Shown in pieces: positions 1 through 64,000 of a stretch of DNA of 64,000 nucleotides. Within the stretch, counting starts at the first letter, position 1; every line of letters starts with the position of its first letter. Where the stretch lies: the NCBI RefSeq assembly GCF_014696315.1, contig NZ_JACJPX010000001.1, positions 124,001 through 188,000 on the forward strand, read 5' to 3'. The translations under genes were made by a program, and so were the position numbers. This DNA comes from Calothrix membranacea FACHB-236 (GTDB lineage: Bacteria; Cyanobacteriota; Cyanobacteriia; Cyanobacteriales; Nostocaceae). Under the pieces are notes generated by a model. That model had not been told where the DNA came from and did not search any database. It saw only the letters and a program-made list of their open reading frames with translations.

Positions 1-440
1 ATATTGAATAGACAGTTTTGTGCTACTACATCTACAGAAGCATCGGCAACTGGCAAGTTAAAAGCATCACCTTCGCGAATTTCTACAAAGCTGGTATCAA
101 ACCAAGAATTTACTTGAGCCGCAATTTCTAGGTTGCGTGTAGCAGCTTCGCGCATAGCTGTAACAGGTTCAACTGCAATTACTGCACCCGCACGACGAGA
201 AAAATAAGCGAATTGTAAAGCTTCTAAACCACCACCAACGCCAACATACAGCACTGTGGGTTGATTGGCGAGTTCAGTAGGATGAACGGTAGTACCACAA
301 CCATAGTTCATTTCCTGCATTGGCAGGGGAATTTTCAGTCCTGGTAGTTGCAGGGGTGTACTTTGCACACAACAAAGTCCAACTTGTGGTGTTTCTGCAA
401 CTTCGCGGTAGAATTGCGCCGCTGTTTCTAAATAGGTCAT
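1..440 (-). CDS. arsM: Arsenite methyltransferase ArsM, N-terminal part (cut by window edge)
   Basis: Only the first 146 or so codons lie in the window; the gene continues past base 1. The reverse strand reads from an ATG at 440 (MTYLETAAQFYREVAE). A class I SAM-methyltransferase glycine loop (YVGVGGGLEALQ) and a later acidic motif (GDAFNLPVADASVDVVAQ) are visible. The CCVQSTPLQLPGLKIP stretch and the MNYGCGTTV stretch match the cyanobacterial ArsM group that methylates trivalent arsenic and feeds arsenosugar synthesis. The family name is from memory of these motifs; the C-terminal half, with further cysteines, cannot be seen. No arsenic operon partner lies next to it. Confidence 0.8.
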   Translation of the reverse strand, partial: MTYLETAAQFYREVAETPQVGLCCVQSTPLQLPGLKIPLPMQEMNYGCGTTVHPTELANQPTVLYVGVGGGLEALQFAYFSRRAGAVIAVEPVTAMREAATRNLEIAAQVNSWFDTSFVEIREGDAFNLPVADASVDVVAQNCLFN

Positions 441-535
441 TGCGAGCTTAATATTGTAGGCTGTTCTGTAGAGTCAACTTTCTGCATCGTAATACAAGTG
501 ACTCAGAATTGCATGAGTTTTAGGTGAGAAAACGA

Positions 536-576
536 GAAACCCTAAACTCCTTTATTTTCTAAGAGTTTAGGGTTTC
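536..576 (-). terminator. Hairpin terminator downstream of the response regulator
   Basis: A perfect 14-bp stem (GAAACCCTAAACTC at 536-549 with its complement at 563-576) with a 13-base loop lies 15 bp past the response-regulator stop. It separates that gene from arsM, which runs in the same direction. Confidence 0.6.
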
Positions 577-591
577 AGCGTTAGTTGGATT

Positions 592-1266
592 TTAATCATG
601 TAACACGTAGCCGATACCATGCACAGTTTGTAGAACCCGCTTTTCGTTATTAGCTTCCAGCTTCAGGCGCAAATAGCGAATATAAAGTTCAATAATATTG
701 GCATCGCCGCTAAAACATTTACCCCAAACTTCTTCAATAATGCGATCGCGTGTGATAATTTGCCGGGGATGGACAAGTAAATATTCTAGTAAATTAAATT
801 CTGGAGCAGTTAAATCAAGCAAACGTTGACCGCGATAAACTTCCCGTGTCTGGCGATTTAAACTAATGTCTTCAAATTTTAAGATCTCTGCGACTTCTGC
901 TTTCTTGATCTTGCACAGTTGTGTATTAACTTTAAATAATAATTCTTCGCGGCTAAATGGTTTAACTACATAATCACTTGCGCCAGCGTCTAAAACCATG
1001 ATGCGATCACTGGCTTCTTCTTTGGGCGTTAATACAATTATCGGTACTTGCTCATCAGCATTTCGCAACCGACGGCAAATTTCCCACCCCGATAAACCTG
1101 GTAATATCAAGTCTAAAATTACTAAATCTGGATGCAACTTTTGTACTGCGGTGATAGCAGTTAAGCCATCGTAAGCAATACTAACTTGATAGCCCTCATA
1201 ATTCAGTTCTAATTCTATAAATCGAGCTAGTTTGACTTCATCTTCAACCAGTAAGATGTGCGTCAT
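592..1266 (-). CDS. OmpR/PhoB-family response regulator
   Basis: Cytoplasmic two-component transcription factor of 224 residues, the usual length. The receiver domain (about 1-118) has the acidic pair E8/D9, phospho-acceptor D52 in VILDLILPG, T80 and K102 (VVKPF). The C-terminal winged helix (about 125-222) has the family pattern LTAPEFNLLEYLL and ends with GIGYVL. T80 is followed by Pro (LTPKEE) where most relatives have Ala; this may alter the T-loop. No sensor kinase is adjacent, so the signal is unknown. It resembles cyanobacterial RppA/ManR/NblR-type regulators, but I cannot choose among them. Confidence 0.9.
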   Translation of the reverse strand: MTHILLVEDEVKLARFIELELNYEGYQVSIAYDGLTAITAVQKLHPDLVILDLILPGLSGWEICRRLRNADEQVPIIVLTPKEEASDRIMVLDAGASDYVVKPFSREELLFKVNTQLCKIKKAEVAEILKFEDISLNRQTREVYRGQRLLDLTAPEFNLLEYLLVHPRQIITRDRIIEEVWGKCFSGDANIIELYIRYLRLKLEANNEKRVLQTVHGIGYVLHD

Positions 1267-1455
1267 AGATGATGTTGATAATTTCAGCAGGATATAGTTA
1301 GCAGAGATACAGATTGGAAAAATTTTAGATAGGTATTAACTACTAAATAGTTAGGCATCTAATCAGTACTACGTCAGCTTAGTATAGTTCTGATTACGTA
1401 ACAACCGTAAATCTGCGGTTAGCTATGACTGCTTGATTACAATAACATCAATAAT

Positions 1456-1743
1456 TTAGCAATAAGCAGCTACATCTTCTTTACATTCATCAGCAAGGTA
1501 ACACAGAGCTTTAAACCGCAATGTCACGACTTGTTCATAAAGAGGATTTAACTTACACATTGGTGGGATATGAAATAGTTTGCGCCCAAATAGTTTAATA
1601 TCTCGTTCAAAAGGACATTGGCTAGGAATGGCTCTGCACAAGAAATGAGCGAGTTCACGGTTATGAATTTCTATCCCTTCTAACCATTGGCGAATTGGGT
1701 AGAGTAGGTCACGATGTAACAAAATTTGTGTAAAGGATGTCAT
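1456..1743 (-). CDS. Mo-dependent nitrogenase C-terminal-domain protein, stand-alone
   Basis: A 95-residue protein matching the Mo-nitro_C family. Visible hallmarks are PIRQWLEGIEIHNRELAHF, the IPSQCPFERDIKLFG stretch, IPPMCKLNPLYEQ, and CYLADECKED with a C-terminal Cys. The five cysteines suggest metal or redox chemistry, but the role of this domain is not established. It is found as small separate genes in nitrogen-fixing cyanobacteria and was named from a C-terminal extension of nitrogenase-related proteins. A ribosome-binding sequence (GGAGAA) lies just upstream of the ATG. No nif gene is near, so a direct nitrogenase link here is inference. Confidence 0.8.
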   Translation of the reverse strand: MTSFTQILLHRDLLYPIRQWLEGIEIHNRELAHFLCRAIPSQCPFERDIKLFGRKLFHIPPMCKLNPLYEQVVTLRFKALCYLADECKEDVAAYC

Positions 1744-2081
1744 AATAATTCTCCTGATAATTTAGAATTGCAACTTTTAGTTTTTCATTTAGGTTTTTAT
1801 GCCTATTAATTTATACGCCTGGTTATTTAGTTTTATGCACTTACTTAGTAATCATTAAGTTATTTGGTCAATCAAATTCTTTTTTCTTGACACATCTAGC
1901 TACAAATTGAATGTGTAGCAGTCCGGAAATTTTTACTTGACATTAATACCTGACTCCGCTTGGCATCTTCCACGAATAAATTCGGAGGCTTGTAACCAAA
2001 TTGCAAGGGGTAGAGGTCTCCATCAATACCGTTCATTGTTTCTCCCTTTCTCCCTGCCCCCTGCCCCCTTGCCTCTTCCGC
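1744..2081. other. Intergenic region, 338 bp
   Basis: AT-rich leader of the Mo-nitro_C gene, followed by a short C-rich repeat (CTGCCCC units near 2055-2070). I see no open frame of credible composition and no clear hairpin. Confidence 0.5.
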
Positions 2082-3254
2082 TCAACTAGGGTAGACGCGT
2101 CCTTTCCAAGCACCACCGCGCCCTTGCCAGTGACGGATGGCGGAATCTATAGTCATCAGAGTATAGAGAAACGCGATCGCAGGTAAACAACAGGCTAACC
2201 AAGCTGGACATTTATAAAAGCGGATCGTTGGGTAGTAAGCGAAACTCATCAATAACCAGGCTACTAAACCAAGAAATGCGATCGCCCAATTCAGCGTTAA
2301 TGCCCCTAAGATGGTTGCTAAAGGTGGAATTAAATAAATTAAGGTCATAGCTACCACTGTTCCAGCTAACAGCAGGGGAGAATAATTTAGTTGCGTGTAA
2401 GCAGTACGTGCTACCATCTGCCACACTGTATCCAAATCAGGATAGGGGCGCAAACTCTGAGTTAAAGCACTCAATCCTAACCAAATTCGTCCTTGTCTCC
2501 ATTCCTTGTTACCCTTCACAGCTTTTGCTAAAGCGCAATCATCAATTAAAGCTTGGCGAATTGTAGCGATTCCGCCAATCTTCTCTAAAGCTGTTTTGCG
2601 AATCAAAATTGATCCCCCAGCCGCCGCCGCTGTGGAATTTTTAGAGCTATTCACCCAGCGAAAAGGATAAAGTTTTTGAAAGAAAAAGACGAAAGCCGGG
2701 ATCAAAATTTGTTCCCAAAAGCTTTCACATCTAAGCCGCACCATCACCGAAACTAAATCTAAATCTTCCTGTTCAGCTTTAGCAACTAATCGGCGGAGAC
2801 TACCCGAATCATGCTCAATATCTGCATCTGTGAGTAAAAAATAGTCTGGTGCAAACTCAGTCGCAATTTGAATTCCTTGTTCGACTGCCCAAAGTTTACC
2901 ACTCCAGCCCGGAGGCAGGGATTTGCCAGAAATAATATGGAATTGATCGGCTTTATTTAAAGCGTAAGCAACCCCTTGGGCAAAATCGGCTGTGCCATCT
3001 GTGCTGCGATCGTCTACCAAAAACACGTTAAAATCACCTGGGTAGTCTTGAAGTAGCAGCGATCGCAAAGTCATAGGCAGTAAATCTGCTTCGTTACGGG
3101 CAGGTATAACTGCAGAAATTCTCGGTAAAGATGGCAAAGGGATTTCTTTTGCTTCTAATTGCTGGTCGCAACGCCAAAACTGTCCACGAAAGCTCAGTAA
3201 TCCTATCCAAATCAATAAAGATAAAGCTGTTAACAATAATACAAATGCCGCCAT
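2082..3254 (-). CDS. hpnB: Hopanoid-associated glycosyltransferase HpnB
   Basis: Membrane-bound GT2 glycosyltransferase of 390 residues. There is an N-terminal membrane segment (about 1-25), then a GT-A domain with SAVIPARNEADLLP, the nucleotide-sugar motif VDDRSTDGT and the metal-binding LTDADIEH. The acceptor-side motif (IDDCALAKAVK) follows, and there are three or so C-terminal membrane segments (about 290-375). The overall pattern fits HpnB, which occurs with hopanoid genes. It is divergent from squalene-hopene cyclase with 336 bp between them, which supports a role in making or decorating hopanoids. The exact sugar transfer is not established for this family. Confidence 0.8.
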   Translation of the reverse strand: MAAFVLLLTALSLLIWIGLLSFRGQFWRCDQQLEAKEIPLPSLPRISAVIPARNEADLLPMTLRSLLLQDYPGDFNVFLVDDRSTDGTADFAQGVAYALNKADQFHIISGKSLPPGWSGKLWAVEQGIQIATEFAPDYFLLTDADIEHDSGSLRRLVAKAEQEDLDLVSVMVRLRCESFWEQILIPAFVFFFQKLYPFRWVNSSKNSTAAAAGGSILIRKTALEKIGGIATIRQALIDDCALAKAVKGNKEWRQGRIWLGLSALTQSLRPYPDLDTVWQMVARTAYTQLNYSPLLLAGTVVAMTLIYLIPPLATILGALTLNWAIAFLGLVAWLLMSFAYYPTIRFYKCPAWLACCLPAIAFLYTLMTIDSAIRHWQGRGGAWKGRVYPS

Positions 3255-3590
3255 GACCTGTTGCCCCTTCTCGATGTCTCAGACAGAATACTACAGCATC
3301 TTTCAGGTACATGAAGTATGTGGCGAAAACCCGTAACTGGAAGAGGCAGGGGAGCAGGAGGATAAGGGAGCAGGGGGATGAGGGAGATAAATAACTTATG
3401 CCCAATACCCCATGCCCCATGCCCACTGCTGTATGTCTTGGGATTGTGGGAGAATATTTTTCACCGGATTGGAAGACTGATCGTAAATTCAAGATTTAAA
3501 ATCCCCGACTGAACAAGTCTTTAATTTTGAATTTTGAATTTTGAATTTTGAATTTTGAATTGTTTTGGTGTAGAGGTTCAAGAGTATTTG
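3255..3590. other. Divergent promoter region between hpnB and shc
   Basis: This 336-bp gap must hold the promoters of both hopanoid genes. It contains G-rich and CCCCATGC-type short repeats around 3345-3425 and a heptamer array next to shc. No convincing -35/-10 pair or regulator site was found by eye. Confidence 0.5.
3523..3560. repeat. Heptamer tandem repeat (AATTTTG x5)
   Basis: Five exact copies of AATTTTG plus a partial one run up to 30 bp before the shc start. This is a short tandemly repeated repetitive sequence of the kind common in Nostocales. Copy-number slippage here would change the spacing between the shc promoter and its start. Confidence 0.85.
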
Positions 3591-5510
3591 ATGCAAACTC
3601 AAGAGAGAGCAACAACCAATCAAGTTGCAGAGGCGATCGCCAAAAGCCAACAATATCTACTGTCAATTCAAAATCCGGCAGGGTATTGGTGGGCAGAGTT
3701 AGAATCTAATGTCACAATTACTGCTGAAGCTGTTCTGCTGCATAAAATTTGGGGAACAGATAGCACCAGACCCTTGCACAAAGTAGAAAATTATCTCCGT
3801 TCTCAACAACGAGAACATGGTGGTTGGGAACTTTATTTTGGGGATGGGGGAGAACTGAGTACCACGGTGGAAGCCTACATGGCTTTGAAACTCCTGGGTG
3901 TCCCAGCCACCGACCCCGCCATGCTCAAGGCTAAAGCTTTTATTCTCCAACGGGGTGGCATCAGTAAAACTCGAATCTTTACTAAACTACACCTAGCCCT
4001 AATTGGCTGTTACGACTGGCGCGGTATTCCTTCCCTACCGCCTTGGATCATGCTTTTGCCCAATAGCTTCCCCGTCAATATTTATGAAATGTCGAGTTGG
4101 GCGAGATCCAGTACTGTACCGTTGTTGATTGTCTGCGATCGCAAACCGATTTTCCAAATTGACCCAGCTATCAGTGTCGATGAACTCTATGTAGAAGGAC
4201 GCGATCGCGTTCAGTGGGAATTACCTAGAAGTGGTGATTGGACTGATATATTCATCACCTTGGATCAAGGATTTAAATTCGCAGAAAGCTTGAATTTGGT
4301 TCCTTTCCGCCAAGAAGGTATCAAAGCCGCCGAAAAATGGGTTTTAGAACGCCAAGAAGCTACAGGTGATTGGGGTGGGATTATTCCCGCCATGCTGAAC
4401 TCACTGTTAGCCTTGCGCTGTCTGGATTACGACCCCGCCGACCCCATTGTCGAACGGGGACTAAAAGCCGTCGATAACTTTGCTATTGAAACCGCAGATA
4501 GCTACTGCGTTCAGCCTTGTGTTTCCCCCGTTTGGGATACAGCCTGGGCAATTCGAGCTTTAATAGATTCTGGTTACGCCCCCGATCATCCCGCGATTTT
4601 TAAAGCGGGAGAATGGTTAATAGATAAGCAAATTCTCGACTACGGGGATTGGACTATTAAAAACCGTCAAGGAAAACCAGGCGCTTGGGCGTTTGAATTT
4701 GACAATCGCTTTTACCCAGATGTTGATGATTCTGCTGTTGTAGTCATGGCGCTACACCAAGCGAAACTCCCCAACGAGAAATTAAAACAAGCTGCGATCG
4801 CCCGCGCTTTAAATTGGATTGCTTCTATGCAGTGTAAGCCAGGCGGTTGGGCAGCTTTTGATATCGACAACGATCAAGATTGGCTCAACTCCATACCCTA
4901 TGGCGACCTTAAAGCCATGATTGACCCCAACACAGCTGATGTTACAGCTAGGGTATTAGAAATGCTCGGTGCTTGTAACTTATCAATAAATCAGCACAAT
5001 TTTGAAAAAGCGATCGCCTATCTTCTGGAAGAACAGGAACAAGAAGGCTGTTGGTTTGGTCGTTGGGGAGTAAATTACATATACGGTACAAGTGGCGTTC
5101 TCTCAGCCCTAGCTTTAGTTGCACCAAAAACTCAGCAGCAAAGCATCGAACGAGGCGCAGCTTGGTTAGTAGGCTGTCAAAACCCGGATGGAGGCTGGGG
5201 TGAAACTTGCCGAACCTATAACGATCCCAGCCTCAAAGGACAAGGAACCAGTACAGCATCCCAAACAGCCTGGGCTTTAATTGGACTCATCGCCGCAGGT
5301 GAAGCCACTGGTAAATTTGCTCATAACGCCATTGAGCAAGGGATTAACTACCTGTTAACCACCCAAAAACCAGATGGTACATGGTACGAGTCATATTTCA
5401 CAGGTACAGGCTTCCCCTGCCACTTTTACCTCAAATACCACCTCTATCAACAATACTTCCCCTTGATTGCCCTTGGTCGCTATCGGTCGGTTTTAGGGAT
5501 TGGGGATTAG
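3591..5510 (+). CDS. shc: Squalene-hopene cyclase
   Basis: Membrane-associated class II terpene cyclase that folds squalene into the pentacyclic hopene or hopanol, the first committed hopanoid step. At 639 residues it has the usual length. The protonating DxDD motif is D377-V-D-D380 (FYPDVDDSAVV). Many QW repeats are visible, for example QREHGGWELYFGDGG, QCKPGGWAAFD, QEQEGCWFGRWGVNYIYG and QNPDGGWGE. I start it at ATG 3591 (MQTQERATTNQ). An in-frame TTG at 3555 lies inside a heptamer repeat and is unlikely. It is divergent from hpnB. Hopanoids stiffen cyanobacterial membranes. Confidence 0.96.
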   Translation: MQTQERATTNQVAEAIAKSQQYLLSIQNPAGYWWAELESNVTITAEAVLLHKIWGTDSTRPLHKVENYLRSQQREHGGWELYFGDGGELSTTVEAYMALKLLGVPATDPAMLKAKAFILQRGGISKTRIFTKLHLALIGCYDWRGIPSLPPWIMLLPNSFPVNIYEMSSWARSSTVPLLIVCDRKPIFQIDPAISVDELYVEGRDRVQWELPRSGDWTDIFITLDQGFKFAESLNLVPFRQEGIKAAEKWVLERQEATGDWGGIIPAMLNSLLALRCLDYDPADPIVERGLKAVDNFAIETADSYCVQPCVSPVWDTAWAIRALIDSGYAPDHPAIFKAGEWLIDKQILDYGDWTIKNRQGKPGAWAFEFDNRFYPDVDDSAVVVMALHQAKLPNEKLKQAAIARALNWIASMQCKPGGWAAFDIDNDQDWLNSIPYGDLKAMIDPNTADVTARVLEMLGACNLSINQHNFEKAIAYLLEEQEQEGCWFGRWGVNYIYGTSGVLSALALVAPKTQQQSIERGAAWLVGCQNPDGGWGETCRTYNDPSLKGQGTSTASQTAWALIGLIAAGEATGKFAHNAIEQGINYLLTTQKPDGTWYESYFTGTGFPCHFYLKYHLYQQYFPLIALGRYRSVLGIGD

Positions 5511-5600
5511 GGACTGGGGATGAGGGAGACTGAGTAAGGCAGAGGGGCAGGGGGCAGGGAGCAGGGGAGAAATAATTAATGACAAACCCCAAACACCTAA

Positions 5601-5685
5601 TTACCCATTACCCATTACCCATTACCCATTACCCATTACCCATTCCCAATGCCCAATGCCCAATGCCCCATGCCCAATGCCCCAT
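5601..5685. repeat. Heptamer repeat array downstream of shc
   Basis: About six TTACCCA units pass into CCCAATG and CCCCATG units. These are typical cyanobacterial 7-base tandem repeats in the 250-bp gap between shc and the DUF3285 gene. Function unknown. Confidence 0.85.
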
Positions 5686-5761
5686 AACAAATAACAAATC
5701 CCATTTTTGCATCCGGTAAACTGTTACATTTATATATAAAAGAGTTTGTGATCAAATCATC

Positions 5762-5917
5762 ATGAGCAACTCTCCTTCAAAGGAAACTCAACCTAGCTAC
5801 GTCAAACTCGCCATGCGAAACATGGTGCGGAAAGGTGGCACTTCTCTAAAACATTTTTTCCTGACCACTATTGGGCTATTAGCTGTCTTTGTAGGTCTTG
5901 CTTACTTGACTCGCTAA
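5762..5917 (+). CDS. DUF3285 small membrane protein
   Basis: A 51-residue protein with a basic N-terminal half (YVKLAMRNMVRKGGTSLKHF) and one C-terminal membrane helix (LTTIGLLAVFVGLAYLTR). This layout matches the DUF3285 family, which is found almost only in cyanobacteria and has no known role. It starts at ATG 5762 and ends 42 bp before ybeY, so it may be co-transcribed with that gene. Confidence 0.8.
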   Translation: MSNSPSKETQPSYVKLAMRNMVRKGGTSLKHFFLTTIGLLAVFVGLAYLTR

Positions 5918-5959
5918 AAATCAACCAAAACCCTGAGTTAGTTGGAGAATTTGTAGCTA

Positions 5960-6484
5960 GTGCAAGTTGAACTAGATGTACAAGATTATTTTTACGAATC
6001 ATCCCCAGAAAAAATTGCCAATTTTGGGGCTGACAATTGGATAGCTGGTGAAACATGGGAAAACTGGTTTGCTTGTTGGTTAGAAATACTGCAATCAGAT
6101 TTACCGCCTGCACCAGGGTACGAAATCAGTCTGCGATTGACAGATGATGCGGAAATTCAGACACTAAATGCCCAGTATCGTCAACAAGACAAACCAACAG
6201 ACGTTTTATCGTTTGCAGCCTTAGAGGTAGACATTCCCCAAAATGAGGAAATGTTTGCCTCTATACCTTTATATCTAGGTGATATTGTAGTGTCCGTAGA
6301 CACAGCAAAACGTCAAGCTCAACAACAGGAGCATAGTTTGCAGACCGAATTAGCTTGGTTAGTTGCTCACGGCTTACTGCATTTATTAGGCTGGGATCAT
6401 CCTGATGAAGAGAGTTTGGTCAGAATGTTAAAACAGCAGGTAATATTGCTGAGGCAAATAGGTATTGCTATTGACATTGAGTAA
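5960..6484 (+). CDS. ybeY: rRNA maturation endoribonuclease YbeY
   Basis: Single-strand-specific zinc endoribonuclease for 16S rRNA 3' processing and ribosome quality control, in the cytosol. It has 174 residues. The zinc-binding signature is HGLLHLLGWDH (H-x3-H-x5-H), and the QYRQQDKPTDVLSFA stretch matches the family. The start is taken as GTG 5960 with a GGAG about 13 bp upstream. The run ybeY, diacylglycerol kinase, pabA seen here is a recurring cyanobacterial order. Confidence 0.93.
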   Translation: MQVELDVQDYFYESSPEKIANFGADNWIAGETWENWFACWLEILQSDLPPAPGYEISLRLTDDAEIQTLNAQYRQQDKPTDVLSFAALEVDIPQNEEMFASIPLYLGDIVVSVDTAKRQAQQQEHSLQTELAWLVAHGLLHLLGWDHPDEESLVRMLKQQVILLRQIGIAIDIE

Positions 6485-6591
6485 CTACTATTATTTATCT
6501 CTGTTCCCAAAAACTTCTCAATAAAATTGGCGAAAACCAGATTACGCCATTAAAATCGGCCAAGATCCAACTTTACTAACTTCTCGTGAGG

Positions 6592-7059
6592 ATGCTTCAG
6601 CCTATGTCCCAAAAACTTTCGGTTCCCTCAAATTCTAACCGCCTACCAACACTTGCGGCTCCAGAACGGCGGCAATCTTGGCTAGTAGCTACTAATTTAT
6701 TTATTAGTTTTAAATATGCTTGGGCTGGAATCAGCTATAGTTTTCAAACTCAACGTAATTTTCGGATTCATGTAGGTGTGGGTGCGATCGCGATCGCCTT
6801 AAGTGTAATGTTACATCTATCCGCTGTGGAAATAGCCGTAATTGGTATAACTAGCGGTTTGGTTTTAGCTTTGGAATTATTGAATACAGCTATTGAGTCT
6901 TTAGTTGATTTAACAGTCAAACAGACTTATCATGAATTGGCAAAAATTGCCAAAGACTGTGCTGCTGGTGCGGTGTTAGTTTCGGCTTTAGTAGCTGTTT
7001 TAGTAGCTGGTATGCTCTTGCTGCCACGTTTGGCAACTTTAATTATGTCCTCTTTCTAG
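6592..7059 (+). CDS. dgkA: Prokaryotic-type diacylglycerol/undecaprenol kinase
   Basis: Small integral membrane lipid kinase that recycles diacylglycerol or undecaprenol to the phosphate form. After a polar N-terminus of about 40 residues come FKYAWAGISYSFQTQRNFRIH and three membrane helices. The catalytic signature LELLNTAIESLVDL carries the conserved Glu residues. Possible starts are GTG 6586, ATG 6592 and ATG 6604. A GAGG lies at 6587-6590, so the last is also credible. It sits between ybeY and pabA, with about 100 bp on each side. Confidence 0.88.
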   Translation: MLQPMSQKLSVPSNSNRLPTLAAPERRQSWLVATNLFISFKYAWAGISYSFQTQRNFRIHVGVGAIAIALSVMLHLSAVEIAVIGITSGLVLALELLNTAIESLVDLTVKQTYHELAKIAKDCAAGAVLVSALVAVLVAGMLLLPRLATLIMSSF

Positions 7060-7160
7060 GTGTTACCCTTTCATTCCATAATTGATGACGTTTGCAGCAA
7101 TTGAAATCTGGTGACAATTAAACAAAATCATACAAGTAATCTGACCAGGAGTTATCAGCT

Positions 7161-7760
7161 GTGATTATAGTCATCGATAATTACGATAGTTTTACTTATA
7201 ATATAGTTCAATATTTAGGAGAACTAGCAGCAGAGTTCCCCGTAGCCACAGATATTAGAGTGTTTCGTAACGACAAAATATCTGTAGATGAAGTTCGGGC
7301 TTTAAAGCCAGAGCTTGTAGTTATTTCTCCTGGCCCTGGTCGTCCAGAAGACGCAGGTATCAGCTTAAATTTAATTGAAGAGCTAGGCGCTAATTTGCCA
7401 ATTTTGGGCGTATGTTTAGGCCATCAAAGCATTGGCCAGGTATTCGGTGGTAAAATCGTTTCGGCTCCAGAGTTGATGCATGGCAAAACTTCTCAGGTGA
7501 CTCACACCGGGGTGGGAGTTTTCCGGGGATTAGAAAATCCTCTCACTGCGACTAGATATCACAGTCTGGTTATTGATCGCGAAACTTGCCCCGATGTCTT
7601 GGAAATCACCGCTTGGGTTGAGGATGGTACTATCATGGGAGTCCGACACCGGAACTATCCTCACATTCAAGGAGTCCAGTTTCACCCAGAGAGTGTTTTG
7701 ACATCTTCAGGCAAGCAATTGCTGCGAAACTTTCTGGAACAATTACAGTCGAGAGAGTAA
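7161..7760 (+). CDS. pabA: Glutamine amidotransferase subunit of aminodeoxychorismate/anthranilate synthase
   Basis: Class I glutamine amidotransferase of 199 residues that delivers ammonia from glutamine to a chorismate-using partner for folate (PabA) or tryptophan (TrpG). The oxyanion motif is [11 protein letters not shown], the nucleophile elbow is LGVCLGHQ, and the catalytic His-Glu lie in GVQFHPES. The start is GTG 7161 with AGGAG at 7147-7151. No partner synthase is in view. The family cannot be split into PabA and TrpG by sequence alone, and one protein may serve both. Confidence 0.92.
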
Positions 7761-7763
7761 TTA

Positions 7764-8531
7764 ATGAAACGACGACAATTGATGGGCTATGCTGGGGCGG
7801 GTTTGGCAACAGCTTTTCTGACTACCTTGAGTTCTGAATTTCCAGCTGGCGCACAATCTAGCGGTTTATCAGTTCAGTGGTTGGGTCATACGTGCTTTCT
7901 ATTAACGGGTGGCGGTGTCAAAATTCTCGTCAATCCCTTTCGGACTGTTGGCTGTACAGCTGGGTATCGCGCACCCAAAGTTGCAGCTGATTTGGTGATG
8001 ATTAGCAGTCAACTACTCGATGAAGGTGCAGTAGATGGACTCCCAGGTAAACCCAAGCTGATCTATGAGCCAGGAGTTTACGAGTTCCAAGGTATTAAAT
8101 TCCAAGGTATTGCCATCGACCACGATCGCAAAGGTGGTAGACAGTTTGGCATGAATACTGCTTGGGCTTGGAAGCAAGGCGGAATCAACATTTTACACTT
8201 AGGTGGGGCGGCTGCTCCCATTACTGCTGAACAAAAAATTCTCATGGGTCGGCCTGATTTAGCATTTGTTCCTGTAGGTGGTAGTGCCAAAGCTTATAAT
8301 GCTCAAGAAGCCAAGCAAGCTATTCAAGTTTTAAATCCCAAGCTAGTGATTCCTACCCATTATCGAACACAGGCGGCTGATGCTGCTAAGTGCGAAATTG
8401 CTGGGCTAGATGAATTTCTTAACTTGATGCAAGGTACAACTATACGCCGTGGTAACAGCGACTCTATTACTATTAGTCCTGGTAATTTAACAGAAAGTAG
8501 CGTTATTCAAACCTTGAGTTACAAGTTTTAA
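7764..8531 (+). CDS. Exported MBL-fold protein with degenerate metal site
   Basis: A 255-residue protein starting 3 bp after pabA, so probably translated from the same message. The N-terminus (MKRRQLMGYAGAGLATAFL) looks like a signal with twin Arg, ending near AGAQ. The rest follows the beta-lactamase-superfamily layout (VQWLGHTCFLLTGGGVKILV, then DLVMIS, ILHLGG, VIPTHYRT). Where active members have HxHxDH after the DLV strand, this protein has SSQLLDEGAVDG, and the Asp after LHLG is Gly. The dinuclear zinc site is therefore probably lost. The function is unknown; it may be structural or binding only. Confidence 0.75.
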   Translation: MKRRQLMGYAGAGLATAFLTTLSSEFPAGAQSSGLSVQWLGHTCFLLTGGGVKILVNPFRTVGCTAGYRAPKVAADLVMISSQLLDEGAVDGLPGKPKLIYEPGVYEFQGIKFQGIAIDHDRKGGRQFGMNTAWAWKQGGINILHLGGAAAPITAEQKILMGRPDLAFVPVGGSAKAYNAQEAKQAIQVLNPKLVIPTHYRTQAADAAKCEIAGLDEFLNLMQGTTIRRGNSDSITISPGNLTESSVIQTLSYKF

Positions 8532-8566
8532 TTTTTGACTCTGTAATCTTCCAGTCACACAAGTAG

Positions 8567-8592
8567 GGTGCGTTAACGAAGTGTAACGCACC
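8567..8592. terminator. Hairpin after the MBL-fold gene
   Basis: A 9-bp perfect stem (GGTGCGTTA / TAACGCACC) lies 35 bp past the stop. It lacks a long T run, so it may be a dispersed repeat rather than a true terminator. Confidence 0.4.
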
Positions 8593-8617
8593 TTCTTAAT
8601 GTATTGGCGGTAAGTTA

Positions 8618-8727
8618 GCGTAATACCAATTTAAATAATGTTGGCGACACGTCAATATATTCTAGAGGACAAGGCATTGCCTTGCCCCTACTTTATGTCG
8701 CATTCTTTTTTCAAATTGGTATTACGC
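8618..8727. mobile_element. MITE-like palindromic element, copy 1
   Basis: A 110-bp element with perfect 15-bp inverted ends (GCGTAATACCAATTT at 8618-8632 and its complement at 8713-8727) and an inner G/C-rich palindrome (AAGGCATTGCCTT). A second, diverged copy in opposite orientation lies at 12268-12372. It has no coding capacity. Confidence 0.75.
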
Positions 8728-8750
8728 ATCCTACCAATAAATATTTATTA

Positions 8751-8843
8751 ATACCAATTCTCTACAACATTCAAACTCTGAAATTCAAACCATATCTGGC
8801 TTGATTAATTACGAATTACGAATTACGAATTACGAATTGGTAT
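8751..8843. repeat. Inverted-repeat-bounded segment with AATTACG x4
   Basis: The same ATACCAATT / AATTGGTAT termini as the MITE-like element bound a different core that ends in four AATTACG heptamers (8807-8834). It may be a relative of the element with its interior replaced. The rest of the 501-bp gap (8532-9032) holds no gene that I can see. Confidence 0.55.
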
Positions 8844-9032
8844 AACGGTAGAATTCCCTTGATCCTCTGGTGTGTTCCCATTCAGAATGAAACTTTCACA
8901 TCAAAGCCTTTAGTAAGAGTAGAGAAAGCAATATAGCTAAACTCTACTCAAATTAATTTTCTGTAATTGCTGAGATTGCACTATCTACAGCATTGCTAAT
9001 CTTTGTGCGACAACCGATAAACTAAATATCTC

Positions 9033-10316
9033 CTAGAAAGTCATCCATTTTTTCAGTGGATTACCATCTGCGCCTAGTATGGGCTGACCATTTTCGTCTA
9101 CTTGGATTGGGGAAAGCTTTTCGGTCTCTGCAATTGGAGTTCTGGTAACTGTTGTACCATCTGCATTGGTAGTCCAAATTTCGTCCGCACCTGTAGCATA
9201 ATCGCGGAAGTAGATATCAGTTCTACCATCGTTGTTGAAATCGCCAAATGTTGCTTGGGCGGTTGTAGAACTGGGTGCTAGGAAGGTTTCAGTCACAATT
9301 GAGGTACCATCCATCAACCAGGTGGTATTTTCACCTGTGGCATTATTGCGCCAGAAAATATCAGTCTTACCATCACCGTTGAAATCAGCAATGCTAGATG
9401 TCCAGTTTGCATCTAGAGTTGTCAAAGAACCTTCGGTGAAGAAGACGTTATTTAATACAGAATCTGTAGTCCAAATTTTGTTTTCACCGGTTGTAGTGTT
9501 CCGCCAGAGAATGTCAGAACGGAAATCACCGTTGAAATCGCCAAGGGTGAAAGTCCAGCTAGCATCTTGTGCTTGTAGAGAAGTCTTACTAGCTTGGGTT
9601 CCATCGATGAACCAAGCGCTGTTTTCACCAGTAGCACTACGCCAGAAAATGTCAGTTTTACCATTACCGTCAAAATCGACCATAGTAGCAGTCCAGGTGG
9701 GGTCGAGACTTTCTAGTAAGGTTCCGCTTTTAATTACTTGGCTGGGGTTGCTAGCATCTACCAACCAAACGGCGTTTTGACCTGTTTGATTATTACGCCA
9801 GAAGATGTCAGTCTTGCGATCGCCATCAAAATCACCAATCAGTGGTGTCCAAGATGAATCTAGAGCATCTAGACCAATCAGACCAGCAACGTTTACTCCA
9901 TCCATTACCACCAAACTGTTCTGTCCTGTTACCTGATTACGTAACAAGAAGTCAGTCTTACCATCGCCGTTAAAATCACCAATTTTGTAAACTGTTGAAG
10001 CTAAATCAATTTGGCCCAAAGAACCCTTAGCTGCAACGTTTGTTCCATCCATCAACCAAACCTGAGTTTCACCGGTTTGAGCATCAACCCAGATTTTATC
10101 TGTTTTACCATCGCCGTTGAAATCAGGCACAATCGCCGGACTTGTTATATAAGGATTAGGGTTGGGGTTAGCAGAACCAAATAAAGATTGTGATGATACA
10201 GACGAAGCGCTACTTTGGCTATTAATAGCAGTAGATTTTTCATCAAAAGGTGATGATATATTTAATGTTTGGTAATTTGCTGATTGCAAACTTGTATCCA
10301 AAGATTTATCAGGCAT
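9033..10316 (-). CDS. FG-GAP/VCBS repeat protein
   Basis: A 427-residue protein built of seven repeats of about 50 residues, each with a calcium-loop motif such as DFNGDGKTDIFWRN followed by TGENxxWLMDG. One loop is altered (DFNGDFRSD) and one is DFDGNGKTD. Such repeats form beta-propeller blades that bind calcium, and are found in surface or secreted proteins. The N-terminal 60 residues are Ser/Asn-rich with no classical signal peptide, so export would need another route (for example type I). The C-terminus (IQVDENGQPILGADG) is repeat-free. No catalytic domain is seen, and the ligand is unknown. Confidence 0.85.
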   Translation of the reverse strand: MPDKSLDTSLQSANYQTLNISSPFDEKSTAINSQSSASSVSSQSLFGSANPNPNPYITSPAIVPDFNGDGKTDKIWVDAQTGETQVWLMDGTNVAAKGSLGQIDLASTVYKIGDFNGDGKTDFLLRNQVTGQNSLVVMDGVNVAGLIGLDALDSSWTPLIGDFDGDRKTDIFWRNNQTGQNAVWLVDASNPSQVIKSGTLLESLDPTWTATMVDFDGNGKTDIFWRSATGENSAWFIDGTQASKTSLQAQDASWTFTLGDFNGDFRSDILWRNTTTGENKIWTTDSVLNNVFFTEGSLTTLDANWTSSIADFNGDGKTDIFWRNNATGENTTWLMDGTSIVTETFLAPSSTTAQATFGDFNNDGRTDIYFRDYATGADEIWTTNADGTTVTRTPIAETEKLSPIQVDENGQPILGADGNPLKKWMTF

Positions 10317-10937
10317 GGTGGGTTCTTATGACTGGTTGTGATTAAAGTTTTAACTTCTTTGGTTAATAAAATTCTGTTCTTACATAACATTTGAATAGTG
10401 TTAAATATTTTTTAACTAAGTTAGCTTAAATATCAATATTTAATAACATTGATTTGTTTTAAATAGTAAATTTTATTTGATTTTAAAGTTCATAATAAAC
10501 AATCAAATAAATATTTTTGTTCAGGTGATGCTTTGTAAATAAAGCTGAAAGCCAATATTTATAAGGTGTTTAAAGCCAGTAATGATAGAGAAAGCAGTTC
10601 TGTATTTGAGGCTGCTGAACTGCAAAAACATATATAAAGCAGCGAAAAACCAAATTGTTAATGCTGGATACAGTAAATTTCATTGATGTCCAGATTGAAC
10701 ATTGCTAGTTAATAATAAAAATATTTTTATCGATAAACTGCTATATAATTAATGTTCTGCATTTTCAAAGATTAGCGAATGATAACTTTTCGATTCGAGA
10801 GAAGTATAGCCGCCAGAAAAATCAAAAAATATTGACTAAATCAACAAGAATTTGTCACAACTATCACAGATGTAATATATGCAATCTGTAGTGTTTAAAG
10901 GTTAAGATATCAAGATAATTGGAGATATAAAGTAGCT
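10317..10937. other. Intergenic region between two divergent genes, 621 bp
   Basis: Very AT-rich. It must hold the promoters of the FG-GAP gene (left) and pepP (right). I see no credible gene or strong hairpin. A weak ribosome-binding sequence (GGAGAT) precedes pepP. Confidence 0.5.
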
Positions 10938-12245
10938 ATGCAAGCAGAATATCAAAAGCGTCGTCAGCAATTGATGTCAAAACTTGGCAATGGAACTGCC
11001 ATTTTTCGGAGTGCGCCAATGGCTGTGATGCACAACGATGTGGAATACACTTATCGCCAAGACAGTGATTTCTTTTATTTGACTGGTTTTAACGAACCGC
11101 AAGCGGTAGCTGTGTTAGCACCCCATCACCCAGAACATCAGTTTGTGTTGTTTGTTCAACCTAAGGATCGGGAAAAAGAAGTTTGGACTGGTTATCTGTG
11201 TGGAGTTGATGCAGCTAAAGAGTTGTATGGTGCTGATGAAGCTTACCCCATCCACGAACTGGATGAGAAATTACCTCAATATTTAGAAAAAGCCGATCGC
11301 ATTTACTATCATTTAGGACGCGATCGCACTTTTAATGATACAGTCCTCAAACATTATCAAAGCTTACTCCGCACCTACCCCAAACGCGGTACCGGGCCAA
11401 TAGCCATTGAAGATACAGGCGCAATTCTCAGCGCTATGAGATTGCATAAAAGCGCAGCCGAATTAGACTTGATGCGAAAAGCAGCTGCGATCGCAACTGA
11501 AGCACACACTCATGCACTGAAAGTTACCACACCGGGACGTTATGAGTATGAAATCCAGGCGGAAATTGAACATATTTTCCGCTTGCGGGGTGCAATGGGG
11601 CCTGCTTATCCTTCCATTGTCGCCTCTGGTGTTAACGCTTGCGTTTTGCATTATATAGAGAATGATCGTCAAATGCAGGATGGGGAATTACTGCTGATTG
11701 ATGCAGGTTGCGCCTATGGTTATTACAACTCTGATATTACGCGGACATTTCCGGTAGGCGGAAAGTTCACCACAGAACAAAAGATATTATATGAAATTGT
11801 TTTAGAAGCGCAGAAAAAAGCGATCGCTCAAGTTCAACCAGGTAATCCCTTCAACTTAGTCCACGATACAGCCGTGCGTGTCCTCACAGAAGGCTTAGTA
11901 GAAGTAGGAATCTTGAAAGGTGAAGTTGACAAATTAATTGAAGAAGAAAAATATAAACCATACTATATGCACCGTACTAGCCATTGGTTAGGCTTGGATG
12001 TGCATGATGTCGGTGTGTATCAGCATGGTGAAAACCCGCAGATTTTACAACCTGGACAAGTGCTGACAGTAGAACCGGGATTATATATTGTGCCAGATAC
12101 CAAACTTGCAGAAGACCAACCCCAAACTGATCCGCGTTGGGTGGGGATTGGGATTCGTATTGAAGATGATGTGTTAGTTACCAGCACCGGACATGAAGTG
12201 TTAACGGCTGGAGTTCCCAAAGAAGTGGATGAAGTTGAGAGATGA
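10938..12245 (+). CDS. pepP: Xaa-Pro aminopeptidase (aminopeptidase P)
   Basis: Cytosolic dimanganese enzyme that removes the N-terminal residue from peptides with Pro in second place. It has 435 residues, like E. coli PepP. The N-terminal domain has the AMP_N pattern (FRSAPMAVMHNDVEYTYRQD, then FFYLTGF). The M24 domain shows all metal ligands: LLIDAGCAYGYYNSDITRTF (two Asp), HRTSHWLGLDVHD (His), LTVEPGLYI (Glu) and GIGIRIEDDVLV (Glu). It is followed by a MITE-like element and a terminator-like hairpin. Confidence 0.95.
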   Translation: MQAEYQKRRQQLMSKLGNGTAIFRSAPMAVMHNDVEYTYRQDSDFFYLTGFNEPQAVAVLAPHHPEHQFVLFVQPKDREKEVWTGYLCGVDAAKELYGADEAYPIHELDEKLPQYLEKADRIYYHLGRDRTFNDTVLKHYQSLLRTYPKRGTGPIAIEDTGAILSAMRLHKSAAELDLMRKAAAIATEAHTHALKVTTPGRYEYEIQAEIEHIFRLRGAMGPAYPSIVASGVNACVLHYIENDRQMQDGELLLIDAGCAYGYYNSDITRTFPVGGKFTTEQKILYEIVLEAQKKAIAQVQPGNPFNLVHDTAVRVLTEGLVEVGILKGEVDKLIEEEKYKPYYMHRTSHWLGLDVHDVGVYQHGENPQILQPGQVLTVEPGLYIVPDTKLAEDQPQTDPRWVGIGIRIEDDVLVTSTGHEVLTAGVPKEVDEVER

Positions 12246-12267
12246 GTCAATATTAGATTTTGGATGT

Positions 12268-12372
12268 TATACCAATTTGAAAAAAGAATGCGACAAATTG
12301 TAGGGGCACGGGCATTGCCCTGCCCTCTAGAATATTATTAATGTGTCGCAAATATTATTTGATTTGGTATTA
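12268..12372. mobile_element. MITE-like palindromic element, copy 2
   Basis: A 105-bp segment that is, as reverse complement, closely similar to 8618-8727. It shares the TACCAATTTGAAAAAAGAAT end, the TGTCGCA motif, the GGGGCA..GGGCATTGCCC core and the TCTAGA..TATT stretch. It lies 22 bp after the pepP stop. Confidence 0.75.
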
Positions 12373-12408
12373 AATTTTGCACGAGAAAATTCAAAATCTG
12401 CTGAAAAA

Positions 12409-12445
12409 ATGAGTGTAAGGTGGAAAGTTCCTACCCTACACTCAT
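12409..12445 (+). terminator. Probable pepP terminator
   Basis: The stem ATGAGTGTA / TACACTCAT (with further pairing inside) is followed by CTTTTAT. It lies beyond the MITE-like copy, so the element would be transcribed with pepP. Confidence 0.5.
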
Positions 12446-12458
12446 CTTTTATCATCTA

Positions 12459-12653
12459 TTAGCCAAACAACCGACGCTCTAAGTAGTAATTCTGTTTTGT
12501 ATTACATATATATTCAGTAACTTTTGTCTTGGCAAACCTAGAAGTTTTCTCATCTATTCCCTTGGCTTCAAATGGAGGGTAAATAGAATGAGTTTTTGGG
12601 ATTGAGGACTCTGGTTTATACCAGCGTCTTTTAATGATTGAGATATAAAACAT
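12459..12653 (-). CDS. Small hypothetical protein
   Basis: Possible 64-residue basic protein (starts MFYISIIKRRWYKPESS, ends YYLERRLFG). The start at 12653 is preceded by AGGAG with 8-base spacing, which favours a real gene. A longer frame extends to 12701 without a better start. No family is recognised. Composition is plausible but the length is short. Confidence 0.35.
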   Translation of the reverse strand: MFYISIIKRRWYKPESSIPKTHSIYPPFEAKGIDEKTSRFAKTKVTEYICNTKQNYYLERRLFG

Positions 12654-12741
12654 GGCTTTTGCTCCTGAGGAAGCTTTGCCTACAGATACATTGTAATACA
12701 AATACTACAAAATTTCAAAACAATGATCAAAGTTGCTGCCC

Positions 12742-12774
12742 AGATCCCCGACTTTTTGAAAAAGTCGGGGATCT
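12742..12774. repeat. Solo REP-like palindrome
   Basis: A 33-nt perfect palindrome (AGATCCCCGACTTTTT, then G, then the complement). It has the same length and plan as the two palindromes that flank the RAYT gene at 58.8-59.5 kb, so it is probably a dispersed member of that family. Confidence 0.75.
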
Positions 12775-12844
12775 AAATCTCGCTAAAGTAAGTGACATTC
12801 GCCTCTATACTTTGTGATTACCATAGCTCTACTCTACAGCTTCT

Positions 12845-12979
12845 TTACTTCTCCTCCGGTTCCAGCAATTCCCAAATCAGTAAGGCTAACTCAATCGCAA
12901 CACCAGAACCGGGAACAAAGAAATCAGCAATTAAAGGAATCAGAAATAACACAACCGCCATCAGCTTCTTAGCTTTCAT
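12845..12979 (-). CDS. 44-residue membrane protein
   Basis: The reverse strand from ATG 12979 encodes a Lys-rich start (MKAKKLMAVV), one long hydrophobic segment containing ADFFVPGSGVAIELALLIW, and the acidic end ELLEPEEK. An AGGTGA lies 5 bp upstream of the ATG. The composition, ribosome site and clean stop favour a real small gene. I know no family. It is divergent from the NB-ARC/TPR gene, 170 bp away. Confidence 0.6.
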   Translation of the reverse strand: MKAKKLMAVVLFLIPLIADFFVPGSGVAIELALLIWELLEPEEK

Positions 12980-13149
12980 TAACTTCACCTGAAACACTGA
13001 AGCAAAGGTAGATTTGGGGTAGTAAATGGAAGCAAAAGCGGGTGTTTGTTGGTTGTAATGCGTGAATCTGCCGAGGTTTGAGTTTGGGGATGCTAGATTA
13101 AGTTTGGGGAATCCCTAAACTTTGTCGCAAATTTGGGCAAGAATAATCG

Positions 13150-16100
13150 ATGGCGCGTGTTAGCTATGGCGATGATGTCAAAACGCGGGTAAGAAAACTG
13201 TTAGAAAGGTTTTTGGTTTATGTCAATTACGAGTTAGAAAACCGTGAACGGTTCACAATTGACGAAAATTGGGCAACGCCACAGCAAGTAATAGTAAGAA
13301 CACAGCTAAGAATTCTGGCAGAACTTAGCGGTTTAACCAAAGAAGAAGTCCGAGAAGCATTAAAACGACTGGAAGATTTTTTAGATATTCTCGAAGACTT
13401 GCGCGAACACAAGCGAGGTTCAGAGAACTGGCACTTTCGCCTAACACTTTGGCATGATAAAAGCGACAAAGACGGGAATTTACAGAAATTTGATGCCGAA
13501 TGGCAAAGCCGACGAGAAAAATTACCCGGTGTACAGCGTGCGGAAGGTAGAAAAGCTAAACTTTCGCCTACCCGTTACGAGAATATTCCCTTGAGTGGGG
13601 TAGCGAAGTTTGTCGGACGAGAAACGGAATTGCAAAACCTCCATCATTTGTTGCAGAAGAATCAACAGGTAGCTATTGCAGCTATTGCGGGAATGGGTGG
13701 AGTCGGGAAAACAGAACTAGCTGTGCAATATGCGAATTTGCACCGCGTCACATATCAAGGCGGAATTTGCTGGTTGTCTGCATTACAGGATGTGGGGGTG
13801 CAATTGGTGCAGTTTGCTGTTAATAAGCTGCAATTGAACATCCCAGATGATTTAGATTTAGTTGGAAGAGTGCAATATTGCCTCACAAAATGGCATCAGG
13901 GTGAGGTTTTACTGGTAATTGATAACGTTACTAACTATCGAGAGGAAGTTAGGTGTTATTTAGAGTCTGTTCCTTCCCGGTTTAAGCAGTTAATTACCAC
14001 ACGGGAAAAATTACAGCCGCCGATAGTGCGATTAGATTTAGATGTGCTGACACCACTAGCGGCGATGCAGTTATTAAAATCCATAATTGGTAGAGAAAGA
14101 CTGCGGCGTGAGGCGTTAGTTGCGAGAAGACTTTGTAAATGGCTGGGATATTTGCCCTTGGGTTTAGAATTAGTCGGGCGTTATTTGTTAGGTGATGAGG
14201 AATTATCCTTAGCAGAAATGCTGCAAGACTTGGAAAAAGAGCGTTTAAAGCATCAGGCTTTAGAAGAAGTTCCCCAAGAAATGGCTGTGAAATTGGGTGT
14301 CGCTGCTGCTTTTGAGTTGAGTTGGCGACGGTTGCGAGAAAATGCTCAACGTTTAGGCTGTCTTCTGAGTTTATTCGCCTTAGCGCCGATTCCTTGGGAG
14401 TTGGTGGAGGGTGTAACAATAAATAATCAGGCTCAAGATTGGAAAAAAGCTAGACGAGATTTGTTACAGTTGCACTTACTCCAGCCCAAAGGTGAGGGAA
14501 TTTATCAACTACATCCACTACTGCGGGAGTTTTTCCAAGATAAGCTGACAGGTTTAGAACAAGCAGAGGAATTTAAGCGAAGTTTTTGCGGGGTAATGGT
14601 AGCAGTTGCTGAAGATATTCCTGAAACTCCCACAATTCAGCAAATTAAGGATGTCGCCCCCGCCATACCTCACTTGGTAGAAGTAGCAGACAATCTCATT
14701 GAGTATGTCAGCGATGAAGATTTATATTGGGTATTCACTGGCAACGCTTCTTTTTATAATAGTCAAGGATTGTATGACAAAGCAGCACCTTGGCTTGAGC
14801 AGTGTTTAGAAGCTACTAAAAAACGCTTGGGCGAAGAACATCCAGATGTTGCAAGCAGCCTCAACAACCTCGCATCACTCTACGAATCCCAAGGGAGATA
14901 CAGCGAAGCTGAACCCTTGTACATCCAAGCTTTGGCACTGAGGCGCAAACTGTTAGGCGAAGAACATCCAGATGTTGCAAGCAGCCTCAACAACCTCGCA
15001 GGACTCTACTACTTTCAAGGGAGATACAGCGAAGCTGAACCCTTGTACATCCAAGCTTTGGCACTGATGCGCAAACTGCTAGGCGAAGAACATCCAGATG
15101 TTGCAAGCAGCCTCAACAACCTCGCATTACTCTACGAATCCCAAGGGAGATACAGCGAAGCTGAACCCTTGTACATCCAAGCTTTGGCACTGAGGCGCAA
15201 ACTGCTAGGCGAAGAACATCCATCTGTTGCAACCAGCCTCAACAACCTCGCAGCACTCTACTACTCCCAAGGGAGATACAGCGAAGCTGAACCCTTGTAC
15301 ATCCAAGCTTTGGCACTAACGCGCAAACTGCTAGGCGAAGAACATCCATTTGTTGCACAAAGCCTCAACAACCTCGCAGAACTCTACCGTTCCCAAGGGA
15401 GATACAGCGAAGCTGAACCCTTGTACATCCAAGCTTTGGCACTGTGGCGCAAACTGCTAGGCGAAGAACATCCAAATTTTGCACTTAGCCTCAACAACCT
15501 CGCATTACTCTACTACTCCCAAGGGAAATACAGCGAAGCTGAATCTTTGTACATCCAAGCTTTGGCACTGTGGCGCAAACTGCTAGGCGAAGAACATCCA
15601 TCTGTTGCAAGCAGCCTCAACAACCTCGCAGAACTCTACCGTTCCCAAGGGAGATACAGCGAAGCTGAACCCTTGTACATCCAAGCTTTGGCACTGTACC
15701 GCAAACTGCTAGGCGAAGAACATCCATCTGTTGCACAAAGCCTCAACAACCTCGCAGCACTCTACTACTCCCAAGGGAGATACAGCGAAGCTGAACCCTT
15801 GTACATCCAAGCTTTGGCACTGTACCGCAAACTGCTAGGCGAAGAACATCCAGATGTTGCAAACAGCCTCAACAACCTCGCAGCACTCTACTACTCCCAA
15901 GGGAGATACAGCAAAGCTGAACCCTTGTACATCCAAGCTTTGGCACTGAGGCGCAAACTGCTAGGCGAAGAACATCCAGATGTTGCAAACAGCCTCAACA
16001 ACCTCGCATTTTTCTACAAATCCCAAGGGAGATACAGCGAAGCTGAATCTTTGTACATCCAAGCTTTGGCACTGTACCGCAAACTGCTAGGCGAAGAACA

Positions 16101-16293
16101 TCCAGATGTTGCACAAAGCCTCAACAACCTCGCATTTCTCTACAAATCCCAAGGGAGATACAGCGAAGCTGAATCTTTGTACATCCAAGCTTTGGATATT
16201 TTAGAGCGACAATTAGGAGTGGATCATCCCAATACTGTTACTGTGCGTAAAAATTTAGCAGATTTTCGCGCCCAACTCGCCTCACAACAGTAA
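13150..16293 (+). CDS. NLR-like STAND ATPase: NB-ARC plus TPR repeats
   Basis: A 1047-residue signal-transduction ATPase. The N-terminal domain (about 1-135; RVSYGDDVKTRVRKLLERFL, then GSENWHFRLTLWH) is one often seen on cyanobacterial NB-ARC proteins and has no known role. The NB-ARC module (about 155-470) has Walker A IAGMGGVGKTELA (K187), Walker B VLLVIDNV and a sensor TTRE. After a linker come eleven 42-residue kinesin-light-chain-type TPRs (560-1021) and a twelfth partial one. The repeats are almost identical except at a few positions. Such proteins act as ligand-triggered switches and some are anti-phage sensors; defence here is inference. No toxin or protease domain is visible in it or beside it. 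Confidence 0.88.
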   Translation: MARVSYGDDVKTRVRKLLERFLVYVNYELENRERFTIDENWATPQQVIVRTQLRILAELSGLTKEEVREALKRLEDFLDILEDLREHKRGSENWHFRLTLWHDKSDKDGNLQKFDAEWQSRREKLPGVQRAEGRKAKLSPTRYENIPLSGVAKFVGRETELQNLHHLLQKNQQVAIAAIAGMGGVGKTELAVQYANLHRVTYQGGICWLSALQDVGVQLVQFAVNKLQLNIPDDLDLVGRVQYCLTKWHQGEVLLVIDNVTNYREEVRCYLESVPSRFKQLITTREKLQPPIVRLDLDVLTPLAAMQLLKSIIGRERLRREALVARRLCKWLGYLPLGLELVGRYLLGDEELSLAEMLQDLEKERLKHQALEEVPQEMAVKLGVAAAFELSWRRLRENAQRLGCLLSLFALAPIPWELVEGVTINNQAQDWKKARRDLLQLHLLQPKGEGIYQLHPLLREFFQDKLTGLEQAEEFKRSFCGVMVAVAEDIPETPTIQQIKDVAPAIPHLVEVADNLIEYVSDEDLYWVFTGNASFYNSQGLYDKAAPWLEQCLEATKKRLGEEHPDVASSLNNLASLYESQGRYSEAEPLYIQALALRRKLLGEEHPDVASSLNNLAGLYYFQGRYSEAEPLYIQALALMRKLLGEEHPDVASSLNNLALLYESQGRYSEAEPLYIQALALRRKLLGEEHPSVATSLNNLAALYYSQGRYSEAEPLYIQALALTRKLLGEEHPFVAQSLNNLAELYRSQGRYSEAEPLYIQALALWRKLLGEEHPNFALSLNNLALLYYSQGKYSEAESLYIQALALWRKLLGEEHPSVASSLNNLAELYRSQGRYSEAEPLYIQALALYRKLLGEEHPSVAQSLNNLAALYYSQGRYSEAEPLYIQALALYRKLLGEEHPDVANSLNNLAALYYSQGRYSKAEPLYIQALALRRKLLGEEHPDVANSLNNLAFFYKSQGRYSEAESLYIQALALYRKLLGEEHPDVAQSLNNLAFLYKSQGRYSEAESLYIQALDILERQLGVDHPNTVTVRKNLADFRAQLASQQ
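14827..16212 (+). repeat. Eleven tandem 126-bp repeats inside the TPR region
   Basis: Each unit begins (T/C)T(A/G)GGCGAAGAACATCCA and is 126 bp. Most bases match between copies, and differences cluster in the codons for repeat residues 7, 10, 17, 20 and 39. A diverged partial unit begins at 16213. High DNA identity means copies can be gained, lost or converted. Confidence 0.95.
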
Positions 16294-17024
16294 AATTCAA
16301 GTTCCCAACCTCATCATTCAAGCTTTTATCTCCAAGTTCCGAGTTCCGAACTCGAAGTTTCGTGTTCTAAACTCAAAGTTTCGTGTTCTAAACGAGAACG
16401 TTCTTGTTCCCAGTGAGAATATTCATGTTCCAAACGAGAATGTTCTTGTTCTGAGGGAGAATGATGGTGTTCTGAAGGCGATCGCTCCACCTTTTGACTC
16501 GAAGTTTCTTGTTCACAGGTGGAATGGTGGTGTTGTGAGGGCGATCGCTCCACCTTTTTACTCGAAGTTTCCTGTTATGAAGTGGAATGATGGTGTTCTG
16601 AGGGCGATCGCTCTACCTTTTTGCTCAAAGTTTCTTGTTAGCAGGTGGAATGATGGTGTTATGGGGGCGATCGCTCCACTGAAATTGTAAAATGAGATGC
16701 GATCGCTTGTGAGGGTTGAGAGATGAATGTGAGAGCGATCGCTAATTTTTTAAGAAACAAATACTTTGGAAATGTTGGGTTTCGTTCCTCAACCAAACCT
16801 ACATTGTTTGAGAGCGATCACTTCTGTTCAAGGTGTCAAATTAGATGCGAGCGATCGCAGTTGTTTTCAAACTAGTAAAAACTCTGGTGCTAATTAGCTT
16901 ATCAGTATTCTAAGAAGCAGCTAAAATCATTTTCAAATCTGCTCGCCTAATTTCCAATGAGCTTCTCCACATACTATTAACTCATCAACTTCATTACAAA
17001 GTAAAACTTGCCGCTTATGATGGT
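16294..17024. other. Intergenic region, 731 bp, rich in HIP1 and repeats
   Basis: Holds the 63-bp repeat array (below), then scattered GCGATCGC sites up to about 16860. The leftward 75-codon open frame across 16326-16553 is a by-product of the repeats (Ser/Glu/His-rich with a 7-residue period). I do not call it a gene. Confidence 0.6.
16430..16680. repeat. Four 63-bp tandem repeats, each with one HIP1 site
   Basis: HIP1 octamers sit at 16478, 16541, 16604 and 16667, exactly 63 bp apart, within a common unit that contains GTGGAATGATGGTGTT and GCTCCACCTTTT. A more degenerate 21-bp-type repeat (GTTCTTGTTCC, AACGAGAAT) precedes it from about 16340. Confidence 0.85.
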
Positions 17025-17900
17025 GTGAGTTTTTGGCCCCCTGATGTGACACACAATCAATACCAGCGACAAAAGATCATTAGTGGAGTGGCGATCGCAT
17101 TTTCACTAACAGCTTGCAGTTTTACCCCAACAGCTATTTCTCCACAATCCAACACCAAGCAGCTAACAAGTCAACTTCAAGCTGTACAAGTTCCGCAACA
17201 AAAGACAACCAGCCAAGATAAACCACAATCACAGTCACCAGCTAAAGTAGAAAACCTCACTTTTAGCGTTCCAGATAAGTTTCAGGGACAAACTGTGTAT
17301 CATGTTCAACCTAACAATAACGAGAAAGTTATTGCCTTGAGCATTGATGATGGCCCTTGGCCCAAAACTACATTACAAATGCTGGATATTCTCAAGCAAA
17401 ATAATGTGAAAGCCACATTCTTTTGGGTAGGACAAGCTTTACAAGCCAATCCTGAAATTGCGAAACAAGTAGTAGCCCAAGGACACGCCATTGGTAATCA
17501 TACTTGGCATCATTGGTATCGCCGCATGGATGCAGCCACAGCCAAAAGTGAAATTGAGCGCACAAACGAACTCATCTACAAAACCACAGGAGTAAAAACT
17601 AGTCTGTTTCGTCCCCCCGGAGGCGTGTTAAACAACGGACTAGCAGCTTACGCCAAAAGCCAAAAATCCGCAGTAGTCATGTGGTCGCAAACTTCCGCCG
17701 ACACCGATCCACGTGCGAAATCTCAAGTATTCGTCAAAAACGTCTTAAGAGATGCCAAACCCGGATCTATAGTATTGATGCACGACGGCGGAGGCGATCG
17801 CAAAAGAACTGTAGAAGCCTTGCCCGAAATCATCAGCGGACTCAAAAAGCAAGGCTACCGATTTGTCACAGTTCCCGAACTCTTAGAAATGCAAAAGTAA
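17025..17900 (+). CDS. Polysaccharide deacetylase, putative lipoprotein
   Basis: NodB-fold carbohydrate esterase (CE4) that removes N-acetyl groups from peptidoglycan, chitin-like or exopolysaccharide chains outside the cytosol. It has 291 residues. The N-terminus has a hydrophobic stretch ending in the lipobox LTAC, then a Gln/Ser/Pro-rich linker to about residue 85. The NodB motifs are present: SIDDGP (metal Asp and base), GNHTWHH (metal His pair), RPPGG and IVLMHDGGG. The start is uncertain: GTG 17025, or GTG 17046 closer to the signal. No ribosome site decides. The substrate is not predictable. Confidence 0.85.
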   Translation: MSFWPPDVTHNQYQRQKIISGVAIAFSLTACSFTPTAISPQSNTKQLTSQLQAVQVPQQKTTSQDKPQSQSPAKVENLTFSVPDKFQGQTVYHVQPNNNEKVIALSIDDGPWPKTTLQMLDILKQNNVKATFFWVGQALQANPEIAKQVVAQGHAIGNHTWHHWYRRMDAATAKSEIERTNELIYKTTGVKTSLFRPPGGVLNNGLAAYAKSQKSAVVMWSQTSADTDPRAKSQVFVKNVLRDAKPGSIVLMHDGGGDRKRTVEALPEIISGLKKQGYRFVTVPELLEMQK

Positions 17901-18027
17901 TGGGCATGGGGCATTGGTAATGGGTAATGAGTAATGAGTAATGGGTAATGGGTGTTTGTTCCCCTTTCCCCTTTTACCCTTTCCCCTTGTTCCTAGTCCC
18001 CAGTCCCCAGTCCCCAGTCCCCAACCC
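17901..18027. repeat. Heptamer repeats (GGTAATG / CAGTCCC)
   Basis: Seven-base units GGTAATG/AGTAATG, then CCCTTTT and CAGTCCC units, fill the 127-bp gap between two convergent genes. Confidence 0.8.
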
Positions 18028-18417
18028 CTACTCACTCAAAGCCGACGCACAAGCTTGGGCTTCTTGCCAAATTTTATGCAGGAAGAATTCAGTGCGATCG
18101 CTCATGGTGGTGACAAATACACCTACGGCTTCTTGTGTCCCATCTGACAACCAAGAACCCCGCAGCGTCACTTCTATATATTCAGCATCACAGCGAGATA
18201 ACGCCATAATTTCGGTGTCATTGCGTTTGACCGCCGCCTCCAAAATCTCTAAACCTGGTAAATCCGCAGGTAGCAAAAAGGAAGCAGTGCTGGGTTCAAC
18301 ATGGAGAGATTGACCGACTCGCATTGCCAATACTACTCGCTGTGCGACCCACTCCTCAAGCGATAAGCTGAGGCACTCTAAGTGAAAACTCCTTTCAGTG
18401 TAAGTTAATTTCAACAT
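18028..18417 (-). CDS. Conserved cyanobacterial protein (alr0857-like)
   Basis: A 129-residue soluble protein beginning MLKLTYTERSFHLECL with EEWVAQRVVLAMRVGQSL. It looks like a conserved Nostocales family that I associate with the locus name alr0857; that link is from memory and uncertain. No catalytic motif is seen. It overlaps the 3' end of the HNH pseudogene by 23 bp. Confidence 0.55.
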   Translation of the reverse strand: MLKLTYTERSFHLECLSLSLEEWVAQRVVLAMRVGQSLHVEPSTASFLLPADLPGLEILEAAVKRNDTEIMALSRCDAEYIEVTLRGSWLSDGTQEAVGVFVTTMSDRTEFFLHKIWQEAQACASALSE

Positions 18418-18799
18418 TCCTTCTGCTCTCCTGCTGTTCCAGGTTGGCTTGCATATTTATCCAGAACTCTTCGGCAATAGAAATCGCCTGATAGACTGGT
18501 GGCTTCGGTTGATTACGCAGATGCATCCTCGGGGTGCAATTCCCTTTATAAGGGTGAGATTTTTTACAAGCTATGACTAGGTTATTCCATTGGTGATGGC
18601 CGCCGTGCGATCGCCAAATTACGGGTTTTAGTGTGAAAGGTTTGTTCCTACCGTCATCTTGGCAACTATGATAGCCTCGCCGCAACAATGCTCCTGATGG
18701 GCGGTTTTGTAACTTAACTCTCTTCATCCCAAATCGTGGCAAGTAATTTGGAGAAAATACCACTCTTGATGGCTCTAACACTAGCATCACGCTTGTCAC
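18395..18799 (-). pseudogene. Degenerate HNH endonuclease
   Basis: The frame (134 codons) still reads through, but looks like a decayed cyanobacterial HNH nuclease. The N-terminus VLEPSRVVFSPNYLPR is kept, then about 35 residues typical of the family appear deleted before RRGYHSCQDDG. The usual C-x2-C, DHVIP and CxxC elements read CQDD, KPVIW and CKKS, while GGHHQWNNLVIAC and the C-terminal IAEEFWINMQANLE survive. Zinc and active-site residues are lost, so activity is very unlikely. The comparison is with the family pattern as I know it. Confidence 0.7.
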
Positions 18800-18820
18800 A
18801 GCTTGACTCCTTATTAAAAA

Positions 18821-18852
18821 ACCCCCGCTTCTTCTTTAGCTGAAGCGGGGGT
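18821..18852. terminator. GC-rich hairpin
   Basis: An 11-bp perfect stem ACCCCCGCTTC / GAAGCGGGGGT with a 10-base loop lies just upstream of the HNH pseudogene. On the minus strand it is followed by a T-rich stretch (TTTTTTAATAAGG), so it could end leftward transcription. Confidence 0.55.
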
Positions 18853-19197
18853 GGGAAATTGACCTCTAAATCTTCTGGTCTTTATCGGTACAGTATTGCT
18901 CTACCTGTACCTCCCGCTTCTTACGCCTGGTTGTGGTTTTGCATTCAGCACATCAATGCTGATATTTCTAAAATCATAAATACTCTCTGTGATTTGCTGA
19001 TGTTGGCCACCATTACCCATAAAAAGATACTCCACTCCCAAAGATGCTGATTCCAGACTGGCTCGGCAGTTGGTAGCACCTAAAGAAGTAGAGATGGGGA
19101 AAATGGATTTCACAGAAAAATTTCACCTATTGAACATTCCTTTAAACATACTACACTTGTATTACTATCCTGTCTATACCTTGAAGGAGAAAAAGTC
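18853..19197. other. Intergenic region, 345 bp
   Basis: No credible gene. Short open frames on both strands have no recognisable domain; a decayed mobile-element fragment is possible but unproven. The last 15 bp contain the ribosome site (AAGGAG) of the next gene. Confidence 0.45.
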
Positions 19198-19533
19198 ATG
19201 CATACAATCGCTCGCACCCCAACCACTGATATGGAAGTTACCAGCATCCGTTTAGAACGGGAACTGAAAGATAAACTGAAAGATATCGCTGGCAATCAAG
19301 GATATCAAGCTCTTATTCGCGATATCCTCTGGAATTATGTGCAGCAAAAATCAGGTGAGTGGAAACCGCGATTTTCAAAGACTGATATTCGAGCGAGCAT
19401 AGCAGCCACAGCTCAACAAGAAGAACGTTGTGTACTAACAGGTCAAATCATTCAGCCACAACAACCGATGCTTTTAGGATTTACCAGAAATGGCGATATG
19501 GTACCTCTGAGTATCGAGAGTTTGGCCGGATAG
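19198..19533 (+). CDS. Ribbon-helix-helix-like protein
   Basis: A 111-residue protein. Residues about 12-50 (VTSIRLERELKDKLKDIAG, then YQALIRDILWNYVQ) fit a CopG/Arc-type strand-helix-helix DNA-binding fold. The rest (EERCVLTGQIIQPQQPMLLG) resembles a small domain of unknown role. It has a good ribosome site (AAGGAG, 8 bp spacing). No toxin gene is adjacent, so it is more likely a regulator than an antitoxin. The assignment rests on the N-terminal pattern only. Confidence 0.6.
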   Translation: MHTIARTPTTDMEVTSIRLERELKDKLKDIAGNQGYQALIRDILWNYVQQKSGEWKPRFSKTDIRASIAATAQQEERCVLTGQIIQPQQPMLLGFTRNGDMVPLSIESLAG

Positions 19534-19547
19534 CTTTTTATTACCGG

Positions 19548-19587
19548 AATGCAGCCTAGTTACTCATCCGGGCAACTAGGCTGCATT
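19548..19587 (+). terminator. Hairpin after the RHH gene
   Basis: A 14-bp perfect stem (AATGCAGCCTAGTT / its complement) with a 12-base loop begins 14 bp after the stop. The T run is weak. Confidence 0.55.
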
Positions 19588-20436
19588 CATCATGAAGCGG
19601 GAGATGAAATGATACAAGCGATATAATTTATCAAGAATTATTTTAAATTAATTATATAGTTATCAATTTTCATAGAAAAATTCATCTATATTGATACAGC
19701 TTTCTCTCTTTAACTCATATTGATTTCGTCAGTGGACAGAGCCAGTACTAGTGGCGAAAAATTTAGGAACTGCAAAGCCAAAAGGCAGATTCTACAATAG
19801 TTTCATTAACATTCAGATATGTAGACGACATATATAGGCTTTGAGTGCAACTCAACATAAACAACACTTAAGTCACAGGGGGTTTGACATCACTTGACAG
19901 ATACAAATCATCAGCATATTAAATAAAGGATTATCGACATAGGAGTTAAGCAACAATACGTAGATATACTAATCTGCTGTTATGCAGCAGCTATCAACAT
20001 TATTGCTCAGGCTTTTCCTAAATCGTAATTATACTTGGAGCTATACCAAATACTTGGTTAGCTTGCTGAGTCATAAGTTTGTGAAAAAAATATAATTTTT
20101 CCCTGAATAGACTCAGTAATAACACTGAGCCTAACGTGGACTTTTTGCCTCAATTCCAGAGAAATTACGGTTTATGTATAGTTACAGACAGGATATCCTA
20201 TCTCAAAGTTAGTAAATTAACTTAACCCCAAACCGTTAGACCTTCTCTAACAAAGGGATTTTAGTATATCCTAGGTATTCTCGTTACTTGTGTAAAAATT
20301 CGTTTAATATACCAAAAACTTGGTCATCTGAAATAGAAAAGGGCTATAACAGGTGAGAGAAAGTCTTTACAAAAGATTTGCAATTCGTCAGGGTGCACTA
20401 AAAAACTAAGGGTGAAGAATTAAGCCAAGAGGTTGG
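19588..20436. other. Intergenic region, 849 bp
   Basis: Long AT-rich gap before the kinase-like gene. I find no credible open frame. Small motifs such as ACCAAATACTTGG (20044) and ACCAAAAACTTGG (20311) repeat, about 267 bp apart; the meaning is unclear. An unannotated small RNA cannot be excluded. Confidence 0.45.
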
Positions 20437-22509
20437 GTGCAAAAAATGGGGTCGTTATCCAAGAGCGTGCCAGGAATGAAAAAGCGTTTATCATCGCCGC
20501 CACAGTGCCCAGATGACGTAGATCGACTACAATCATACCCAGTCAAGCTGATGCAGCATCCGCAAGAAACAACCCACCAGTTGTCACAACAAATTAATCA
20601 AATTGTCGCTACCACACCAGCGACTGTTTTAATGCTGCAAGAATTAGCCAAGTTACTCGGAGTAGCTTTTCAGGTAGATTGTTGCTTGATTACAGTGATG
20701 AGCGAGGCATCCAGTGAAGTCACTACCACTAATTGGTGCCATGAAGAATATTTAGGTTTGCCGCAATCAAACGAAATATTTTCGATGGAACAGTTGCTAA
20801 TGGAACTAAATGTAGTTCAATGTGCGGCTGAACCATTAAATATTGAGGATATTTCGACAATACAGCAAAGTCTTGAACTTGGTTGCCAATCTTTGCCAGT
20901 ACCAATTAAAGCTGTTTTGGCAATTCCTACGCGCTTTCAAGGGAAAAATAACGGGGTAATTAGTCTGATTAAGTTCCAATCTCATGATTGGACGAAGTCA
21001 GAACAGCAATTACTCAAGAGTATAGAGTCTGTTTGCGCGATCGCTTTTTCTCAAGTAGCCCAAGCACAATTAATAGCGGCTCAACAGCAGCATTTACAGC
21101 AGAGTCACCAACACCAAAGCTTAATCAAACAATTAACTATACTTAGCCGCAGCAACTTGGAGTTAAATCAAATGCTCCAGTTAGCGATCGCGTCTACTGC
21201 TGAATCTCTCCAAGCAGATAGGGGTTTGTTTATTACATTAAAATATACAGATCCTTTATTTAGAACTCGAACTAAAAAGCAAATTCCTAATGCCAAAGCT
21301 ACTGTAATTAGACACTGGACAAGGGAAAGCCAAAATAGCTCTAGTAATACATTAGATACCTTACAAGACCAATCTTTTGCCGTTTCGGAGTGTGGTTTAT
21401 GCCAGCGGGTATTTACAGACTTAGGCAAACCAGTCGTTATTGATGACTATACAGAACAAACAGAGATTTTGGCAGTTGCACCATTGTTTGCTGTAGATCA
21501 GTTTCCGGCAGTGCTGTTAATGCCATTAGAAAGCCAAGGCAAAATTTTAGGATTTTTAGTGCTACAACAAACTGTAGCGCGCAATTGGCAATCATCTGAG
21601 TTAAATCTGGTAGAAATGGTATGTGCTCAAGTGAGCAACGCCATTATTCAGTCACAGACATTGCGACAAGTGCAAAATTTGGTAGATGAGCGCACAGCCA
21701 AACTACAAAGTAGCTTGGAACTACAAGCCAAATTGCACGAAAGAACTAGGCAATATGTAGAGCAGTTGCGGGAACTCAATGAACTCAAAGATGAATTTTT
21801 GAGCAATATGAGCGATCGCTTACGTTATCCTCTGACAAATATGCTGATGTCAATTCGCAATCTACGTTTGCCAGGTATAACACCGGATCGCCAAAATAGA
21901 TATTTCGATATTTTAGAGCAGGAATGTACTAAAGAAATTAATCTCATTAATGACTTACTGACACTGCAAAAGCTAGAGTCGCAACAAGCAACGCCACAAT
22001 TTGAAAGTATTGATTTAAATAGACGCATTCAAGATTTAGCAGCCTCTTTTGCCACAAAGCTGACAGATAAAGGATTAAGCATTAACCTGGATTTACCAGA
22101 GCAGTCATTAAAACTACAAACTGAAATTGAAAGTTTTGACCGCATCTTACAAGAGTTATTAACTAATGCTTGTAAATATTCAGAGTCTGAAACCATTGTC
22201 GATTTAGAAGCCGCTCACCAAGTTAATCAATCGGTGGATCAAGTTATTATTAAGGTGACTAATATCGGACGCGGGATTTCTGAGCAAGAAGCGACTTATA
22301 TCTTCGACAAATTCCGTCGCGGTAAAGGACGCTGGACTCCTGGGACTGGTTTGGGTTTGGCTCTCGCCAAGTCCCTGGTGCAGCATTTAAATGGGACAAT
22401 TAGTGTTGAGAGTACGCAAATTGCAGATTCCGATCTGAGTAAAATTTGCTTTACCTTTACGTTGCCCCAGTTTTCTGACGAAAGCAAAACATATTCGGAA
22501 AGTGACTGA
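20437..22509 (+). CDS. GAF-domain histidine-kinase-like protein without acceptor His
   Basis: A 690-residue cytosolic protein. It has two GAF regions (about 50-210 and 230-410), a coiled coil (VDERTAKLQSSLELQAKLHE), a DHp-like segment and a C-terminal HATPase. The ATPase is intact: ELLTNACKYS (N box), VTNIGRGIS (G1), FDKFRRG (F) and GTGLGLALAKSL (G2). In the H box, where kinases read S-H-E-L-R-T-P-L, this one reads S-D-R-L-R-Y-P-L, so the phospho-acceptor is Asp460. The changed codons coincide with a HIP1 site. It may regulate a partner or act as a pseudokinase. Starts at GTG 20437; ATG 20446 is an alternative. It overlaps the next gene by 8 bp. Confidence 0.85.
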   Translation: MQKMGSLSKSVPGMKKRLSSPPQCPDDVDRLQSYPVKLMQHPQETTHQLSQQINQIVATTPATVLMLQELAKLLGVAFQVDCCLITVMSEASSEVTTTNWCHEEYLGLPQSNEIFSMEQLLMELNVVQCAAEPLNIEDISTIQQSLELGCQSLPVPIKAVLAIPTRFQGKNNGVISLIKFQSHDWTKSEQQLLKSIESVCAIAFSQVAQAQLIAAQQQHLQQSHQHQSLIKQLTILSRSNLELNQMLQLAIASTAESLQADRGLFITLKYTDPLFRTRTKKQIPNAKATVIRHWTRESQNSSSNTLDTLQDQSFAVSECGLCQRVFTDLGKPVVIDDYTEQTEILAVAPLFAVDQFPAVLLMPLESQGKILGFLVLQQTVARNWQSSELNLVEMVCAQVSNAIIQSQTLRQVQNLVDERTAKLQSSLELQAKLHERTRQYVEQLRELNELKDEFLSNMSDRLRYPLTNMLMSIRNLRLPGITPDRQNRYFDILEQECTKEINLINDLLTLQKLESQQATPQFESIDLNRRIQDLAASFATKLTDKGLSINLDLPEQSLKLQTEIESFDRILQELLTNACKYSESETIVDLEAAHQVNQSVDQVIIKVTNIGRGISEQEATYIFDKFRRGKGRWTPGTGLGLALAKSLVQHLNGTISVESTQIADSDLSKICFTFTLPQFSDESKTYSESD

Positions 22510-23092
22510 ACAACCTAACACGACAGTAGGCGTTAACTTTAACGCCACTAGTGACGAAACCAACCAAGAACCAAATTTGGCTGTGAGTACAGGTGTTGAA
22601 CCATCTGTAGATATCCAAATTGAAAAAATCGCAGAACGACAACGACAAATCACCGCCAAAATCCAGATACCCCAACCAATAGAAAAAATCTGGAAAGTGC
22701 TGACAGATTATGAAGCCTTAGTTGACTTTATTCCCAACCTGGCTAAAAGTCGGCGCTTAGAGCATCCTGAAGGTGGTATTCGCCTAGAACAAGTGGGTTC
22801 ACAGCGCTTACTCAACTTCAACTTTTGTGCGCGTGTTGTTTTGGACTTGGAAGAATATTTCCCCAAAGAAATTAACTTCCGCATGGTAGAAGGAGATTTT
22901 AAAGGCTTTTCTGGGAGTTGGCGCTTAGAACCTTATCCCTGTGGTGATGTGATGGGTACCAATCTTTGCTACACAATTGAAGTTTGGCCGAAACTCACAA
23001 TGCCAGTGACAATCATTGAGAATCGCCTCAGCAAGGATCTGCAATCAAATCTTTTAGCTGTTTACCAACGAGTACAACAGTTAAGCAATTAA
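22502..23092 (+). CDS. SRPBCC (START/cyclase-like) protein
   Basis: A 196-residue protein with a polar N-terminal 45 residues. The rest is a helix-grip fold of the polyketide cyclase/COQ10 type (ITAKIQIPQPIEKIWKVLTD, then YEALVDFIPNLAKSRRLEH). Such proteins bind hydrophobic ligands. The start GTG 22502 overlaps the kinase-like gene by 8 bp, suggesting translational coupling and a joint role. The ligand is unknown. It is followed by a strong terminator. Confidence 0.8.
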   Translation: MTEQPNTTVGVNFNATSDETNQEPNLAVSTGVEPSVDIQIEKIAERQRQITAKIQIPQPIEKIWKVLTDYEALVDFIPNLAKSRRLEHPEGGIRLEQVGSQRLLNFNFCARVVLDLEEYFPKEINFRMVEGDFKGFSGSWRLEPYPCGDVMGTNLCYTIEVWPKLTMPVTIIENRLSKDLQSNLLAVYQRVQQLSN

Positions 23093-23101
23093 ATATACTA
23101 A

Positions 23102-23154
23102 AAAATAGAAAACCTATCTTGATTCACATCATCACAAGATAGGTTTTCTATTTT
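23102..23154. terminator. Strong bidirectional terminator
   Basis: A 20-bp perfect stem (23102-23121 with 23135-23154) around a 13-base loop, with A- and T-rich flanks. It lies 9 bp after the SRPBCC stop and can also end leftward transcripts from tRNA-Glu. Confidence 0.8.
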
Positions 23155-23201
23155 AGCGGATGAACGAAAATCAACTTTTTCCAGTTGAATTTTCTTTTCA
23201 A

Positions 23202-23274
23202 TACCCCCAGGGGAATTCGAATCCCCGTTACCTCCGTGAAAGGGAGGTGTCCTAGGCCTCTAGACGATGGGGGC
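23202..23274 (-). tRNA. trnE: tRNA-Glu (anticodon TTC)
   Basis: On the reverse strand a 73-nt cloverleaf begins GCCCCCATCGTCTAGAGG, has anticodon loop CTTTCAC with TTC, T arm GGGGATTCGAATCCCC-like (GGGGATTCGAATTCCCC), and acceptor end TGGGGGTA without encoded CCA. The first pair is G-U. In cyanobacteria this tRNA also supplies glutamate for 5-aminolevulinate and so for chlorophyll and haem. Confidence 0.95.
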
Positions 23275-23634
23275 GCATTAGGCGCTGTGGGCGCTTCGGA
23301 CTCAGACCTTTTATAAATTAACTAATTTTTCAGATGCTGTCAACAGTTTTGGCAAAAAAAATTTGTTTTAGTTAAGTTGGGGATTGGGGACAAGGGGACA
23401 AGGAGAAATCTATATTACCAATTACCAATGCCCTATGCCCCATTCCCTATGCCCTATGCCCCATTCCCAATGTCCCTTTTGGCAACCAATCAGAAATGGA
23501 GTAATATAAGAAACTAAGTATGAAAAAAAAATGGAATTTCTCAAGGGGAAAATGGTGCGATGTTGTACCCTTTAGAGGTAATATTTACTCTTCTTTACAA
23601 AAGATTTTGATATATATCTCTCAAAATCTACAAC
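23275..23634. other. Intergenic region, 360 bp
   Basis: Contains CCCTATGC/CCCCATTC-type heptamer repeats (about 23415-23475) and AT-rich sequence upstream of the antiporter gene. No gene seen. Confidence 0.5.
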
Positions 23635-25554
23635 ATGGAAGCATCTTTTGACATCACCTTACAGATGGTGACTGCGGTTTTTGCAGGTATTAGCGCCCAA
23701 GTGCTGGCTGCCTATCTTCGCGTACCTAGCATTGTTTTGTTGCTGTTGTTGGGCATTTTTCTGGGGTCTGATGGTATTGGGCTGTTGCATCCCCATTTGC
23801 TAGGCACTGGGTTGGAAGTGATTGTTGCGCTAGCAACGGCAATAATTCTGTTTGAAGGGGGACTAAACCTAGATTTGCGAGAACTGGGGAGAGTGTCAGT
23901 TAGCCTCCAATTGCTCGTTACCTTGGGAACGCTGATCACGCTGCTGGGTGGTAGTATGGCGGCGCACTGGTTGGGTGAGTTTCCCTGGAGTATTGCCTTT
24001 CTCTACGCTTCGATTATCGTGGTGACAGGCCCAACGGTGATTAATCCCCTACTGAAACAAATTAATGTTGATCGCCAAATAGCAACGCTTCTAGAAGGCG
24101 AAGGGGTATTAATTGATCCGGTGGGGGCTATTTTGGCTTTCGTGGTGCTGGATACGATTTTAAATGGTGATGTAGACCCCATTCATGCAATTACCGGGTT
24201 GCTGATGCGTCTGAGTATTGGGGGAGCAATTGGGGCGGCTGGTGGTTATTTGATGAGCTTGATTTTCAAACGCGCCAATTTTCTTTCCTTTGAACTAAAA
24301 AATTTGGTGGTACTGGCAATACTTTGGGGGCTATTTACCTTAGCGCAAACCATCCGCAGTGAGTCGGGAGTCATGACTACGGTGGTGGCGGGTGCAGTAT
24401 TTGCTAACTCATCAGTACCAGAAGAAAGGTTTTTGCGGCATTTTAAAGGTCAACTGACAATTCTCAGCGTTTCTGTGCTGTTTATTTTACTAGCGGCTGA
24501 CTTGTCTATTGCCAGTGTGTTTGCTTTGGGTTGGGGTAGTTTATTCACGGTTTTGGTACTGATGTTTGTTGTCAGACCAATTAATATTCTCTTGTGTACC
24601 TGGAATAGTGACCTCAATTGGCGGCAGAAATTGTTTTTAAGCTGGGTAGCACCGAGAGGAATTGTAGCGGCTTCGGTTGCATCTTTATTTGCAATTTCTT
24701 TAACACAGAAGGGAATCAACGGTGGTGATGCAATTAAAGCCCTGGTTTTCTTGACAATTATCATGACGGTTGTTTGCCAAGGACTGACAGCCGGACAGAT
24801 TGCTAAATGGCTGCAAATCACCTCAAAAGAAGCTACTGGGGCTGTAATTGTGGGTTGTAATCCTTTGAGTCTATTAATCGCCCGCTTCTTCCAAGAACGG
24901 GGTGAAAAGGTAGTGATGATTGATACAGACCCCGATTGTTTTGCCCAAGCGGAAGCTCAAAATTTGCGATTGATTGCTAGCAGTGCCCTAGATACTGCGG
25001 TTTTAGAAGAGGCAGGATTAGCCTCAATGGGTACTTTTTTAGCGATGACGAGTAATGGTGAAGTAAATTTTGTCTTGGCACAACGGGCTGCTGAAGAGTT
25101 TAATCCGCCGCGTGTGTTAGCAGTATTTCCCCGCGATCCGCAAGCTAGTAATTCTGCAAGTAGTAAAGTGCATCAAGCTTTTGTTTCGGACTTGGCAATT
25201 AAAACTTGGAATGAATACTTGAATAAGGGACAGGTGAAGTTGGGAACAACTACACTCAATGAATTGGAATTTGCTAGTCAACAGGATCACATCCAAGAAA
25301 AGATTCGGACTGGAGTATTGATACCGTTATTGGTAGAACGAGAGCAACGCTTACAGGTAATGCCAGTTAATCAAGAATGGGAAGTAGGCGATCGCATTAT
25401 CTACCTTTTACATGACCCCAGACCAAATCTTTTAAAACGCTTATCTGGTGCAAGTCAATCTACTCCTCTAGCGCTGGAAAAATTACCGGAGGTGGAGGAA
25501 GTTCCCCTGGCAAAATTAGCTCAACTTTCTACTAGTGAAGCGTCTGGTGCTTGA
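23635..25554 (+). CDS. Cation:proton antiporter (CPA1) with TrkA-N-like domain
   Basis: Inner-membrane Na+(K+)/H+ exchanger of 639 residues. About 12 membrane helices fill residues 1-395. The ion-binding signature is VVTGPTVINPLL, followed by GEGVLIDPVGAIL, as in NhaP-type CPA1 carriers. A cytosolic Rossmann-like TrkA-N domain (about 400-530; GAVIVGCNPLSLLIARFF, then VVMIDTDP) and a TrkA-C-like tail follow. The glycine motif is imperfect (VGCNPLS), so nucleotide sensing is uncertain. It probably serves pH and salt homeostasis. The 3' end overlaps the convergent cytochrome gene by 34 bp. Confidence 0.9.
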   Translation: MEASFDITLQMVTAVFAGISAQVLAAYLRVPSIVLLLLLGIFLGSDGIGLLHPHLLGTGLEVIVALATAIILFEGGLNLDLRELGRVSVSLQLLVTLGTLITLLGGSMAAHWLGEFPWSIAFLYASIIVVTGPTVINPLLKQINVDRQIATLLEGEGVLIDPVGAILAFVVLDTILNGDVDPIHAITGLLMRLSIGGAIGAAGGYLMSLIFKRANFLSFELKNLVVLAILWGLFTLAQTIRSESGVMTTVVAGAVFANSSVPEERFLRHFKGQLTILSVSVLFILLAADLSIASVFALGWGSLFTVLVLMFVVRPINILLCTWNSDLNWRQKLFLSWVAPRGIVAASVASLFAISLTQKGINGGDAIKALVFLTIIMTVVCQGLTAGQIAKWLQITSKEATGAVIVGCNPLSLLIARFFQERGEKVVMIDTDPDCFAQAEAQNLRLIASSALDTAVLEEAGLASMGTFLAMTSNGEVNFVLAQRAAEEFNPPRVLAVFPRDPQASNSASSKVHQAFVSDLAIKTWNEYLNKGQVKLGTTTLNELEFASQQDHIQEKIRTGVLIPLLVEREQRLQVMPVNQEWEVGDRIIYLLHDPRPNLLKRLSGASQSTPLALEKLPEVEEVPLAKLAQLSTSEASGA

Positions 25555-26174
25555 AAAGCATTCTCAGCTATTTGATCAGCAGATATTTCTTGCTCCTGCC
25601 ATAATAAAGCAGCTAAATGCACTATAGCCAGCAGTAGAGCAATGGGGGAAATAATATAGCTGTTTAAGGAGTAAAGGTGTTGCACAGTGATAGTACTAAT
25701 CGCACCACCACCAGTCAGGATATTTCGCAACTCGCCACCAATAAACGGAATGGCTTCGATGGTGCCTAGCTCAATACTAAAACGCCAGTATCCTTCCTGA
25801 GTCCAGTCTAAGAGCATAGCAGTCCAATCGAGAGCGATCGCACTTAAGGTAAACAAAATACCGCTAATCCACGCAGTCAGCCAACTCTTGCGGAATTGTC
25901 GCCCTAAAAACATCACGACAATTTGAATTAAACCAACTCCAATCATGGCATTACCAGACAGGTCGTGGGTTTTGTGGAATAACCAACCGTAAGGCACTAT
26001 GGTATCAATCATTTTTAATGACCGATAAGCACCACCGGCTGTAGGTTCGTAATAGAAGGAAAGTAAAACTCCAGTTGAGAGGTCAATCACGCACAGTGTA
26101 AGCATCGCGACGGATAATATTGTCGCCAGTCGCCGCAAAATTCTATCTGACAAGGTGATTTGCATAGCTGACAT
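25521..26174 (-). CDS. Divergent cytochrome b6-like membrane protein
   Basis: A 217-residue protein with four membrane helices, resembling the N-terminal half of cytochrome b (PetB). The FYYEPTAGGAYRSLK and GWLFHKTHDLSGNAM segments match the family. Aligned to cytochrome b6, the His of helix B is kept (KTHD), but the partner 14 residues on is Gln. In helix D the first ligand is Asn (LYSLNSY) while the second His is kept (IVHLAAL). Each of the two haems would lose one ligand. It is not petB itself. Its partner and role are unknown. Confidence 0.75.
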   Translation of the reverse strand: MSAMQITLSDRILRRLATILSVAMLTLCVIDLSTGVLLSFYYEPTAGGAYRSLKMIDTIVPYGWLFHKTHDLSGNAMIGVGLIQIVVMFLGRQFRKSWLTAWISGILFTLSAIALDWTAMLLDWTQEGYWRFSIELGTIEAIPFIGGELRNILTGGGAISTITVQHLYSLNSYIISPIALLLAIVHLAALLWQEQEISADQIAENAFQAPDASLVES

Positions 26175-26253
26175 CTCTTAATGTAATAAAAAATGTGTAT
26201 TTTTATTACAGTCTAACTAAGAAAAATTAATTTATTTGTATCTCTAGAGATAT

Positions 26254-26964
26254 TTAAGCCAAATACTGTGCCCAAGTTTGTAGTATTTCTGGTGAGCCAT
26301 ACCAAATACCAGGGCTTCTCGGAGAATGCCTCACGCCTTCAACCACAAGGTTTTCAGCACCATCGAGATGGGCAGATGCTATCGGTGTGATCCCATCTCC
26401 CCAAGTGTTACCTATACCACAGGTTAATTGATAACTGCTGTAAGCTAACCAACTACCGGGCCGCCTTTCTCCAAAAATAGTTTTACCAGCTACACAAACG
26501 TAACGAACATTTTGGTAAAAAGCTCCAGGATAATTATTTTTGACAAAATCTAAATTCCAGCGTGTCCAACGCTCTTGGCTAATATGAGGTGTACCCAAGG
26601 TAATGAGGGTAGCAGTTATTGGGTGAGCATTCCAGACTGAAGATTGGACTTCACCACGTCCTAAATAAGGCTTTTCTCCTAAATAAATTCGAGATAGCCA
26701 ACCGCCTGCTGAATGACCAATTAAGTTAACTTGAGAAGCTTGATATTGCTGCAAAGTCTGCTTTACCGTGCGATCCAATATTTTCAAAATTGGTATCACA
26801 GATCTACCACCAAACAAGGCAATCCAGTCTCGCCGCCGTAAAGGGACTGTCACTGTAGGAAAACCCAACTGCTGTAGAGATTTTTCTAGTTGGCCGTAAG
26901 CAATCGCACTTTCTAGATAGCCAGGTAAAATAACTGTAGGTAAAGCCATGAGTAATGATTTCAA
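26254..26964 (-). CDS. Alpha/beta-hydrolase, lipase/esterase-like
   Basis: A 236-residue hydrolase. The nucleophile elbow is LIGHSAGGWLS, the strand before it is QVNLIGH, and TLGTPH follows as in PGAP1/lipase-like proteins. The catalytic Asp is probably in WGDGITP and the His in EGVRHSP. There is no signal peptide. Start at ATG 26964, or 26949 (MALPTVILPGY). The substrate is unknown; a membrane lipid or acyl ester is likely from the fold. Confidence 0.8.
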   Translation of the reverse strand: MKSLLMALPTVILPGYLESAIAYGQLEKSLQQLGFPTVTVPLRRRDWIALFGGRSVIPILKILDRTVKQTLQQYQASQVNLIGHSAGGWLSRIYLGEKPYLGRGEVQSSVWNAHPITATLITLGTPHISQERWTRWNLDFVKNNYPGAFYQNVRYVCVAGKTIFGERRPGSWLAYSSYQLTCGIGNTWGDGITPIASAHLDGAENLVVEGVRHSPRSPGIWYGSPEILQTWAQYLA

Positions 26965-27234
26965 CAGTTACCAGATCTTAGCGAGCAACATCAGGATTTT
27001 TTCATGGTCGCGTCTGTGAGTGACACTTTACAGTAAAATGTTACGTGATTGCACAAAAATTAAACTTCGCTGAAAAAAATGCCAATCTGGCTATTTTAGT
27101 CCCAGGTTAGAAAGCTATGATTTTGAAAGGGACACATTTAAATATTTTGCTATAGAGCCGGAAGAAAAATTTAGAGCCTGAAAAATAATTTATTGATCTG
27201 CAACTGCAACTGAGCTGAGTGAACGAGAATAGCT

Positions 27235-28932
27235 ATGTCTTACGTCTCCCTGTTAAAAAATCTACCAGAAATCTTAAGCCAGCCAACTGGGATAGCCGCA
27301 ATAGCCTCTGTTGGCATCCACGGTGCGCTCGCCTTGATTGTGCCATTAGTACCTGTAGACTCCAATAAACCGAAAGAAACAGCATCATCAAAAACGGTTG
27401 GAGTCATGGAATTGAGCCAAGCTGACCAAAGTCGGCTACCGCAAATTCCAGGTCAAACACCAATTAATCCCCAATCTCCAGTTTTACTATCACAATCTCC
27501 AGTTACGCCGTTAAATTTCGATTCCCAATCGAGTTTACCACCATTACCACCACCACCATCACCTAGCCAGTTCGTTATGCCACCGATCCCGTCATCGGCT
27601 GGTAACTACTCAATTGCGGCACTACCAAAAAGGCAGCCTGTACGCAATTATTCTCAAAGTAATTTCCGCTTTGATACCTCTGGTTTTAATGCCAATAACA
27701 AATTCTCTTCAGTTCCACGTTTTAATAACAGAGATATCACCTTAGGTGAAGCCAAGCCTTTACCTGTGAGCAAGTTGCCAGTATTACCAGAGGGTAGACT
27801 ACCTGCTGGATTACCAAACGCGCCAGCGCCGCTACCTGTGGACGGTAACCCAACTCCCATAGCTGATGTGGCAGCAAATCCTCAGCCTAGCAGTAATCAA
27901 TCGCCATCTGGGGACAATCAACAGCTAGTAGCTGCAATTGGTAATACACCGCAGGCGGGTGATAATTTAACAATATCTGAACAAGCCATACCCCAAGGAC
28001 AATTGGGATCTACACCCAATCTATCTAATCAAGCACCTACACCAGGAACAGAACTGGCGATCGCGCAGATTAAATCTTACGAAAATCTGAGAGCATCAGT
28101 CCAGAAACAATACCCAAATGCTGTAGAGAAAACTGTGATTCGTGACACAGTTACTACAGAAAAATCTGAGGTTCAAGGCACTGTATTAGGGCGATTAGTA
28201 GTAGATCCTGATGGCAAAGTCTTAGATATTCAATTTGAAGGACAGTCAGTAACTCCAGCTTTGCGAGTAGAAGCAATGGAGTATTTTAAGACAAATCCAC
28301 CCAAGGGAGATAAGCAGATTGCTCATTACCCTTTTAGCTTAGAGTTTAAAAATAATAGCAACGCTGCTACAGGAGATACTCAAAAGCCTGCACCTGGTTC
28401 TGCTGCGACTGTCAACCCTTTAAATCTGCCATTAGTTAATAGCAATCAACCAACACAAACACCTGGTGCGACTGTTAAACCCTTAAACCTGCCGGCTGTT
28501 AACAATAACCAACCGACATCTGCACCAGGCGCTACTGTTAAACCCTTAAACTTGCCAGCAGTTAATAGTAATCAGCTAAAGCCGATACCAGTAACCAATA
28601 CCAAACCATTAACATTGCCAACAGTTAATAACAACCAGCAGACACCTGCACCTGCTAACAGTGTTAAACCATCATCAGATTCATTAATTAATAAACTTCA
28701 GTCAGCACCAGGTGCTACTGTTAAACCATTAGCTGCACCTGCAACTACACCAGCCGCTACTGTTAAACCATTAGCTGCACCTGCACCTACACCAGGTGCT
28801 ACTACTCAACCACTAGCAGCACCTGCTACTAACAGCAATCAGCCTGCGGCTGTTGTGGAATCTGGCAAAAAGCTAGTACAACAGTTGCGTGAACTCAGAC
28901 AAGAAAGAGAAACCTCTAATCAAGACAAATAA
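27235..28932 (+). CDS. TonB-like protein with C-terminal Pro/Thr repeats
   Basis: A 565-residue protein. A membrane anchor lies at about 18-38 (IAAIASVGIHGALALIVPLV), then a long Pro/Gln-rich region that could span the periplasm. Residues about 285-375 look like a TonB C-terminal domain (ENLRASVQKQYPNAVEK, then GRLVVDPDGKVLDIQFEG). Unusually this is followed by about 190 residues of repeats (ATVKPLNLPAVNNNQP and variants). TonB proteins transmit proton-motive force to outer-membrane receptors. No ExbB/ExbD or receptor gene is near, so the role is inferred from architecture. Confidence 0.7.
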   Translation: MSYVSLLKNLPEILSQPTGIAAIASVGIHGALALIVPLVPVDSNKPKETASSKTVGVMELSQADQSRLPQIPGQTPINPQSPVLLSQSPVTPLNFDSQSSLPPLPPPPSPSQFVMPPIPSSAGNYSIAALPKRQPVRNYSQSNFRFDTSGFNANNKFSSVPRFNNRDITLGEAKPLPVSKLPVLPEGRLPAGLPNAPAPLPVDGNPTPIADVAANPQPSSNQSPSGDNQQLVAAIGNTPQAGDNLTISEQAIPQGQLGSTPNLSNQAPTPGTELAIAQIKSYENLRASVQKQYPNAVEKTVIRDTVTTEKSEVQGTVLGRLVVDPDGKVLDIQFEGQSVTPALRVEAMEYFKTNPPKGDKQIAHYPFSLEFKNNSNAATGDTQKPAPGSAATVNPLNLPLVNSNQPTQTPGATVKPLNLPAVNNNQPTSAPGATVKPLNLPAVNSNQLKPIPVTNTKPLTLPTVNNNQQTPAPANSVKPSSDSLINKLQSAPGATVKPLAAPATTPAATVKPLAAPAPTPGATTQPLAAPATNSNQPAAVVESGKKLVQQLRELRQERETSNQDK

Positions 28933-29060
28933 AAGGTTAAGGGGTAAAGGAGAATGAGAAAAGTAAAAAACCTTTAACCCTTGCCCTTTAACCTTTTCCC
29001 CAATACAGCAAACGATTACTATCGTCAGCTTTCTGGGATTGGAGACAAAAGCCAAAAATG

Positions 29061-29108
29061 AATGTGGATTGTTAAGATGCTAGATACAACGTCTTGACAA
29101 TCCACATT
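29061..29108. terminator. Foldback hairpin between convergent genes
   Basis: A 12-bp perfect stem (AATGTGGATTGT / ACAATCCACATT), with partial inner pairing, lies between the TonB-like gene and the convergent cytochrome c gene. It could end transcription both ways. Confidence 0.5.
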
Positions 29109-29165
29109 TATTTGGGCTGAGAAAGAGGAAAATATTTGAATCTAGGCTTTCCCCATTAACCGATA

Positions 29166-29537
29166 TTAAGGTGTAGCAGCAGAGGAGGTACTTTGCCAAC
29201 CTGTTTCCGCTTTCTGGAAAACGTAAGCAGCTACCTCTAAAATCTCCTGAGTGCTTAACTTATTTTTAAAGGGAGGCATGGCATTTTTGCCGTTCTGTAC
29301 CTGGTGGATAATTGCTTGAATGGGGTCTTGGTCGTAATTCTCCAGATAACTTGATAATGCCTCCTTTTTCAAGGTTTTATGGCTAATTAGGATATTACCA
29401 CCACCGATATGGCAAGAAGAACAATTAGCATCAAAGATTTTCGCGCCATCCGATGTTTCGGCAGCTAATGCTGGCAGTATGAATGTAAATCTAAATAAAG
29501 CGATCGCCAACAGCAGGATACATAAAAATATTCTCAA
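29166..29537 (-). CDS. Cytochrome c6 family protein
   Basis: Small lumenal/periplasmic class I c-type cytochrome that carries electrons between cytochrome b6f and photosystem I or oxidase. A signal segment (RIFLCILLLAIALF, then ALAAE) precedes the mature domain. The haem site is CSSCH, and the sixth ligand Met is in KNAMPPFKNKL. I place the start at TTG 29537 because AAGGAG lies 6 bp upstream and the result matches usual c6 leaders. An ATG at 29567 would add a Cys-rich leader that looks wrong. It could be a c6B/c6C-type paralogue rather than PetJ. Confidence 0.85.
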   Translation of the reverse strand: MRIFLCILLLAIALFRFTFILPALAAETSDGAKIFDANCSSCHIGGGNILISHKTLKKEALSSYLENYDQDPIQAIIHQVQNGKNAMPPFKNKLSTQEILEVAAYVFQKAETGWQSTSSAATP

Positions 29538-29901
29538 GAGATTCTCCTTGCAACAACCATTCGGCAACCTAAAAACTTTATCCAGTAAGTTTTCTATGGC
29601 TGCTTGAAGCCTTAGAGATTACCAACTGATATGTGTACTCTACCTTATGAAGCGTTAGTTTCTGTAGCTGGTAAACTCTATTGGGCAGATATGGATTTCA
29701 TTATATATTTTTAAGCTTTGGAATTTTAGCGCTGCTCTCTTGCGAAAAACTCTAGTTCTCAAGTTGCACGAATTTTAACCAAAATTTAGCGGTGTCGAGC
29801 TGAGTAGATAGCACTCGACACCGCTATTGATATCTATATAAATTACTTCAAAATCAAAGTAAAGGAATGCCGATTCTGGGAAGTATAGCCTAATGTTCGC
29901 T
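29538..29901. other. Intergenic region, 364 bp
   Basis: Leader of the cytochrome gene and tail of the 66-residue gene, including the hairpin at 29788-29825. No further gene seen. Confidence 0.5.
29788..29825 (-). terminator. Hairpin downstream of the 66-residue gene
   Basis: A 12-bp perfect stem (AGCGGTGTCGAG / CTCGACACCGCT) with a 14-base loop. On the minus strand AAATTTTGG follows. Confidence 0.6.
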
Positions 29902-30102
29902 TTACCTGAGTAGTCTGGTTACCCTAATATCGTATTCAGTGCCTCTAGGATGCTCGCTTCTCGCCTTTTGGAATGCCATACCGTCAGCTTTTTCTCTGGA
30001 AGGAGCGTCGATTTCGTACCTTGTTGTCCCGCGTTGAAAGGTATTGTTTGCTAGGTCAGCAAATTCTTTAATATCTACCAATACCTCGTATGTGTGATCC
30101 AT
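29902..30102 (-). CDS. Small conserved-looking hypothetical protein
   Basis: A 66-residue soluble protein (starts MDHTYEVLVDIKEFADLAN, contains DAPSREKADGMAFQKARSEH). A strong ribosome site GGAGGT lies 7 bp before the ATG, and a hairpin follows the gene. I do not recognise a family. The alternating strand/helix pattern suggests a compact alpha/beta domain. Confidence 0.65.
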   Translation of the reverse strand: MDHTYEVLVDIKEFADLANNTFQRGTTRYEIDAPSREKADGMAFQKARSEHPRGTEYDIRVTRLLR

Positions 30103-30354
30103 TTTGGAACCTCCAAATGTGCATTCTGCACGCTAATTGGGGAACACTCTCAGTATATGAACATACAGAGGTATAAGCGCTCAAATCAATACAATTCTTG
30201 ATTGAGTATGGATTGATTACTCACCAAAATTTAAGACTAATTAATTTATACAAATTAAGAAAAATATTGATAACACATTAATTATCTTTAGGTTTACAAA
30301 GCTATGTAGTCCCAATACGGTTCAGTTAAGAATTTTTCGTCATGATTTTGGGGT

Positions 30355-30408
30355 TGTAGATACACGATCAATCTGTGGAGTGGAGACGCGATTGATCGTG
30401 TCTCTACA
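30355..30408. repeat. REP-like inverted repeat (TGTAGATACACGATCAATC)
   Basis: A 19-bp inverted repeat with one mismatch. Its inner part ACGCGATTGATCGTGTCT resembles the palindrome at 55369-55388, suggesting a dispersed family. Confidence 0.6.
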
Positions 30409-30569
30409 GGCTTTAAACGTCAATCAATTTGCTTTATCCAACGGTTTTGTGTACACCCCTATTTATGTCTTTGTTGGATTGTTTTTCAAATTGGTTTTAC
30501 TTTTTCTGGAATCGGGAAATCTAATGTTGTAGTAATTCTCAGACAAGCAACTTATATGTAAACTTTATA

Positions 30570-30624
30570 CCGAAAGCACAGGGATATACCCCAACAAGAA
30601 CCCAGTCCTCAAGGCTGGGTTTTT
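30570..30624 (+). ncRNA. Putative tandem small RNA, copy 1
   Basis: A predicted RNA of about 55 nt starting near CCGAAAGCA, with a small hairpin (GGGATATACCC) and a terminator (AACCCAG / CTGGGTT plus T5). Upstream ACTTATATGTAAACTTTATA could supply a -10 element. The 5' end is a guess. No coding potential. Confidence 0.55.
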
Positions 30625-30737
30625 GATTATATATTAGGTTGCTAAGTCATCAAAAATTTCGGTGGCAAGTTTTCTGGAATTGGGAAATGTCATGCTGTAG
30701 TAATTCTCAGACAAGCAACTTATATGTAAACTTTATA

Positions 30738-30792
30738 CCGAAAGCACAGGGATATACCCCAACAACAACCCAGTCATCAAGGCTGGGTTTTT
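30738..30792 (+). ncRNA. Putative tandem small RNA, copy 2
   Basis: Same structure as copy 1, with two base changes between the hairpins and in the loop of the terminator (ATCAAG). The upstream block is identical to copy 1. Confidence 0.55.
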
Positions 30793-30900
30793 GATTATGT
30801 ATGGTTAATTGCTCACAAAAAACCCCAGGACTTTTTCAGGAATTAACAAATTCAATGTTGTAGTAATTCTCAGACAAGCAACTTATATGTAAACTTTATA

Positions 30901-30955
30901 CCGAAAGCATGGGGATATACCCCAGCAAAAACCCAGTCATTAAGGCTGGGTTTTT
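30901..30955 (+). ncRNA. Putative tandem small RNA, copy 3
   Basis: Same structure. The first hairpin is lengthened by a compensating-type change to GGGGATATACCCC, and the terminator stem is kept with a changed loop, which argues that the RNA folds are maintained. Confidence 0.55.
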
Positions 30956-31050
30956 GATTATGTATGGTTAATTGCTCACAAAAAACCTCAGAACTTTTTC
31001 AGGAATCGACAAATTCAAGGGACTTCCAAAAAATAAAACATCCCATTTAA

Positions 31051-31069
31051 GATAATGATAATCATTTTA
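31051..31069. promoter_or_regulatory. Fur-box-like site
   Basis: GATAATGATAATCATTTTA differs from the classical 19-bp Fur box (GATAATGATAATCATTATC) only in the last few bases. No iron gene lies next to it; a terminator hairpin begins at its right edge. Confidence 0.5.
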
Positions 31070-31119
31070 GGAGAGGAGAAAGCAGCAGTCATCGGCTGCC
31101 GCTTTCTCCTCTCCTTTTT
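31069..31119 (+). terminator. Strong intrinsic terminator
   Basis: A 15-bp perfect stem (AGGAGAGGAGAAAGC / GCTTTCTCCTCTCCT) with further pairing in the loop (GCAG / CTGC) and then TTTTT on the plus strand. Confidence 0.85.
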
Positions 31120-31179
31120 GTAGTAAATTCAGTAATGATGAATTTTTGGGTGCAGCAGAGGTGTCTATAGTATTAACTT

Positions 31180-31475
31180 CTTCACTGAAACAACTATTAA
31201 AACAAACAGCATCTCAATTAAAAGGTGTTGCAAAACGATAAGTTTATAGCGTCAACAGTCCAAGGATTCGGTCTAGGTGGACAGAGACTGGCAGAATCGG
31301 AAGCGCGGATGGAATCGAGGTACTATCCGTAAAGGGATGAAAGAATTAACTAGTGGTATTACCTGCATTGACAATATGAGGGCAAAAGGTCGTTATAAAG
31401 CAGAATTATATTTACCAAATCTCTTAGAAGATATCAAAAATTTAGTAGATTCACAAAGCCAGACATTTTTGAGAC
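31180..31475 (+). pseudogene. ISAzo13-type transposase remnant (N-terminal part)
   Basis: Three frames joined give SLKQLLKQTASQLKGVAKR, GGQRLAESE and GWNRGTIRKGMKELTSGI, then KGRYKAELYLPNLLEDIKNLV and DSQSQT, as in ISAzo13-family transposases known from Nostoc. There is a stop after KGVAKR and a frameshift before GWNRG. It ends abruptly at about 31470, where an IS4-type fragment begins on the other strand. Confidence 0.75.
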
Positions 31476-31747
31476 TTGTAACCAGACCAACCACCAAGAC
31501 GAGCAATAATCCAGGTAGCCCAAGGTAAGGAATGAGGAGGATAGGGATTGTGTTGACGTGGAGTGTTACCTTCTACAGTTGGTGCAAGAGTAGATAAACA
31601 TTGCTGTTGCTCATCCGAAAAGGCTAGATTTGCAGACAACTCAGGATTATCCCGTCCCTGAATCATTTGTAAAATTCGCACAGCCACTGACAAAGCTAAA
31701 ACACTCAGTCGTTGAATAGCAGTAATGGACATCCACCTTGCTACCAC
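31470..31747 (-). pseudogene. IS4-type transposase remnant (C-terminal part)
   Basis: The reverse strand gives a Tn5/IS4-like C-terminal domain (SVAVRILQMIQGRDNPEL, then LPWATWIIARLGGWSGY). The catalytic core is missing and the frame runs out at the junction with the ISAzo13 fragment. It marks a nested insertion and deletion scar. Confidence 0.75.
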
Positions 31748-31846
31748 TGCACCAAATCCTTTTGAATGACAAAAAAACGGAGGTGGTAAACAACCACCTC
31801 CTTGGCAAATTACAGCTTGGATAATTAGAAATGCTCTGCGAACAGG

Positions 31847-33844
31847 CTAACTGGTACTGGCAAATATCGTCAAGGCTACTCCTAAAATAATTACCCCGCC
31901 ACCTAGTATAAATGACCAGAAGCGATGGTAACTATTAACAACCGTGCCATTCTCACTTTGAAGCTGAATCAAATCCATCCAAGGCGCAACGCCGCGACGG
32001 AACCAACCCACAGCCTCAACTTGTTCGCCCAATAAGCTTTGAACTCGCTTCATCCCAAACAAGAAATTCCCAATAGGGCCGAAGCGTGAGGCGTAGTGCA
32101 GATATAACATTCCACTACGGTCTTGAATTTTTAAATCAGAACCAAATTTATAACCAGCATCACCACGCCCAATCAGTTGTCCTTCAAGTTTTGCGGGTTG
32201 TCCGCGCAATGGGCTGGCGTAAGGATCTGACATGAGAGTGAGAATATCGGTATCTGCTGCTTGTTTGTAGTCGGGGAACATCACCAAGGCTTTGATCAAA
32301 ATTCCTACGCCTAAGCCGATGAGTGGTGCGCCAAACATTAAACCAGAATGGGAAGAACTAGACAACACAATCACGCCTAAAACTAAGCCAGCTAAAAAGC
32401 CGATAGTTTCCGCACCATACAGCACCACATCTAAGAAGAAATTACCGTAAAGCCGACTTCGATTAAGACTCTTACCTTCCCCAATCACTCGCCCCATATC
32501 AAACTCAGTGGGTAAACCCAACTGTTCTGCATAGGTGCTAAGGGCGCGGACTCGTTTACCAGTTAGCGGATGAGTAGAATTTAACTCCATCCACCAACCC
32601 CAAGGGTTAAACATATCCCACAAAAAGACGCGACCAATTTTTTGTGGGTCGGAAGCAATGCGGTAAGCAGTTCCAGTGGAAGCTGCAGCTTTGTGGTCAT
32701 AAATACCCAAGGCGCGGGTTCCTTCAATCAAACGACTCGGTTCTTTTGTCCTTTGACCTTCTTCTAGTATTCCGTAAGCAATCTTGACCAAAGCACGAGA
32801 TAATCCATTGGGGTTACCAGTGGTTTCCGCAGCAAAATGGTCAGCAAAGTATTCTCTAGTACGGGAGAGATACAGTAGCAAGTAAGTACCAACAATATAG
32901 AAGATATAGGCAACAAGGGCAGCAGTCTGCATCGCGTCTTTGATTTTGCTATCGCCGCCGCCACGACCAAACCTATTAGCTGTGCTGTAAATTAAGTAGC
33001 AAATTTGTACTAAGGTAGAAGCTACTGTCATCACTGCAAAGTCCCAGTGAACAATATGCCCTAATTCATGGGCGTAAACAGTAGCAACTTCATCATCATC
33101 TAAATATGTGAAAAGCCCCTGACTGACGACTAACCGGGCGCTATTAGGCAATGAGCCATAAGTAAAAGCCGTAGGGTTTTGGTCGTTGATAATACCTAGT
33201 CGTGGGGTTTTGAGGTTCTTCTGTTGACAGACTTGCTGAATCACTCTCGCTGTTTCTGGACTGAGACTTTCTACTTCCGCCAACTCTACCCAGCGAGTTT
33301 GGTAAAGCCAACTTTGGGTTAAGTCCATCAAATAAGGCGACAGGAAAAAAGCAGCCAGATTAAAAACTAAAGTGATGGTAATTGCGATCGCTAATCCTTG
33401 TACTGGATTATCGCTACCTAAAATAAATACTAAGCTCAAGCCTAAAGCTAATACCATCCCAAACAGCAAGGTGATGGTAACACCAGAGGCTAAAGCCAGA
33501 CTTCCACCCACACCACCCATTGCTAATTTCACACCAGCCGCCGCCGCACGTCCGGCGGGGGGGACAGTTTTGGGTTGTGTAACTGGTGCTTGCGGGAGAG
33601 TTTGACGCGCTTGTTCAGCCCAACTCCGCACCTGAGGATTATCACTCATCATTAGCCGTTGACACAGGATTGATGCTTTTTCAATTTGTCCTGTGCCTTG
33701 ATAGGCCTTCATCAGCCACATCTGTGCTGAAAGATAATCTGAAGAATTTTGGTCTACAGCATTCCGGCTGACTTGTTCCAGTATTTCAACAGCTTCGGAA
33801 TAACGTCCTTGGTTAAAGGCATCTAATCCAGATTGCAATGACAT
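31847..33844 (-). CDS. M48-family membrane metalloprotease with N-terminal TPR
   Basis: A 665-residue integral membrane zinc protease related to HtpX, a quality-control enzyme for membrane proteins. The N-terminus (about 1-90) is TPR-like (GLDAFNQGRYSEAVEIL). Two long membrane segments follow (about 115-170), then the protease domain with zinc site YAHELGHIVHWD and third ligand Glu in TREYFADHFAAE. Further membrane helices and a C-terminal region (about 540-665) that looks like an OB/BAM-type domain complete it. An AAGGAG sits 8 bp before the ATG. The length and TPR set it apart from classical 290-residue HtpX. Confidence 0.88.
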   Translation of the reverse strand: MSLQSGLDAFNQGRYSEAVEILEQVSRNAVDQNSSDYLSAQMWLMKAYQGTGQIEKASILCQRLMMSDNPQVRSWAEQARQTLPQAPVTQPKTVPPAGRAAAAGVKLAMGGVGGSLALASGVTITLLFGMVLALGLSLVFILGSDNPVQGLAIAITITLVFNLAAFFLSPYLMDLTQSWLYQTRWVELAEVESLSPETARVIQQVCQQKNLKTPRLGIINDQNPTAFTYGSLPNSARLVVSQGLFTYLDDDEVATVYAHELGHIVHWDFAVMTVASTLVQICYLIYSTANRFGRGGGDSKIKDAMQTAALVAYIFYIVGTYLLLYLSRTREYFADHFAAETTGNPNGLSRALVKIAYGILEEGQRTKEPSRLIEGTRALGIYDHKAAASTGTAYRIASDPQKIGRVFLWDMFNPWGWWMELNSTHPLTGKRVRALSTYAEQLGLPTEFDMGRVIGEGKSLNRSRLYGNFFLDVVLYGAETIGFLAGLVLGVIVLSSSSHSGLMFGAPLIGLGVGILIKALVMFPDYKQAADTDILTLMSDPYASPLRGQPAKLEGQLIGRGDAGYKFGSDLKIQDRSGMLYLHYASRFGPIGNFLFGMKRVQSLLGEQVEAVGWFRRGVAPWMDLIQLQSENGTVVNSYHRFWSFILGGGVIILGVALTIFASTS

Positions 33845-33929
33845 AGTATCTCCTTAGTAAAGGAGTAGTAATTGATCAATCAATACTCATATATTCAGGA
33901 TTCGTCATTGGCATTTCGTAAAACTTAAA

Positions 33930-33995
33930 AAGGGGATTGGGGATTGGGGATTGGGGATTAGGGACTGGGGATTGGGGACTGGGGACTGAGTTGTG
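33930..33995. repeat. Heptamer repeat (GGGGATT)
   Basis: About nine GGGGATT/GGGGACT units lie between the SH3 gene and the M48 gene. Confidence 0.85.
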
Positions 33996-34039
33996 AGTGT
34001 TGCTGCTTGTTGGTTGGTGATGGGATGCGATGCGATCGC

Positions 34040-34579
34040 CTAATGTACAGGACAAGTGATAATACATCCTTGGGGCCATATCGATAGCAAGTCTTCTCTC
34101 ACCCAACCACTCGCATTATTTGGGAACTTGACACGATACCAACGATATTCACCTGCATTTTGGTAGGAATCTTCAACTGTCACCAAATCACCTGACAGCG
34201 CACTATGCAGCACTTTGCTGTTTAAGTTATGAGAGGAACGCACGTTAATTTTATATCCACGCTCCCCAGCTATAGTTGCATAACGCTTCTTGCTTGGCTG
34301 AAACTTAACTAAATCTCCTCGTATCCAACCGTTTGCTGTCCCTTCGACTGTTGGCTGCACATAGTACCAATAATCGCCATCATCGCCAAAAGTAATATTT
34401 AAAACCTCTACATTACTGCCCAATGGTAAGACTTCTTCTACGGAAGCTGTTAAAGATGCACTAGTTCGCAAATTGCTATCAGTAGTCAAGGTTGCCGGAC
34501 GAGCCATTGCAGGTAATACTGTATTCATCAATGCACCAACAGTTAAAAATCCCACTGTTAGCTTTTTGATTAAACTCAT
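34040..34579 (-). CDS. Exported protein with two SH3-like domains
   Basis: A 179-residue protein. The signal peptide (KKLTVGFLTVGALMNTVLPAMARP) is cut near AMA. Two bacterial SH3 domains follow (about 32-90 and 105-165), each with an LRTSASL / VRSSHNLNSKV start and a GWIRGDLV / GWVREDLL end. Such domains bind cell-wall peptides or proteins in the periplasm. No catalytic domain is present. It ends with two Cys (GCIITCPVH). Confidence 0.82.
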   Translation of the reverse strand: MSLIKKLTVGFLTVGALMNTVLPAMARPATLTTDSNLRTSASLTASVEEVLPLGSNVEVLNITFGDDGDYWYYVQPTVEGTANGWIRGDLVKFQPSKKRYATIAGERGYKINVRSSHNLNSKVLHSALSGDLVTVEDSYQNAGEYRWYRVKFPNNASGWVREDLLSIWPQGCIITCPVH

Positions 34580-34858
34580 AAATTCTCCACAAGATATTCG
34601 ATAACCAAAGAATAAAATCGAACTCGCAAGCCAAGTTCACTAAATATAAATACAGAGAAAATCAGAACTTTTCCGAAAAAGCGAGTCTTCTTGAAGAGGC
34701 ATTTATTCTGGTTAATCAATCATCAAAAATCTTGTTGGGAGAATAATGAGTTTATCCCTTTGATAGGGAAAAAGGGAAAAGGTTAAGGGGAAAAGGGAAA
34801 AGATTTTTTAACCCCTCCCTTTCCCCATTACCCATTACCCCTTCCCCAGTCCCCCTTC

Positions 34859-36718
34859 CTAACCAGGCCGCTGCTCAGTCAACACCTGATAAGCATAATT
34901 AAAATCATCAGTAGTGATTCTGATATCAGCCGGTACTGTCTGCCCTTGGGAACGGAAACGGCGAATTGCTTCTACAGCCGCTTGATTACACAGCAATGTT
35001 AAGTCTGCACCATTCCAGCCTTTGGTCATCTCTGCCCAATATTCCAAATCCACATCTTGTAGAGGTCGGCCTTGGCTATGAACTTTCAAGATTGACAGAC
35101 GGCTGCTGAGATCTGGTAGATCTACTTTCATTTGTAAATCTAAGCGTCCAGCACGTAATAAAGCTGGATCTAGAGCATCAGGTCTATTGGTGGCACCAAT
35201 TACTAAGATGGTAGTTCCCACTTGTAAACCATCTAATTCAGTGAGTAATTGACCAACTACGCGATCGCTTACTCCAGAATCACCATTGTAACTGCCTCGG
35301 GCTGGGGCTAATGTATCAATTTCATCAATAAATACTACGCAGGGGTCTGCTTGTCTGGCTTTAGCAAATAGTTCTCTTACTGCTTGTTCGCTGGCTCCCA
35401 CCCAACGGCTAAGTAATTCTGGGCCGTTGACACCAATAAAGTTGGCTCTGGCTTGGGAAGCTACAGCTTTGGCTAATAAGGTTTTACCAGTTCCCGGAGG
35501 CCCCCACAGTAATATGCCTTTGGGCGCTAGGGCTTTAGTTTGCAGATACAGTTCTGGATACAGTAACGCCCCTTCTACTGATTCACGCAGAGTTTGTTTA
35601 ATTGATTCCAAACCACCGATATCTTCCCAAGCTATATGGGGAACTTCAACTTCGACACTCCGCAGTACTGCCGGTTTGATTTCCTTCAGGCCTTGTAAAA
35701 AGTCTGACTGGTTAACAGTCATATTTTCTGGAACTTTTTCCTCAATCGAAGGAACGTGACGACGTAACGCAGTGTAAGCAGCTTTTTGACAAACAGCTTT
35801 CAAGTCAGCCCCCACAAATCCTACTGCTCTTTCAGCGATGAAATCCAGGTCAACTGTCCCATCTAAGGGCATAGCGCGGGTGAGAATTTGCAAAATCTCT
35901 TTGCGGCCGTTGCAGTCGGGGATGCGGAACTGAACTTCCCTATCAAATCTTCCTGGGCGGCGCAAAGCTGGATCAAGATGGTCGGGGCGATTTGTCGCCG
36001 CTAGGACAATTACACCTTGGCTGTGGGAGAAACCATCCATTAAACTCAATAGTTGCGCTACCAGGCGTTTTTCAACTTCCCCTTCTACAGCGCTACGGTC
36101 TGGAGCTAAACTATCAATTTCATCAATAAAGATAATACAGGGAGCATTTTTAGCAGCTTTCTCAAAAATTCCCCGTAGTCTTTGCTCGGCTTCACCGTAA
36201 TATTTACTGATGACTTCCGGCCCAACGAGGGCGATATAGTTAACGCCGAGTTCTTCAGCTAAAGCGCGGGCGGTGAGAGTTTTGCCTGTCCCAGGAGGCC
36301 CAACTAACAATACACCACGTGTAGGTTCTAGCCCTAGCTTTGCCAGAAGGTCAGGACGTTTTAAGGGAATGGCAATCAGTTCTTTGAGTTCTTTAAGAAC
36401 TTCACTCAATCCTCCAACATCTTTGAGGCTATAACCCGAAGGTGCATCAGGTGGGATTACAGATTCAGAACCTCCGCCATTACTGCTACCGCCATTACCA
36501 CCACCACCGGAATTAGCTGGGGGTTGAGTGCGGAAGCGACTAGTACCAACATCATTCGCCATATTATTGGGACGTGGCACATTCCCATAACGAGGAATAC
36601 TGCTCATCGGACGGGAATTAATTTGCACATCTGTTTTAATCTCGCCCTTTTCCACTTTTTCTTCTAGAGTTTTCACTAACTCTAAAAACTGCTCAAATCC
36701 CTTAAATAACTCACTCAT
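34859..36718 (-). CDS. Cdc48-like double AAA+ ATPase at the gas-vesicle locus
   Basis: A 619-residue cytosolic ATPase with two AAA+ modules. D1 (about 90-330) has Walker A GPPGTGKTLTA and Walker B IIFIDEIDSLAPDR; D2 (about 365-600) has GPPGTGKTLLA and VVFIDEIDTLAPARG; both have arginine-finger regions (RRPGRFDRE and RAGRLDLQ). The substrate-binding Cdc48 N-domain is missing. In its place are an amphipathic helix (SELFKGFEQFLELVKTLEEK) and a Gly/Ser-rich linker. The ATG at 36718 has GAGG about 7 bp upstream; a TTG at 36730 is less likely. It lies 47 bp after the ArsA/Get3-like gene and is probably co-transcribed. It likely unfolds or remodels a protein; a gas-vesicle substrate is inference. 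Confidence 0.88.
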   Translation of the reverse strand: MSELFKGFEQFLELVKTLEEKVEKGEIKTDVQINSRPMSSIPRYGNVPRPNNMANDVGTSRFRTQPPANSGGGGNGGSSNGGGSESVIPPDAPSGYSLKDVGGLSEVLKELKELIAIPLKRPDLLAKLGLEPTRGVLLVGPPGTGKTLTARALAEELGVNYIALVGPEVISKYYGEAEQRLRGIFEKAAKNAPCIIFIDEIDSLAPDRSAVEGEVEKRLVAQLLSLMDGFSHSQGVIVLAATNRPDHLDPALRRPGRFDREVQFRIPDCNGRKEILQILTRAMPLDGTVDLDFIAERAVGFVGADLKAVCQKAAYTALRRHVPSIEEKVPENMTVNQSDFLQGLKEIKPAVLRSVEVEVPHIAWEDIGGLESIKQTLRESVEGALLYPELYLQTKALAPKGILLWGPPGTGKTLLAKAVASQARANFIGVNGPELLSRWVGASEQAVRELFAKARQADPCVVFIDEIDTLAPARGSYNGDSGVSDRVVGQLLTELDGLQVGTTILVIGATNRPDALDPALLRAGRLDLQMKVDLPDLSSRLSILKVHSQGRPLQDVDLEYWAEMTKGWNGADLTLLCNQAAVEAIRRFRSQGQTVPADIRITTDDFNYAYQVLTEQRPG

Positions 36719-36765
36719 AAAATACCTCAATAGTTGACTTTAAAAATCCCAAATTCTTCTTGCAT

Positions 36766-38673
36766 TTAGCTGTTATTGGCAATTAATTCTTCAAATTCAA
36801 ATAACAGATGTGCTGCACATTGAATTCTTGCGATCGGCTCTACAGAACGTGGTAACTTAGGTAAGCGGATAATTGTTTGTTCTGGAAATAAACTGCTATC
36901 AACTTCCGCTTCTGGACTGTAGCGATTTTGCACCACATAAGGTTGATTAACTCCCATCTTTTTCAAAGATTGTGTTAATCGTATGTGTTCAGCAATAATT
37001 GCCGCTTCCGCCTGAATTACACCAACAAACTGCGTATCATGGGGATTTTTTAACTTCTTTTGTGCCTGCACAACTTGTTGCCGTAAACCCCGCAACCGCC
37101 CAATTACATCCACATGACCCAAAACATTTTGATATTTCATCCACAGCTTAAATATCCAGGTTAACCAATCTCCTAAAGCCGATGGCATTTCCAGAAAGCG
37201 TAGGAGATGGCCTGTAGGCGCTGTATCTAAAATAATTAAATCTTGTTGGTTACTATCTAATAGATCCATCACAGTGACAAGAGATAATATCTCATCAATG
37301 CCAGGCAAAGCTTGTGACATAATTTGTCGCCAAGCTTCTGGTAAGTAAGCAACATTTACTTGAGAATCTGTTTGCGAGTCTTCGCCACTAATCATATCTG
37401 CTAATTCCCACAGATAATCTGAGCGGAATTTGTCTAAAACTTTAGTTTCATCAACTTCTTGTCCGCTTAAATTAGCAGTTAGCATTACAGGCTCATGCCC
37501 TAAAGTTTGCCCAAAAGCATCTCCTAAAGAATGAGCCGGATCTATAGAAATTACCCGAATTTTTTTATGGGGATAATGCTGGGCACAAGCCCAAGCTATG
37601 GACGCTGCTACTGTTGTTTTACCTACACCTCCTTTCCCACCCACAATAATTAATTGACATCCTTGAGCTAAAAAATCACCAAAATTAGGCAAGATTTTAT
37701 TGGGCCATTGAATTATCGGTGGTGGTGCAATTTCAACATGATCGATTGTTTGAATTTGGGCAGCTAAACTATCTAACAACAAACCACCTAAAGGAGGTGT
37801 TTGTTGTTGCGGTACGATGAATACAGGTTTTTCAGGTGCTATCTGTAAGTATTTGTTGAGCAAATTTTGCTGTTCAGCATAACGGTCTGTTTCTAGTTCA
37901 TCATCTGCCAAGCAGCGATTGACGAATAATCCCGCATAGGGAACTTCTAAATCTTTTAAACTAGCTAAAAAGCGCTCAGTTTCTAACAAACACATCGGTT
38001 CCGAAACGGCGACTACTAAACAGCCAGTAAATTTTTCATCTTGCAGTAAGCGTCTGCCTTCTGCTAATTGAAATTTCATCTCTACCAAGAAGCGATCGAC
38101 ATCATCTTCTGTATAATTACCTCTAAAACTTTTGGTAATTACCCGATGCTTTTCTTGGAATAATTCAAAGGAATTTAAAATAACATCTAAAAAATCTTTT
38201 AATCGTAATAAATTTAATGTATGCCCAGAGGGAGCCATATCGAGAACTACCCGATCCACCTGCTTTTCTGAAAGTAGACGTTGGATTTCTAGCAAACCCA
38301 TGAGTTCGTTTAAACCAGGCCAATTTAAATCCCAAACTGGCGCTAAGTCTTCACCATCTGCTAAACTGCCTCTTTCAACAAGTAATTCTAAAAAGCGGCT
38401 ATATTTTGCTTTAAACTCCAACAGCAGTTTTTGGGCATCCAATGCCTGCACGCTCAAGTTAGGCAAATCGGCTAAGGGTGAAGCTGTATCTTTCACTTCT
38501 GAAAGTAAGACATCCCCTAAAGAATGTGCAGGATCTGTAGAAATTAACAAAATTCTTTCTTGAGGAAACTTTTTAGCCCAATAACGCGCAAAACTGCAAG
38601 AGATGGTGGTTTTACCAACCCCACCCTTGCCGCTGAACATGACTAAATTAAGTAAGTCGTAATGGTTCATCAT
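36766..38673 (-). CDS. Tandem ArsA/Get3-type ATPase at the gas-vesicle locus
   Basis: A 635-residue fusion of two SIMIBI-class ATPase units. Both have the deviant Walker A (FSGKGGVGKTT near residue 14; VGGKGGVGKTT near 338), switch I DPAHSLGD and switch II (DMAPSGHTLNLLR and DTAPTGHLLRFLE). Bacterial ArsA drives arsenite export with ArsB; eukaryotic Get3 carries tail-anchored proteins. No arsB or arsD is here, and the gene follows a GvpF/L-type gene by 37 bp and precedes an AAA+ ATPase. I infer a chaperone-like role for hydrophobic gas-vesicle proteins. The start is ATG 38673 (ATG 38670 also possible). Confidence 0.88.
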   Translation of the reverse strand: MMNHYDLLNLVMFSGKGGVGKTTISCSFARYWAKKFPQERILLISTDPAHSLGDVLLSEVKDTASPLADLPNLSVQALDAQKLLLEFKAKYSRFLELLVERGSLADGEDLAPVWDLNWPGLNELMGLLEIQRLLSEKQVDRVVLDMAPSGHTLNLLRLKDFLDVILNSFELFQEKHRVITKSFRGNYTEDDVDRFLVEMKFQLAEGRRLLQDEKFTGCLVVAVSEPMCLLETERFLASLKDLEVPYAGLFVNRCLADDELETDRYAEQQNLLNKYLQIAPEKPVFIVPQQQTPPLGGLLLDSLAAQIQTIDHVEIAPPPIIQWPNKILPNFGDFLAQGCQLIIVGGKGGVGKTTVAASIAWACAQHYPHKKIRVISIDPAHSLGDAFGQTLGHEPVMLTANLSGQEVDETKVLDKFRSDYLWELADMISGEDSQTDSQVNVAYLPEAWRQIMSQALPGIDEILSLVTVMDLLDSNQQDLIILDTAPTGHLLRFLEMPSALGDWLTWIFKLWMKYQNVLGHVDVIGRLRGLRQQVVQAQKKLKNPHDTQFVGVIQAEAAIIAEHIRLTQSLKKMGVNQPYVVQNRYSPEAEVDSSLFPEQTIIRLPKLPRSVEPIARIQCAAHLLFEFEELIANNS

Positions 38674-38710
38674 AAACCTAAGAATTTATAGCAACGCTGG
38701 TAAATAATAG

Positions 38711-39394
38711 TTAAACAAAGTGATAAGGAGGTAATCCTTCTCCTAAACAGAAATCCCAACGAGGGCAAGCTTCTTGCCAAGTTAAAAACTGTTCTAAAAA
38801 TAAAGGTTTATCTTCATGGTTGACTAAAAAGTAAACCCGAATTTCTTCGGCTTTCTCTTGGACAATAACGGCAGATTGATAAATTTCTGTGATGAGGTTA
38901 ATCAGACTAGATTTTTCATCAGCCTGTGCAATCATGTAAGCTTTTTGATTTTCAAAATGCTGTTTTTTTGCTAAAAAATAATCTCTACCTCCGCCCACAG
39001 GGGATTTTACAGGTTCTTGAAAAATTCGAGGCACGAGTTTTAAATTATATTCAGTTTTCCCGTGAATATAATCTAATTTCTCACGATACTCTGCACCGTG
39101 AGATTCTATATGCTTGAGTAATGTAGCTGGAGAAGCAAAAGAAGTACCGAAACGCAAAGGTAAAATTGTGGTTTGTTGAAATAGCTCACGAATAATGCGA
39201 TCGTGAGCTAAAACCATTTTGATAACTTGTTCATCATTATTTTGTACTGATTCTAAAGATATTCCTGGTTCGACAACGGCGGAAATACCAGAGCCATGAA
39301 TTAAGAATAATTGACCAGCATTACCCTCTGGTAAATTTAAGGGAATATCTGGGGTATTAAAAAAAGCATAAGTGTAGAGATTTAATGATTTCAT
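38711..39394 (-). CDS. gvpW: Gas vesicle protein of the GvpF/L family (GvpW-like)
   Basis: About 227 residues. The pattern is GvpF/L: LNLYTYAFFNTPDIPL at the start, then HDRIIRELFQQTTILPLRFGT in the middle, and a C-terminal ferredoxin-like part (VYFLVNHEDKPLFLEQF). These proteins are accessory assembly factors that contact GvpA. In Microcystis/Anabaena clusters the second GvpF-like gene after gvpG-gvpV is called gvpW; I use the name by position and family. The start is uncertain: ATG 39394 fits the family, while ATG 39448 and 39520 give longer tails. Confidence 0.75.
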   Translation of the reverse strand: MKSLNLYTYAFFNTPDIPLNLPEGNAGQLFLIHGSGISAVVEPGISLESVQNNDEQVIKMVLAHDRIIRELFQQTTILPLRFGTSFASPATLLKHIESHGAEYREKLDYIHGKTEYNLKLVPRIFQEPVKSPVGGGRDYFLAKKQHFENQKAYMIAQADEKSSLINLITEIYQSAVIVQEKAEEIRVYFLVNHEDKPLFLEQFLTWQEACPRWDFCLGEGLPPYHFV

Positions 39395-39541
39395 GCTGGC
39401 AACCAAATCGAAATGAGTGAGTTTTTTGTTTGTTTTTAGTGCATCCATACTGACACAAAATAAAAAAATATTAAATATATTTTTAGCCTTTACAATCAGA
39501 TTTTCTTGGTTATAATACAATCAATTGTTCAGGTAAATTAA

Positions 39542-39859
39542 ATGAAAATTCTTCGTAATCGCGGCACAATTAGACCTAAAGTAACTACTATGCCTCGTAG
39601 TAAGTCTGAAGCTTCTAGTCAATTAGAACTCTATAAACTAGTAACAGAACAGCAAAGAATTAAGCAGGAGTTACACTTTATAGAACAGCGCACAGTCATT
39701 TTAAAACAGCGTTTGAATTCTTTAAAAGACCAGATAGCAGACACCGAACAAAATATTAATAAATTACGCCAATCTGACCACAGACATCCTAATTTACCTA
39801 AGCGTCCTAATATCTTTTTTGAAGCTAACAATTACCAAGCTTTTGAAATTGAATATTAA
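39542..39859 (+). CDS. gvpV: Gas vesicle protein GvpV
   Basis: A 105-residue, basic, coiled-coil protein (KSEASSQLELYKLVTEQQRI, then RTVILKQRLNSLKDQIADTE). This matches the small GvpV of cyanobacterial gas-vesicle clusters, an accessory protein of unknown function. Here it is transcribed opposite to the rest of the cluster: divergent from gvpW (about 150 bp) and convergent with gvpG, with a shared terminator. ATG 39542 is taken; ATG 39590 is possible. Confidence 0.65.
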   Translation: MKILRNRGTIRPKVTTMPRSKSEASSQLELYKLVTEQQRIKQELHFIEQRTVILKQRLNSLKDQIADTEQNINKLRQSDHRHPNLPKRPNIFFEANNYQAFEIEY

Positions 39860-39910
39860 GTTTCAAATTTTTCAGTAATTAGCTAATATTAGAATAAGTA
39901 ACATTAAATT

Positions 39911-39937
39911 ATTAACCCGCGTATGCGGGTTTTTAAT
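39911..39937. terminator. Bidirectional terminator between gvpV and gvpG
   Basis: The stem AACCCGC / GCGGGTT with loop GTAT is flanked by A/T runs on both sides, in the gap between the convergent gvpV and gvpG genes. It marks the end of the main gvp operon. Confidence 0.8.
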
Positions 39938-39970
39938 TTAATATACTATGAAAGTAATTAGCAGAGTAAT

Positions 39971-40354
39971 TTAGGGAGATAAAACTAAATTTTCATTATC
40001 TTCATATTTTTTATTACCTCGAAATGCCTCTACAAGTACTTTATCTTCTTCAACTTCAGCTATGAAGTAAGTTGGCTCTACTTCATCCTCTTCATCCTCT
40101 GCTGATTCAGCTTCTAAACGGGCTTTTTCTTCTTCCAAAGCTTGAATTTTCAGTAGGAGTGCTTCTTCTTGCTCCTCAAATTCTTCTTCAGAAAGTTCGC
40201 CAATATCAAAGGAAAGTTGCAGACTGAGTAATTGTTTATGCAAATTTTCTTGTGCGTCAAATTCTGTATCAGTACGCTCTTGAATTTGTTCTCCAATCCA
40301 CATCAGCCCACTAATGGGCCCCATCACTGGAAATAGTAAAATCTTGCCAAGCAT
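39971..40354 (-). CDS. gvpG: Gas vesicle protein GvpG
   Basis: A 127-residue protein. The N-terminus LLFPVMGPISGLMWIGEQI is the GvpG signature, followed by a long acidic helix (DIGELSEEEFEEQEEALLLK) and an acidic tail. GvpG is a minor assembly protein that interacts with GvpA and GvpF. It is last in the leftward gvp operon, 14 bp after gvpF. The tail is longer than in some relatives. Confidence 0.9.
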   Translation of the reverse strand: MLGKILLFPVMGPISGLMWIGEQIQERTDTEFDAQENLHKQLLSLQLSFDIGELSEEEFEEQEEALLLKIQALEEEKARLEAESAEDEEDEVEPTYFIAEVEEDKVLVEAFRGNKKYEDNENLVLSP

Positions 40355-40368
40355 ATAATCACCTCCGA

Positions 40369-41103
40369 TTAAGAAATTTGAGCAAATGTATAAGGTGCAG
40401 TAAAATTGTTGTAGCGAATACGTAAGCGATCGCCAAATTTTTGGTCTATAGCTTCCACTCGTTGACTAAATAAAGCTTCGTTATCCCAAGGAATGAGAAA
40501 AGCCGCGTTGTAGATCATTTCTTCCATCATCGGTTCGCTTTCTACAACTTCTTCTGCTAAGGGCTGGAGTTCATCAAAGAAAGTTTTAATTACAGCTTCT
40601 TTGCGCTGTTGTAAATTACTTTCAATTAACTGGCCAATTTCAATAACTTCCTCCATACTCAAATTTTTGCCTTCCATCTGGTCGCGTTTTTGCTTCAATT
40701 CGGGATGAGACTGCATCATGGCTTGTAATTCCGCTTTGGTATCCCACAAAATTTTGACGCTGACTTCTCGTTTACCCGCCAATTTTTGAAACAGATCTCG
40801 CAGTTGTCGCTCACATGGTTGGATTAGTTGTGAAATTACTGTTTCCCAATTTTTCACAACTAATCCAAACCGCAGAGGTAGCAGAGTCCGAAAGCCTTCC
40901 TGCATTGCTTGCTCTAAAACTTTTTCATGGCTGATTAAATTCCGCCGCGAAGCTAAATATTTTTCTTGTTTCGCATCTGAGTATAAAAAGGTAAAACCTT
41001 CAATTACTTGGCTATAAACAGGTTGAGAATCCAGTCCCTTCAGGCTAACTGTTGGGGGAATTGGATCGGAAAAAATACCATACAAATAAAGACCAGCATC
41101 CAT
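40369..41103 (-). CDS. gvpF: Gas vesicle protein GvpF
   Basis: A 244-residue GvpF/L-family protein (start LYLYGIFSDPIPPTVSLKGL, then EQAMQEGFRTLLPLRFGLV, ending NFTAPYTFAQIS). Family structures show two domains; GvpF binds GvpA during shell growth. It lies between gvpK (6 bp) and gvpG (14 bp) in the operon. Confidence 0.92.
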   Translation of the reverse strand: MDAGLYLYGIFSDPIPPTVSLKGLDSQPVYSQVIEGFTFLYSDAKQEKYLASRRNLISHEKVLEQAMQEGFRTLLPLRFGLVVKNWETVISQLIQPCERQLRDLFQKLAGKREVSVKILWDTKAELQAMMQSHPELKQKRDQMEGKNLSMEEVIEIGQLIESNLQQRKEAVIKTFFDELQPLAEEVVESEPMMEEMIYNAAFLIPWDNEALFSQRVEAIDQKFGDRLRIRYNNFTAPYTFAQIS

Positions 41104-41109
41104 AAAAAA

Positions 41110-41592
41110 TTACTTTGTATTTAAAGGTTTTGAGGTTAAAACTAACCGCAATTTAGCGTGAATTAAATTGAGTTGAGCAACACCTAAATCTAGTTCTCCG
41201 TCCACCACAACTCCAGTGTTTAACAGACGGTCTAACAGTTCTAGTACAGACGGAGTATTTCCAGTTTCACCAGGATAATAAGATCCAGCAGCAGGTAAAA
41301 GGCTACCAAGCTCTCCTAAATGGATATTTAAGTCTGCTGGATCAATCTCAAAAATCTGACATAAATTTAAAACTTGTTCCTCTAACTTTCGCAAACTTTC
41401 TGCAGCTCGCTCTAAGTCAGATTCACTAAGGCACTCCTCTTCCATACGTCGGATTACTTGAGCTTCCATCAGCTGACGGATTAGTTCCACTACAGTTAAG
41501 AGTAAAGGAACTAAGCCAGCTTGGTTATTAGCTTTAGAATTGGTAGCTAGCAAATCGTTGGAATTTTCAGATGGAGTGCAAACCATTGCCAT
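41110..41592 (-). CDS. gvpK: Gas vesicle protein GvpK
   Basis: A 160-residue accessory protein. After a polar N-terminus of about 28 residues comes the GvpK core (GLVPLLLTVVELIRQLMEAQ, RRMEEECLSESDLERAAESL, then LDLGVAQLNLIHAKLRLVL). It is needed for vesicle formation, but its biochemical role is not settled. Operon spacing is 62 bp after gvpJ. Confidence 0.93.
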   Translation of the reverse strand: MAMVCTPSENSNDLLATNSKANNQAGLVPLLLTVVELIRQLMEAQVIRRMEEECLSESDLERAAESLRKLEEQVLNLCQIFEIDPADLNIHLGELGSLLPAAGSYYPGETGNTPSVLELLDRLLNTGVVVDGELDLGVAQLNLIHAKLRLVLTSKPLNTK

Positions 41593-41654
41593 GATGCCAC
41601 CTTTTGTTAATTGTTTTGCAGCGCTTAAATTGTTGGAATGTCAGTAAAATTAGC

Positions 41655-42101
41655 CTACTCATTAGGCTGATAATTTATTGGCAATGGAACATTTTCTTCA
41701 TCGCTTTTGAGATCATCTTCAGCATTGACAGGGAATAACTCTGGATTGTTGATTTTAGCAGCAGTCAATGAACGTAACTGCGCTTCTAAACTTTCCAGCC
41801 GTTGCTGAAGTTGTTGGTTTTCTTCAACTAAACGTTGAGATTTGCTACTGAGGTAAGGGTCATTTTCCCACCAATTAATGCCCAATTCTTTAGCTTTATC
41901 AACGGAGGAAATTAATAAGCGAATGCGGATATGAAGAAGTTCGGTGGAGGCGATAGATACAGAAATATCACCAGCAATCACAATCCCTTTATCTAAAACT
42001 CGCTCGAGAATATCTGCCAAGGTAGAACCTTGTGTAGATGTCGTAATAGCTCGACTTGAGTTAGATTGAGGACGTGTTGGCAGGATGGGTGTAGTAGTCA
42101 C
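41655..42101 (-). CDS. gvpJ: Gas vesicle protein GvpJ (GvpA-like)
   Basis: A 148-residue protein. Residues about 25-75 are GvpA-like (TLADILERVLDKGIVIAGDI, then IRIRLLISSVDKA). The C-terminal half is a coiled coil and acidic tail absent from GvpA. GvpJ is a minor shell or tip component that helps nucleation. In Microcystis and Anabaena flos-aquae a gvpX gene follows gvpJ; here gvpK follows directly. Confidence 0.92.
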   Translation of the reverse strand: MTTTPILPTRPQSNSSRAITTSTQGSTLADILERVLDKGIVIAGDISVSIASTELLHIRIRLLISSVDKAKELGINWWENDPYLSSKSQRLVEENQQLQQRLESLEAQLRSLTAAKINNPELFPVNAEDDLKSDEENVPLPINYQPNE

Positions 42102-42170
42102 GATGAATTAGACTCTTGAATGAAATAACCACAGTCTTGATTGATTACTAAGCTTTGTTTGAGGAAAACA

Positions 42171-43217
42171 TTAGTTGGGTTGGTCGCTTAATAAGCTGTC
42201 GTCTAGTGTCACTGGTTCTGCGATCGCATCTGTTTGTGGTTCTGCTTCACCAACTATTTCAGCCTCTGCCACATCATAGGGATCGCTATCATCAACTGGC
42301 TCTACTGGTTTTACTTGTACGTGGTTGAGCAATTGCAGAAATAGCGTTGTAGCATCGCTGGCAGATAAATTGGTGCGATTAAATAAAACATCTGCACAAA
42401 TTTCTCTAAAATCGGAATTTTCAGGTGTGACTAAAATTTCATGTTCTGCACACACTTTTGCAACCATCAAACAAGACCGCAATCCAGAAGTTTTCTCTGC
42501 ACCAGTCGCAGCACGGAATGCTTTGACTAAGCGTACAACTAACTGAGCATAATGGTGATTAATGCCGGTTTTATGAGTTAAAATTTCAATCTGAGTTTGC
42601 TCATCTGGTTCTGGCATATTAATCGTTACCAACCGATCCATTAAAGCATCTTGAGTGGAGTGAACTCCGCAATATTCTTCTGGATTGGAAGTGAAAATAG
42701 CCCGGAATTTGGGGTGAACATGTAAATATTCGGGCTGATTACTGCTAGGAGGAAGGGTGAGAATTTTTTCTTCTAAGGCTGAAAGCAAAACGTTATTTAC
42801 TTCTGGTCGTGAACGGTTAAACTCGTCGTAAACCAGGGTTAAACCTTCGCGACAAGCTAAAGTTAAGCGAGAATCAACCCAATTTTGTTTGAGTTCGTCT
42901 TCAACTTTAAGAACGTTGTGAATGTAATTGTCTAATAATTTTTTATGTGTATAGCCAGACTCGCTGCCGATTAAATCAGAACTTTTAAATTCGTCATCTC
43001 CGAAAATCAACATGATTGGTCTATCTAGACAATTAGCTAAATGCATAGCTAAAGTCGTTTTACCTGTACCAGCCGGCCCGCGTAAATGAATAGCAAATCC
43101 TGAGGTGAGATAACGCAACGCTCGAATTGCTACTTTTTCAATAGCTGGTGTGACCACAAACTGACCAGGACGGACACGAAGAACAGCTCTTTTTTTATGA
43201 TTTTCGCTATTAGTCAT
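42171..43217 (-). CDS. gvpN: Gas vesicle MoxR-type AAA+ ATPase GvpN
   Basis: A 348-residue AAA+ ATPase. Walker A is [17 protein letters not shown], Walker [21 protein letters not shown], and sensor 1 [15 protein letters not shown]. GvpN is needed for vesicles to grow to full width. The C-terminal tail (about 290-348) is acidic and low-complexity. A 366-bp gap with a stable hairpin separates it from gvpC. Confidence 0.94.
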
Positions 43218-43583
43218 AAGTTAATGATGGTGGGAAGAGAACTTTGCAAAAAAAACACAACATTCGATGCGAAAATTACATCAATGTGGTAAGATGGGAA
43301 TAGAAACTATAAATAAAGCTCTATCGATTGTTGATACGATCAATATTCGTTAGAGTTATTTATTGTTCACTGGTGTGAAACGAGATACAGGTTGCCAGTT
43401 TTTTTTACTGAAGCCTTGTAATCAGTGGCAATATTATGTTATTTAAGTTTCGTGCTAAAACTCATTGTTGAATTTGACTACCCCCTGGTCTTACTAGTTT
43501 TTACCTGTAAGATTAGGGGGTTTTACTATTTAGCCCCGTTCTTCAACAGATAAAATCTATTCGTTGGGAGCATTAATGAACGA
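43218..43583. other. Gap between gvpC and gvpN, 366 bp
   Basis: AT-rich with a strong hairpin at 43481-43520. It may hold a secondary promoter for gvpN and the later genes. No open frame seen. Confidence 0.5.
43481..43524. terminator. Hairpin in the gvpC-gvpN gap
   Basis: The stem CCCCCTGGTCTTAC / GTAAGATTAGGGGG (one G-T pair) is followed by TTTT on the plus strand. For leftward transcription it could attenuate read-through from gvpC to gvpN. Confidence 0.55.
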
Positions 43584-44072
43584 CTAAAATGTACCAAAAA
43601 TGCTAGCAAACAAATCCTGACGGAATTGATGCAGCTGTTGTCTTTGTTCTTGAGCTTGCGCCATTCTTTCTTTAGCTGTGTCGGCTAAAAATTCATTGGT
43701 GGTTTGCTCAAGGTTTTGATGGAACTCGTGCAGTTGTCGCGCTTGCTCTTGAGCTTGCGCCATTCTTTCTTTAGCAGTCTCTGACAAAAACTCTTGGGTG
43801 TTTTCTGCCATTTCCTTATGGAATTGGTACAGATTTTCAGCCTGTTGTTTTGCTTGTTCCATTCTTTCTTTAGCAGTTTGTGCTAAAAATTCCTCGGTGT
43901 TTTGCTCAAGGTTTTGATGGAACTCATGCAGATTTTCTGCTTGTTCTTTAGCTTGCGCTGTTCTTTGCGCTGTAGTCACGGACAAGAATTCTTGAGTCTC
44001 TTTAAATAGTTGAGTTACTTCCTCAGCTATTCCTCGATGTTCTTGCCGGATTCTGATCATTAAAGGAGTCAT
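43584..44072 (-). CDS. gvpC: Gas vesicle outer-surface protein GvpC
   Basis: A 162-residue alpha-helical protein that wraps the outside of the GvpA shell and stiffens it. There are four 33-residue repeats (TQEFLSxTTAxRxAQAKEQ, [20 protein letters not shown] and variants) and the conserved end [11 protein letters not shown]. Anabaena flos-aquae GvpC has five repeats, so this one is shorter by one. I place the start at ATG 44072 ([18 protein letters not shown]), with GGAGA upstream, matching known GvpC N-termini. The longer frame to 44117 is unlikely. Confidence 0.93.
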
Positions 44073-44233
44073 GATTTTCTCCGCAATCATACTAAAATCA
44101 TTGTGAATCTGCCACATTTCTTGGAGGGTTTATATCCAGCAAATGTGGCTCAAGCAATATCTGCCTTTTTCTTTTTATCCTCAGATAAATCTTGCTTAAA
44201 GAATATCTGGATAATCAGAGAAAAGCAGTATAA

Positions 44234-44266
44234 ATATCAGAACTGCTGAGTTAGCAATTCTGATAT
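44234..44266 (-). terminator. Hairpin between gvpA copy 2 and gvpC
   Basis: The 9-bp stem ATATCAGAA / TTCTGATAT with inner GCT / AGC pairing. Partial termination here would give much more gvpA than gvpC message, as the shell needs. Confidence 0.55.
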
Positions 44267-44285
44267 GATGGACTCTGCCTAATGA

Positions 44286-44501
44286 TTAAGCAGGCATAGC
44301 TGCAGATTGAGTTAGACCAACAGCTTCTGCATACTTCAAGTATGTTTCAACGGAAGCGATAACGATCCGAGCTTCAATAGCAAGTAGTTCAATACCAACT
44401 AAGGAAACACGTACCCAAGCATCTACAACGATACCTTTGTCTAAAATGCGGTCGATAACTTCTGCCAAGCTAGAGGAGGAATTAGTCTTTTCAACTGCCA
44501 T
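44286..44501 (-). CDS. gvpA: Gas vesicle structural protein GvpA, copy 2
   Basis: The 71-residue main shell protein. It has the universal GvpA pattern ([53 protein letters not shown]). It forms the hydrophobic-inside rib wall. It differs from copy 1 in one residue near the C-terminus (Met for Val) but at several silent sites. Confidence 0.97.
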
Positions 44502-44553
44502 ATGATTGCACCTTAACCTATTGTTGTTTGAGATTATTCGGACGAGGAGTTAA

Positions 44554-44584
44554 CATTAGAATTAGATCAGCGCTAATTCTAATG
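44554..44584 (-). terminator. Hairpin between the two gvpA copies
   Basis: An 11-bp perfect stem CATTAGAATTA / TAATTCTAATG around a 9-base loop in the 107-bp gvpA-gvpA gap. It probably stabilises or partly ends the gvpA message. Confidence 0.55.
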
Positions 44585-44608
44585 TCTTGATTTCTTTCTA
44601 CTTAATAA

Positions 44609-44824
44609 TTAAGCAGGTACTGCGGCTGACTGAGTTAGACCAACAGCTTCTGCATATTTCAAATATGTTTCAACAGAAGCGATAACGATCCGAGCTTCAA
44701 TAGCAAGTAATTCAATACCAACTAGAGATACACGTACCCAAGCATCTACAACGATACCTTTGTCTAAGATACGATCAATAACTTCTGCCAAGCTTGAAGA
44801 GGAATTAGTTTTTTCGACTGCCAT
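44609..44824 (-). CDS. gvpA: Gas vesicle structural protein GvpA, copy 1
   Basis: The 71-residue main shell protein and first gene of the leftward operon, so the most highly expressed. Same features as copy 2. A second copy raises dose; silent differences with kept protein sequence show strong purifying selection. Confidence 0.97.
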
Positions 44825-45220
44825 ATATTTGAACCTTAACTCATTGTTGTTGTTTTTCGGATTGATTTCTCAATCACTAAAACAATACTATTAACACCCG
44901 ATTGAAATGTAAATAGAAATACAACCAAAATACTGTAAACAAATATAACAACGTTTAAGAAGATACAACATAAATACTTACAGATGTTTAACTTGTATAC
45001 CGTCAAAACGTTTGTGATATTTGAGTTGTATGCCTTAAAATCTATATTGTTTGTTTTGTATTAGTTAGTCTTGTTACAAAACTCAGAATGAAAATTCAAG
45101 GTTAAAAATGAATCCTGATTATAGGGTGCGATCGCGGGTCATTTTCAGTAAAATTACGGATACAAAATAGTCACTTACATGAAATAGGATGATTGCAACA
45201 AATATCGTTGTCTAGAAACC
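44825..45220. other. gvpA promoter region, 396 bp
   Basis: Divergent, AT-rich leader shared by gvpA (left) and the 88-residue gene (right). It contains the NtcA-like site below and one HIP1 site near 45130. No open frame seen. Confidence 0.6.
44909..44922 (-). promoter_or_regulatory. NtcA-like box upstream of gvpA
   Basis: GTA-N8-TAC (minus strand GTATTTCTATTTAC). On the minus strand TATTGT, a TAN3T-type -10, begins 21 bases after it. This spacing fits NtcA-activated promoters. A chance match in AT-rich DNA is possible. Confidence 0.4.
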
Positions 45221-45487
45221 ATGTATAAGGAAGCAAATACAGATCCAGTTCGACAAGAAGCTTTAGCGGGCTTAATTGCTCATTTAGTGCAACAAGGGCA
45301 TCAACCTCAATATGCTCAATTGATGGCGACTTCAATTATTTTTCAGACAGATCTAGATTTAAGAAATGCTCAGATTGCTAGCCTTTTGACTTGGCTGCAA
45401 CAAGAACATAATGATATCTATTCTGCTGCTGTTGACGTAGTTGAAACAACTCGTGAACAATTTGAACAGCGTGTTCAACGTGGTTAA
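45221..45487 (+). CDS. Small hypothetical protein divergent from gvpA
   Basis: An 88-residue, mostly helical, soluble protein (MYKEANTDPVRQEALAGLIA, then LTWLQQEHNDIYSAAVDVVE). I recognise no family. It is divergent from gvpA and followed by a strong terminator at 45714, so it forms its own unit. A link to gas vesicles is only positional. Confidence 0.65.
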   Translation: MYKEANTDPVRQEALAGLIAHLVQQGHQPQYAQLMATSIIFQTDLDLRNAQIASLLTWLQQEHNDIYSAAVDVVETTREQFEQRVQRG

Positions 45488-45910
45488 AATGTTCAATTTG
45501 AGATTCTGGATTTTAAATTTTGGATTGATATTCAGGATTAATAAACTGAAGGTTTTATTTTTAGAATATTCAATTCAAAATTAGAATCTATGTCAATATA
45601 ATCAATTTATATATTGGGATCAAAGTTGAGGTAATTTCTCCACGTATTTTTCATAATTGGAGATGAAACTAAGAAGTTTATAGTGATTTTCCATTGTGTG
45701 GAACATATATCATTTATAGGGGGACAATAATATTGTCCCCCTATAATTTTTGACAGGATTAAACTTAAAACCTCTCTGCTCTAGCCTCAAGTCTCTAGAG
45801 ATAAAAATCGCAAATCATAATTCAAAATTGTCGGCTCAAAACATGAACTAAGGTTGGTAGGATAAGAAAAAGACAAAGATTGTGGCCGTACTGGAAAGTA
45901 GTTGTTTGCT
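45488..45910. other. Intergenic region, 423 bp
   Basis: Contains the terminator at 45714-45746 and the proA leader. No gene seen. Confidence 0.5.
45714..45746 (+). terminator. Strong hairpin terminator
   Basis: A near-perfect 33-nt palindrome (TTATAGGGGGACAATA / complement) followed by TTTTTGAC. It suits rightward transcripts from the 88-residue gene. Confidence 0.75.
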
Positions 45911-47218
45911 ATGACTATTCTTGACATTGCTTCTCCCCTGATGGGAATTGCTCAAAAAACCCGCTCCGCTGCCAGTAAATTGGCTGTTCTCTCCACTGAG
46001 GCGAAAAATCAAGCCATTGAAGCGATCGCCCAAGCTTTAGAATCAGCACAAGACGAAATATTGCAAGCGAATATCGCTGATTGTGAAGCGGCTACTGCTG
46101 ATGGGATTGCCAAACCCCTTTATAAACGCTTGCAGTTGGATGAGCATAAATTGAGAGATGCGATCGCTGGAGTTAGAGATGTTGGTAAACTAGCCGATCC
46201 AGTCGGGAAAGTGCAAATTCACCGCGAAATCGATACAGGCTTAATTCTCAAGCGCATTACTTGTCCTTTAGGAGTTTTGGGCATTATTTTTGAAGCACGT
46301 CCCGAAGCTGCAATTCAAATTGTCTCTTTAGCAATCAAATCAGGTAATGGCGTAATCCTCAAAGGTGGTAAAGAAGCAATCCGTTCTTGCGAGGCGATAG
46401 TCAAAGCCATTAAGCAAGGCTTATCTCACACTGCTGTTAACCCCGATGTAGTGCAGCTATTGACAACGAGAGAACAAACTATTGAACTTTTGCAGTTAGA
46501 TAAATATGTAGATTTAATTATTCCCCGAGGTTCTAATTCCTTTGTGCGATTTGTGCAGGACAATACTCGCATTCCTGTACTTGGTCATGCAGATGGTATT
46601 TGTCATCTATATATAGATCAAGCCGCTGATATTGCCAAAGCTGTTACCATTGCTGTTGATGCCAAAACCCAATATCCCGCAGCTTGTAATGCTATTGAAA
46701 CCTTGCTGGTTCATGCCAGCATCGCTGCAGATTATCTACCACAGCTAGCCGCAGCTATGCAAGCCAATCATGTGGAATTAAGAGGTGATGAACGCACCGC
46801 CAAAATTTTGCATCATATCACCACTGCTACAGCACAAGACTGGGAAACAGAATACAGCGATTTAATTTTGGCAATTAAAATTGTTGATTCAATAGAAGAT
46901 GCGATCGCCCATATTAATGAATATGGTTCTCGCCATACAGAAGCGATCGTTACAGAAGACTTAGCAGCAGCAGAAACTTTCTTAGGATTAGTGAATGCGG
47001 CTGGAGTTTACCACAACTGTTCAACCCGCTTTGCCGATGGTTTCCGCTACGGCTTTGGTGCTGAAGTAGGCATTAGTACTCAACAAATGCCCCCACGAGG
47101 CCCTGTTGGTTTAGAAGGATTAGTCACCTACAAATATCAAATGATAGGCGATGGTCATATTGTAGCGAGCTACACTGGCGCAAACGCCAAGTCATTTACC
47201 CATCGGGATTTAATTTAA
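45911..47218 (+). CDS. proA: Glutamate-5-semialdehyde dehydrogenase
   Basis: Cytosolic NADPH-dependent enzyme of proline synthesis: reduces gamma-glutamyl phosphate to glutamate-5-semialdehyde. It has 435 residues. The family signature is present: [29 protein letters not shown], the catalytic Cys in [13 protein letters not shown], and [20 protein letters not shown]. The start is ATG 45911; a TTG at 45902 is less likely. Confidence 0.96.
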
Positions 47219-47332
47219 AGTCAAGGGTCAAGGGTCAAGGGTCAAGGGTCAAAGGTCAAGGGTCAAAGGTCAAAGGTCAAGGTTCAAGGGTCAAAGGTCA
47301 AAGGTCAAGGGTCAAAGGTCAAAGGGAACAGG
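47219..47332. repeat. Heptamer repeat (AGGGTCA/AGGTCAA)
   Basis: About 16 copies of the 7-base unit AAGGGTC or AAAGGTC begin directly after the proA stop. One of the longest such arrays in the window. TTACCCA units follow at about 47397-47420. Confidence 0.9.
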
Positions 47333-47426
47333 ACTATTGTTATTATTTTTTCCTTATCTCCCTTATCTCCCTCATCTCCTTCATCTATCTTTTCCCATTA
47401 CCCATTACCCATTACCCATCACCCAA

Positions 47427-47996
47427 TCACTTCTTATGCAACGTATCTTCTGCACCAGTGTAACCAGTTGCTACCCAAAGAATAGCTCTAGCTCCATCCC
47501 GGAGAGATTTTTCTAGTGGTTCAGGTGATGTTTTGGAAGGAACTGGTATTGTTTTAAACTCAATACCGCGACTACCTAAAACAATCTCGCCAATGACACT
47601 GGCGCGACGCATATGGAAATCAGAGGTAATCACATAAACGCTTTTGATACCTTGCGCTTGCAAATCATCAACCAGCGTAGTAAAATTAGTAACTGTATCT
47701 ACTGCCTCGTAATCCAAGTGTAAGCGTTCAGGATCTACTCCTGCCTTGGAAAATACCTTTTGTGTCGATCTAGGTGGACTGCCACCAGTAATCCAAATTG
47801 GTAAATTTGGATGCTTCTTAGCAAAATCTGCTGTAAACTTTTCTCGCTCTAGATTTTTTGTTGAACCGCCTAACACTATGACTGCTTGCGGTTCCACCAT
47901 TTGGCTTTTGACTTCTTTGTATCCCAACCACATTAATAGCGGGAGGGTGAACGCCATAAACCGAAAAGATTTACCTGTAAACAATAGCTTATTCAA
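47427..47996 (-). CDS. YdcF/SanA-family protein (DUF218)
   Basis: A 189-residue protein. There is an N-terminal membrane segment (FMAFTLPLLMWLGY), then the DUF218 core: AVIVLGGSTKNL, WITGGSPPRS, then VYVITSDFHMRRAS. Relatives act in envelope and peptidoglycan-precursor homeostasis (ElyC, SanA), without a proved reaction. The start is TTG 47996, or ATG 47957 close to the membrane segment. Confidence 0.82.
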   Translation of the reverse strand: MNKLLFTGKSFRFMAFTLPLLMWLGYKEVKSQMVEPQAVIVLGGSTKNLEREKFTADFAKKHPNLPIWITGGSPPRSTQKVFSKAGVDPERLHLDYEAVDTVTNFTTLVDDLQAQGIKSVYVITSDFHMRRASVIGEIVLGSRGIEFKTIPVPSKTSPEPLEKSLRDGARAILWVATGYTGAEDTLHKK

Positions 47997-48658
47997 GGCT
48001 CTATTACTTCGTTTACTGATTCCAAGTTTTCTTTAAATAAAAGAAAAACAATAATTATCTAAGTTAGTAGAGTTACAAAAAAATCTTTCCAAATAAAAAT
48101 TTGGGGATTTTTCCCTGAAAACTCATGGAATGTGAGTTAGAGGAATGTGGTTTAACCTCTCGCCTGCAAAAGTAGAAGCTAAAAACCCTGATTTCTACCT
48201 TACTCCTCTCTCGGCTCCTAGTCTAGGGAGACTCAGAGAGAAAGTTTACTAAACTTATTTCTTTATAAAGGGGTTTTAACACTTTCATTTTTAATTGTCG
48301 ATGTACTATCCTACCCCGTAGAGTCAGTGTCTATATAAACTACCTCTACTTTTATACATTTTAGTTTTTTGCCATCACAGAGGATTTTTTGCTGAACATA
48401 GCCAAAAATACTGTAAATTTTAACGTATTAATTAGCACTAATAAGCAAGTGATATAGGTCATTATTTTTGCGCTTTGAATAAGTTCGTAGTTAGGACTGG
48501 AGCCTTAGATTTTAAAGCACTAGAGTGCTTACTCGTTGGTTTTGTTAGTCGCTCATGGGTAAACCTTAAAGACCGCACTAACTCACTACGAACTTATCAA
48601 AATTTTGGCAATAGACCGCGACATTAAGTCTATTGTTATACTTCCTTTTGTGCAAAGT
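47997..48658. other. Intergenic region, 662 bp
   Basis: Holds the inverted-repeat element at 48479-48597. The rest is AT-rich with no credible gene on either strand. Confidence 0.5.
48479..48597. mobile_element. MITE-like element with 13-bp inverted ends
   Basis: A 119-bp segment bounded by ATAAGTTCGTAGT and its exact complement. Inside is a small hairpin (AAGCACTAGAGTGCTT). It is unrelated to the 8.6/12.3-kb element. It is non-coding and probably a dispersed foldback element. Confidence 0.65.
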
Positions 48659-49192
48659 TTATTTATCTTTCAATCTTAAATCGATGACAGTGGCGTTGAA
48701 GTTGTAATTGAAACCTTCTAGCTCAAAAGGCATACCAATTTTCACTTTGCTGTTACCTAAAACTGGCCCATTTGGAGTGATTTTTGCTTGACCTTCTAAA
48801 GTCAACAACATATCTGTACTAAAATTGTTGGCTTTGGGATCTGGTAACTCTTTGATAGAACCATCAGGTTGGGGAACATTGATTGTTCTTGGTAATTGTT
48901 GCATAGATTTAATCGCAATTTCACCGTGAGGTTGATTGCGGATAATCACGTTAGTCTTACCGCCGGCTTTCAGTCCTTTGTCAAATAACTGCTGAGGGTT
49001 GCGGACATTTAAGCCACGAACTACTAGATCTACTTCTATAGGTACGGTTTTAACACCGACTTGGGCCACAGAACCAGAAGTACCGGGAAAGAAAAATATG
49101 CCAAAAATAACCAGCACTATAACTAGTAAAGCTCCTAAATCGAGGAGGTTGATTTTACCGAACAAGCGGCCTTTGGTATCTAAAATAGCCAT
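48659..49192 (-). CDS. DUF4330 membrane-anchored protein
   Basis: A 177-residue protein with one N-terminal membrane helix (LLDLGALLVIVLVIFGIFFF) and a beta-rich exported domain (VPIEVDLVVRGLNVRNPQQL, KAGGKTNVIIRNQPHGEI). The pattern matches cyanobacterial DUF4330, of unknown role. It stands alone, with gaps of several hundred bp on each side. Confidence 0.8.
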   Translation of the reverse strand: MAILDTKGRLFGKINLLDLGALLVIVLVIFGIFFFPGTSGSVAQVGVKTVPIEVDLVVRGLNVRNPQQLFDKGLKAGGKTNVIIRNQPHGEIAIKSMQQLPRTINVPQPDGSIKELPDPKANNFSTDMLLTLEGQAKITPNGPVLGNSKVKIGMPFELEGFNYNFNATVIDLRLKDK

Positions 49193-49608
49193 AACAAGTT
49201 TTCCAGATGTGAGCGGAGTAATTGAGTTGAGCAGCAGGATTAACTAGAGTAATGGCAATCTTCCCTAGTTAGTAAACACTAAAAGCGGCTGGGCGCTATA
49301 GTCATGCGACAGTGTATCACGACTTCTGAAATTACGGGACTAGGCAATCAAGTTCCGGAATTATTGTTCTTTTAACCTACTGATATGAGGAAACAATCGG
49401 TTCTCTGTTGGCTCCTTAAAAAACTTCACGCACAAGGGGATGAGTTTTCTGGCGAGGTTTAGCCAAGGAATAATTTTCTATTGTGTAGCTGTCCTTTCCA
49501 GGTGAATCACCAAACCCGATTTCGTTTTTAAGTTGAAAATGCAACATAGAAAGAATTAAATGCGTCCTCTATTTTGTGTTCTTCCACGATTTTCCCAAAG
49601 ACCGGATT
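49193..49608. other. Divergent intergenic region, 416 bp
   Basis: Separates DUF4330 (left) from the M48 protease (right). No gene, strong hairpin or known site seen. Confidence 0.45.
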
Positions 49609-50460
49609 ATGTTTGCTTGGAAAGCCTTTTTGACAAATTACCGTTTGTGGCGGCGGCGCTGGTTTTATCCGTTAATTTCTGTGGTAGTCGCCGTGAGTGT
49701 GTGCCTGACTACACCCCTTCCAGGAAGGGCACTTGATTTACTACCACTTCTTTTCCAGGGAGTCCAGATACTTCAGCTATCGAATATATCGGATCGCCAA
49801 GAAGTTGATTTGGGCAAGCAGATGAATCAGGAATTGCAGAGTGAGTTTCGGCTTTACCGTAATGCCGCAGTGACTCGCTATGTAGAACAAATTGGTCAGC
49901 GTTTAGTGGCGAATAGCGATCGCCCCAATCTTCCCTATACCTTCCAAGTCGTTGACGATAAGGCGATAAATGCTTTTGCTACTGCGGGAGGCTATGTTTA
50001 TATCCACACTGGGTTACTGCAAGCTGCAGAAAATGAAGCCGAATTAGCTAGTGTAATTGCCCATGAAATTGGCCACATTGGCGGTAAACATTTAGTCAAA
50101 CAGATGAGACAAAGGGCCCTGGCTAGTGGTGTAGCCACAGCAGCAGGTTTGGATCGCAATACAGCGGTGGGAATTGGTGTGGAATTAGCACTCAACCGTC
50201 CGCGCAGCCGTCAAGATGAATTTGATGCCGATCAACGAGGATTAAGAACCTTGGCTCGTAGTGGTTATGCTCAGTCTGGGATGGTTTCTTTTATGCAAAA
50301 GCTCCTAGGAAGGGGTTCTACACCTTCATTTTTGAGTACTCACCCAGCAACAAGCGATCGCATTAATGCTCTCAAAAAAGCTATTAATTCTCAACCTACC
50401 AATGGGCGTTATGGATTGGATAATGCTGCTTACAAAGCTAATATTCGCGCATTATTGTAA
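49609..50460 (+). CDS. M48-family exported metalloprotease (BepA-like)
   Basis: A 283-residue protease for envelope protein quality control. A long basic N-terminus with one membrane/signal segment (FYPLISVVVAVSVCLTTPLP) is followed by an M48 domain: zinc site IAHEIGHIGGKH and third ligand in RQDEFDADQRG; STHPATSDRI closes it. It lacks the TPR domain of E. coli BepA. ATG 49609 is preferred over GTG 49576. Confidence 0.9.
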   Translation: MFAWKAFLTNYRLWRRRWFYPLISVVVAVSVCLTTPLPGRALDLLPLLFQGVQILQLSNISDRQEVDLGKQMNQELQSEFRLYRNAAVTRYVEQIGQRLVANSDRPNLPYTFQVVDDKAINAFATAGGYVYIHTGLLQAAENEAELASVIAHEIGHIGGKHLVKQMRQRALASGVATAAGLDRNTAVGIGVELALNRPRSRQDEFDADQRGLRTLARSGYAQSGMVSFMQKLLGRGSTPSFLSTHPATSDRINALKKAINSQPTNGRYGLDNAAYKANIRALL

Positions 50461-50685
50461 GTAGGTCGGCGACATTCAAAGACCACTGACTGAGGCTGTC
50501 ATTCTTACAAAGTTCTGATCGGAGGAAACCTCCGCCCAGACTTTGCGCTTTGTCCTTAGTCATTTGTCAATTGTCAATAGTTTGGTTTATTTCCACCGAC
50601 TTTCTTAATCGTCACAATCCTATGCAGACAGAATGCAGTACAAGCTAAATTACCATTGTGAAATCAAGCTATAAGCTATATCCAA

Positions 50686-51450
50686 TTATGCTCGCTGCTT
50701 GTTGTGGCGAGCGCCTTTAATTTCCGCTGGATCAATGGTAACTGCTGCTTCTGCTAAAGGTAGACTGCGGACACGCTTTCTAAATACGTTAGCTTGATAA
50801 ACCAAGTTATTTGTCACATCTAACGCTGTCAACCAACCGCTGCGGGGATGATACGCGCCTGTATCTATATCCAGCCAACCTCGTCCTTGTGCCAGTTGAC
50901 CGGGATTAACCCCTGGTAAAGTAAAGGTAATTGTATGACCAATAATAATTAACTTATCAGGGAAGTAAGGTTTTTCCATGCTGTGAAATTCTTCTCTGAT
51001 CCAACAAAATTGCTCGGCAGTTTGTTTGGCTAAAGGCATCAAAGGATCAAGACCAGCATGGGTTAGCCAAACATCGCCTAAGTCAATATATGTCGGTAAT
51101 GCTTGAAACCAATCGATATGTTCTTGGGGAATTGTCGCTTCTTGGTAACTGGCTATAGTCGCTTGTCCTCCACTATATAACCATGCTTGCATCGCTGGAG
51201 TGGAATTGGCTCCACCCTTGGTCAACACATTTAATAACATTTGCTCATGATTTCCCAACAGGCAAGGATAGTTATTGTCTTTAACAAAATTAACTACTTG
51301 TGCGCTTTGAGGGCCACGATCGATTAAATCTCCCAAAAAATATAGTTGATCGTTGGATGATGGAGCAATTGCTTTCAACAAAGTCATTAATCCTTCGTAA
51401 TGACCATGTACATCACCAATTACAATTCGACGTTGGTTATTTTGGCTCAT
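50686..51450 (-). CDS. PPP-family serine/threonine phosphatase-like metallophosphoesterase
   Basis: A 254-residue dimetal phosphoesterase. The three signatures are IGDVHGHYEG, LGDLIDRGPQ and LLGNHEQML, with later ligands in LTHAGLDP and IIGHT. This fits bacterial PrpA/PrpB-type protein phosphatases or ApaH-like enzymes that cut diadenosine polyphosphates; sequence alone does not decide. It stands alone. Confidence 0.88.
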   Translation of the reverse strand: MSQNNQRRIVIGDVHGHYEGLMTLLKAIAPSSNDQLYFLGDLIDRGPQSAQVVNFVKDNNYPCLLGNHEQMLLNVLTKGGANSTPAMQAWLYSGGQATIASYQEATIPQEHIDWFQALPTYIDLGDVWLTHAGLDPLMPLAKQTAEQFCWIREEFHSMEKPYFPDKLIIIGHTITFTLPGVNPGQLAQGRGWLDIDTGAYHPRSGWLTALDVTNNLVYQANVFRKRVRSLPLAEAAVTIDPAEIKGARHNKQRA

Positions 51451-51690
51451 TTGCTCTTAAGTTGAATAATATTAGTTATTACTTCTACTACAGTTTCATC
51501 TGTGGAAATTTTACAGAAGAAAATTTAAAAACCTAAAAAAATTTATTTGATTATATCTTAAATTTTTGGTATAAAAATAGCTTTTATTAAGGGGATTAGG
51601 TAATGGGTAATTGGTAATTGGTAATTGAGAAAAAACTAAACACCTAATGCCAAAAACCCCATTCATTCTAATATAGACAATTAATGCTGC

Positions 51691-52512
51691 TTACATATAA
51701 CTAATCCAATCGCTCCAGCTACCAGCATAAAGTTTTCCTTGAGAAATACCTGCTAGTTCTAAAGAAAGTAGATTCACACAAGCAGTTACACCAGAACCAC
51801 AATAAACCAATATCTCGTTGGCTGTTTCTAGCTTTTGCCAACGACGGCGTTGTTCTGCTGGGGAAAGCAGATAGCCTGATGAATCTGTAACTTCTTGCCA
51901 AGGATAGTTCACAGCACCAGGAATATGACCCGCAATTTTATCAATTGGCTCTCGTTCACCTCTATAGCGATCGCTTTCTCGGGAATCTACTAATACGACA
52001 TCTGGTAAATCTTTTTTATTTTTGACGCTTTCAATATCTACTACTTTATCTATTTTTACTTGGGGGATAAAGGTAGCTGTTTGAGATTGAGGAATAATAT
52101 TTGTGACGGGATAACCAGCTGTTTGCCATGCAGCAAATCCACCATCTAATACGGCTACCCGTTCATGCCCTAAATAACGCAATAGCCACCATAAACGAGA
52201 TGCAAAGGCAAAACGAGAATCATCGTAGGCAACAACTAAACTTTTTTGGTAATTTACGCCTATTTGTGATAGCTTTTGCGCTAAATCAGTGGGTTTAGGT
52301 AAAGGATGTCTTCCACCATGTTCTCCGACAGGACTAGATAGATCCTCATTTAAATCTAGATAGTATGACCCCTGGATATGGCTAACTTGGTACTGCTGTC
52401 GGCCTAGTTGTGGATCTGCTAAAGAAAAGCGACAATCTACAATCACCACTTGCGGATCGTCGAGATGTGCAAACAACCATGCTGGTGAAACAACTAAGTG
52501 GTCATTGGTCAT
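51691..52512 (-). CDS. sseA: Sulfurtransferase (two rhodanese domains)
   Basis: A 273-residue thiosulfate/3-mercaptopyruvate sulfurtransferase. The N-terminal rhodanese domain is inactive (AYDDSRFAFASRLWWLLRYL), while the C-terminal one has the active loop CGSGVTA, the type usual for mercaptopyruvate enzymes. GHIPGAVNYPW and VLVDSRE motifs are present. It moves sulfur from 3-mercaptopyruvate or thiosulfate to a thiol acceptor in the cytosol. It is divergent from the MnmC2-like gene (52 bp), which modifies thiolated tRNA, so a shared sulfur theme is possible. Confidence 0.88.
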   Translation of the reverse strand: MTNDHLVVSPAWLFAHLDDPQVVIVDCRFSLADPQLGRQQYQVSHIQGSYYLDLNEDLSSPVGEHGGRHPLPKPTDLAQKLSQIGVNYQKSLVVAYDDSRFAFASRLWWLLRYLGHERVAVLDGGFAAWQTAGYPVTNIIPQSQTATFIPQVKIDKVVDIESVKNKKDLPDVVLVDSRESDRYRGEREPIDKIAGHIPGAVNYPWQEVTDSSGYLLSPAEQRRRWQKLETANEILVYCGSGVTACVNLLSLELAGISQGKLYAGSWSDWISYM

Positions 52513-52564
52513 TAGTCATTATTAAATTAATTAGCAAATATTTATTATCAGTTTTCTAGAGAAA

Positions 52565-53473
52565 ATGCCAGACTTTGAGCAATTTGTCCCACAACTAACG
52601 GCAGATGGTTCCTTTACTTTTACCTCCCAAGAATTTGGCGAAGACTTTCACAGTCATTATGGAGCAAAGCAAGAGAGTTTTCTCAAGTTTGCTGTACCTA
52701 CCCAACTAGCTGCACGTGCCCAAAAACCAGCCTTGCGACTATTAGACATTTGTTATGGTCTAGGATACAACACAGCAGCAGCTTTGCAGACTATTTGGGA
52801 GGAAAATCCCAATTGTCATGTGGAAGTTATGGCTTTAGAATTGAATCCATCTGTACCCCAAGCAGCGATCGCTCATCACCTATTTGATCACTGGGACTAC
52901 AAGTATAACGAAATCTTAAGGCAGCTAGCCTATAAGTCTCAAGTTCAACAAGATAACTTACAGGCTGAACTGTTAATTGGTGATGCGAGGAACTCAATTA
53001 AATTAATCCAACAGTCAGGGTTTCAGGCTGACGCGATTTTTCTCGATCCGTTTTCACCACCTCAGTGTCCTCAGTTATGGACTGTAGAGTTTATTCAGCA
53101 AATATCATTGTGTTTAGATGCTGAGGGAATTATCGCGACTTATTCCTGTGCAGCGGCTGTCCGCGCCGCATTTTTAAGTGCTGGCTTAAAAATAGGTTCG
53201 ACTCCACCAGTAGGTAGGCGATCGCCTGGTACAGTAGCAGTTCATTCTGACAGTGCAAACGCAAACAACCACTGCATACTTCCGCCTCTCTCCCAGGAAG
53301 AACAAGAACATTTGCTAACTCGTGCGGCGATTCCTTATCGCGATCCGCAATTGCATGACTCTGCTGACACGATCATCATGCGCCGACAGCAAGAGCAACA
53401 AACTTGCACAATGGAACCTACTTCTCGTTGGCGAAAAAGATGGCTGTTAAAAAATGCAGGTACAGACTCATAA
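52565..53473 (+). CDS. MnmC2-like SAM methyltransferase (DUF752)
   Basis: A 302-residue protein like the methyltransferase half of MnmC, which finishes mnm5s2U at the tRNA wobble base. Motifs: LTADGSFTFTSQEFGEDFHS, GAKQESFLKF, SAM loop LDICYGLGYNTAAAL, and IFLDPFSPPQCPQLWT. The FAD-dependent oxidase half (MnmC1) is absent, as is usual in cyanobacteria. Confidence 0.85.
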   Translation: MPDFEQFVPQLTADGSFTFTSQEFGEDFHSHYGAKQESFLKFAVPTQLAARAQKPALRLLDICYGLGYNTAAALQTIWEENPNCHVEVMALELNPSVPQAAIAHHLFDHWDYKYNEILRQLAYKSQVQQDNLQAELLIGDARNSIKLIQQSGFQADAIFLDPFSPPQCPQLWTVEFIQQISLCLDAEGIIATYSCAAAVRAAFLSAGLKIGSTPPVGRRSPGTVAVHSDSANANNHCILPPLSQEEQEHLLTRAAIPYRDPQLHDSADTIIMRRQQEQQTCTMEPTSRWRKRWLLKNAGTDS

Positions 53474-53971
53474 TTAGAAGTGCGATCGCAACTCTGAATG
53501 TAGTCATCCTCATTCATAACTCTGCGATTTAGCTTGATTTTAGGTAATGAGGATCATTAATTTTTGTGTTTCAAATCACTCAAGCTGCATCTATATTTAG
53601 TAGATAATGCACTATAGGAAGCGGGCAGAAATACTTAATAATAGTATATAAAAATTAAAGTTTTCCACTTCAAGACTAAGCTGCTCAATGAATATTTAGA
53701 AAAGCCAAACTTTTCTGCGCTGCGCTCTCAGCCAATCTTCAGTAAAATACCTGATTTAATATTTGTGTAGAATCCTCATAATCGAACGAGAGAATTAAGC
53801 GAGATTTGAACATTATTTAAGCGTGTTAGCAAAATAAATCAGAAAATATATTATAAATGATGCAGCAATATTTTAAAAATTTGAGGTATGTGGAATGTAA
53901 TCATCAAAAACTAAAGTTACATTTTTGAACGCTGAATCCTTAAATTTTATTTAACAAACTGGAGTATCTTT
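53474..53971. other. Intergenic region, 498 bp
   Basis: AT-rich leader of the HD-GYP regulator gene. I see no gene on either strand. Confidence 0.45.
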
Positions 53972-55198
53972 GTGATGCAATGGGAACTTAAACAGACCAG
54001 CCCTATAGAAAAGCTGGGTAGTGGGTCTAACCCCCTCAACAAATTGACCAATGGCAGTGCAAAAGATTCATTAAAATTACAAAATGTAGAAGGTAATTCC
54101 ATGATTTTATCTCAAGGAGATTTGATGCTTGAGAAAGCTGCATCATTAACTTCTTTGAAGGAAGAACAAAATTGTAATTCGGATGAACTATCAGACTCAA
54201 CAACCTTAAAAACTCAAGGTTCCCAAGGAAATAGCCCAGTTTTAGATCTGCCAAAAATTTTAGTAGTTGATGACCATGCTGCTAGTCGCATGACGGCTGT
54301 AGCGCTGTTAGCAATGGAAGGTTACGAAGTAATTGAAGCTGACAGTGGTGCGATGGCAGTGGAGATAGTTAAAGAAAAGCAACCAGATCTGATTTTGCTG
54401 GATGTAATGATGCCAGGAATGGATGGGTTTGAAGTATGTCAGATCCTCAAACAAAATGAACATACCAGGCTGATTCCAGTCATTTTTATTACAGCTTTAA
54501 ATGATAGGCGATCGCGGATTCGCGGGATTGAAGTTGGCGCAGATGATTTTCTCACCAAACCCTTTGACCGTGTAGAACTGATAGCGCGTGTTAAGTCTTT
54601 AGTACGGCAAAAGCGTCTCAATGAAGACTTAGATCATGCCGAACAAGTGCTATTTTCTGTAGCTATGGCGATTGAAAGTCGCGATCCGAATACTGGCGAT
54701 CACTGTGAACGATTACAAAAACTAGGACAAGCTTTTGGTGAATACCTGAATCTTACACGTAACCAAATTAAAGATTTAATGTGGGGTGGCTACCTCCACG
54801 ATATTGGCAAGGTAGGCATTCCTGATGCCGTGTTACTGAAAAAAGGTAAACTCACCGCCGAAGAGTGGGAAATTATGAGACAGCACGTTGTGATTGGCGA
54901 AAAAATCTGCCAGCCATTACGCAGTATGCGAGGTGTAATTCCAATTATTCGCCATCACCATGAACGTTGGGATGGTTCAGGCTACCCCGATGGACTCAAA
55001 GGAGAAGAAATTCCCTACCTGGCACAAGTATTTCAAATTATCGATATTTATGATGCACTAACGAGCGAACGACCTTATAAAAGGAGTTTTACCTCAGAGG
55101 AAGCACTGACAGTCATGCTAGAGGAAACTGATTTGGGTTGGCGCAATCCTCAACTGATGGAAAAGTTTGCAGAGTTTATTAATGCACAAGCTAGCTAG
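53972..55198 (+). CDS. Response regulator with HD-GYP cyclic-di-GMP phosphodiesterase
   Basis: A 408-residue cytosolic protein. The first 90 residues are polar and unordered. The receiver domain (about 93-212) has VVDDHAASR, phospho-acceptor Asp in LILLDVMMPGMDG, and FLTKPFD. The HD-GYP domain (about 225-405) has HDIGKVGIPD and HHHERWDGSGYPDGLKGEEI, so it should cut c-di-GMP, as in RpfG. ATG 53975 is as likely as GTG 53972. No partner kinase is next to it. Confidence 0.92.
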   Translation: MMQWELKQTSPIEKLGSGSNPLNKLTNGSAKDSLKLQNVEGNSMILSQGDLMLEKAASLTSLKEEQNCNSDELSDSTTLKTQGSQGNSPVLDLPKILVVDDHAASRMTAVALLAMEGYEVIEADSGAMAVEIVKEKQPDLILLDVMMPGMDGFEVCQILKQNEHTRLIPVIFITALNDRRSRIRGIEVGADDFLTKPFDRVELIARVKSLVRQKRLNEDLDHAEQVLFSVAMAIESRDPNTGDHCERLQKLGQAFGEYLNLTRNQIKDLMWGGYLHDIGKVGIPDAVLLKKGKLTAEEWEIMRQHVVIGEKICQPLRSMRGVIPIIRHHHERWDGSGYPDGLKGEEIPYLAQVFQIIDIYDALTSERPYKRSFTSEEALTVMLEETDLGWRNPQLMEKFAEFINAQAS

Positions 55199-55728
55199 TA
55201 CTGCTGTGCGGAAGTCAAGAGAATTATCAGCCTCATACCAATGAGAAACGCTTTTTCATAAGCGAAAATCTAATTCCTAAAACATAAGCAATTCTTTGAG
55301 GGTAGGCACTACGAGTTCTGTTGCTCAAACCTAGATGATGACGAGTGCCCACCCTACTAGCTTGGCAGAGACGCGATTAATCGCGTCTGTACAAGAGTGC
55401 TGAGTATAAATCCGATTCCATTCACGCCAGATTTTGGCACAAATCTTGCCATAAAAATCTGTCTTTCCCATGCCTCATGCCCAATGCCCCATGCCCAATT
55501 CTAGATTTTTCTACCCTCAAGGGATGAACGATGAAGCAAAAAAATCTAAAATCGGCATGGTTCAATTATTGATGTCAACTGACAAAAGGCTTTTTTGGTC
55601 AAGGTATTGTGAATTACCCACAAGATTTGGCATTTCAGTCTGTGATAATTAGCTGGTATTATTTGAAGCCTAAATCTCAAAAGACCAAGCGCAAATAGCG
55701 CAATTCATTTATAGCTGATAGCTAAATT
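55199..55728. other. Intergenic region, 530 bp, with REP-like palindromes
   Basis: Holds an inverted repeat (AGGGTAGGCACT at 55299 with AGTGCCCACCCT at 55344, one mismatch), the palindrome below, and CCCCATGC-type heptamers (about 55465-55500). A 60-codon frame at 55470 is not convincing. Confidence 0.55.
55369..55388. repeat. 20-nt perfect palindrome
   Basis: AGACGCGATTAATCGCGTCT. It is related to the inner part of the inverted repeat at 30355-30408. Probably a dispersed cyanobacterial palindrome. Confidence 0.65.
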
Positions 55729-57087
55729 ATGGTAGTTGTAGCAATTCTAGCGGCGGGACGCGGCACACGAATGAAATCACAGCTGCCCAAAGTTTTACAT
55801 TCTTTGGGTGGGCGATCGCTAATTGAGAGAGTATTAGAAAGTGTAGAGCCACTTTCACCATCACGGCGGTTAGTGATTGTGGGATATCAGGCTGAGGAAG
55901 TAAAAGCAGCCATGCAGTCTGTGCCTAATTTGGAGTTTGTCGAACAGACTGTACAACAGGGAACAGGTCATGCCATCCAGCAATTACTTCCGCACCTGGA
56001 GGGTTACAGTGGGGATTTACTGGTATTAAACGGTGATGTTCCATTGTTAAGCGCTCAAACTCTGCAAAATCTGTGGCAAACTCACCAAGAACATCAAAAC
56101 GCCGCAACTATCCTCACCGCATACCTACCAGATCCTCGAGGTTATGGGCGTGTGTTTTGTGATAGTGAAAATATTGTGCAACATATTATTGAAGACAAAG
56201 ATTGCACAACAGCCCAAAGACATAATCGCCGCATTAACGCTGGGGTTTATTGCTTCCGATGGCCAAATTTAGCTCAAGTGTTACCGCACCTCGAAGCAAA
56301 TAATAATCAAAAAGAATACTATCTCACTGATGCTGTCACAAAGGTGGGGAAAGTGATGACCGTAGATGTAGAAGACTATCAAGAAATTCTCGGCATCAAC
56401 GATCGCCTACAACTAGCTAAGGCATACGAGATTTTACAAAAGCAAATTAAGGAAAAATGGATGTTAGCGGGCGTGACCCTCATCGACCCTAACAGTATTA
56501 CCATTGATGACACTGTAGAATTAGAGCCAGATGTAGTTATTGAACCGCAAACGCACCTGCGGGGTAACACAGTCATTAAAGCTGGAAGCCATATTGGCCC
56601 AGGAAGTTTAATTGAAAATAGCCATATAGCTGAAAATGTCACGGTGCTATATTCTGTAGTCAAGGGTAGCACTGTGCAAGCTGGAACCCAGCTAGGGCCC
56701 TACACTCATTTACGCGGACAAGTGCAAATCGGTGCTGGCTGTCGTGTAGGCAATTTTGTGGAATTAAAGAATACACAATTAGGCGATCGCACTAATGTGG
56801 CGCATCTATCATATTTGGGCGATACAACAGCAGGTACAAAGGTTAACATTGGTGCGGGGACAATTACTGCCAATTACGATGGTGTGAAAAAGCACCGTAC
56901 CAAAATTGGCGATCGCACTAAAACTGGTTCCAATAGCGTCTTAGTTGCACCAGTCACCTTAGGCAATGATGTTTATGTCGCCGCAGGTTCAACTATTACA
57001 GAAGATGTCCCTGATGATTCTTTAGTTATTGCCCGGGCGCGCCAGGTAATTAAACCTGGTTGGCGCAACAAGAGTGCTGAGTCATGA
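55729..57087 (+). CDS. glmU: Bifunctional GlcNAc-1-P uridyltransferase / GlcN-1-P acetyltransferase
   Basis: Cytosolic enzyme of 452 residues that makes UDP-GlcNAc for peptidoglycan and polysaccharide. The N-terminal nucleotidyltransferase domain has [18 protein letters not shown]. The C-terminal left-handed beta helix has hexapeptide repeats ([31 protein letters not shown]). Both activities look intact. Confidence 0.97.
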
Positions 57088-57134
57088 GTTATGAGTGCTG
57101 AGTTGGGGACTTCCAAGTAAAAAAATATTCCCTT

Positions 57135-57185
57135 GCTATTGTTAACTGTTGACAGTTGACTGTTAACTGTCAACCGTCAACAATT
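57135..57185. repeat. Short repeats of TTGACAG/TTAACTG type
   Basis: Imperfect 7-base units, in both orientations, form a foldback between glmU and the convergent peptidase gene. It may help end transcription. Confidence 0.65.
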
Positions 57186-57220
57186 AATTATTTTTTGGAG
57201 TTTCCTTGAGAGTTAATAAC

Positions 57221-58207
57221 TTACTCAGCACTGACTACTGAAGACTCTGGACTAACTATACAGCCAACATTAGTAGCAATTGGCAGTTCCAAAGTATCAC
57301 CCATTCTGTGACCGTCATGGTAAGCAGCGAGTAAGACTTGGCTGGTTTTACCCCAAGCGATCGCACCAGTAGCATCGAGTGCGATCGCACCCAAATCCCG
57401 CTGGTTATTATGTGCTTCTGCAAATGAGCGTTGCATCGCTTCTTTGAGCGACATCCCGTCAGTTACACGTACTACAATCTTGGCTGCTAGACATTCATCA
57501 ATAATGTCTTCCCCAATTCCAGTGCAACTTACACCCGCTTTTGCTGTAGCATAATTACCCGCAGGCATTGCAGAATCACTGACTCTACCAATCCGCTCAA
57601 AGCCCTTACCGCCTGTAGAAGTGCCAGCAGCTATTTTGCCATAAGTATCTAAAGCCACAACGCCTATAGTACCGCGTCCGGCATTACTACTTTCTACTAA
57701 TTCGGGTTCTGCTACCACCCCAGCCATTGTACTTTTGAAATTATCCTGACGCTCCTGTATCCATTCCTGCAAGCGCAAATCCGTTAAAGCGTTATAGCTA
57801 GGAATCTGCAACTCCCGCGCCAGTTCTGCGGAACCGTAATCTGAAAGTACTCGGTCGGGGGAGGTTTGTAAAAATTGTGCCAACTGAATTGGGTTCTTTA
57901 CCCGTGAAATATTAATAACACCACTAAAGCGTCCTGATGTTCCATCCATCAGCGAAGCACTCATCCGGATTTGACCATCAGATTGCAGCACCGAACCAGT
58001 ACCAGCATTAAAACGAGGGTTATCTTCCAATAATTGGCATCCTTGCACTACCGCTTCAGAAGCGCTGGCTCCAGAAATCAGGAGAGAATAGACTTCCTCC
58101 ACCACTGTATACAGCGCTTGGCGCACCGCCTCCACTCCACCTTTTCCGTGTAGTGAACTTCCAGCCCCTCCATGAATAATTAATTTTGGCTGCACCTGTA
58201 ACTTCAT
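57221..58207 (-). CDS. iaaA: Isoaspartyl peptidase / L-asparaginase (Ntn hydrolase)
   Basis: A 328-residue plant-type asparaginase precursor. It cuts itself before the Thr in GRGTIGVVALD to give alpha and beta chains; that Thr is the nucleophile. The glycine-rich IIHGGAGS start, NPRFNAGTGSVL and TSTGGKGFERIGRVSDS motifs are intact. It clears beta-aspartyl dipeptides, including the product of cyanophycin breakdown, which matters in nitrogen-storing cyanobacteria. Confidence 0.93.
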   Translation of the reverse strand: MKLQVQPKLIIHGGAGSSLHGKGGVEAVRQALYTVVEEVYSLLISGASASEAVVQGCQLLEDNPRFNAGTGSVLQSDGQIRMSASLMDGTSGRFSGVINISRVKNPIQLAQFLQTSPDRVLSDYGSAELARELQIPSYNALTDLRLQEWIQERQDNFKSTMAGVVAEPELVESSNAGRGTIGVVALDTYGKIAAGTSTGGKGFERIGRVSDSAMPAGNYATAKAGVSCTGIGEDIIDECLAAKIVVRVTDGMSLKEAMQRSFAEAHNNQRDLGAIALDATGAIAWGKTSQVLLAAYHDGHRMGDTLELPIATNVGCIVSPESSVVSAE

Positions 58208-58239
58208 ATATTATTTGCGCTATTTGCGTCTCAGTGGTT

Positions 58240-58410
58240 TTAGTTTGAGTCAGTTTCATTTTTAACGTTAGAACGCCGACGGCGGCAACGTTCTGAACAG
58301 TATTTCACTTCGTCCCAGCAATCTTGCCATTTCTTACGCCAGGTAAAGGGACGTTTGCATACAGGACAGATTTTTGTAGGCAGGTCAGATTTAGAACTTG
58401 TACGCCCCAT
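58240..58410 (-). CDS. DUF2256 small zinc-ribbon protein
   Basis: A 56-residue protein from ATG 58410. It has [15 protein letters not shown] and [10 protein letters not shown], two CxxC-type knuckles that should bind zinc, in the DUF2256 family plan. The role is unknown; such genes often sit near photolyase/cryptochrome-type genes, not seen here. It ends 32 bp before the isoaspartyl peptidase gene, so the two are probably co-transcribed. Confidence 0.85.
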
Positions 58411-58823
58411 GTTAATACTGTGCAGATGAGAGAAAAATTGTGAGAGCGATGGAAAATTATTATAACCAAATTGTTACAACGGGAGGATACTTTTGGGTAA
58501 CAAATGTGGGGTTAATCCCCCTATAGGGTTATTTATAGTCATCTTAGTGGGAGATTGAAGACGATTGGCAGATGTTGCGACTCTTAATCAGCCGTTAATG
58601 TCCCTCTATAGTAAGATTTTGTCCGCATTACCAACTATGCAGACTAGAAAAAATCTCAGTGGGTGTCAGGATTTGCGATTAGCAAAAAGGCAATAATTTT
58701 GTGGGTCTAACCCCTCACAGATTTAGCCCAGAAGTCATGTATTTTTAATAACTTAGTATTTAAGGCTAATTACTGTGGTAAAAAAATAACATTGATAGAT
58801 AGGGAGTTTGCAGAAGGTCATTC
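58411..58823. other. Intergenic region, 413 bp
   Basis: Leader of the DUF2256 gene, with AT-rich sequence to the REP palindrome. No gene seen. Confidence 0.45.
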
Positions 58824-58856
58824 AGATCCCCGACTTCTTTGAGAAGTCGGGGATCT
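58824..58856. repeat. REP-like palindrome, downstream of the RAYT gene
   Basis: A 33-nt palindrome with 15-bp perfect arms (AGATCCCCGACTTCT) and TTG loop. Mate of the one at 59495-59527. Confidence 0.85.
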
Positions 58857-58864
58857 ATCCCAGC

Positions 58865-59437
58865 CTAATCATCAAGCAACAGTCGTTTGAAGCCACTGTT
58901 ATTAGGTAGGTTATGATCCGCCAAAAACTGCTGATAAGCTGGCTCTTGCTCAACCTGCGTTTTAATATATGCTGTTCTGGGTATTGTTCCTGTTCGTAGT
59001 CCTGCATACTCTAAATAGCTGGAAAACTCCCATTCTTCAGGTGTCTGTACCAGTCCGGCTTTGACTGGATTTAAATGAATATAGCGTGCGAGATTGACAA
59101 GATAATCAGTTTGTAAAACTTCAATACATTGAAACCTTCCCTGAAATAATACCCCAGAGCGATTAAAACGTTTATTAATTGCTTTTGTATAGGAAAGGGA
59201 AAGAGATTTCATGGCATCAGATAGGGTTTCATCTTTTAAATAAACTAAGAAATGATAATGATTGGGCATTAAACAGTAAGCAATAATATCTACCACATTT
59301 GTAATTAGATGCTCCTTTACTAATCGAAGAAAATAAATATAATTTTCTCGCTCAAAGAAAATTGTTTGTCGATTGTTACCACGATTATAGACATGATAAA
59401 AATTGCCTATTTGTAAAGTACTTTGTCGTCGCGGCAT
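58865..59437 (-). CDS. REP-associated tyrosine transposase (RAYT, IS200-like)
   Basis: A 190-residue Y1 HUH single-strand transposase. The N-terminus GNFYHVYNRGNNRQTIFFE is typical of TnpA-REP. The HUH motif is in LMPNHYHFLVYL, and the catalytic Tyr is probably in VNLARYIHLNP. RAYTs are host-like transposases that move nearby REP palindromes. Here two 33-nt palindromes flank the gene at 8 and 57 bp. Confidence 0.9.
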   Translation of the reverse strand: MPRRQSTLQIGNFYHVYNRGNNRQTIFFERENYIYFLRLVKEHLITNVVDIIAYCLMPNHYHFLVYLKDETLSDAMKSLSLSYTKAINKRFNRSGVLFQGRFQCIEVLQTDYLVNLARYIHLNPVKAGLVQTPEEWEFSSYLEYAGLRTGTIPRTAYIKTQVEQEPAYQQFLADHNLPNNSGFKRLLLDD

Positions 59438-59494
59438 GGGAAAGAAATCTGAGATGTCACCTTTATCATTCCCTTTAAATACATCCGTGGCATA

Positions 59495-59527
59495 AGCTCC
59501 CCGACTTCTTCAAGAAGTCGGGGAGCT
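59495..59527. repeat. REP-like palindrome, upstream of the RAYT gene
   Basis: A 33-nt palindrome with 16-bp arms (AGCTCCCCGACTTCTT) and one-base loop. It differs from the downstream copy by a G/C change kept on both arms (GCTCC vs GATCC), so pairing is maintained. Confidence 0.85.
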
Positions 59528-59579
59528 AGAAAACGCTTTGATCTGTTTCGGTGAAAAATCCCAATCCCCCAATCCCCAA

Positions 59580-62462
59580 TTAATGAACCGCTAAAGGCAA
59601 CAATAACCGGCTGACTACTCGGCGATCAGGTAATTGATAAATGTGCAACTCTCCTTGGATTTGCTGCATGATATTTTGGCAGATGAGTAGATGCAAACCA
59701 GGTGCTTGATCTAAAGCTGAAATAGCCAATAAATCCTTGGGTATATCTTGATTGAGTTCTGCCAATAGTTGCGCCTCAATCTCACCGTTATCTGTAATCG
59801 AAATGTCTAAGGTGCGTTGATCGGCGCGGCGACACCAAATATCTATTCTGCCGCCAGATGCAGTACGGTTACAGGCTGTCACCAACAATTCATGCAGCAC
59901 CATTTCTATTTTGGCAATATCACCAGCGATCGCCATTGCAGATAAATTTGCGGAATTTTGGGTACTATTAAAATCTCCAGTACTTTTAGTTGCATCCTGA
60001 TTTGCATCTGATTGTCCCAAACCATGTACGCCTATCCATAACTTGTGTTGTTGGCGTAAATTCTCTACTCTTTCCATTGCGCGCTTGAGTAAAGTAGCTA
60101 TAGGCATGGTTTCCCATTTAATCTGCAATTGCCATTGCTCAAGTTTTAGCAGTTCCGTAATCGAGGCTGTTGTCTGCTCAAACTGTCGAAGTGTTGGCTT
60201 CGAGCGGATTTGCGTCATTTCCTGAGCCGGAATGCCCAAATCATGTAATTGGGAAATTAACTGCGTTGCAGTCCTTTGGATTTCCTCTAAGCGACGATGC
60301 TTATACCAATTGAGTTGGTTTAAGTCTTGGTTTTTAGAGTCTAGAAGTTGGCTGATGCGTTTTTGTCGATGGAACCAAGCTAATTGATAAACAAGAGTTT
60401 CCGCTGCACTTAGGCTTTGCTGTGACCAATAACGCTCATGATGGTCTGCTAATAACACTACACTTGTAGGTTGATAAGCATCTGTAGTCCGCAAAACCAT
60501 CACTAAGATTTGCCCAATATCCGGCCCATTTAACCATTTTCTCGTTTGTGCAGGTAAATCATCTATGGTGACGCTGAGGTGAGCTGCTTGCGCCAAAGCC
60601 CACTGAATCACAGCTTCACTTTGAAGGAATACAGGTGCATCAACAACAATTTCAAATCCTTCATTAATTACCCCAGGGATAATTTCTACTCGCTCCTTGG
60701 CAGCAGACCAAGATAGCATAATTGCTAGCGGACAACCGAGAACAGATGCGATGTGTTGCAGGGCTGTGCGTTCTAAATGATTTTCTTCTACTTCAGAGAT
60801 TTGACTTTGGGTTTGTGCCAGAATCAGCAAGGATTGTTGAAAGCTTTGTAAAATCGTTTTCTGTTGCTCGTAATTACCTTGTAACTGCCACTGACGGATA
60901 ATTACACCAATTTGTTGACTGATACTCCACAGTAGTTCTTTTTCTAAAGTTGTCCAAGTGCGATGGCTTTCATGAGCAATCACCACAATTGCTGTGGGAA
61001 AATTACCTTGAGCGCAGTTGCAAACTAATAAAGAATGCAAGTCATTTTCGCTTAAGAAGGGTCGCCAATTAAAAAAGCGCAAATCTTCGTCTAGATTCTC
61101 AATTTCTACTGCTTCCGTTGCCCGTTGCAATAGTTGTCTATCTAAATCTTTGAGCGCTTGCAGGGTAAATTTTAAAGGTCGGCGATTTTGCTGTTGGCTT
61201 TGGTGAACAATTTGATAATGATTCTGGTCTGGGTCGTAGCGCAACAATAAAAAGCGGCTAGTAGCAAGCCTATCTAAAACTCGTTGAGCGCAAATGCGTA
61301 AGGTTTCATGAAGGTCATGTTCGCTATAGATAGCTTGGGCAATTTGGCTAGTTAACTGAGCATCCTCTTGAATTTGTTTAATGGTGGTTTCCATGCTTTC
61401 AGTAGGAGCCAGTAGCGAAATTAACCCAGCCGCACCTTGGACAAAATTTTTGTCTGCATCTGTCCAAATCCGAGCTTGATTACCTTCTACTGCCAGAAAA
61501 CCGAGTAAATCCTTGTAGCAAATAATGGGAGCTGCCAAAAGCGATCGCACTCGCAAACGTTGCAGTAACTTGCCAGTAAAATGAGTATTCAGAGAACTAC
61601 GGGATTCACCAATCCAGACAATTTGGTTGACCGATAAAGCATAATAAAATTCGCTCAAGTCTTGAATGGGAATTTTTACTGCTGGTTGTTGAGGAGTAAA
61701 ATTGCGGCTACTGGGGGAAACCTGATTGCTCATGCGACACCAAAAGTAGCGTCCTTCTCTCTCAAACCAGTAAATACTTGTACGGGATGGGGAAACAAAT
61801 TCTTGTGTGGCTTCTACTACTGCTTCTAATCTTTGTTCTAGGTTACCGAGCAGGCGTAAACTTTCCAGCAATTGCAATAACGGCTTTTCAGCGTGTTTGG
61901 TTTGCTGTTGCTGCAAATCCATCTCATATTGATAAAGTACTGCCCCTAGTTCGGCTAAAACAACTAATAGTCTGGCTTTGGCTTCTCCAGATAATAAGTA
62001 ACCCCACTTTTTAGAACCTAGCAAGACCACACCCATACAGCGATCGCGATAGCGCAGTGGTAAAATCACTGTGCCTTGAATGTGGAATTTTCTGGCTATT
62101 TCCTGCAATGTTTCCGAGCGATTTTCTCCTTGTAAATCAGCTATACCCAAGGGACGCTGTTCAATTACTACTTGCTCTAATAAATCTCCAGGGCTAAGAG
62201 CTAGCTTTTGATATAAAAAATTACCATCTCTAGTAGGTATAATGCCGCCTTTGCCAAACAATATATGATTCAGGCGATCGTAAAGCGCAATCCACACTAC
62301 TTCGTAGGCAAAATGCTCTTTAATATAAGAAAGAGTAATTTCAATCAGATTTTCAAGATTATTTTCTTCCCGGAGTTGTTGTAGGACTCGCCCCAAGGAA
62401 AAAATCTGTTTTTCAGCAGCTGTAGGTTTTTCTGGCGGCCCCATCTGATTATTAGTCAACAT
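59580..62462 (-). CDS. Multi-GAF sensor protein with degenerate kinase end
   Basis: A 960-residue cytosolic protein. Four GAF-like domains are arranged in order (about 30-190, 205-355, 375-530, 560-710), the first with VWIALYDRLNHILFGKGG. A coiled region (DLNQLNWYKHRRLEEIQ) takes the place of a kinase DHp domain, without a standard H box. The C-terminal HATPase-like domain keeps HELLVTACNRTASGG and ITDNGE but has a weak G2 (PGLHLLICQNI). Kinase activity is doubtful. No receiver protein is adjacent. GAF pocket ligands are unknown, and I see no typical bilin-binding Cys-His pair. Confidence 0.8.
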   Translation of the reverse strand: MLTNNQMGPPEKPTAAEKQIFSLGRVLQQLREENNLENLIEITLSYIKEHFAYEVVWIALYDRLNHILFGKGGIIPTRDGNFLYQKLALSPGDLLEQVVIEQRPLGIADLQGENRSETLQEIARKFHIQGTVILPLRYRDRCMGVVLLGSKKWGYLLSGEAKARLLVVLAELGAVLYQYEMDLQQQQTKHAEKPLLQLLESLRLLGNLEQRLEAVVEATQEFVSPSRTSIYWFEREGRYFWCRMSNQVSPSSRNFTPQQPAVKIPIQDLSEFYYALSVNQIVWIGESRSSLNTHFTGKLLQRLRVRSLLAAPIICYKDLLGFLAVEGNQARIWTDADKNFVQGAAGLISLLAPTESMETTIKQIQEDAQLTSQIAQAIYSEHDLHETLRICAQRVLDRLATSRFLLLRYDPDQNHYQIVHQSQQQNRRPLKFTLQALKDLDRQLLQRATEAVEIENLDEDLRFFNWRPFLSENDLHSLLVCNCAQGNFPTAIVVIAHESHRTWTTLEKELLWSISQQIGVIIRQWQLQGNYEQQKTILQSFQQSLLILAQTQSQISEVEENHLERTALQHIASVLGCPLAIMLSWSAAKERVEIIPGVINEGFEIVVDAPVFLQSEAVIQWALAQAAHLSVTIDDLPAQTRKWLNGPDIGQILVMVLRTTDAYQPTSVVLLADHHERYWSQQSLSAAETLVYQLAWFHRQKRISQLLDSKNQDLNQLNWYKHRRLEEIQRTATQLISQLHDLGIPAQEMTQIRSKPTLRQFEQTTASITELLKLEQWQLQIKWETMPIATLLKRAMERVENLRQQHKLWIGVHGLGQSDANQDATKSTGDFNSTQNSANLSAMAIAGDIAKIEMVLHELLVTACNRTASGGRIDIWCRRADQRTLDISITDNGEIEAQLLAELNQDIPKDLLAISALDQAPGLHLLICQNIMQQIQGELHIYQLPDRRVVSRLLLPLAVH

Positions 62463-62606
62463 TGCTTTAATATATAAAATGCCCAGAAAAGCACCCTGAA
62501 ACTCAGTTGCGTTTAAAAATAGCAGCTACAAAATAGATAGGAGAATGCGGAAAGTTATTTTCTGTTGAAATCTCAAATCCTATTTTTCCTCGCAACCCTC
62601 AATTGA

Positions 62607-63749
62607 ATGGATATTTATCAACTAGCACTTCGTCCACTCTTGTTTAATCTGCTGAAGACAGATCCGGAGTGGCTACATGAACAGGCTGTTCACACTCTCG
62701 ATTGGCTTTCTCAAACCAACGATCGCCAACCTGCTAAATTGGTTAATCATGTTCTAACGCAGTCATTGTGCTTACAAGATCCACGTTTAGAACAAACTCT
62801 ATTTGGTCTCCACTTTCCCAACCCTTTAGGTTTAGCAGCAGGGTTTGATAAGAATGGCATAGCTGCCAATATTTGGTCAAGTTTTGGCTTTGGTTTTGCT
62901 GAATTGGGAACTGTAACATTTGTTCCCCAACCTGGAAATCCTCGTCCCCGCCTGTTTCGCTTACCCTCAGACAAAGCTGTTCTTAACCGGATGGGCTTTA
63001 ATAATGATGGTGCAGCAGCAATGGCAGCAAGGCTAAAACAAGGGCAACAAGAACTCAACTTGCATATCCCCATAGGTATTAATTTAGGCAAGTCCAAGGT
63101 AACACCCTTAGAAGCATCTGCCAACGATTACCTGAATAGTTTTCGTTTACTCAAAGACTTAGGAGACTATTTTGTAGTCAACGTATCTTCTCCAAATACC
63201 CCTGGTTTGCGATCGCTCCAAGATGCAACCATGCTCAGTGCAATCCTAGATTTATTACAACAAGAGAATAAAACACAAAAACCGCTATTTGTCAAGATAG
63301 CGCCTGATTTAGAATGGGAAGCGATCGCCGATATTGTTGCTTTAGCCAAGACCTACCAGTTGGCGGGGTTAATTGCCACTAACACCACTATCCGCCGAGA
63401 TATCCTGAAAACTCAAATCATTGAAAAAACTGGCAACCCTGTAACTGAAGAAGCTGGTGGAATTAGTGGCGCACCATTATGCGATCGCTCCACTGAAGTT
63501 ATTCGCTTTATTTGGCAGCACACCCAAGGAAAATTGCCCATTATTGGCGTTGGTGGCATCTTTACCCCTGAAGATGCTTGGGAAAAAATTACTGCTGGCG
63601 CAAGTCTGATTCAAGTTTATACAGGCTGGATTTATGAAGGGCCATTAATGGTACGCCGCATTCTTAAAGGATTACTTTCCAAGTTAGAACAAAGCGGATT
63701 AACTTCCATCAATGCAGCTATCGGTTTAGAAGCAAAAGTGAAAAATTAA
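62607..63749 (+). CDS. pyrD: Dihydroorotate dehydrogenase (quinone), class 2
   Basis: FMN enzyme of pyrimidine synthesis, attached to the membrane and using quinone. It has 380 residues. The class 2 N-terminal helix ([19 protein letters not shown]) is present. The catalytic Ser is in [18 protein letters not shown] motifs include [26 protein letters not shown] and [13 protein letters not shown]. It is followed by a hairpin. Confidence 0.96.
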
Positions 63750-63776
63750 CAACAGTTATTCTCGAATCAGTTCTCA

Positions 63777-63812
63777 AAGTTTGAGTTGGGATTAAGACCT
63801 CAACTCAAACTT
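63777..63812 (+). terminator. pyrD terminator-like hairpin
   Basis: A 12-bp perfect stem AAGTTTGAGTTG / CAACTCAAACTT with a 12-base loop, 27 bp after the stop. The remaining bases to 64000 show no gene. Confidence 0.6.
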
Positions 63813-64000
63813 AAGATAGGTAGAAATGAGGGTATTTGACTAACAAATGCAAAAATCCTCAATGTTCACTGTTGACTGATTGTTGATAATTTTGCCTAGT
63901 TTTTGCCTAGACAAAATAAGAGTAAGTTTTTAGCTTTAAGCCTTATCTTCTAAGGGGAAAAACTCTTTGGTTTTTCGAGAAAATGACCAAGCAATACCAT

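Follow-up and report, generated by a model that had tools for sequence, protein, structure and literature searches.

Two ATPase genes stand at the edge of the gas-vesicle cluster of Calothrix membranacea FACHB-236, and their position raises the question whether gas vesicles are served by a chaperone system of their own. The window analysed here is a stretch of 64,000 nucleotides (positions 124,001 to 188,000 of contig NZ_JACJPX010000001.1). On its minus strand it carries gvpA in two copies (44286-44501 and 44609-44824; open reading frames, PF00741 matches in the genome), gvpC (43584..44117; TIGR02641), gvpN, which encodes the previously known gas-vesicle AAA+ ATPase (42171..43217; TIGR02640, 412 bits), gvpJ (41655..42101; PF00741, with NF046090 below its cut-off), gvpK with a C-terminal GvpA-like domain (41110..41592; PF05121 and PF00741), gvpF (40369..41103; NF052351, 391 bits) and gvpG (39971..40354; PF05120). 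On the same strand follow gvpW, which encodes a second GvpL/GvpF family protein (38711..39394, from the ATG at 39394; PF06386, 107 bits), a two-unit ArsA/Get3-type ATPase of the gas-vesicle type (36766..38673; 635 aa; PF02374 twice, 339 bits) and a double-ring, Cdc48/VAT-like AAA+ ATPase (34859..36718; 619 aa from the ATG at 36718; PF00004 twice, 310 bits). The reading frames and strands of these three genes, their common direction and the gaps of 37 and 47 bp between them are as described in an earlier sequence-only reading. That reading placed the trio directly beyond gvpG and gvpV. The place beyond the gvp cluster is correct, but gvpV (39542..39859, plus strand) lies in between on the opposite strand.

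The gvpV reading frame has no Pfam match and is named from the gene order in PMC7204071, as excerpted; it occupies the same place in related clusters and is likewise reversed in 8/8 clusters of the same layout (L036, L062-L065, L067, L068, L081). A terminator-like hairpin is found in the interval between gvpG and gvpV (39914..39931, plus strand), which taken alone is weak because the region holds 10 such sites against 5.0 expected. The promoter-like site upstream of gvpV (39489..39516, plus strand, 11/12 matches) is weak for the same kind of reason, with 9 sites against 13.6 expected. Together with the plus-strand orientation of gvpV, the two elements suggest that gvpW, arsA and the AAA+ gene probably form a transcription unit separate from gvpA...gvpG.

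There is strong support for a tie of both ATPases to gas vesicles, since they co-occur with gvp genes whether or not the genes are linked. In an order-level sample of 291 genomes, ArsA is present in 75/75 and the AAA+ protein in 74/75 GvpK-positive genomes, with all three in 74. Homologues are not equally common in vesicle-free strains: ArsA occurs in 2 and AAA+ in 3 of the 216 GvpK-negative genomes. These counts leave out ArsA matches weaker than 7.3e-40, the sub-cut-off GvpK matches of G105 and G144 and the extra GvpK copies of G126, G190 and G153, and the Fisher tests on them ignore kinship. A phylum-level sample, which overlaps the order sample and has 8 of its 31 GvpK genomes outside the order, gives AAA+ in 30/31 and ArsA in 29/31 GvpK genomes and neither in 163 others. 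In 46/74 genomes of the order sample a 20-kb stretch takes in all three genes; in 27/74, ArsA and GvpK lie further apart than that or on different contigs. Seven of these 27 carry ArsA, AAA+ and GvpK far apart on one contig; the other 20 have ArsA and GvpK on different contigs, some possibly owing to assembly breaks. In seven genera with mixed GvpK status, the presence of ArsA matches that of GvpK in every member listed, and so does that of AAA+ except in G033. In G167 and G180 the sole remaining GvpA-family match adjoins the GvpK match, while another contig carries a fragmentary ArsA and a broken AAA+; here both genes decay together with gvp. Neither gene is strictly obligatory, since G033 has gvp and ArsA without AAA+, G421 has gvp and AAA+ without ArsA, and G174 has an intact lone AAA+ without gvp. 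The pair is thus almost exclusive to gvp-bearing microbes, often even with the genes far apart, which suggests that gas vesicles own a dedicated chaperone and protein-pulling system.

Beyond the cyanobacteria, a Cdc48-like partner is also found in gvp clusters of four further phyla. Among 28 non-cyanobacterial gvp loci selected by GvpK alone (search centres G430 and G422 excluded, sub-cut-off match G835 dropped), the stretch read contains ArsA in 9, Cdc48 in 10 and at least one of them in 18; the remaining 10 hold neither in that stretch, several of them at contig ends. The loci L082-L090 and L092 carry a bias towards Cdc48, through which they were identified. Outside the cyanobacteria, several loci have their ArsA or Cdc48 gene in the midst of gvp genes. 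A 35.8-kb plasmid of Nostoc sphaeroides carries the block, and, going by the annotation, 3/5 plasmid gvp clusters from outside the cyanobacteria have neither gene. A first tree united all gvp-cluster Cdc48 proteins in a single clade (support 92/83). This support is lost in a larger tree, which contains one very long row (L129) and in which two Syntrophobacterales proteins without nearby gvp fall among the gvp-cluster proteins; we therefore do not claim a single origin. On viral contigs, ArsA was not matched, and 14 AAA relatives with 27-45% identity were seen.

The ArsA-like protein contains two GKGGVGKT P-loops and two DPAHS motifs, as do most of its relatives; DPAHS is single in one cyanobacterial row, and rows cut short lack one. 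A hydrophobic stretch follows switch II in half 1 (residues 156-182, 38128..38208, minus strand) and keeps its full length in 26 gas-vesicle ArsA proteins (17 cyanobacterial, 9 other), while it is shorter in three arsenical ArsA proteins. Its counterpart in half 2 (residues 494-525, 37099..37194, minus strand) aligns with the same Get3 region, so that both halves are predicted to carry a hydrophobic client helix in the region of the TRC40 insert. The single-sequence fold (pLDDT 39.7) was not used, and the putative hydrophobic groove is therefore read from the sequence alignment only. The zinc CxxC of the dimer interface is absent at that site from the protein and from 17/17 cyanobacterial rows; it is present at the archaeal Get3 position in 8/9 non-cyanobacterial gas-vesicle ArsA proteins, and some Get3 proteins also lack it according to excerpts of PMC10248533.

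Could the ATPase simply drive arsenite export and stand beside gvp by chance? The family annotation is ArsA, and in excerpts of PMC3610870 the Nodularia gene adjoining gvpW is grouped with arsenate-related genes. The sequence-only reading argued against export from the absence of arsB, which carries little weight; a stronger reason is that the metal-binding cysteines are missing. The three columns with the cysteines of arsenical ArsA, which we take to be metal ligands, are empty in 26/26 gas-vesicle proteins (17 cyanobacterial and 9 other), the first cysteine also being missing in one of the three arsenical rows themselves. The NCBIfam arsenical models score far under their cut-offs, and a branch with 100/100 support separates gas-vesicle ArsA from the three arsenical proteins in a tree that left out the single-unit ArsA of L151. 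No ars operon surrounds the gene, whose immediate neighbours are gvpW and AAA+, and the annotated plasmid copy contains no ars gene. With the co-occurrence with gvp and above all the empty cysteine columns, we reject arsenite export and give it next to no chance. Linkage alone, by which the genes would be caught in a gas-vesicle island and gained or lost with it, accords with the 46 linked genomes and with the plasmid that carries the whole block. It is at odds with the association that persists in the 27 unlinked genomes and with the seven mixed genera, and we hold it to be highly improbable. A MinD/ParA-like role of the ArsA-like protein in spacing or segregating vesicles, with AAA+ as a general stress protein, would be in line with its CbiA and ParA Pfam matches, which place it in the same deviant Walker A superfamily, and with the ParA-like gene that follows gvpO in Haloplanus. 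The two-unit ArsA/Get3 architecture, the client-type hydrophobic stretches and the CxxC in other phyla speak against positioning, as does an AAA+ protein that tracks gvp about as tightly as ArsA; this role appears improbable.

For the AAA+ protein, the best NCBIfam model is CDC48 (TIGR01243) with 674 bits, under the cut-off of 803, and the general model PRK03992 reaches 513 bits, just over its cut-off of 500. The key Walker A/B, pore-loop and arginine-finger residues show little or no variation across 29 aligned rows, and the pore loop of ring 1 is KYYG. The best solved relatives are VCP-like ATPases, which align from about residue 98 to 592. The absence of the Cdc48 N-domain, claimed from the sequence before, holds: PF02359 and PF02933 are not among the best 25 of 39 Pfam matches. 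In the fold model (pLDDT 76.7), residues 1-97 are predicted as one helix, placed at residues 2-22 with low confidence, followed by disorder. The helix and the Gly-rich linker that had been noticed there both exist, although conservation is confined to the first ~48 residues. As the linker is variable, its suggested role as a docking element is unsupported.

We propose instead that the conserved peptide of residues 1-48 (36575..36718, minus strand), a putative amphipathic helix followed by an IPxxxxIP motif, may be the docking element; several N-termini look poor in the alignment because their match starts later. The peptide matches the N-terminal helix of GvpH/Hsp20 (hhalign, P 4e-5 to 3e-6) over 22-30 columns, a similarity sought after it had been noticed by eye. 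It scores 27.6-32.5, whereas the controls reach no more than 14.9 (200 column shuffles), 9.1 (reversed profile), 17.7 (windows from the AAA+ protein itself) and 15.4 (424 comparisons against windows taken from nine further cluster proteins). The similarity could be convergent. None of the three GvpH/Hsp20 queries hit the cyanobacterial loci compared. Excerpts of PMC7688916 report interactions of the haloarchaeal GvpH with both GvpF and GvpL and suggest that it prevents GvpM aggregation.

These marks make it reasonably probable that a fused Get3-type holdase and a docked unfoldase serve gas-vesicle proteins. The ArsA-like protein would act as a fused Get3-type dimer in which ATP drives opening and closing over a hydrophobic helical groove, and it would keep a small, greasy client soluble until use, with GvpA, GvpJ and the GvpA-like tail of GvpK as candidates. 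The AAA+ protein would be a Cdc48/VAT-type unfoldase whose GvpH-like peptide replaces the general N-domain and docks it onto a gas-vesicle accessory protein, GvpF or GvpW being the best guesses. It could then pull apart trapped, misassembled or surplus gas-vesicle proteins for reuse. Groove, clients and docking partner are inferred, as is the direction of the work, whether assembly, repair or turnover. The chaperone or recycling role put forward in the sequence-only reading is thus the most plausible mechanism, favoured by the Get3-like marks and the GvpH-like peptide, with client and phenotype hypothetical. Against it counts that gas vesicles form without the pair: in excerpts of PMC7204071, E. 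coli with gvpABC, NJKFG and VW of Anabaena PCC 7120 yields floating cells with irregular vesicles. The irregularity may stem from the partly degenerated PCC 7120 cluster, or the missing ATPase pair might account for it.

Cdc48 relatives are extraction and disassembly machines. The same pair could accordingly work in removal rather than assembly, AAA+ dismantling vesicles or clearing unneeded Gvp complexes at buoyancy loss and ArsA catching the freed shell protein. A probable separate transcription unit would permit its own timing, and in G298 and G047 the two genes adjoin each other away from gvpK. The joint decay with gvpA in G167 and G180 fits assembly equally well, however, and in several loci of other phyla ArsA or Cdc48 lies between gvp genes like an assembly gene, so that we regard removal as unlikely.

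It is an open question how GvpA, a very hydrophobic protein, stays soluble and enters the growing shell, with GvpF, GvpG and GvpN as current candidates (excerpts of PMC11445434). Two further ATPases that track gvp even when unlinked would enlarge the gas-vesicle parts list and would matter for the engineering of gas vesicles as imaging agents. The link between ArsA and gvp was published in 2010, and excerpts of that paper (PMC2963123) do not mention the Cdc48-like partner, the unlinked co-occurrence, the GvpH-like peptide or the CxxC. In the open-licence literature we found no prior description of the Cdc48-like partner of gvp clusters, of the GvpH-like peptide on the cyanobacterial AAA+ protein or of the Get3-like marks on gas-vesicle ArsA (a hydrophobic helix in each half, the CxxC of the non-cyanobacterial members and the lack of the arsenite cysteines), and no report of a vesicle phenotype on deletion of either gene. 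A broader, more tentative idea, which we consider possible but doubtful, is an organelle-specific delivery and extraction system in which a fused Get3 carries shell proteins and a Cdc48-type unfoldase is re-aimed by exchange of its N-domain for a GvpH docking peptide. If true, bacteria would have an equivalent of the Get3 and Cdc48/Msp1 machinery that serves eukaryotic membranes, and gvp clusters from at least five phyla carry one of its parts or both.

Compared with known systems, gas-vesicle ArsA shares with Get3/TRC40 (yeast and archaeal Get3, and Get3d of photosynthetic organisms, excerpts of PMC10248533) the deviant Walker A, the DPAHS switch I, an APTGH-type switch II and the hydrophobic stretch behind it, and most non-cyanobacterial members also share the CxxC that cyanobacterial ones lack. 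It differs by the fusion of two units in one chain and the tie to gvp genes, and it is not known to serve a tail-anchored client. The arsenical pump ATPase, which works with ArsB/ArsD, likewise has two fused ArsA units of the same fold family, whereas gas-vesicle ArsA lacks the arsenical cysteines and has extra hydrophobic stretches and gvp neighbours. ArsA clusters 4 and 6 of Castillo and Saier 2010, as excerpted from PMC2963123, are the same group, with two ArsA units and a place in gvp operons, also in cyanobacteria. GvpN is likewise an AAA+ ATPase of the gvp cluster and is present beside the new one, but it belongs to another AAA+ branch (best Pfam match PF07728). GvpH, the gas-vesicle Hsp20, has an N-terminal helix that resembles that of the cyanobacterial AAA+ protein, with an Hsp20 domain in place of two ATPase rings. 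With Cdc48/p97/VAT the AAA+ protein has in common two rings with intact motifs; where those carry the N-domain, the cyanobacterial form has a short peptide, which is conserved, and a linker, which varies. Full-length Cdc48 occurs in other gvp clusters, with the N-domain detected by Pfam in Methylosinus and judged from length and match range in the others.

The ArsA-like and the Cdc48-like AAA+ ATPase form a genuine pair of gas-vesicle ATPases, specific and open to testing. One set of 291 genomes of the order was searched for each of ArsA, AAA+ and GvpK, the marker for gas-vesicle-positive genomes. ArsA and AAA+ are each found in 77 genomes, ArsA with a full-length match in 72 and AAA+ at E up to 1e-150; GvpK is above cut-off in 75, and all three occur together in 74. 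This survey bears out the tie to gas vesicles that the sequence-only reading had proposed for both ATPases. ArsA is present in all 75 GvpK genomes, in four of them only as fragments (G008, G096, G167 and G180), and a single GvpK genome, G033, lacks AAA+. ArsA without GvpK above cut-off is restricted to G037 and, as pieces, G091; the same holds for AAA+ in G037, G174 and, as a partial match, G178. G037 does have gvpA-family matches. The next matches of the ArsA search, no stronger than 2.7e-25, cover about 200 query residues or fewer among the matches listed, the one exception being a short fragment in a GvpK-positive genome. The phylum sample of 194 genomes overlaps the order sample, with 8 of its 31 GvpK genomes outside the order. 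AAA+ is found here in 30 genomes, all GvpK-positive, and is missing in G033 only, while ArsA is found in 29 and is missing in G421 and the 64%-complete G329; neither was found in the 163 GvpK-negative genomes. The weakest AAA+ match is 1e-120 at a search threshold of 1e-70, which clearly separates the orthologue from the remaining AAA proteins.

Such an association could arise from physical linkage, and all three genes do lie inside 20 kb in 46 of the 74 genomes of the order sample. In 27 of the 74, no ArsA lies inside 20 kb of GvpK, and in seven of these (G040, G056, G099, G126, G170, G190 and G200) the three genes lie far apart on a single contig. In the phylum sample, G298 has the two ATPase genes head to head at a distance of about 316 kb from gvpK, G310 has 33 kb between ArsA and AAA+ with gvpK half a megabase off, and in G408 all three are separate. 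Seven genera are mixed for GvpK presence (g2, g5, g7, g16, g27, g83 and g93); ArsA tracks GvpK in every listed member, as does AAA+ except in G033. Linkage alone does not account for the association. Relics fit a shared fate of these genes: in G167 and G180, gvpA and gvpJ look lost, since the sole GvpA-family match adjoins the GvpK match, and both ATPases are broken, while G091 retains pieces of ArsA and gvpW. The whole gvp-gvpW-arsA-AAA+ block was also seen on a 35.8-kb Nostoc sphaeroides plasmid (L036, NZ_CP031945.1), a possible route of spread. G152 holds two gvp modules with ArsA and AAA+ in each (L065, L066) and a third AAA+ copy on a separate contig.

At the locus itself, gvpW (38711..39394), the ArsA-like gene (36766..38673) and the AAA+ gene (34859..36718) are co-directional on the reverse strand and separated by 37 and 47 bp, as originally read. 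Pfam and NCBIfam assign gvpW to the GvpL/GvpF family, match ArsA_ATPase twice in the ArsA-like protein and match AAA twice in the AAA+ protein, whose best model, CDC48, stays under that model's cut-off. Between gvpG and gvpW lies gvpV on the opposite strand, which the sequence-only reading did not mention. Because gvpV is reversed, is separated from gvpG by a terminator-like hairpin and is inverted too in all 8 clusters read that share this layout, the trio probably forms its own transcript. GvpK (41110-41592) carries a C-terminal GvpA-like domain (PF00741), and PF00741 matches adjoin the GvpK match in several relatives, so GvpK may itself be a hydrophobic, shell-like client. A third gvpA copy on contig 10 of the same genome (L004, 1432-1647) encodes a protein identical to that of the copy at 44286-44501; among the ORFs of the 3.1-kb stretch covered there, no further gvp gene was noticed.

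Outside cyanobacteria, the gvp cluster of a Methylosinus plasmid terminates with a full Cdc48 including its N-domain. When the genome collection was scanned with this protein, 33 loci were obtained; three weak gammaproteobacterial matches were put aside. The match is flanked by gvp genes at L082-L090 and L092 and by a GvpL-like match at L098, and no gvp flank was found at bacterial loci L101, L105 and L106 or at the archaeal loci. L089 is a single gvp cluster with both Cdc48 and ArsA. Against the bias of a Cdc48 search, 28 loci were picked by GvpK alone, search centres excluded: 9 of 178 genomes in Thermodesulfobacteriota (NCBI terms; the phylum of a Syntrophobacterales genome), 18 of 150 in Chloroflexota and 1 of 189 in Pseudomonadota. 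ArsA occurs at 9 loci (including L137, with 6 kb between ArsA and gvp genes) and Cdc48 at 10, with both at 1, either at 18 and neither at 10. The two ATPases look like alternatives in this sample, whereas cyanobacteria mostly keep both. Many non-cyanobacterial clusters contain an uncharacterised protein of about 190 residues without a Pfam match, mostly adjoining Cdc48 (L040, 11080-11661; also L082-L090, L135 and L156). In a Haloplanus cluster, gvpO is followed by a ParA-like gene (L061, 13268-14032). The Cdc48 region of Methylocella tundrae is annotated as several pieces in one record (L039, 20223-22432) and gives a continuous match in another assembly (L083).

In the AAA+ alignment (29 rows, including the window, of over 80 found), the key residues of the Walker motifs, pore loops and arginine fingers show no or almost no variation. 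The Cdc48 N-domain is replaced by a conserved peptide, an amphipathic helix plus an IPxxxxIP motif (27 of 29 rows), followed by a variable linker. The motif is missing from the intact lone AAA+ of G174, a genome without gvp, whose identity to the consensus is 0.48 at the N-terminus versus 0.84 in the core; low N-terminal identity in some other rows results from matches that begin later. The L073 row likewise lacks the strict motif. The helix resembles the N-terminal helix of GvpH, the gas-vesicle Hsp20, with hhalign probabilities of 70-88%, P of 4e-5 to 3e-6 and scores of 27.6-32.5, for 12 of the 29 rows against 9 GvpH sequences, the latter picked after the likeness had been noticed. Controls score lower: 9.1 for the reversed profile, 14.9 for the best of 200 column shuffles (none reaching the observed score), at most 17.7 for windows of AAA+ itself and at most 15.4 for windows taken from nine other cluster proteins (424 comparisons). 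In haloarchaea, GvpF and GvpL are interaction partners of GvpH, for which a role in preventing GvpM aggregation has been suggested (PMC7688916). From these contacts, the AAA+ peptide is predicted to dock on GvpF or GvpW.

For ArsA, 17 cyanobacterial and 9 other gas-vesicle sequences are split from 3 arsenical ArsA by a 100/100 branch. None of the 26 has cysteine at the three cysteine columns of the arsenical proteins, which correspond to the metal ligands of E. coli ArsA. After switch II, each half has a hydrophobic stretch whose counterpart in arsenical ArsA is shorter: 27 versus 18.3 residues in half 1 (hydropathy 0.07 versus -0.41) and 32 versus 14.7 in half 2 (mean hydropathy 0.29 versus -1.10). 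A hydrophobic groove is predicted from the alignment with Get3 and its groove positions. CxxC occurs in 8 of the 9 non-cyanobacterial proteins at the site of the archaeal Get3 CxxC, clearly in both halves in six and with a second motif in one more; it is absent from the cyanobacterial ones at that site. A Chloroflexota locus (L151, 13355-14320) encodes a Get3/ArsA of about 321 residues between gvpF and gvpG, single-unit in contrast to the two-unit form of other gas-vesicle ArsA.

The ArsA half of the idea is already in print. Castillo and Saier described ArsA from gvp clusters in 2010 and suggested a role in energising vesicle biogenesis (PMC2963123), and the Nodularia genome paper numbers an ArsA gene directly after the gvp stretch (PMC3610870). 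A search by titles and abstract openings found no paper on a link between Cdc48 and gas vesicles; nor did the literature searched turn up the Cdc48 partner, the linkage-free evidence, the Get3 marks or the likeness of the peptide to GvpH. How the pair would work is inferred. A hydrophobic insert and CxxC are named as marks of Get3, the insert setting it apart from ArsA (PMC10248533). The hydrophobic stretch of gas-vesicle ArsA aligns with Get3.
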